Part shown: positions 1-24,768 of the stretch, piece by piece
Numbering within the stretch: the first letter of the stretch is position 1
Layout: each line of letters begins with the position of its first letter
Program-made: the position numbers and the translations under genes
Source of the DNA: a virus
IMG/VR virus record: IMGVR_UViG_3300044970_000102
Coordinates: 1-24,768 of that record
DNA: 24,768 nucleotides
Strand: one strand, 5' to 3'
The notes under the pieces: generated by a model
Told to the model about the DNA's origin: nothing
What the model saw: only the letters and a program-made list of their open reading frames with translations
Databases searched by the model: none

Positions 1-31
1 TTTTAGCAAATTCTGTATAATCTAATGGCAT
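1..31 (-). CDS. Start of a further gene, cut by the left edge of the window
   Basis: An ATG at 29-31 opens a frame that reads MPLDYTEFAK without a stop to the window edge. It lies 10 bases after the stop of the 481-aa gene and follows an uninterrupted A-run leader like those of other genes here. In short-tailed phages the gene after the small internal proteins is often a large internal or ejected virion protein. That role is inferred from position only, because ten residues are too few to recognise a family. Confidence 0.6.
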   Translation of the reverse strand, partial: MPLDYTEFAK

Positions 32-41
32 AATTTTTTTT

Positions 42-1487
42 TTAAATTCCTAAACCTAATGGATCTCCTGATCTTGCTCTTGATGATCCTCCACCTTGTC
101 TTAATTTATTTAAGTCATTTATCCACTCTTGATCATTTACTGGAAAATATCTATATAAATTATCAGCATATTTATTACCCTTAAAAGGAACTGAATTTTG
201 TTTTTCTAATTGACCTCTATCTCCAGCCTTATACACATTTAAACCATCAGATTCAAACTTAAATATATATTCTCCTCCTGATGCTTCACTTAATTTTATT
301 TCAGCTTCTCTAGGATTACTTCCAGATATTTGTATAGCACTATAAACCTTACTAGCTATATTTGAAATAGGCTTTTCTTCTTTTCGGCTACCTCCGCCTC
401 CACCTCCGCTACTTCTGTATTGAGGTTCGTCTAGTTCAACTTTTCTTTTTAATCTTGAATCAATTGAATCCAAAACTGTTTGCCTTGCATTTTCAATTTG
501 TTTATTTGTCAAATTAGGCTGATAAACACCTTGATCATCTTGAGCAAGTAATATAAACTTTTCTTTCTCAGATTCAATAAACTTATCTAAAGCGTCGCCA
601 CTTAAAGCAGGTTTACCTAATTGTTTATTTAACTCATTTTCTTTTACTATTCTATCTTGAATTTTAGAGTTTAAATCTTTCTCACTATAATAAAAGTCAT
701 AATCACCGTCAGTGTTGTCTTTAAGTACACTTGTTATAGCTCTAGGATTATTTAAAACACCATTTGCTAAATCAAGTCTTGCTCTTTGAATAGCTGGATT
801 TTGTAAAGCATCAGTAATTGTCTTGTTTCCAAGCTCAATAGTCCAATCTTCCCAACCCTTTGTTTTTTCATCTACAATTGATGATAAGTCAACTTTATTG
901 TCAATTATATTTCCTGGTTGAGATATAGATCTTAAATCCATTACACTTGATGGATCAAATAAACCATTTTCATCTAATTGACCAATAACAAAATTGCCAT
1001 TATTAGGATCAACCTGTGTTTTTTTGTTTCTTAAATCACCCAATTGAGCAATTCTATTATTCAACTCTAACTCTAATCCAGAACCTAAACCTTCTTGCTG
1101 CCTTTTTAATGCCTCTTGCATTTGTTGATCATATCCCTTTGCAGTGTTTGCAAATGTTGACCAACTATCCATCAAGTTATTAATTCTATTCTTATATTCT
1201 AATGGAGTAATTTGACCAGCCTTTAATTGTCTATTCCATTCCATCATTGATTGTCTACCGTCATTTGAACCAGATAATATCAACTGGTTTAATGTTTGGC
1301 TTTTACCTAGTTCAGTATTCTGAAGTATTTTAGTATTGTCTGATTGGAGTTTGTCTAAAGCAGCTTTTTCAGCTTGTCTTTCAGCACCAATACCTTGTAT
1401 GGTAGTAACTAGTCCTCCAGTTAGTTTAGCCCAGTCTATCGGTGTAGCTGGTATATATCCTGTATATTCGTTATATCTGCTTGCCAT
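42..1487 (-). CDS. Putative internal virion (cargo) protein, 481 aa
   Basis: No family was recognised with certainty. The protein is hydrophilic and largely helical by eye. The N-terminal third is rich in Gln, Lys and Glu and looks coiled-coil (about residues 35-160). A glycine run near residue 365 forms a flexible linker to a compact C-terminal domain, and the tail is Gly/Ser/Arg-rich. It starts with ATG at 1487, three bases after the stop of the T7 gp14-like gene. Soluble, helical, linker-containing proteins next to a gp14-like gene in short-tailed phages are usually packaged inside the capsid and ejected with the DNA. The role is inferred from composition and position. A scaffold or tail-associated protein remains possible. 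Confidence 0.55.
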   Translation of the reverse strand: MASRYNEYTGYIPATPIDWAKLTGGLVTTIQGIGAERQAEKAALDKLQSDNTKILQNTELGKSQTLNQLILSGSNDGRQSMMEWNRQLKAGQITPLEYKNRINNLMDSWSTFANTAKGYDQQMQEALKRQQEGLGSGLELELNNRIAQLGDLRNKKTQVDPNNGNFVIGQLDENGLFDPSSVMDLRSISQPGNIIDNKVDLSSIVDEKTKGWEDWTIELGNKTITDALQNPAIQRARLDLANGVLNNPRAITSVLKDNTDGDYDFYYSEKDLNSKIQDRIVKENELNKQLGKPALSGDALDKFIESEKEKFILLAQDDQGVYQPNLTNKQIENARQTVLDSIDSRLKRKVELDEPQYRSSGGGGGGSRKEEKPISNIASKVYSAIQISGSNPREAEIKLSEASGGEYIFKFESDGLNVYKAGDRGQLEKQNSVPFKGNKYADNLYRYFPVNDQEWINDLNKLRQGGGSSRARSGDPLGLGI

Positions 1488-1490
1488 TTT

Positions 1491-2135
1491 TTAAGGTTGT
1501 TGTTCAATTGGGCTCATAAATTGACTCATATATGGATTCGTCACTTTGTTAGTAGTCCAATTAGCATTTTCAGCATATTGTTGTTGCTTATACAAAGGAA
1601 CTAATCCAGCAGCACTAGTAGCAGCACTTCCAAGTGAAGTAAACATGCCTTCAATAGCGGCATTACGGTTTTCTTCAGCAGCTACTCTTTGTTGTTGAGC
1701 ACTTTGTAATGCATTAGATCCAATCATAAATTCACGCTCTTGCTTTCTTGCTTGAATACCTTGCTCTGCTTCAGCTTGTGACATATCTCTTTGAAATTGT
1801 GCTTGACCTGCTTGAGCAGCTAAATTCAATGCTTGTTCATTTGTAGCCTGTAAAACATTTCCAACTCCACCAATAACTCCAGCTGCACCAGCACCTTGTA
1901 ATGCCTGCACTGCCTGTGTAGTTGCTTGAGCTTGTGATTGTTGCGCCAAATCAAATCCCAAAGTGGGAACTTGAACTTGTTTAAACGCATTAAATTCTTT
2001 GATGTTTTTAAGTTCACCTGCTGCTTTTTCTGCTGCCTGTGAAGCTGTTTTCATATCTTTATTGGCCTTGATTGCTTGAGCTGCACTCAAACCTAAACCA
2101 CCTAAAGCTACTATTGTGCCTGTTACTGCTGCCAT
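1491..2135 (-). CDS. T7 gp14-like internal virion protein, 214 aa
   Basis: The frame can be extended upstream to 2207, but the ATG at 2135 is preferred. It starts one base after the stop of the preceding gene (2137-2139), whereas the longer form would overlap that gene by about 70 bases with a basic, atypical N-terminus. The chosen start gives MAAVTGTIVALGGLGLSAAQ, a Gly/Ala-rich hydrophobic stretch that could insert in a membrane. A long Ala/Gln-rich helical region follows, with repeated AQ and QA pairs, and a short hydrophobic Ala/Gly segment lies near the C-terminus. This layout (about 200 aa, hydrophobic N-terminus, Ala/Gln helical middle) resembles the T7 internal core protein gp14, which is ejected into the outer membrane. 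Sequence identity was not tested, so the match is by architecture only. Confidence 0.6.
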   Translation of the reverse strand: MAAVTGTIVALGGLGLSAAQAIKANKDMKTASQAAEKAAGELKNIKEFNAFKQVQVPTLGFDLAQQSQAQATTQAVQALQGAGAAGVIGGVGNVLQATNEQALNLAAQAGQAQFQRDMSQAEAEQGIQARKQEREFMIGSNALQSAQQQRVAAEENRNAAIEGMFTSLGSAATSAAGLVPLYKQQQYAENANWTTNKVTNPYMSQFMSPIEQQP

Positions 2136-2136
2136 G

Positions 2137-2538
2137 TTATAATATTTTAACCATTTCTTGGCAATTACTGTCTCCCTTTTGGAAACCACAATTGCTATAT
2201 CTGTCAATTAGACTTTTGCTTTTTAAAGATGTATAAATGTATTTAAAATCTCCAGTATCTTTAACCATCTCTATTAATACATTTATAAGAAATTCAAGAG
2301 CTTCATGCCTATCATCTTCCCTATATTGAAAGTTCGAAACTATAAATTCTATCCAAGCTGTTTTTGAGTTTGTAAAGTAAACAAATCCAGCACATATCTC
2401 AAAGCCATCTTTGTGAACCATCACGCCTCCTTTGCCATTTTGTGGCAACATATCAGCTGGCGGAGGTGTCCACCCCCATTCTTTCCACCATGACGATAAC
2501 GTTTTATAATCATCATCATTTAAGAATCGAACTTCCAT
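2137..2538 (-). CDS. GNAT-fold-like phage protein, 133 aa
   Basis: ATG at 2538 (MEVRFLNDDDYKT) is chosen over an in-frame TTG at 2544. Either way the gene begins within 10 bases of the preceding stop. The sequence has the order of an N-acetyltransferase fold: an N-terminal strand, a helix with a conserved-looking WWKEWGW segment, a central strand ending CAGFVYF, a TAWIEFIVSN strand, a helix, then LIDRYSNCGFQKG, which matches the usual 'lyer.GF' GNAT ending. The canonical acetyl-CoA loop (Q/R-x-x-G-x-G/A) after the central strand is not evident; YREDDRHEALEF stands there. The protein may therefore bind a ligand poorly or serve a structural role. It sits between two virion genes, a position in which small GNAT-like proteins are common in Bacteroidetes phages. 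The fold call is moderate and the activity is unknown. Confidence 0.6.
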   Translation of the reverse strand: MEVRFLNDDDYKTLSSWWKEWGWTPPPADMLPQNGKGGVMVHKDGFEICAGFVYFTNSKTAWIEFIVSNFQYREDDRHEALEFLINVLIEMVKDTGDFKYIYTSLKSKSLIDRYSNCGFQKGDSNCQEMVKIL

Positions 2539-2546
2539 ACACAAAT

Positions 2547-3842
2547 TTACATAAAACTTTTAAATAATGAAGTTCCAACAGCAAATAACTTAACTTGTTC
2601 AGTCAAATCATTTTCTAAATTGATATTCATATAATATCCTCTAGCTCCAAATGATTCAGCTTGACTGTTTTTAACACATATTAAGAAATCAGTTGTAAGT
2701 GGAATACTACCTGTAGTAGTATCAACTGTAATTGAGTTAGATGACAAGTTAGTTATCGTTCCAACAAGAACCAATGTACCACTTGAATTTTTATATAACT
2801 TATCTCCAATACTAATACTTGAGTCAAGTTTAAATAAAAAGTCTAATACAACAGCAGATGGTGTTGTCGAGTCAACACTATCAGCCAATCCTACTCCTTG
2901 TGTAGATAAAGCCTTAACGTCAATCGTATTGTCAAATCGTCTTATGTATGCATACCACTGACCTTCCTTCTCAATAAAATATGTATAGTCAACACTTCCG
3001 TCATTTATGTTGGTATATACATTAGCCGTCCAAGGATGTGTACTATTAAGAGATACCGTATTAAACACCTTGACCGTTAATGGATCAGTATTGAAAATTG
3101 TTTGTATACTTGATGGATACTGCTGTCCATAAAAATTATTTCTAGTAGTATTTACATTATGCTTCCATAATTCACCACCTTTAAAAGTATAAAAAATACT
3201 ATTCATTTCTGTCATCCAATCAGGTGAATACGACCAAAATGAATTCCATCCTTCAGATATTTTTGAGTATGTTATTGTTTTTCGTGGGGGTGTACATTCT
3301 GACACTACAAACGACTCAAAGATGCTACCTTCTTCGATTGTGTAAGTACCGAAAGGGCAAGGGGTGTCTTCTGAAAGGGTGGCGTAAGTTACTAATTCAG
3401 TACATTGAGTTATTGAAACTGCTGTAAATGTTAGTAAATTTAAAAGTGTATAAGTTCCAAAAGGACAAGTATTATTTACTCCAAAAAACGCATAATTTGT
3501 AGATGGAGAAACTCTATTAAAATTCCATGAGCCAGCGCTGTTACTCCAAAAAACAGTATGGGCAACCCCAGCAATTAAAAAATCATATTTATTTTTTCCA
3601 TTTAATGTTCCTGTCGGAGATAAAGTTAAAGTTTGTGGTGAACCTCCCGTTGGTGTATAATTAAATTTAATACAATCACAACCCACAACGGGTGTTTCTT
3701 CAATTGCTTGTACTATCCAATTGGTACCATCTTTTAATATCTTAAATTCATCTGTGGTATATTCATCTGCTACACTCCACACCTCCACCGTTACAGGATC
3801 TTCACCTACTAATTGATAAGTTACTTTTATACAATCACACAT
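2547..3842 (-). CDS. Putative tail or virion protein with Cys-flanked repeats, 431 aa
   Basis: Three parts can be seen. Residues 2-52 and 55-110 are two related segments, each opening with a CDCIK motif followed by strand-rich sequence. Residues 126-147 and 162-183 are two copies of a 22-residue unit that begins CPFGTYT and ends in Cys. The C-terminal half (about 190-431) is strand-rich, with aromatic stretches such as IEKEGQWYAYIRR, and reads like a phage tail protein. It follows the giant tail protein by 12 bases and precedes the GNAT-like gene, so a tail-tip or tail-hub role is likely, but no named family was recognised. DNA encoding the second CPFGTYT unit (about 3290-3370) is visibly richer in G+C than its surroundings. 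The paired cysteines could be disulphides or metal ligands. Confidence 0.6.
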   Translation of the reverse strand: MCDCIKVTYQLVGEDPVTVEVWSVADEYTTDEFKILKDGTNWIVQAIEETPVVGCDCIKFNYTPTGGSPQTLTLSPTGTLNGKNKYDFLIAGVAHTVFWSNSAGSWNFNRVSPSTNYAFFGVNNTCPFGTYTLLNLLTFTAVSITQCTELVTYATLSEDTPCPFGTYTIEEGSIFESFVVSECTPPRKTITYSKISEGWNSFWSYSPDWMTEMNSIFYTFKGGELWKHNVNTTRNNFYGQQYPSSIQTIFNTDPLTVKVFNTVSLNSTHPWTANVYTNINDGSVDYTYFIEKEGQWYAYIRRFDNTIDVKALSTQGVGLADSVDSTTPSAVVLDFLFKLDSSISIGDKLYKNSSGTLVLVGTITNLSSNSITVDTTTGSIPLTTDFLICVKNSQAESFGARGYYMNINLENDLTEQVKLFAVGTSLFKSFM

Positions 3843-3854
3843 ATCACAAAATTA

Positions 3855-6800
3855 TTAAAGTTCTTCTTCTGGTGGTGGTGGTAGTTCTGTTCCATTTTGG
3901 AACAATCTAAATGTAGCCGTAGATCCATCGCAATACTCAACTATAAAATCAACATATCTGACTGCCTCCGAATCATTGCTATCAATATACGCATAAATAT
4001 CTTGATCACCATAACCCGAATCAATCAATATATTAACCCATCCAGTATCTACTCCACCATATTCTAATGTAATCGCCCAATATGTATTAGACATAATGCT
4101 AAACATAAAATAAGAATTTCCATCAGTTCCCCAAGTAACAGTTCTATTATTTTGACTAATAGACAATTGACAAGTACCTTGAGTTACATCTGTAAATGAT
4201 AACACATATGTCTCATTATATGGATCATACATTCCAAGCTTTTGAGTGTTTGGGTTATCTTTTAATTCATCTCTAAAATAGTTCTTCATACCATTTGCAG
4301 ATATTTCAATGACTTGATCACCTGCCATTTGAAGCACAGCACCTCTTCTAGCATCTGTGAAGAAAACTATATTGGCAAACTTGGCAAAGCTCTCAGGATT
4401 GTTACTGATGCCATATTCAGATGGATGAACAATCTGATTACCTAACACTTCAGGTACAGATGCCACCTGACCTCCACCAACAGCATCAACTAACAAGTTC
4501 TTTCCATAAAGAACTGACGTTATTTTGTCCTGTTGTAATACCATTAGATTGGTATCTTGAGCGTACAACTTTTGTATCGGTCCGTACTGCTTATCTAAAT
4601 TCTTAAAGTTCGCTTGAGATAAATTAAAAGAGTTTAGTCTATTGGTAGATGTATCTCCCTTAAAAATACCACTATAGCAAAGAGATGATATTCTAGACTC
4701 TTGTTTGTAATCCTCGATAACACTTGTAGCTCTTGGGCTATACTTCATTGTAGGTCTCAAGAAGTTATCATAAATTCTATACGACTCAACACCATTACCA
4801 AAAGCAAATGCGTTGAAATCTGAGTTATCAGATGTTACGTTATTTAACTCAACTACAAGTGAAACTGGAGATGGAGATGCATTTAAATCTTGATCGCTCT
4901 CCCATGACTGATAGAATACACTGCCTGTAGCAAATCCTGACGGTAATGGACCTGGCAAATCAATTATAATAGCGTATTCATTTATAACGTAAAGTATTTC
5001 ATAATAACCACTAGGCGGACCAAATGCCGCCAAAGGATCATCGTTTTTAACATATACTCTCTCTCCAGCATTGAATGAATGCATCATATCATTAGCAACA
5101 TCTCCAAATGGAGTAGCAGGTCCTAATACTGTGAAAAAATCAAACTCAGTAGGAACATTTGGCCAAGCATCACCATAAGTATAGTCATTCCATCTCCATG
5201 AAACTTTGTGATTACCACTTTCTATTCGATAAGTCTTACGCATTTCGTAAAATATATCAATATCTGATTCTAATGGTACTGTTTCGGCTGTAACAGCCAT
5301 AGTAGGAGTTTGTATTATTTCTAATTCAGCTAATATTTCATTAGGAGAAGATCCATCATAATCACCAACACCTCTTATTAACATGCATAGATGACCAGTA
5401 TTTGGATCTATATCACTACTTATAAATTGAGAATCTATGCTTGGACCACTAGGAGGATAACCAGTTTGTTTTCCAGGAGGAACAAGAGCTCTTCTAAATA
5501 TAATATTTATTGGAGATGTTTGTGTTGAATAATCATAAGCAATATATTGAAATGAGTCATAAGCTCCTGAATGCCAAAACCATTCCTCTAAATTTTTATA
5601 ATAATTATCACTAGTCCATGTATTATTTATATTTCGATCTGGTCCGTCAGATCTATCTCTGAGTATATTTATATTAATAATAGCTCCTGGGTATATAGGC
5701 CCATTGTATAAAAGTATAGCATGACCTTCATAATCTGTAGATTCATCAACTATATTAAATGGATATAAACCTCTTTCAAATACAGTAATAAATCTACTAT
5801 ATACAGTAGAGCTAAATCTAGTTGGTAAAAGCGCACTTCTTGTGCCTCCTCTAACATTTATAATATGCAAATCTCCTACATTGTAATTTGCAGATGTATC
5901 AAAATACAATCTAAAATCATCTGTATATGGAGGAAATACAGTTATATCTACAAAACTAGATATTGCTATTGCTGCACTATAATTAGTTCCATCTAATCTG
6001 TATGTCCATTTAAAATGAGTTCCAATATTTGATGATGGATTTGATGGATTTAATATCTGAACTGTTATTCTATAATCAATGTCATTATTTGATATAGGTC
6101 CATTGTAATCAGCAGTTACATCTCCTGAATTGTTTTGATAAGGATATATCAATGTATTGTCACCATTATTAGCATAATATGCGTATTCAAAATATGGCAA
6201 AGCTGGCCTAGCTTGCACTGGATTATATGGCTCATAAGATGAATTATTTACACCTCTGCCTGATCCATCATTGAAATAAGTTGTTGAAGTAGGATTATCT
6301 AAAAATGTATCAGATGCATCGGCTTTAATCTTAAAATATAAACCTTCAATACTAAATGGTGAACTAGCTTGTTTATATTCAAGCTCAAGAACTTTGAATT
6401 GTTTATTTGAATGAGTTGCTATTCCGTCAGAAGTTTTAAAAATAATATAACCTCCTACAGTTATTTTATCTCTATCAGATTCATTAATTAAGAAATATCT
6501 AAATACACCATCTACAATAAAAGTCCTAGGAAATATATTATAATAATCACCTTGAGATTGCTTGATTGCAAATCTATAATTTGTAGCCCAATATGGAGCT
6601 TCATTATTTAATGTTACTTTAATTGAATTAGCTGTACTTGAATTAGCTGGTGGTATATATATGAAATTTTGTTTACTAGTTAAAGCAGTAGTCATTCTAC
6701 CATATTCATCAGTATATATTATACCAATTTCATAATCACGATCACTTCTGAATGTCTTTTTAGGATCAGTTGTTATAGCCTCACTCTCAAGAGACAAAGT

Positions 6801-7886
6801 ATAATTAGGAATAATTTTTATACCATCTCCATTAACAATATCTCTAAATTGAACATAGTTACCATACACTAATCTATTCCCTATTATCTCTTGAGCTTTA
6901 GCAGTTAATGGTACATTATCAAATAATCTAGTTACTTCACTTGATTCTAACGGTGTGTATATCTTATTGGCTGAAAAAGTTATAGTATATTTTGAATTAT
7001 CTAATATTGGTATATCTGCTTTATTATAATTATCGACTATATAAACATTTAATTTATAAGTATCAAAGTAAAGAACCTGAATTTGTTCAACAAACTCATT
7101 TCCAGTATCAAATGTTACATCTACTTTATTATACTTATTTAGCATTCCTTTGTTGTCACCTGTGTTGTAATCATATGCGAATCCACTTGCATGAAATGCT
7201 ACTGATGAGAATGGTGATAAAGAACTATACTGATTGTCTTTATATTTAAAACGATATGAAAAATAAATAAACTTTTCTTGTATGTTGTTTGAAGCATCAA
7301 TGTTTGTACTAAAACTCAAATCAATTTTAGGGCTATATAATGGCGGTCTTAATATAACATTTATATCCTCAACTATTCTAGGATCATCAATTGTATATCC
7401 TTTACATCTTGAAACATTTACTCTTCTTGGAGGATTTAAACCATCTGTCCAATATATAAATGGACCTTCACCATCAGATATAGGAATAAAATTAATACCA
7501 GTTACAGGGTAGTTCTTATTAAAGTTTAATTGTCCTTGAGTACACAATAAAACAATACTTGTAAATTGGAATAATTCACTATATTCAAATATAGCATCAA
7601 AAGTATCACTAGTAACCAACCAATATATTAAGTTGTCAGCCTCATAAGTAACAGCTCCTATTGTTTTAGCATTAGAACCAACATAAGTGACACCTTCATC
7701 CTCCACTAAAGTTTGGATATTTGTAACCAGTGTATTGCCAAGTGAATTTGAAACAGCTCCTATATTAGATCCAGATGTAGTATCAATAGTTACATTTAAT
7801 GCATCAATAAACTCACCATCAGGAACAAGTCTCTCATCAAGATCTTTGTTCATCCTACCTGCAATAAAAGTCTTTTTTAATTCCAT
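3855..7886 (-). CDS. Giant tail (stabilisation/muzzle-type) protein with C-terminal BACON-like domain, 1343 aa
   Basis: The N-terminus (residues 8-22) carries the motif AGRMNKDLDERLVPD followed by EFIDALNV and GAVSNSLGN. This motif is typical of the very large tail stabilisation proteins of crAss-like and related short-tailed phages. The body is strand-rich with many Asn, Asp, Tyr and Pro residues, as expected of a large beta-structured tail component. Residues about 1237-1331 look like a BACON/Ig-like domain: NTYWAITL, then GWVNI, SGYGDQDIYAYID, a VRYVDFIVEY strand and the closing TFRLFQNG. A Pro-rich, Glu-rich tail ends the protein. It overlaps the upstream ring-protein stop by one base. 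BACON domains are linked to carbohydrate or mucin binding, and one occurs in a prototypical crAssphage protein. Binding here is inferred. The stabilisation/muzzle assignment is fairly strong. Confidence 0.75.
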   Translation of the reverse strand: MELKKTFIAGRMNKDLDERLVPDGEFIDALNVTIDTTSGSNIGAVSNSLGNTLVTNIQTLVEDEGVTYVGSNAKTIGAVTYEADNLIYWLVTSDTFDAIFEYSELFQFTSIVLLCTQGQLNFNKNYPVTGINFIPISDGEGPFIYWTDGLNPPRRVNVSRCKGYTIDDPRIVEDINVILRPPLYSPKIDLSFSTNIDASNNIQEKFIYFSYRFKYKDNQYSSLSPFSSVAFHASGFAYDYNTGDNKGMLNKYNKVDVTFDTGNEFVEQIQVLYFDTYKLNVYIVDNYNKADIPILDNSKYTITFSANKIYTPLESSEVTRLFDNVPLTAKAQEIIGNRLVYGNYVQFRDIVNGDGIKIIPNYTLSLESEAITTDPKKTFRSDRDYEIGIIYTDEYGRMTTALTSKQNFIYIPPANSSTANSIKVTLNNEAPYWATNYRFAIKQSQGDYYNIFPRTFIVDGVFRYFLINESDRDKITVGGYIIFKTSDGIATHSNKQFKVLELEYKQASSPFSIEGLYFKIKADASDTFLDNPTSTTYFNDGSGRGVNNSSYEPYNPVQARPALPYFEYAYYANNGDNTLIYPYQNNSGDVTADYNGPISNNDIDYRITVQILNPSNPSSNIGTHFKWTYRLDGTNYSAAIAISSFVDITVFPPYTDDFRLYFDTSANYNVGDLHIINVRGGTRSALLPTRFSSTVYSRFITVFERGLYPFNIVDESTDYEGHAILLYNGPIYPGAIININILRDRSDGPDRNINNTWTSDNYYKNLEEWFWHSGAYDSFQYIAYDYSTQTSPINIIFRRALVPPGKQTGYPPSGPSIDSQFISSDIDPNTGHLCMLIRGVGDYDGSSPNEILAELEIIQTPTMAVTAETVPLESDIDIFYEMRKTYRIESGNHKVSWRWNDYTYGDAWPNVPTEFDFFTVLGPATPFGDVANDMMHSFNAGERVYVKNDDPLAAFGPPSGYYEILYVINEYAIIIDLPGPLPSGFATGSVFYQSWESDQDLNASPSPVSLVVELNNVTSDNSDFNAFAFGNGVESYRIYDNFLRPTMKYSPRATSVIEDYKQESRISSLCYSGIFKGDTSTNRLNSFNLSQANFKNLDKQYGPIQKLYAQDTNLMVLQQDKITSVLYGKNLLVDAVGGGQVASVPEVLGNQIVHPSEYGISNNPESFAKFANIVFFTDARRGAVLQMAGDQVIEISANGMKNYFRDELKDNPNTQKLGMYDPYNETYVLSFTDVTQGTCQLSISQNNRTVTWGTDGNSYFMFSIMSNTYWAITLEYGGVDTGWVNILIDSGYGDQDIYAYIDSNDSEAVRYVDFIVEYCDGSTATFRLFQNGTELPPPPEEEL

Positions 7887-8794
7887 TATTTTATAATTTT
7901 ATCACGACCTCTTAACGACATAAGTAATCTCGCTGGGTGCAGATTGCTCAATCTTATTTTTGTATTTCGTAAAGATGCTGTTTTGGCTTTTTGAACTCTA
8001 TTAACAAGGTATTCTTGTACACCTGTTTTGTTACTTAAAATAGCCCACTTTAAATAATTGTAAATATACTCTTCAGCTAATTTGTTGATTGTGATAAGAG
8101 AATCATCACCATTTTCCATTCCATCTGAAATGTACTCAAGTACAATGTAACCATCTTCAACTCCAGTCGAAAAGTCAATTACACCAGCTGCTTTATTTAT
8201 AGTGAATTTAGGATTTCTATTTGCTTCATCTGTAGCTAAACCATAACGACCACCAATATTATAACCAAAATACCAATCGCCATTATAAGGCCATCCATAG
8301 TAACCATTATAAGGACCTGGACCTGTATATAATTGAGCATCTTGTCTCATTATATCAACTTTAGATGTTCCTGTTACAACTTCTCCATTTAAGTCAAAAA
8401 TAATGTCAAGATTGTTGTCTTGTAAATACGCAGTAGCTGATAATATTGTTCTATTTTCAGTCAGTTGTAATAATACACCTTCTCTTAATAAAGATATTCT
8501 TACATAATTAACATAATCAGGAGGCAATACCATTTTTAATTGACTGCCTAATTGCAACTCAAGTACCTTAATATTTCTTAAAGCGTCATAGTTAAGTTCT
8601 TGAATGGCTCTTTTTGCATGAAATAAAACAGTATAACGCTCAACATTATTAACAAGTTTATCATTGCCAACATACATAAGCATAAAATTGTTTACTATAT
8701 CAGCAAGGCTAACATATTGATATGAACCCCAGTTTATATCTTCAGGTATTATACCATTGTTAGTATAATATTGATAGTTAGTAATGTATGCCAT
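7886..8794 (-). CDS. Ring/connector (tail tubular) protein, 302 aa
   Basis: This matches my recollection of the conserved ring or tail-tubular proteins that stack beneath the portal in crAss-like phages. Visible features are an opening YVSLADIVNNFMLMYVG segment, a helix with FHAKRAIQELNYDALRNIK (about residues 58-77), LPPDYVNYVRISLL, an aromatic Gly/Pro/Tyr-rich loop (GPGPYNGYYGWPYNGDW, about 157-173), and a basic C-terminal helical region. It lies between another ring protein (three-base gap upstream) and the giant tail protein (one-base overlap), which is the expected order from portal to tail. Which ring of the neck it forms cannot be told from sequence alone. Confidence 0.7.
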   Translation of the reverse strand: MAYITNYQYYTNNGIIPEDINWGSYQYVSLADIVNNFMLMYVGNDKLVNNVERYTVLFHAKRAIQELNYDALRNIKVLELQLGSQLKMVLPPDYVNYVRISLLREGVLLQLTENRTILSATAYLQDNNLDIIFDLNGEVVTGTSKVDIMRQDAQLYTGPGPYNGYYGWPYNGDWYFGYNIGGRYGLATDEANRNPKFTINKAAGVIDFSTGVEDGYIVLEYISDGMENGDDSLITINKLAEEYIYNYLKWAILSNKTGVQEYLVNRVQKAKTASLRNTKIRLSNLHPARLLMSLRGRDKIIK

Positions 8795-8797
8795 TTA

Positions 8798-9517
8798 TTA
8801 TTGTTTTTGTTGTATTTCTTGTAACTCTTCAGCCTTAGCTGCCGCTATTACTTCTTGCTCTCTTATTGATACGCCAGCATATTGTAATATCTTAACAACT
8901 AAATCAGAGAAATCACTCATTGGTAATTCAAAATCTTGATAGTCAACAGCAGATGGATTAAATAATGGATCTGAATCATTCGGCCCTAATGCAACATAAG
9001 TCCATTTTGGTTCTTTTGGATACCTTAAATAATGAGCATCTACATTTGCAGTTATTGTATTAGGATATACCATAAAGTTTGCTCTTGATGTAGTTGTGCC
9101 ATCATTATCCATCAATGTATAAACAGGATAAGAAACAGATGGTGCGGTTAAGTTTGATGCCAATAAATAAAGAATTTTTTGTTGACTTACTTTCTCTATT
9201 TCTTTATTATTTAAAACTAACTTCTGAACGAAATAACTATCCGATGGTACTTCAAAATACGGTGCATCATAAGTAAGTGAAATTACTTTATAAAAAGTAT
9301 CTATAACTTCAGATATTTTTTTAGGTACATCAGCATAACCTTCACCATGAGCTCTTTGATTTTGCTTAATAATTGCATTACTATATAGATAGATATATCG
9401 TTCAAATACATCTAGTTGTGCTTGTTTAGCAAATAGATTAAATTCAAATGGAGTTATATATCCTCGATTGTCTTTTGCTAATATAGACAGAACTGTATTT
9501 CTAACTTCGTTTATCAT
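8798..9517 (-). CDS. Ring/connector (head-tail joining) protein, 239 aa
   Basis: The N-terminal segment KDNRGYITPFEFNLFAKQAQ (residues 15-34) and the later PKEPKWTYVAL and DYQDFELPMSDFSDLVVKIL are features I associate with a conserved structural protein of uncultured Bacteroidetes phages, next to the second ring protein. The C-terminal helix is Ala/Glu/Gln-rich. It is the first gene after a strong terminator and has a TATCTTTG box only six bases before its ATG. It therefore probably starts a transcription unit that runs leftward through the tail genes. The ring role comes from gene order and recollection of the family, not from a search. Confidence 0.65.
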   Translation of the reverse strand: MINEVRNTVLSILAKDNRGYITPFEFNLFAKQAQLDVFERYIYLYSNAIIKQNQRAHGEGYADVPKKISEVIDTFYKVISLTYDAPYFEVPSDSYFVQKLVLNNKEIEKVSQQKILYLLASNLTAPSVSYPVYTLMDNDGTTTSRANFMVYPNTITANVDAHYLRYPKEPKWTYVALGPNDSDPLFNPSAVDYQDFELPMSDFSDLVVKILQYAGVSIREQEVIAAAKAEELQEIQQKQ

Positions 9518-9522
9518 ACTTA

Positions 9523-9530
9523 CAAAGATA
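9523..9530 (-). promoter_or_regulatory. Candidate Bacteroidetes -7 promoter box (TATCTTTG)
   Basis: The minus strand reads TATCTTTG here, matching the Bacteroidetes TAnnTTTG box. It lies just after the terminator at 9533-9559 and six bases before the ATG at 9517. A transcript starting at the usual distance would be leaderless or nearly so. No clear -33 TTTG was seen, because the terminator hairpin occupies that position. Placement between a terminator and a gene start is the main support. Confidence 0.45.
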
Positions 9531-9532
9531 AA

Positions 9533-9559
9533 TAAAAAAAGGCACTTATAATAAGTGCC
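9533..9559 (-). terminator. Rho-independent terminator after the 106-aa gene
   Basis: On the minus strand a perfect 8-bp stem (GGCACTTA with TAAGTGCC, three-base loop) spans 9541-9559. A run of seven T residues and then an AT-rich stretch follow it. It lies 25 bases after the stop of the 106-aa gene and just before the next gene's start region. It should end transcription of the 106-aa unit. Confidence 0.88.
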
Positions 9560-9584
9560 TCTTCCTTTCTAGTTTGATAACTTA

Positions 9585-9905
9585 TTAAGCAATAGCTACA
9601 GATGTAATTAACTGTTGAGTTGCACCAACCAATGGTAATGCAGGAACAATAATAGCATCAGGATTTGATGCTGCGCTATTAGCTAAAGCTAAAGCATTAA
9701 CTACAGCATAGTGAGATGCATAAGTAGCATCAGCAGTAGTAAATGTAATAGTAATTACGTCAGCGGTAGCTACTCCTCCAATAGAAGTCAAAACCAATGT
9801 AGACGTAGATGGCATTGTAATTAAATAATCAGCATTAGCTGAAATCAACGCTTTTGGAAGTGCATCAGCAGCTCCAATCGTAAATTGTAAAAATTTTCTG
9901 TTCAT
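9585..9905 (-). CDS. Small Ala/Thr/Ser-rich protein, likely structural, 106 aa
   Basis: No family was recognised. The product starts MNRKFLQFTIG and is dominated by Ala, Thr, Ser, Ile and Val, with alternating strand-like stretches and no Cys or Trp. It has no signal peptide or convincing membrane segment. Unlike its overlapping neighbours, it stands in its own unit: a TATATTTG box sits 31 bases upstream and a strong hairpin terminator follows the stop. It lies between the capsid block and the ring proteins. A small, strand-rich, independently expressed product at this place could be a capsid decoration or other abundant virion protein. That is inference from composition, position and regulation. 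Confidence 0.65.
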   Translation of the reverse strand: MNRKFLQFTIGAADALPKALISANADYLITMPSTSTLVLTSIGGVATADVITITFTTADATYASHYAVVNALALANSAASNPDAIIVPALPLVGATQQLITSVAIA

Positions 9906-9935
9906 CTTAAAACGTTTTAATTATTAATAACAACG

Positions 9936-9943
9936 CAAATATA
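9936..9943 (-). promoter_or_regulatory. Candidate -7 promoter box (TATATTTG) for the 106-aa gene
   Basis: TATATTTG on the minus strand fits the Bacteroidetes -7 consensus exactly. It sits directly after the stop codon of the 259-aa gene and 31 bases before the ATG of the 106-aa gene, with an AT-rich leader between. No TTTG was found at the -33 position, so the call rests on the -7 box and the placement. Confidence 0.5.
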
Positions 9944-10723
9944 CTAATTATTTGATAATTTATCTTCTAAGAATTGATACAGTTCAACACCTTCATCTGA
10001 TTGCAAGTATGAAGCTAAAACTGTAGCAGCGTTAGCACCATACGGAACTGTTAATAATTTCTTTTTATTTTCTTTTAAATTGAAATACAAATCTTTACCA
10101 TGATTTTTTAATACTAAATAACCATCGGATATAGCTCTTGCTGCAATGTTATTTACTTTTAATGATGGATCATTTACCGCTTCCAAGAAATCTTGCGGAT
10201 ATCTCTTTGCGTAAATCATCATGTCTCTCTTGATTTCAGCACTACTCATTTTATCAACCTGGCCACCAACTAAAATACGAGCAACAGCTTCTAATGTATT
10301 AAAGTCATTTGCAGCCAAATCTCTAGCGGCCAACTGTGCATCAAGTTCAGAGTACATTGACTCAATATCTTCTTCAGCATCTTTTTCATTATCAAATTCA
10401 AAAAATTCACTTCCATTTCCAGGATGATAATGTAAAAATTGTTGTAGCACAGGATTTGTTCTAGAAACTGTTAATACACCATCCTCAAATACAATTGGCT
10501 CAACAATTACATTTTGGTCTTGCTCTTCTTGAAAAGGGCTATTTGAATTTCGAGCGTAACGTAATGGGTGATTTGTATTTGTCTCTTCACAAAAATAAAG
10601 TAGACGTTTTCTAGGAGTATCTTTTGATGCTATATAATAAGCTAAAGGAGCTTGATTATTTTTCAGAATATAAGTTCTGTCTTTCGGTTCGAGAGCAACT
10701 CTCTTAATTTGTAACTTTTCCAT
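9944..10723 (-). CDS. Conserved phage structural or assembly protein, 259 aa
   Basis: The protein opens with a basic strand (KLQIKRVALEPKDRTYIL), then PRKRLLYFCEETN and HPLRYARNSNSPF. An acidic, helical middle follows (about residues 115-150, rich in Asp, Glu and Ala) and a helical C-terminal half containing GYLVLKNHGKDLYFNL and VPYGANAATVLASYLQSDEG. I recall similar proteins next to the capsid gene in Bacteroidetes phages, but I cannot name a function. It is the first gene after the capsid terminator, so it is probably expressed at a lower level by readthrough or from an unseen promoter. A capsid auxiliary or neck-assembly role is possible from position only. Confidence 0.6.
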   Translation of the reverse strand: MEKLQIKRVALEPKDRTYILKNNQAPLAYYIASKDTPRKRLLYFCEETNTNHPLRYARNSNSPFQEEQDQNVIVEPIVFEDGVLTVSRTNPVLQQFLHYHPGNGSEFFEFDNEKDAEEDIESMYSELDAQLAARDLAANDFNTLEAVARILVGGQVDKMSSAEIKRDMMIYAKRYPQDFLEAVNDPSLKVNNIAARAISDGYLVLKNHGKDLYFNLKENKKKLLTVPYGANAATVLASYLQSDEGVELYQFLEDKLSNN

Positions 10724-10748
10724 TTTATATAATTTAAATTTTTAAAAT

Positions 10749-10774
10749 AGAGAGGGCCAATAAAGACCCTCTCT
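10749..10774 (-). terminator. Hairpin terminator after the major capsid gene
   Basis: On the minus strand AGAGAGGGTC pairs with GGCCCTCTCT (eight Watson-Crick pairs, then two G-containing pairs, one of them a G-T wobble) around a six-base loop. A moderately T-rich stretch follows (ATTTTAAAAATTT). It lies 22 bases after the capsid stop codon. The stem is strong but the T-run is broken, so some readthrough into the 259-aa gene is likely. Confidence 0.8.
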
Positions 10775-10795
10775 GTATTTATTGTGTGTTTATTC

Positions 10796-12193
10796 TTATC
10801 CTTTGAAGATAAAGAAGTTGTTAGCTCCAAGTGTACAAAGTGCACGCTCAGTTAACAAGTTTACCTCCATTGCATCTAAGTCGCTAGTAGCAGCTCCACC
10901 AGCAGAACCTGTCATCCAAGTCTTGTAACGACGATTCTCGGTCTCAGAAGCTCTAAATCGAACGTGTAAGAATGGACGTTTAGCATTTTTACCAAGAACT
11001 TGGTCATAAACTGTAGTTGTACCAGCAGGAACTAATACTCCGTTAACAGCTCCACCAACTAGACCACCACGAAGAGTAGCATCGTTAAGATATTTCCAGT
11101 CAGTTTTGTAGAACTCATAACCTCTACGGAAACCAGAGAAACCAAGATTCAAAGCCATTTGCTCACTGTTATCGAACAATCCATAAGATGTTCCACCAAC
11201 TCCGTAAGAGTTTTGAGCAGCCAACATATCATCGATATCAAAAGAGAACTGACGATTCAAGAACAATGCATTTTCAGCGATAGCTCCTTGCTTATCAAGA
11301 CGCTGTACGATAGTATCGAAGTCAGCTAAAGCAGATGGATTACCACCAGCCCATACATTTCCTCTGTTTTCGATTTCGTAGAATAAACCTTTAGTTCCTT
11401 TGTTTCCTAAGTCACCAGTAGCAGCAATAGCTCCAGAACCAGTTTCAGCAGGAACACCTTCTACCATTGACATTTCCATGTAATCTTCAAAACGTAGACG
11501 GTTTTCGTGCTCTGACTTCATGTACCACAAATAACCTGTAGCACCATTCTCAGTAGTTACTTCTACCCATCCGATTTGAGCCATATCAGATCCTGATACA
11601 ACATACTTATCTTTGATGATGATAGGAGATACTTCGAAGATGCTATCTTGTGCTTCCAAAGAACCACTCATTCCGTTAGATCCTTTTTTGAATTCAGAAC
11701 CATAAACAAATGCAGTAAATGTAGCACCAGTATCAGCAGTTGCGATACCACCAGCATTGTAGAAAGCTACTGTAAAGCGATCAGCAGCAGGCAAAGCAGT
11801 GATGATTCCTTTATAAGCAGAAGATGCAGATGCATTATTAGATAGGAATACAGTTTGACCAATTCTGAAAACACAAGTTCCAGTACCAATGTCAAAAGTA
11901 ACGCTATCATCACCACCTGTAGCTCCAACAGCCGTAACAGAAGTGTACTTAGTATGCAAACGACCTTGCTCTGCCCACTTAATTAAGTCAGAGTTAGAAG
12001 GAAGTTCAGCACCAACCATACGCAAGAAAGACGCGATAGATCGGTTTCCATAACGCTCGAATTCTTTCTCATAAGTATCAGGAAGATACTGATTCAAGAA
12101 GTCAAAGTTAGTGATGTAGTTTGTAGGCAATGTTGCCTTTACTGAGCTAGGTGAAATTGCAACACCAGGACTCGCTTGTAATGTTCCAGACAT
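10796..12193 (-). CDS. Major capsid protein (crAss-like, HK97-fold type), 465 aa
   Basis: Length, position directly after a scaffold-like gene and a strong terminator after it all fit the major capsid protein. Recognisable parts include the N-terminal NFDFLNQYLPDTYEKEFERYGNRS (residues about 30-53). Further on are SPIIIKDKYVVSGSDMAQIG, KSEHENRLRFEDYMEMSMVEG and the C-terminal AKRPFLHVRFRASETENRRY, as I recall from crAss-like capsid proteins with the HK97 fold. The DNA is visibly richer in G+C and in C- or G-ending codons than its neighbours, as expected for the most highly translated gene. The start ATG follows an A-rich leader that overlaps the end of the scaffold gene by position (AAAAACTAAAAAAAATG), which would suit strong Bacteroidetes translation. 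No protease gene was seen nearby. Confidence 0.8.
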   Translation of the reverse strand: MSGTLQASPGVAISPSSVKATLPTNYITNFDFLNQYLPDTYEKEFERYGNRSIASFLRMVGAELPSNSDLIKWAEQGRLHTKYTSVTAVGATGGDDSVTFDIGTGTCVFRIGQTVFLSNNASASSAYKGIITALPAADRFTVAFYNAGGIATADTGATFTAFVYGSEFKKGSNGMSGSLEAQDSIFEVSPIIIKDKYVVSGSDMAQIGWVEVTTENGATGYLWYMKSEHENRLRFEDYMEMSMVEGVPAETGSGAIAATGDLGNKGTKGLFYEIENRGNVWAGGNPSALADFDTIVQRLDKQGAIAENALFLNRQFSFDIDDMLAAQNSYGVGGTSYGLFDNSEQMALNLGFSGFRRGYEFYKTDWKYLNDATLRGGLVGGAVNGVLVPAGTTTVYDQVLGKNAKRPFLHVRFRASETENRRYKTWMTGSAGGAATSDLDAMEVNLLTERALCTLGANNFFIFKG

Positions 12194-12198
12194 TTTTT

Positions 12199-13320
12199 TT
12201 AGTTTTTGTTTTTGTTTCTAATTACTAATCTGTTGCCACGATCATCATCTAAAGCTGTAACTCTGAAACCTGGTGCTGGTGTAACTTGTGTAGCTTGTCG
12301 AGTCATGTCAATATTTTTAGACTCTTTAGCCACATTGTCAACCGCGTCTGCCATTCCCTTCTCATAGAAGAACTTGGCAAACTTCTCTGGGTTCGAAGCC
12401 ACTGCAATAGCACGATGGAAAGATTCAGCGTCCTTAAGATAACCTTCATCATTCAAAAACTTTGATACAAAGTTCTGAAGATTAGATTGCTCTTTTAGTA
12501 GGTCAGGTGCTTCAGATGGTTTATAAACTAATTTCTTATTCTCATCCAAACTAAATCCGAAACCTTCGAACTTTTCAGAGAATAACTCAGAAGTTTTGTC
12601 AGCGAAATACTTTGACCTTTTTGCTTGCTCCTCCTCCGCTTGAGTCGTAGCTTGTTTATAACTCTTGTAAGCTTCGTAAGTTTCTTTTTCTTCTTGCGGA
12701 ACAAAAGATTCTCTTGACTCAAGAGGAACTTTATACTGTTCTTTTAATCCGTTAAAGTACTCCTTAGCTTTAGTGAGTTCTTTTTTCTTAGCCAACTGCT
12801 TTTTCTTAATCTCTTTCTCGTCATCAAAGTCTGGATCATATCCAAACTGAGTATCAAGATCGAATTTAATATCATCAATATCAAGATATTTGTCTTTATT
12901 CTTGCGATATTCAAATAGCAATTGGTCCTGATCCATAGAATCATAGTCTTTATTTAATTGAATAAAGTCCTCGATTCCACGACCAGTTTCTTTTTTGTAT
13001 TTCAAATAAGTAGCAACCTCTGGATCTAAATCCTCATTACTTGAACGTTGCTCAAACAACTCATCAAGATTGCTAATCTCTTTGTTATATCTTTTTCCAA
13101 TATATGAAAGAACTTTGTTGTCGTCTATCTCAATCTCTTGAGGTTCAACTACTACATCATTTTGATGTTGTGTTTCTTCAATTACTACTTTATCAACAGG
13201 CGGCTCATCTGTAGATATAAGACCTGTCTTTTCTTCGTGCTCTTTAAGCAACTGTTCTTCTACTTCAGCAACAGACTTCTCTTCAAACTCTACCGCTCTT
13301 ACTTTAAATTCACCTTCCAT
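12199..13320 (-). CDS. Putative capsid scaffolding protein, 373 aa
   Basis: The protein is very rich in Glu, Lys and Asp and almost wholly helical by eye. It has an acidic N-terminal half and long charged stretches (KEIKKKQLAKKKELTKAKEY, about residues 166-185). A short basic C-terminal tail ends LVIRNKNKN. This composition, and a location five bases upstream of the capsid gene, are the usual signs of a scaffolding protein, whose basic C-terminus binds the capsid shell. No protease domain was seen. It is the first gene after the 243-bp control region and its promoter, so it is probably co-transcribed with the capsid gene. The family was not identified by sequence. Confidence 0.65.
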   Translation of the reverse strand: MEGEFKVRAVEFEEKSVAEVEEQLLKEHEEKTGLISTDEPPVDKVVIEETQHQNDVVVEPQEIEIDDNKVLSYIGKRYNKEISNLDELFEQRSSNEDLDPEVATYLKYKKETGRGIEDFIQLNKDYDSMDQDQLLFEYRKNKDKYLDIDDIKFDLDTQFGYDPDFDDEKEIKKKQLAKKKELTKAKEYFNGLKEQYKVPLESRESFVPQEEKETYEAYKSYKQATTQAEEEQAKRSKYFADKTSELFSEKFEGFGFSLDENKKLVYKPSEAPDLLKEQSNLQNFVSKFLNDEGYLKDAESFHRAIAVASNPEKFAKFFYEKGMADAVDNVAKESKNIDMTRQATQVTPAPGFRVTALDDDRGNRLVIRNKNKN

Positions 13321-13341
13321 TTTATTAAATTTATTTTTTTA

Positions 13342-13375
13342 CAAATATAATAATTATATTTTATTACGTATAAAC
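13342..13375 (-). promoter_or_regulatory. Candidate Bacteroidetes promoter for the scaffold-capsid unit
   Basis: TATATTTG at 13342-13349 matches the -7 consensus TAnnTTTG. A TTTA at 13371-13374, inside GTTTA, lies 21 bases upstream and stands close to the -33 TTTG. The expected start of transcription is about 15 bases before the scaffold ATG at 13320. The leader shares AAATTTAATAAAATG with the leader of the gene starting at 20190. Confidence 0.55.
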
Positions 13376-13386
13376 TGCTAATAATG

Positions 13387-13440
13387 GCTAATATATTATG
13401 CAAAAGCATATAAAAATAGTCAAAATAGCTAATATATTAT
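13387..13440 (-). repeat. Two direct copies of ATAATATATTAGC, 41 bases apart
   Basis: Copies lie at 13387-13399 and 13428-13440. Each contains the 10-base palindrome TAATATATTA. The centre-to-centre distance of 41 bases is close to four helical turns, so a protein bound to both would sit on one face. They lie 12-65 bases upstream of the -33 element, an activator-like position. An ATGC-AAAA-GCAT inverted repeat lies between them. AT-rich sequence can produce such repeats by chance, so function is only suggested. Confidence 0.45.
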
Positions 13441-13463
13441 TCTTTGTTTTTTGTATTAGTTGG

Positions 13464-13497
13464 AGCCAAAACAACGATTTTTTTTGTAGTTTTGGCT
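13464..13497 (-). repeat. Hairpin with AGCCAAAAC/GTTTTGGCT stem
   Basis: A perfect 9-bp inverted repeat (13464-13472 and 13489-13497) has a 16-base loop holding a long run of A on the minus strand. No T-run follows, so it is not a typical terminator. It shares the arms GCCAAA and TTTGGC with the neighbouring hairpin at 13507-13541. Confidence 0.5.
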
Positions 13498-13506
13498 GAT
13501 ACTCAG

Positions 13507-13541
13507 TTGCCAAATCTGGAAAAATTCATGCAATTTGGCAA
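13507..13541 (-). repeat. Hairpin with TTGCCAAAT/ATTTGGCAA stem
   Basis: A perfect 9-bp inverted repeat (13507-13515 and 13533-13541) has a 17-base loop. It starts 22 bases after the stop of the 213-aa gene in transcription order. The loop contains T-rich sequence but no T-run follows the stem directly. It may protect the 3' end of the upstream transcript or act with the next hairpin. Confidence 0.5.
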
Positions 13542-13563
13542 GCAAATAATCTGATTTTTACGA

Positions 13564-14205
13564 TTATTCTTGGTCTACATTGTCATAGAACATAGCATCT
13601 GAATCCTCAGTATGCCATTTGTCATATCCTTCACAATTAAACCAAGCGTTGTTAACCAAGTAGTCAGGTTTAGATGGAAATTCTTTTGTCACAAATGAAG
13701 GTTCATACCAACGTACCCTATTGTTTGGCTGTAAGGCTATCTGACCGTTATCAAGTAATATTATATGATGTGACTTGTGCTCTAGTGGATCTTCAGCCAA
13801 TGTAATATCAGTATTTATATCGTTAGACCCCCAATTTATTGTAGCATAATAAGTTCCTTTGTGCCATTGCCTGTCCTTCATGTATACATCAACATTTGTA
13901 TCATACACATAAGAAAGTTGTGTCAATGTAAAACGATAGCTAAAACAGTTCCATATCTGTAAGTAATGGAAAGGTAAGTCGGGATTTGGTAACTCTGGTT
14001 CAGTTAGTAACGCATGGCTAGGTAACTTGTCTCTCATGACGCCATTATCAAGCAAAACTTGAAATAATGCAGCTTGACCTGGCATACATCTTACCGATAT
14101 AATTACGCCTTCTGTAAATTCACCATGCCCCTTTTTAAATTGATACATGTACTCATTCCTTACGAATACCTTTAAAGGAAAGAAATTGTGTTCTATATAT
14201 GCCAT
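13564..14205 (-). CDS. Conserved phage structural protein of unknown function, 213 aa
   Basis: The protein has the sequence pattern of a family I recall from many phages at this position, without an assigned role: NFFPLKVFVR near the N-terminus, LPSHALLTEP (residues about 61-70), QIWNCFSYRFTL, a KDRQWHKGTYYATINWGS segment, then HKSHHIILLDNGQIALQPNN and VRWYEPSFV. It is rich in Trp, Tyr and His and looks mainly beta-stranded, with no signal peptide or membrane segment. It lies between portal and scaffold genes, separated from the portal by a 43-base gap with an inverted repeat, and is followed by the hairpin-rich control region. A head or connector accessory role is likely from position. Confidence 0.6.
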   Translation of the reverse strand: MAYIEHNFFPLKVFVRNEYMYQFKKGHGEFTEGVIISVRCMPGQAALFQVLLDNGVMRDKLPSHALLTEPELPNPDLPFHYLQIWNCFSYRFTLTQLSYVYDTNVDVYMKDRQWHKGTYYATINWGSNDINTDITLAEDPLEHKSHHIILLDNGQIALQPNNRVRWYEPSFVTKEFPSKPDYLVNNAWFNCEGYDKWHTEDSDAMFYDNVDQE

Positions 14206-14221
14206 ATTTACATTATACTGG

Positions 14222-14244
14222 TTACAGTAAACTGTCTACTGTAA
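14222..14244. repeat. Inverted repeat TTACAGTA/TACTGTAA between portal and 213-aa genes
   Basis: An 8-bp perfect inverted repeat has a 7-base spacer (14222-14229 and 14237-14244). A third ACTGT lies inside the spacer, so ACAGT/ACTGT occurs three times in the 43-base gap. No T-run follows on the minus strand, so it is not a standard terminator. An operator or RNA hairpin is possible. Confidence 0.4.
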
Positions 14245-14248
14245 ACAA

Positions 14249-16681
14249 CTATTTAGGACTAAATGATTCTAAATCAAAATCACCTAAGTTATCATTACCG
14301 CTACTTTCGAAGTTCAATGGTGGTAAGTTATTTTTTCTTTGATTAATCAACTCAGATTGTCTTGTTGCTTGAAGATCAACTCGCTTATCTTTAGCTTCTT
14401 CTTTCTTCTCTTCGCGCTTCATTAAGTTATCAGTCTCAATACCTTTTAATTGCATATTGTATTGGAACTCTCTTTCCATCAACTGAGCTTTAATAGCAGC
14501 CTCTGCTTGCATTTGTTGAACTGAGAAATTCATCTCAGCTTCTCTCAATTGTATCTTAGACTGAGCCTCAAGCTGAACCAATTGCGCTTTAGACTCAGCA
14601 GCAGCTTGTTGAGATTGAATATTACTTTGCATCTGCATCTGGAACTGCATCTCTTGATCCTTCTGCTTCTGCTCTATTCTCTTTCTTCTCTTTAACTTCA
14701 ACAACTCATTAGCTAACTTGATGTTATTAATCATTCTGATGTCAATAGCATCTTCAAGGTCAATTGTTTGTTGCTGCAATGATACTTGAATATTTGCCTC
14801 AAGCATTTGTTTTTGCTCTTCGTCTGGTGCTAACTCAATAAATATACCAAAGTCATGCAGGTAAAGGTCTTTAATGTCATTAAGTATAGCAACATTATAC
14901 TTACCTATCTGCATAGCGAACTCTTCAGCAAAGTCAGAGTACTCTAATATATCAGCAATTCGTATTGATAAACACTCAGCCAGCTTCTTAGTAATATTAA
15001 GGCCTCCTTCTAATATATGTCGTGTAGCTGTGTTTGAGTTTAATGCAGCTAGTTTCTGAACACCAACTAATGCGTCAGGGCTAGGAGTTGATCCGTCTCT
15101 AACTTCATTGATTCCCGTCACATCACGTATCATATTTAGATAGTGGTTGTAGTTGCCTATCAATGCAGCCATTTTAGATTGACCGCTATTTGAATTGAGC
15201 TCTTGAATAGGAACTCGCGCGTTATTGAACTCACCATCTTGGGTGTAGCTTCTACCAATAACACTACCAGTCTGGAAGTATAACTTTAACGCATCCTCTG
15301 GGTTATATGCTGCCCCTGTACCAAGGTCAACCTCATTAATACCATCAGCATCAATGAATACACCATCAGGAACTACTCTTGCCATTACTTGCTGTAACTT
15401 CAAGTGAGTAAGTTGTATCTGATCAGCAAAAGGAATCATACGTCTTACTAATGACTCAGTATTTCCTTTATACATTCTAGGTGCAAACATTACATAGTTA
15501 GGAAGTGCGTTCTGTGTAGCCGACTTAGGTCTAACCATATTCTTCATCATATCCCACTTAAGCATGATGTTAGAACCACCAACCAATATACCTTCATACC
15601 AAACGTCACGAACTGCTTCAACTTTCTCAAACATCATTCCCTCTTCCGATGGAGGATTGAATGTATCGTTCTTTCTAATTACTCGCTCACCACCGTTCTC
15701 AAGGATTTTCTTCTTCCATACAAAACGCTTACTAGTCTTATAGTTGAAATAAAGTAAAGTAACTACTTCATTTAGAAATGCATCATCTTGATAGTTTCGA
15801 ATAATAGGGAAGTAGTCATACCAAGCAGATGAAGCGTTACGTATTTCTTTTAATTGTTCATCTGTTAAGTTTGGATTAATTTTTAAAAGCTCAGTGTAAT
15901 GAACTTGTTTAACCTCACCAAAATAATAACAATCTGAAAAGTCATTCAACTCAGTATAACTATGAATGAAATTAGCAGGATCTACATAGTCAACCTTTAA
16001 TCCATCGTTTACTAAAAATGTATGCCTTACAATAGCTTTACCCAAAACAGTTAAGTCATAATCAACTAACTTCTTTAATTTTGGGTACTCATTCATCTTG
16101 AGAATAGTATCAATAGCAACTTCTTCAGCAATCTCAATAGATGGCTTATATTTCATTTGCATGTACAACGAGAGCTCCTCATCGTTCTCTGGAAGCTCAT
16201 CAGGATTGACATTAAATGCATCAATTCCAAATTGATCCTTTGTCATTTGTAAGAAATCCTTAGCTACCATATCAGCCTCAATCATATCCTGAAAGATGTT
16301 CTTCTTTTCAGCAGACATAACATCTTGAGACTCAGCCTTAATAGTAAACAATCTATCATTCATACCATTGACAACAATGTCAACAAATTTTGGTATAATA
16401 GGTATTGGAGTCCAGTCTAAATTTAACATAGACATATCTCCATTTACTGCTAATTCATCTTTATATTTTTGTACTGGTTGTTCACCTCTTGCGTATAATC
16501 TTAAACGATGAAATTCACCCCATTGGTCATAGAACCGACATGTATTTGCTTTACGCTTAAACCACTCACCCTCAACAGATTTTGCAACCTTTAAACCATA
16601 CTCTACTGTAGCCTTTTCTTCATCGCTAGCCATTTGGTTTGGAAAGGGTGATTGATAAATTGCAACTGATAATTTCTCCAT
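14249..16681 (-). CDS. Portal protein, 810 aa
   Basis: Large size, one-base TAATG overlap with the terminase gene and position before the scaffold and capsid genes identify the portal, the dodecameric ring through which DNA enters and leaves the head. The N-terminal two thirds has mixed helices and strands with aromatic-rich segments and a long helical stretch after residue about 430 (IQLTHLKLQQVMARVVPDG). From about residue 665 it becomes a Gln/Glu/Lys/Met-rich coiled coil, with repeated QMQMQ- and AQL-type segments, that runs to about residue 770. A charged tail follows. Such a C-terminal extension could form the helical barrel that projects into the head in large podovirus portals. Its length is in the range I recall for crAss-like portals. 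No homology search was possible. Confidence 0.8.
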   Translation of the reverse strand: MEKLSVAIYQSPFPNQMASDEEKATVEYGLKVAKSVEGEWFKRKANTCRFYDQWGEFHRLRLYARGEQPVQKYKDELAVNGDMSMLNLDWTPIPIIPKFVDIVVNGMNDRLFTIKAESQDVMSAEKKNIFQDMIEADMVAKDFLQMTKDQFGIDAFNVNPDELPENDEELSLYMQMKYKPSIEIAEEVAIDTILKMNEYPKLKKLVDYDLTVLGKAIVRHTFLVNDGLKVDYVDPANFIHSYTELNDFSDCYYFGEVKQVHYTELLKINPNLTDEQLKEIRNASSAWYDYFPIIRNYQDDAFLNEVVTLLYFNYKTSKRFVWKKKILENGGERVIRKNDTFNPPSEEGMMFEKVEAVRDVWYEGILVGGSNIMLKWDMMKNMVRPKSATQNALPNYVMFAPRMYKGNTESLVRRMIPFADQIQLTHLKLQQVMARVVPDGVFIDADGINEVDLGTGAAYNPEDALKLYFQTGSVIGRSYTQDGEFNNARVPIQELNSNSGQSKMAALIGNYNHYLNMIRDVTGINEVRDGSTPSPDALVGVQKLAALNSNTATRHILEGGLNITKKLAECLSIRIADILEYSDFAEEFAMQIGKYNVAILNDIKDLYLHDFGIFIELAPDEEQKQMLEANIQVSLQQQTIDLEDAIDIRMINNIKLANELLKLKRRKRIEQKQKDQEMQFQMQMQSNIQSQQAAAESKAQLVQLEAQSKIQLREAEMNFSVQQMQAEAAIKAQLMEREFQYNMQLKGIETDNLMKREEKKEEAKDKRVDLQATRQSELINQRKNNLPPLNFESSGNDNLGDFDLESFSPK

Positions 16682-18900
16682 TATTTTAATATTTCGCTTC
16701 TAATTCCACGATTATCGTATTTTACAAATTTAATACTTATTTTCGATTCTTTTTTCTCTGTTTCAAATAAATGCTTACGTGTAGCCATTATAGCTAGACC
16801 TGAACTAATGGAAGCATCATGTTTTGTTCTATTGTTTGGATCAAATCTAGCCCAATCCTCTAAGGTTTTTGTAAAATACATTGAGCCCATGCATTCAGGA
16901 TCTCTATATGTTCCCTCAGTATCAAGTCCTACATACTCTTCAATATACGTCTCAATAGCAGATGCGTGGGCCTGCCTTACATCTTCAGATGAGTTAGGTA
17001 TACCTCCTATCTCTAACTCGGTCTTAGATAGCTTTGTCTTATGCTTATCAGGTCTATTCATTGAGAATGCTCTATATCCTCTATTCTTAAAGTGATATAA
17101 TAACCTAGCCTTATTGTTCTCTGCTAACAATGGCATACCATAAAAAATACAAGCCATTAAAACATCCTCGAAAAATATCTCTGCTGTTTGTGGTCTTGCT
17201 ATATATTCTAAAAAGAACTCATTTGTTGGTGCTTCTTCCATATGAAATTTAGTCATACCATGCAAAGCACCATTAGATCCACCTCCTCCAACTACCCCTG
17301 ATATATCATAAGGGTCACACCCAAATGCACCTAAATGCTCATTTCCAGGAAACTTTTTACCTCCTCTATTTATAACGTTATTACGCAACCTACTATTTGG
17401 TATCCATGAAACTAAAAACCTACCATTCTTATCAGGAGTCCAAATAACTTCGCTGTCCTTTATACCGTTCTTCCAATGAAAATATCCTCTAGTTAATACT
17501 TGGTCTTTTATCAATGAATCATTGTAGTCAATCTGCTGATATATCTTTGTTAAGTTGAAAACAGACTGCTTAGACTCATCTCTAAATGCATGTGATTCAG
17601 TCCTTGGAAACTGTCGGTAAAATTCATTCAATGCATCTGAGTCACTTTTCAATGCAGCAACCTCATTATTCCACCAAGTAATAACTCCTTGAGATATCAT
17701 CTCTCCATCAATACCATTTACTGATTTCTCAGGATCTTCAAATACAGGCCAACCAAATTCATCTATATACCCTTCAATATTCCACTCCATTGGAATGAAT
17801 AACGAATAAAGTCCACTCTTAGTCTGACCATTAGCTGACCTTGTTCTAGGGTTGCTATCGTTATACAACTTCTTAAAGTTTTCCCCACCTTTATTCAATG
17901 CATTTGATGTAGAACCCATCATACATTTACCAACAATCTTACTACCTAACCTCAAACAAGTCTTTGTTACGCGCCAGTTGTTTAATATGTTTTCAGGCTT
18001 CTCCCATTTACCACTTTCATCATGGACTAATAATAGAAGTTTTTCACCATCATAGCTGTTGTCAGCTGTGTTCTTCCAGTCAATAGTAGTATCAAGACCA
18101 TCAATTTCATCTTGAGCCTCTTGATCCATATTCTTTCGGGTAATCTTACTTGCTGGAACACGAAACGCTAGCTCAGTCTTTGGATTATCCATACCATCTT
18201 GAATGGGCTTAAAGAAGAACGGATAGTTCCTTACAATTGGAACTACCTTATCAGTAAACATCTTCTTAGCATCACTACCAGTTTTTGATAGTATACCAAT
18301 CCTAGAATCCCTTACAATTGTACCAGTGTTACATATCTCAGAACTAGACATGAACGAGAATCCAGAACGTCTGTTCTTTAAGTAATCCATACCAAAAGAC
18401 CTATTGTCAGACTTACATGCCTCCCAATAGATATAGAATATCCTATTTGATTCCCTAAAGTCAGGTAGACCTATGTCAATTTTTGTCCATTGTAAGTACA
18501 TGTAATGAGTACCTGTCATATAGGTTGGCTTACCGTTATTTATAAACCAATGCCCATTATCTCGTTTGTCAAATTCTGCTTCAATCAAGTCAACGTACTT
18601 AGATTTAAAAGCGTTATCTCTTCTGTTCCAATCAAATATTGTCTTGATTTTCTGTAGTTCAGATGGATACTCTTGTGCTACCCATTTGTTGCCGTAATCG
18701 GTAACTTTTTCAGGTGTTGAAGGAAGTGCAATCTTAACACTATTGATATCATATATCTGACCTATTGTACCATCTTTTGATATAACTACAACATCATAAT
18801 CTTTATTGTAGCCATACTCCCAAGACTTATGCCTATTCTTAGTTGTCAATACATTCTTAGGAATGTAATCATCAAGTATAACGTAAAGATTATTTTCCAT
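16681..18900 (-). CDS. Large terminase subunit (TerL), 739 aa
   Basis: TerL is the ATPase and nuclease that packages DNA through the portal. The ATPase part shows a degenerate Walker A region, KNRRSGFSFMSSS (175-187), a clear Walker B, LLLLVHDE (288-295; D294, E295), and a coupling-type motif, GKCMMGSTSNA (324-334). The nuclease part has the three expected acidic positions of an RNase H-like fold: D529 in GAFGCDPYD, E594 in PLLAENN and D695 in KHDASIS. The protein is somewhat longer than typical TerL but in the crAss-like range. It overlaps the portal start by one base and follows a 31-base gap after a candidate small terminase gene. Family identity is firm from motifs and context. Confidence 0.88.
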   Translation of the reverse strand: MENNLYVILDDYIPKNVLTTKNRHKSWEYGYNKDYDVVVISKDGTIGQIYDINSVKIALPSTPEKVTDYGNKWVAQEYPSELQKIKTIFDWNRRDNAFKSKYVDLIEAEFDKRDNGHWFINNGKPTYMTGTHYMYLQWTKIDIGLPDFRESNRIFYIYWEACKSDNRSFGMDYLKNRRSGFSFMSSSEICNTGTIVRDSRIGILSKTGSDAKKMFTDKVVPIVRNYPFFFKPIQDGMDNPKTELAFRVPASKITRKNMDQEAQDEIDGLDTTIDWKNTADNSYDGEKLLLLVHDESGKWEKPENILNNWRVTKTCLRLGSKIVGKCMMGSTSNALNKGGENFKKLYNDSNPRTRSANGQTKSGLYSLFIPMEWNIEGYIDEFGWPVFEDPEKSVNGIDGEMISQGVITWWNNEVAALKSDSDALNEFYRQFPRTESHAFRDESKQSVFNLTKIYQQIDYNDSLIKDQVLTRGYFHWKNGIKDSEVIWTPDKNGRFLVSWIPNSRLRNNVINRGGKKFPGNEHLGAFGCDPYDISGVVGGGGSNGALHGMTKFHMEEAPTNEFFLEYIARPQTAEIFFEDVLMACIFYGMPLLAENNKARLLYHFKNRGYRAFSMNRPDKHKTKLSKTELEIGGIPNSSEDVRQAHASAIETYIEEYVGLDTEGTYRDPECMGSMYFTKTLEDWARFDPNNRTKHDASISSGLAIMATRKHLFETEKKESKISIKFVKYDNRGIRSEILK

Positions 18901-18931
18901 TTATACGCCTTATTGTCAAAAGTATTTTGCG

Positions 18932-19204
18932 TTATTTCTTTTTTGCCCTGCCTTCTGCGAATCCACCATTTCCTACGTTTATCGTAGGAATCTGTGAATC
19001 GCTACTTTTATTTTCCTCCTCCTCAATCTTAGCTAACATATTCAAAGCATCCTCAAATGCCAACCTTTTAGCCGATGCAGCGTTCTTTAATTTATCTGCT
19101 GATATATCATCCTCAGATCGAGTTATAATTGGCTCTTTTAATACTTTTATCAGCTCATCAATAGCAACTTTTGCTGCCTCTAATATCTCTACTTTTTTAG
19201 ACAT
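18932..19204 (-). CDS. Candidate small terminase-like protein, 90 aa
   Basis: This is a short, charged, mostly helical protein. Residues 1-25 form one helix, 37-67 form a second Ala/Leu/Glu-rich helix (SADKLKNAASAKRLAFEDAL), and the C-terminus is a flexible basic tail ending GRAKKK. It lies directly upstream of TerL in transcription order and overlaps the GroES-like gene by 16 bases. Small terminase subunits are often short helical proteins in this position, so that role is suggested. No DNA-binding helix-turn-helix was visible, and no family was recognised by sequence. Confidence 0.5.
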   Translation of the reverse strand: MSKKVEILEAAKVAIDELIKVLKEPIITRSEDDISADKLKNAASAKRLAFEDALNMLAKIEEEENKSSDSQIPTINVGNGGFAEGRAKKK

Positions 19205-19749
19205 ATATTTCGATTATACATTCTATAAAGAACTTCATTATTTATTTTAAACTCATATTCACTATCTGGAGTGAATGAAACAACATCGCCAACTTCTACT
19301 TCTTTTAAATCATCATTCTTAAATACAACCTCACCCCATAACTCTTCAAACGTACCTAATGAATTAAATATCTTATCCTCAGATGGCACAGGTCGAATAA
19401 AAACAAATGGATATGGTGCACTCCAAATATTTTTATCTTTGGAATATAGATACACTTGCTCAGGCTCAACAATAAATAAATCATCCTTTAAATGATGCCA
19501 ACTACTTTTTTGTCTACCCCTCATGTCATAGTAAAACTTAAAAACATTATGGTGTACAACCACAATGTCACCAGCAGTAATAGTTCCATCATAATAAATT
19601 GGAACAGATATTACCTCAGCAAATCTATTTGAAACTGTGTGATCTTCTTGGGAGGTGCTTATAATGAACTCTTTGTCTCCGTAAGTTCTTATGTTGTCAT
19701 ACCTCCTACCATCAACAGCTTTGATGATAAAACAGTATGGTGCTTTCAT
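19189..19749 (-). CDS. Putative double GroES-like (co-chaperonin) protein, 186 aa
   Basis: The C-terminal part (about residues 130-186) reads like the end of a GroES subunit: WGEVVFKNDD, a VGDVVSFTPDSEYEFKINN segment and VLYRMYNRNICLK, the place where GroES has 'GD.V.F....g.e.ki..eeyl...e.dIla'. The first half (about 50-100) repeats the plan: FAEVISVP, AGDIVVVHHNVFKFYYD, then DDLFIVEPEQVYLY. The protein thus looks like two GroES-type domains in tandem. Phages such as T4 (gp31) and RB49 encode GroES-like partners for folding their capsid protein, so a similar role is plausible. Its place just before the terminase fits early expression of a head-assembly factor. A structural beta-barrel with no chaperonin role cannot be ruled out. 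Confidence 0.6.
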   Translation of the reverse strand: MKAPYCFIIKAVDGRRYDNIRTYGDKEFIISTSQEDHTVSNRFAEVISVPIYYDGTITAGDIVVVHHNVFKFYYDMRGRQKSSWHHLKDDLFIVEPEQVYLYSKDKNIWSAPYPFVFIRPVPSEDKIFNSLGTFEELWGEVVFKNDDLKEVEVGDVVSFTPDSEYEFKINNEVLYRMYNRNICLKK

Positions 19750-19967
19750 TAAAAATTTATATTATACTCAATTGATACAGGAACAGTATTTGAGAACTCT
19801 TTCCATAAAACTATCTCACCTTCCTTAATGATGTAAAGTTTAATCCCATCTTCATTTCTTATTATCTGATAGATAGAATAACTTTTATCAAGAACTTCCT
19901 GTCCAACAGTGTAATTCATTGACTTCATATAGTCAGGACCAATCGATATTTTTCTAATGATATTCAC
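19749..19967 (-). CDS. Small conserved-looking phage protein, 72 aa
   Basis: Function unknown. The sequence is short and beta-rich, with alternating hydrophobic residues (SIYQIIRNEDGIKLYIIKEG, residues 30-49) and a closing VSIEYNINF. There is no Cys, signal peptide or membrane segment. The stop overlaps the start of the GroES-like gene by one base, and the start overlaps the previous gene by 14 bases. The spacing argues for a real, translationally coupled gene. A small barrel (SH3-like) fold would fit the strand pattern but is unproven. Confidence 0.6.
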   Translation of the reverse strand: MNIIRKISIGPDYMKSMNYTVGQEVLDKSYSIYQIIRNEDGIKLYIIKEGEIVLWKEFSNTVPVSIEYNINF

Positions 19968-20190
19968 CAGTCTGTAGGTTGATAGTTATATCGCCATATT
20001 TAGCAATTATCTCTTCTTGATATTTAGCCAAGTCATGTGCAGCAATATCTAAATTTGCTAAAGTCGATTTCTTTTTGCTTTTAAGTCTTTCGAATGAAAG
20101 CTCTATGTCAGCTACTTCAAACTTTAAATCTCTAAAGTTGCGATTAAGTTCTGTCAATTTAGAAAGTTCGTCTTGTTCTAATTTTTTCAT
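19954..20190 (-). CDS. Small coiled-coil phage protein, 78 aa
   Basis: Residues 1-62 are charged and heptad-like, with Leu and Ile at regular intervals (KLEQDELSKLTELNRNFRDL and on), which predicts a coiled coil. The end, KYGDITINLQTGEYH, is a short strand motif that I recall at the ends of similar small coiled-coil proteins in other phages. It follows a TATATTTG box and a leader ending AAATTTAATAAAATG, so it probably starts the transcription unit that runs to the terminase. The role is unknown. A chaperone, regulator or virion assembly helper is possible. Confidence 0.6.
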   Translation of the reverse strand: MKKLEQDELSKLTELNRNFRDLKFEVADIELSFERLKSKKKSTLANLDIAAHDLAKYQEEIIAKYGDITINLQTGEYH

Positions 20191-20209
20191 TTTATTAAAT
20201 TTTATAATG

Positions 20210-20217
20210 CAAATATA
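20210..20217 (-). promoter_or_regulatory. Candidate -7 promoter box (TATATTTG) for the terminase unit
   Basis: TATATTTG lies 20 bases before the ATG at 20190 in the short gap after the lectin-like adhesin gene. The leader is AT-rich and ends AAATTTAATAAAATG, the same 15 bases that precede the scaffold start. No -33 TTTG was found, but the upstream DNA is the conserved end of the adhesin gene, which limits what could be there. Confidence 0.5.
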
Positions 20218-20221
20218 GCAA

Positions 20222-20860
20222 TTATATGCTAAATGTTCTTACAGCACGCACATAGTACGTGGAGTCCTTATCGAAGTCGTAGGCAGACCCATCGTCGAAG
20301 TAGAAGAACCACGCGTAACTGGAGTCGCTCTCCGTACTACTCCAATAAGAATTATAAAAAATTTGAGTAGCACCACTTATTGACCCAAACGCAGAATTTC
20401 CAGAAAGCGTTTTATTTACATTAAATCTATTTTGCCAAAGCAAACTTAATTCGTCAATAGCAGGTAAATACCAATCTGACTTACTATTATTTGTTGAATC
20501 TAAACATAATTTAGCTGCACCAGCTGTAAATCCAGATTGACCTACTATTGCATTTGAATTACTTAAACCATCCCAAGTGCTTTGAGCTGTTGCGCCTATC
20601 AATGTTCCAGTTATATTACTCCATGCTGAACTTGTACTTAAATCAGTTGTGTCAACAACTAAATAATATTGAACACCATTATCAATATATCTATGAAAAA
20701 CAACTCCACCCTCCGAAGATACATATTGACCTATTTCATAAGTAAAGCCATTATTACTTACAGCTAACAAATCAAATTGAACTTGATCTCCATTAGCATC
20801 ACTTCCAAATAGTCTATCACCTGCCACAGGTGTCTTAACTGGATAATTATTTACTTTCAT
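20222..20860 (-). CDS. Putative DGR-diversified C-type-lectin-like (DUF1566-type) adhesin, 212 aa
   Basis: The N-terminus (residues 9-30, with PVAGDRLFGSD) is typical of phage adhesin attachment segments. From about residue 40 the sequence follows the DUF1566/FGE-type C-type-lectin fold: GVVFHRYID, DLSTSSAWSNIT, STWDGLSNS, AAKLCLD, DWYLPAIDELSLLWQ, NSYWSSTE and the terminal YYVRAVRTF. Diversified proteins of DGRs share this fold and carry variable positions in the same C-terminal block. Codons there differ sharply from the rest of the gene (see the 20232-20345 entry). It overlaps the 45-aa gene by four bases and lies just after the lysis genes. Its likely role is binding variable receptors on the host surface. 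If no template repeat exists, it is an ordinary lectin-like phage protein. Confidence 0.7.
   Translation of the reverse strand: MKVNNYPVKTPVAGDRLFGSDANGDQVQFDLLAVSNNGFTYEIGQYVSSEGGVVFHRYIDNGVQYYLVVDTTDLSTSSAWSNITGTLIGATAQSTWDGLSNSNAIVGQSGFTAGAAKLCLDSTNNSKSDWYLPAIDELSLLWQNRFNVNKTLSGNSAFGSISGATQIFYNSYWSSTESDSSYAWFFYFDDGSAYDFDKDSTYYVRAVRTFSI
20232..20345 (-). other. Candidate DGR variable region at the 3' end of the adhesin gene
   Basis: In this stretch Phe codons are all TTC, Tyr codons are almost all TAC, Asp is mostly GAC and Ser is often TCC. Elsewhere in the gene and genome TTT, TAT and GAT prevail. Base composition rises to roughly half G+C. The excess of NNC codons at residues typically variable in DGR targets (TTC TTC TAC TTC GAC, then TAC GAC TTC, and GAC TCC) fits AAC codons mutated at adenines. 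Invariant W, G and VRAVR positions flank them. No template repeat or reverse transcriptase is in the window. Confidence 0.6.
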
Positions 20861-20994
20861 CTGCCTTGCGATTTATATTGTTTTTTATAATTCTTACTCG
20901 TCTTTGTCTTGCTAGTCTTTGTCTTAGCATGAACACCAGGTCGTTTTACCTTTGGCTTTGCTATAAATGATGATATGTCCTTTTGCTTTTTCAT
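20857..20994 (-). CDS. Small basic Lys-rich protein, 45 aa
   Basis: An ATG at 20994 overlaps the amidase stop by three bases (ATGA), and its stop at 20857-20859 overlaps the adhesin start as TGA/ATG. The product is about one third Lys, with a central PGVHAKTKTSKTKTSKNYKK segment and the ending YKSQGR. It has no hydrophobic segment. Coupling on both sides makes it a real gene despite its size. I recall short phage proteins with a 'GVHAKtkxSk.k.SKNYkk.Y.GQGr' pattern but no established function. A nucleic-acid-binding role is suggested by charge only. Confidence 0.75.
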   Translation of the reverse strand: MKKQKDISSFIAKPKVKRPGVHAKTKTSKTKTSKNYKKQYKSQGR

Positions 20995-21641
20995 CACAAA
21001 CTCTTTAACATCTCAATTACTCGTGGACATGGATACATGTCAGACTTATCTTTTCTTACTGAGTTATGAGTAAATATACCATCTTCACCCTTCATAGCTC
21101 TCTTTGATAAATCCCAAATGTCCTCGTTATATTCTCTAGGTATATTGTAAGTCTCACACAAATATACAACTAATTGACGTAAGCTCTCAATCTGCTTGTC
21201 AGTGTACTTATGCCAAAACTTATATCCCTTAAACGGCTTATCCAACTCTGTAACTTCACTTGGATCAACCAATCCACCTACATAGTTGTAAAATCTACCG
21301 CCCTTCTCTTTTAACATCCCCCAATTACATACCTCAATACCAACTGAATTTTTATCAAGTGCCTTATATGGTAATCCCATATTTGAAAATGGAGCGTTCT
21401 TTAGACCTAAATGATACGCCCATTCTCTAGATGAAAAACACTGAACAATTGTACCACTGTTTCCAATAACAAAAGCTGTAGCTATTCTATCTTTCGTACT
21501 ATCCCAATACTTAGCTACACCAACAGCATTGCCATTACCAGCAGTATGGTGCAAGTAAATCTGATTCTTAGGAGTCTCCTCCTGAAAGTATTGAGTAGAT
21601 TTCAATCTGCTCTGAACTATTTTTGTTGTATCTAACTTCAT
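20994..21641 (-). CDS. Endolysin: N-acetylmuramoyl-L-alanine amidase, 215 aa
   Basis: The protein belongs to the zinc-dependent Amidase_2/PGRP fold, which cuts the bond between MurNAc and L-Ala in peptidoglycan. It has LHHTAGN at residues 30-36 with zinc-ligand H31 or H32, a core AYHLGL at 75-80, a conserved SVGIEVCN strand at 99-106, and the late ligand pair H192 and C205 in the THNS...YPCP region. This is the same His-His-Cys arrangement as T7 lysozyme. No signal peptide is present, so export depends on the holin. It overlaps the holin stop by four bases and the 45-aa gene by three. The C-terminus holds no separate cell-wall-binding domain. Confidence 0.85.
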   Translation of the reverse strand: MKLDTTKIVQSRLKSTQYFQEETPKNQIYLHHTAGNGNAVGVAKYWDSTKDRIATAFVIGNSGTIVQCFSSREWAYHLGLKNAPFSNMGLPYKALDKNSVGIEVCNWGMLKEKGGRFYNYVGGLVDPSEVTELDKPFKGYKFWHKYTDKQIESLRQLVVYLCETYNIPREYNEDIWDLSKRAMKGEDGIFTHNSVRKDKSDMYPCPRVIEMLKSL

Positions 21642-22063
21642 GTTAATTTATCTGCTTCTTCTTTTGCTCTTGTTACGAATTCACGTAATGATTTAAGTAA
21701 GTTCTTTCCTGTCACCGACTCATAGCTTTCATTAATTGACTTAATCTCTACAGCAACACAAAAGAACGCGACAATCTTTGTCATAACAAGATCAACTGCT
21801 ATAAAGTGAGCTAGTAAGTCAGCAGCTATGTATTTCTCAACTAAAAAAATAAATAATATAGCTCCACAATAAAGAAGTGACTTACTTATAACGTGTGATA
21901 ATCTTCTGCTCTTAATAGCCTTCCAGCCGCCCTTTTTAACGCTTCTCCAAATGCCAAATGAAGTGTCTAGAATTATTGCAAGCAAAGCAACATATATCAT
22001 TGGTTTCACTGGGGATAATACTGCTAAAAATGATGTTGCTAGTAGAAGTAATTTTGTTTTCAC
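21638..22063 (-). CDS. Holin (phage holin family 4-like), 141 aa
   Basis: Start is a GTG at 22063 that overlaps the spanin stop as GTGA. The next in-frame Met would cost the first hydrophobic segment. Hydrophobic segments lie at about residues 4-18, 22-38, 60-76 and 82-106, separated by a basic loop (SVKKGGWKAIKSRRLSH, 41-57). The tail is charged and helical. This is the layout of the 'phage holin family' proteins of Bacteroidetes phages related to the Cp-1 holin. It would form the inner-membrane lesion that lets the amidase reach the cell wall. It lies between spanin and amidase genes, so the lysis role is firmly supported by context. Confidence 0.8.
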   Translation of the reverse strand: MKTKLLLLATSFLAVLSPVKPMIYVALLAIILDTSFGIWRSVKKGGWKAIKSRRLSHVISKSLLYCGAILFIFLVEKYIAADLLAHFIAVDLVMTKIVAFFCVAVEIKSINESYESVTGKNLLKSLREFVTRAKEEADKLT

Positions 22064-22509
22064 AATAGGTAATTTTTAATAATTCTGTATGTAATATATA
22101 ATATCAACAAAATTAATAAAATTCCTAGAACATTATGCAGCAATATCTTATACCAGGGAGTATTCTCGTAATACTTTATAGGTATCTTCCTGTAGACTAT
22201 CCGTTCTATAGGCTTTTCAATGTATACAGTATCACATTTTCCACTAATATACACCTTGTCTTTTACTCGATATACTTGTATTTTTATACGATCTTTCTCT
22301 ATAGTAACTGTATCGTAAAGCTCTTTAATACTTACAATTGTATCGACTTCAACTTCAGGTATTGTAATTCGAATTGTGTCTCGAATTGTATCTCTTACAA
22401 CCAATGTATCACTAGTTAAAAGATATGGATACTTCTTTACTAACCTATCAAATCTTCTTTGAGGGGTGCAGGCAATAATTACAAATAGTAATGGAATTAG
22501 GTGCTTCAT
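22060..22509 (-). CDS. Putative unimolecular spanin (lipoprotein with C-terminal membrane segment), 149 aa
   Basis: The N-terminus is a lipoprotein signal: MKHLIPLLFVIIAC with Cys at residue 14 and Ile-Ile-Ala before it. The C-terminus (about residues 122-141) is a strong membrane segment with Leu/Ile runs, followed by RIIKNYLL. Between them lies a strand-rich, charged periplasmic region with short DTIRDTIRI and VEVDTIVSIKE repeats. An outer-membrane lipid anchor and an inner-membrane helix in one protein are the defining layout of u-spanins such as T1 gp11, which fuse the two membranes in the last step of lysis. It overlaps the holin start by four bases. Together with amidase and holin it completes a lysis cassette for a Gram-negative host. 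Confidence 0.75.
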   Translation of the reverse strand: MKHLIPLLFVIIACTPQRRFDRLVKKYPYLLTSDTLVVRDTIRDTIRITIPEVEVDTIVSIKELYDTVTIEKDRIKIQVYRVKDKVYISGKCDTVYIEKPIERIVYRKIPIKYYENTPWYKILLHNVLGILLILLILYITYRIIKNYLL

Positions 22510-22820
22510 TAAATCATATCAATGATTACTTCATACCCTTGTTGCTCATAAGCTATCTTAGCATATTTGTGTGCTGTCTCTAAAGATTGTACTTCTCCTT
22601 CTTCAAGGTTAGATTTATAACTTCCAATAGGAACATCAGTATAAAGTATCTTACCTTCTGCAAATGTTTCTGCATTAGCAAATGTTGCTACTTCACCTTC
22701 AATAGTGTTTCCTGGGAAATCACCTAAGAATCTAATTCTACCATAAACCTCTGGTAACTCAATACCTGTTCCTGAGATTGTAATCTTTTTTTCTTCTGTT
22801 GCTTTAATTAAAATTGCCAT
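22509..22820 (-). CDS. Conserved phage protein near the fibre gene, 103 aa
   Basis: Function unknown. The sequence has ITISGTGIELPEVYGRIRFL, then a GKILYTDVPIGSYK segment and a helix ending SLETAHKYAKIAYEQQGYEVIIDM. It is soluble and contains no Cys. I recall similar short proteins beside fibre and lysis genes in Bacteroidetes phages, but no role is known. The stop overlaps the spanin start as TAATG. The leader is AT-rich, with a near-match promoter box TATCTTTA at 22836-22843. It may be a small virion component or a fibre partner. Confidence 0.6.
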   Translation of the reverse strand: MAILIKATEEKKITISGTGIELPEVYGRIRFLGDFPGNTIEGEVATFANAETFAEGKILYTDVPIGSYKSNLEEGEVQSLETAHKYAKIAYEQQGYEVIIDMI

Positions 22821-22848
22821 AATATATTTTTTTTGTAAAGATAATAAT

Positions 22849-24663
22849 TTATGCTACTGCTATTGTTGTTATTGTTCCTGAACCACCTCTAAATTTCAAT
22901 GCTCCGCCTTCAACATATAATTGTCCAGCATTTGCTATTGTTGTTATTGGTGCTGTTCCGTTGTGTATAGTCAATGTATTTGTAGCAGCAGCTTCAAAAT
23001 GCGTTCCAGATGTTAATGCACTATTTGATTTTAAAACTACATTCGTGTTTTTGTTAAAGAATAAAGATTGTAAATCACTTCTAAAATGAAATTGAGCTGC
23101 ATCATCTACTATTGAAGGAGCAACTGTTCCTGTATTCCCTGAAGAACCAAGCATAATAACTCCATTGTGTGAGCTCCTTAACCTCATTCCAATTGCTGTT
23201 ATATGAGATTTATTTTGTGCGTTTGCTTGGTCTACCGCATAGCCTATTTGTGTATTTGATGAACCTGATACATTTTGACTTCCAGCATATCTTCCTATTG
23301 CAGTATTAACATTACCTGTTGTTATTGATGCCCCTGCACCAACCCCTACAATTACATTTTCATTGCCTGTTGAAATAGCTTCTCCAGCACCTTCTCCAGG
23401 ACTTGCTCCTAATCCAATAGCTATATTAAACTGACCACTATTAATAGCTAATAATGCTCTATTGCCAATACCAATATTTGCATAGGCTGTTCTATTTGTT
23501 CCAGAACTTGCACAATCTGCACCTATATAAATATTTCGTCTATCTCCATTATCTTGATTAATGCCAGCATTAGTACCAATAGATAAACCAAATTGAGAAG
23601 CCTTAGCAGAAGAACCTATCGAAATAAATGGATAAGATGAAACTGTTACTCCTGTTGCTCCTAAACCTAATGCAATATCTCCAACTCCATTAATACTTGC
23701 CAAGTTAGCCGTATCAGCACTATTCCTAACTCTGAATGCTATGTCAGTTGATAATGCACCTTGTGCTCTTACATCAAGTCTTGCACCTAATGTACCAACA
23801 TTACCAATACCAAAGTTACCTGTAACAGCTTCAAACTTTATTCTTTTAGTTGTTTGAAAATTAAAATAAAAATTAGAGTTAACAGCAATTACAGCAGTTC
23901 CAGAACCATCACCATTATTTCCTTGATTAGTCAACCAAACAGAATTACCTGCATTTTCTCCATAAGAAGCCCCTAAGCCATATCCTCCTAAATCAAATTC
24001 AGTTCCTTTTATTGTATTATTACCTCCATAAATTCTTGCATTAACAAAAACAGAACCTATAGTAGAATCACTTGCTGTAGCATTATCTCTAACTCTAAAA
24101 ATACTGTTACCATAAAATCCATTACTTAATTGTAATACATCATGAGCAGTAGAGGTATTGCTCCTAACAAATATAACAGATGACGGTGAAGTTGCATTTG
24201 CTCCAACTCCTAATCTCTTATTAGTATTATCCCAATTAAATGCAGCATCTTGTTGGACTACTCCACCAGCTTGAAAGAATACTCTACCATCTGTTCCTGA
24301 TGTTACAGCTGTTGTACCTACTGTTATACCTGTGTTTATAGTTCTCCAAGTTCCATCGCCTGATAAAAATTGACCTATGTCATTCGGTGCTTTAGGTGCA
24401 AATCCATGTTTCGATGTACTTACATTATTTGTAGTTATATCACTTGTTGAAAGATTTGCATCTGTAACTGTGTAAGTCCTATTTGCTGTTAAATCAGATG
24501 TTGTACCATTAATAGTAATCGTTCTACTATCAGGAACACCTCCATCTTTAATATCCTCAATAGTGTAAACCTCTGATGGACTGTTAGCCTGAGCTGACTT
24601 CCTCTCTGCCGTATTTACATTTGGAGATATCCCTATAAATTTTGTTCCTACTGGTATGCTCAT
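22849..24663 (-). CDS. Tail fibre with YadA-head-like repeats, 604 aa
   Basis: Residues 1-108 contain a virion-attachment region that ends HGFAPKAPNDIGQFLSGDGTW (86-106), a motif seen in many phage fibre proteins. Residues about 370-500 hold repeats with the form 'N.aIG.gAg' (NIGIGNRAL, FNIAIGLGA, ENVIVGVGAGA, VNTAIGRYAG, NTQIGYA), the pattern of the trimeric left-handed beta-roll in YadA-type heads. A further strand-rich C-terminal region ends with repeated TTIA segments (573-577 and 599-602). Composition is rich in Asn, Gly, Thr and Ala with only one Cys. This fits a trimeric receptor-binding fibre. The start ATG lies three bases after the preceding stop. The host receptor cannot be told. 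Confidence 0.75.
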   Translation of the reverse strand: MSIPVGTKFIGISPNVNTAERKSAQANSPSEVYTIEDIKDGGVPDSRTITINGTTSDLTANRTYTVTDANLSTSDITTNNVSTSKHGFAPKAPNDIGQFLSGDGTWRTINTGITVGTTAVTSGTDGRVFFQAGGVVQQDAAFNWDNTNKRLGVGANATSPSSVIFVRSNTSTAHDVLQLSNGFYGNSIFRVRDNATASDSTIGSVFVNARIYGGNNTIKGTEFDLGGYGLGASYGENAGNSVWLTNQGNNGDGSGTAVIAVNSNFYFNFQTTKRIKFEAVTGNFGIGNVGTLGARLDVRAQGALSTDIAFRVRNSADTANLASINGVGDIALGLGATGVTVSSYPFISIGSSAKASQFGLSIGTNAGINQDNGDRRNIYIGADCASSGTNRTAYANIGIGNRALLAINSGQFNIAIGLGASPGEGAGEAISTGNENVIVGVGAGASITTGNVNTAIGRYAGSQNVSGSSNTQIGYAVDQANAQNKSHITAIGMRLRSSHNGVIMLGSSGNTGTVAPSIVDDAAQFHFRSDLQSLFFNKNTNVVLKSNSALTSGTHFEAAATNTLTIHNGTAPITTIANAGQLYVEGGALKFRGGSGTITTIAVA

Positions 24664-24666
24664 TTC

Positions 24667-24768
24667 TTAATATGTTTTATTTAATACAAAGATATCTGAA
24701 TAAATTGAATTGGATGCCGATGCAGCTCCCCACTGAACAGTTATATCTAAAGTATTGCCAACAGTTGT
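24667..24768 (-). CDS. C-terminal end of an upstream fibre-like protein, cut by the right edge
   Basis: A minus-strand frame runs from the window edge to a stop at 24667-24669 and encodes 33 residues ending DIFVLNKTY. The segment NTLDITVQWGAASASNSIYS has the look of a beta-rich fibre or adhesin C-terminus. It is separated from the fibre start by only three bases. The start lies outside the window. Confidence 0.7.
   Translation of the reverse strand, partial: TTVGNTLDITVQWGAASASNSIYSDIFVLNKTY

Follow-up and report, generated by a model that had tools for sequence, protein, structure and literature searches.

DUF1566, a domain with a CLec fold, has been reported as the commonest target domain of diversity-generating retroelements (DGRs; PMC6642488). 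Variable regions (VRs) remote from a reverse transcriptase (RT), and partial DGRs lacking an RT, have been described in Nanoarchaeota (PMC4372165) and cyanobacteria (PMC7517822). Surveys of DGRs start at the RT and, by their own statement, miss remote targets (PMC8144416); they would therefore pass over orphan VRs in phages. Here we analyzed a window of 24,768 nucleotides (the whole stretch of DNA under study, from virus record IMGVR_UViG_3300044970_000102) and show that its adhesin gene carries such an orphan VR, i.e., an adenine-mutated copy of a template repeat (TR) known beside avd and RT genes in a Chitinophagaceae metagenome-assembled genome (MAG).

With its 24.8 kb, the window covers about 40% of the genome (roughly 61 kb) of a Bacteroidota-type phage and includes terminase and portal genes. 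It has a gene block in common with MW202828, a complete circular record of 60,850 bp. The adhesin, which is the VR target, and its context are as follows:

14249..16681, minus strand: portal protein, for context (phrog_6547, 509 bits)
16681..18900, minus strand: terminase large subunit, for structural-block context (phrog_6681, 586 bits)
20222..20860, minus strand: adhesin, VR target gene, 212 aa, with a phage-type N-terminus and Lcl_C (PF07603)
20237..20647, minus strand: Lcl_C/DUF1566 domain, residues 72-208 (Pfam Lcl_C, 50.5 bits)
20241..20347, minus strand: TR-derived VR

The best Foldseek match of the adhesin model (AlphaFold, pLDDT 75) is the C-terminal domain of Legionella Lcl (8q4e, E=7e-7), with weaker matches to C-type lectins. 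By both the Lcl_C assignment and the predicted model, the gene whose 3' end holds the VR has a C-type-lectin-like fold. The nearest essentially complete relative of the window phage, G003 (61,130 bp), has ~88% nucleotide identity to it where aligned. It is a circular permutation of another contig, G030 (62,323 bp), and its estimated shortfall is at most a few hundred bases. Other features of these phages include a 135-aa gene within the structural block of the window (2137-2544), related via G003 to a gene of MW202828 annotated as an acetyltransferase subunit. They also include a groEL-like gene (L198:2621-4174 in G003; 40933-42561 in MW202828), whose 518-aa product has 49% identity to the protein annotated as groEL in MW202828, a genome that also has a groES-like gene. 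The motif TATATTTGC, which resembles the -7 box of Bacteroidota promoters, occurs on the minus strand at two gene borders of the window (20209-20217 and 9935-9943), and the copy downstream of the adhesin is conserved in many sister phages.

The first-pass annotation had reported a switch in composition and codon use at the end of the adhesin, and this switch is real. The G+C fraction is 0.50 at 20232-20345 and 0.34 in the whole window, and only 3 of the 24,654 other 114-mers attain the former value. In its last 36 codons, the adhesin gene has 47% NNC codons, whereas 36-codon stretches of the other ORFs have 9% on average and 33% at most. Upstream of the VR, the adhesin gene is AT-rich, as is the rest of the phage. 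The limits proposed from composition were right to about 10 bases. Scanning bacterial genomes for a VR-like pattern matched six loci, and led to a 4.5-kb contig of the Chitinophagaceae MAG (L107) with a complete DGR: target, avd, TR, and RT (profile scores of 77.6 bits for the bAvd-like gene and 66.9 bits for the RT). The phage VR equals this TR at 62 of the 64 non-A sites, the other 2 being changed, and differs from it at 22 of the 43 template A sites (p = 4e-9). The test is not circular, since the part of the TR left out of the search pattern (positions 43-107) has the same bias (15/27 A sites differ vs 1/38 non-A sites, p = 1e-6). When the 17 distinct VRs (15 from phages and 2 from bacteria) are pooled, 315 of 731 A sites are changed (43%) and 29 of 1088 non-A sites (2.7%). 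A silent third-position A (in ACA) is changed in 11 of the 17, and amino-acid selection is therefore no explanation of the A bias. The 3' end of the lectin-like adhesin gene is a VR of DGR type whose changes are directed to adenines, as had been suspected before its template was found. If the protein acts as an adhesin, the changed residues should alter its binding specificity.

The adhesin and the target protein of the bacterial DGR are 59% identical over 174 aa, and upstream of the VR the two genes have only 61% DNA identity. Four further bacterial loci (L106, L108, L109, and L111) carry VRs of the same TR family, with no cognate TR seen in their MAGs; these may be orphan VRs in bacteria too, or else the MAGs are incomplete. 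We rejected the RTs of the other VR-bearing MAGs as cognate enzymes, since they are of other RT types or belong to DGRs with other TRs.

Differently mutated VRs of this TR family occur, with no RT seen alongside, in at least four phage lineages, each in its own Lcl_C gene. The grouping, which beyond sequence matches rests on our reading of the ORFs, is as follows:

L003, L013, L015, L021: podoviruses of the type of the window phage
L002/L016, L006/L009: phages with a different terminase
L017: tail-sheath-like genes and two VRs
L020
L007, L011, L012, L014, L019, L025, L212: Sak4-like gene in L025

The excess of variation at A sites that the first-pass annotation predicted among related genomes is present. 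The VRs of the window phage and L013 differ at 22/43 A sites and 2/64 non-A sites. Those of L012, L014, L025, and L212/L213 differ from each other at 16-28/43 A sites and 0-2/64 non-A sites with flanks ~1-7% divergent; the pair L012/L014 differs at 20/43 A sites with a flank divergence of ~1%. A 73.9-kb member of this set has no RT that we could see. The VR is identical among the window phage, L005, and L021, and other sets of contigs likewise share theirs. Two of the contigs, L002 (39 kb) and L016 (296 kb), have 12.8 kb of identical sequence and share one VR, which bears a 9-nt insertion. The two VRs of L017 are neighbours (8537-8982), unequally diverged, and have a partial bacterial-type 3' tract.

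Searches for the missing components in phages were negative. No second copy of the VR and no TR was found inside the window, by a repeat search or by a masked scan. RVT_1 was absent from 66 phage records (the window and 65 others, i.e., 29 + 32 + 4), including VR-bearing contigs of 296, 120, 79, 74, 69, and 61 kb; the same search detected the RT in 8/8 phage contigs with DGRs in cis and in the L107 genome. Searching 28 phage records with the TR DNA gave only VRs where there was any match, and a VR-derived pattern retrieved 25 viral loci, all of them VRs and none a template. The core of the L107-family TR was absent in two scans of 2.9 million viral contigs, a set that may omit the records closest to the window phage; the sole match, L172, was rejected as an unrelated DGR in cis. 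The L107 RT alone retrieved no relative among viral sequences. An alignment of RTs used as query retrieved seven phage contigs with related RTs, none of which has a TR of the L107 family (their TRs match it at 31-44 of 64 non-A sites). INPHARED phages gave no match to the L107 TR or target protein. Finally, G003 has one VR, no RT, no TR, and no other site above background.

These results do not bear out the earlier idea that a TR and an RT lie elsewhere in the phage, which would itself diversify the adhesin. The near-copy and DGR-type RT expected in the phage genome are found neither in the window, which is an incomplete genome, nor in G003. The near-copy is the TR of L107, which lies with its RT on a bacterial MAG contig, and bacteria appear to generate the diversity.

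The edges of the VR bear on how it may have reached the phage:

20330..20347, minus strand: 5' anchor TATTGGAGTAGTACGGAG, equal to the TR; native sister genes hold part of it (TATTGGAGTAGTAC)
20244..20254, minus strand: 3' anchor TATGTGCGTGC, where TR homology stops; the sequence is phage-native thereafter
20124..20240, minus strand: region 3' of the VR, without the IMH-like TCGGGCTTT tract and GC hairpin (ACCGCGNAGCGGT) of bacterial VRs
17833..21767, minus strand: block without mismatch to phage contig L021, 3.9 kb around the adhesin, with 9-14% divergence alongside

Sister phages have, at the same place and between the same conserved flanks, a native AT-rich C-terminus with other codons, which implies that the tract was swapped in. 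All the bacterial VRs that we examined have TCGGGCTTT or a close form directly 3', whereas the VR of the window lacks both this IMH-like tract and the downstream hairpin; L017 is the only phage VR to keep part of the bacterial-type tract (IMH-like TCGGGC). The hairpin motif CCGCGNAGCGG occurs in L106, L107, L108, L109, and L158, is degenerate in L160 and L166, is absent in L110 and L111, and was found in none of the phage loci examined. In phage BPP-1, the hairpin is needed for efficient homing, with residual activity in its absence (PMC3240598). The lack of the hairpin at phage VRs thus favours, though not strongly, recombination in which a bacterial VR or its cDNA is the partner. Three phage contigs with DGRs in cis and related RTs (L173, L178, and L179) also lack the GC hairpin, which weakens the preference for recombination over direct retrohoming. 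Together with the four bacterial loci where the motif is missing or degenerate, they show that its absence is no proof.

We lean towards the explanation that DGR-made bacterial sequence moved into phage adhesins by recombination, the transfer mechanism being our inference. Bacteria would diversify the target genes of their own DGRs, whose product is 59% identical to the phage protein. Phages would acquire such a tract in place of the C-terminus of their adhesin, through recombination at two short homologies, TATTGGAGTAGTACGGAG (5') and TATGTGCGTGC (3'), with the help of phage recombination proteins. The block could then spread from phage to phage. Consistent with this are the cognate TR, avd, and RT of L107, the absence of RVT_1 from the phage records, the swapped tract, the lack of a 3' hairpin, the recombination genes (a Sak4-like protein in L025 and an exonuclease in G003), and the block identical to L021. 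This block, of 3,934 bp, is a recent exchange of the adhesin region, unless one of the contigs is chimeric. It also explains why the window phage and L021, which are 96% identical overall, have the same VR, an identity that we therefore rejected as evidence against diversification. Several observations count against transfer by recombination. At 11-18 bp, the anchors offer little length for recombination, only about 40% of the window phage genome is sequenced, and L107 is a MAG contig for which misbinning is possible. Furthermore, we found no phage VR identical to that of a bacterial donor, the closest pair being 14 A sites apart.

A rather unlikely but credible alternative is direct retrohoming in trans, where the RT, Avd, and TR RNA of a DGR-bearing host write mutated cDNA into the phage gene. 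The turnover in the set of L012, where VRs differ almost only at A sites between close flanks and the 73.9-kb member has no RT, would fit this process. So would the edges: as in retrohoming, the VRs end at almost the same place 3' and begin at varying places 5'. In BPP-1, components supplied by a donor plasmid act on a recipient phage, and at least 8 bp of identity are enough for the 5' join (PMC3240598). On the other hand, no GC hairpin follows the phage VRs, nor, with the exception of L017, does the IMH-like tract, and no host was identified here for the VR-bearing phages. That several unrelated phage lineages were hypermutated in trans during infection, by a host-encoded DGR retargeting their adhesins, is likewise a minority possibility in our assessment.

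It is improbable that the VR is a fossil, inherited unchanged since an ancestral phage DGR lost its RT and TR. The sharing of identical VRs between contigs and the report of crAss-like phages with DGR fragments (PMC12386605) are in line with such a relic, but a single TR family in at least four phage lineages would require repeated losses, and the A-site differences of L012 from L014 and of L013 from the window phage are at odds with unchanged inheritance. Still less probable is an ordinary DGR in cis, with TR and RT in the unsequenced part of the phage: the record is indeed a fragment, and crAss-like phages are known to have DGRs with RT (PMC7290462, PMC12386605), but G003 has the VR with neither component, and the TR core is absent from the viral contigs. 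The remaining alternative, selection for a GC-rich, NNC-biased gene end with no DGR product, has in its favour the composition shift alone and is practically untenable, refuted by the match to a cognate TR with divergence almost only at A sites, a silent one included.

If phages draw adhesin diversity from bacterial DGRs, those with programmed receptor variation are undercounted, and hypermutation of host surface proteins would feed the host's own predators. The VR described here resembles those of bacterial Lcl_C/DUF1566 DGRs by its target domain, its C-terminal position, the AAC-rich TR, and the A-directed changes, but its gene is a phage gene, with no RT, TR, or 3' hairpin found alongside. 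Like the remote VRs of Nanoarchaeota and cyanobacteria, it is distant from any RT found and has A-directed changes. In those cases, however, the VR and the supposed DGR share one genome, whereas here the DGR is bacterial and the VRs are in phages of several lineages. The crAss-like phage DGRs (PMC7290462, PMC12386605) and Bordetella phage BPP-1 also have a C-terminal VR in a lectin-like phage protein but encode RT and TR in cis. In the open-access literature, to which our search was confined, we saw no account of phage VRs being supplied by a bacterial DGR. Within that literature, remote or RT-less VRs within one genome and phage DGRs in cis are already known, and what is new is the occurrence, in several phage lineages, of orphan VRs that match a bacterial TR.
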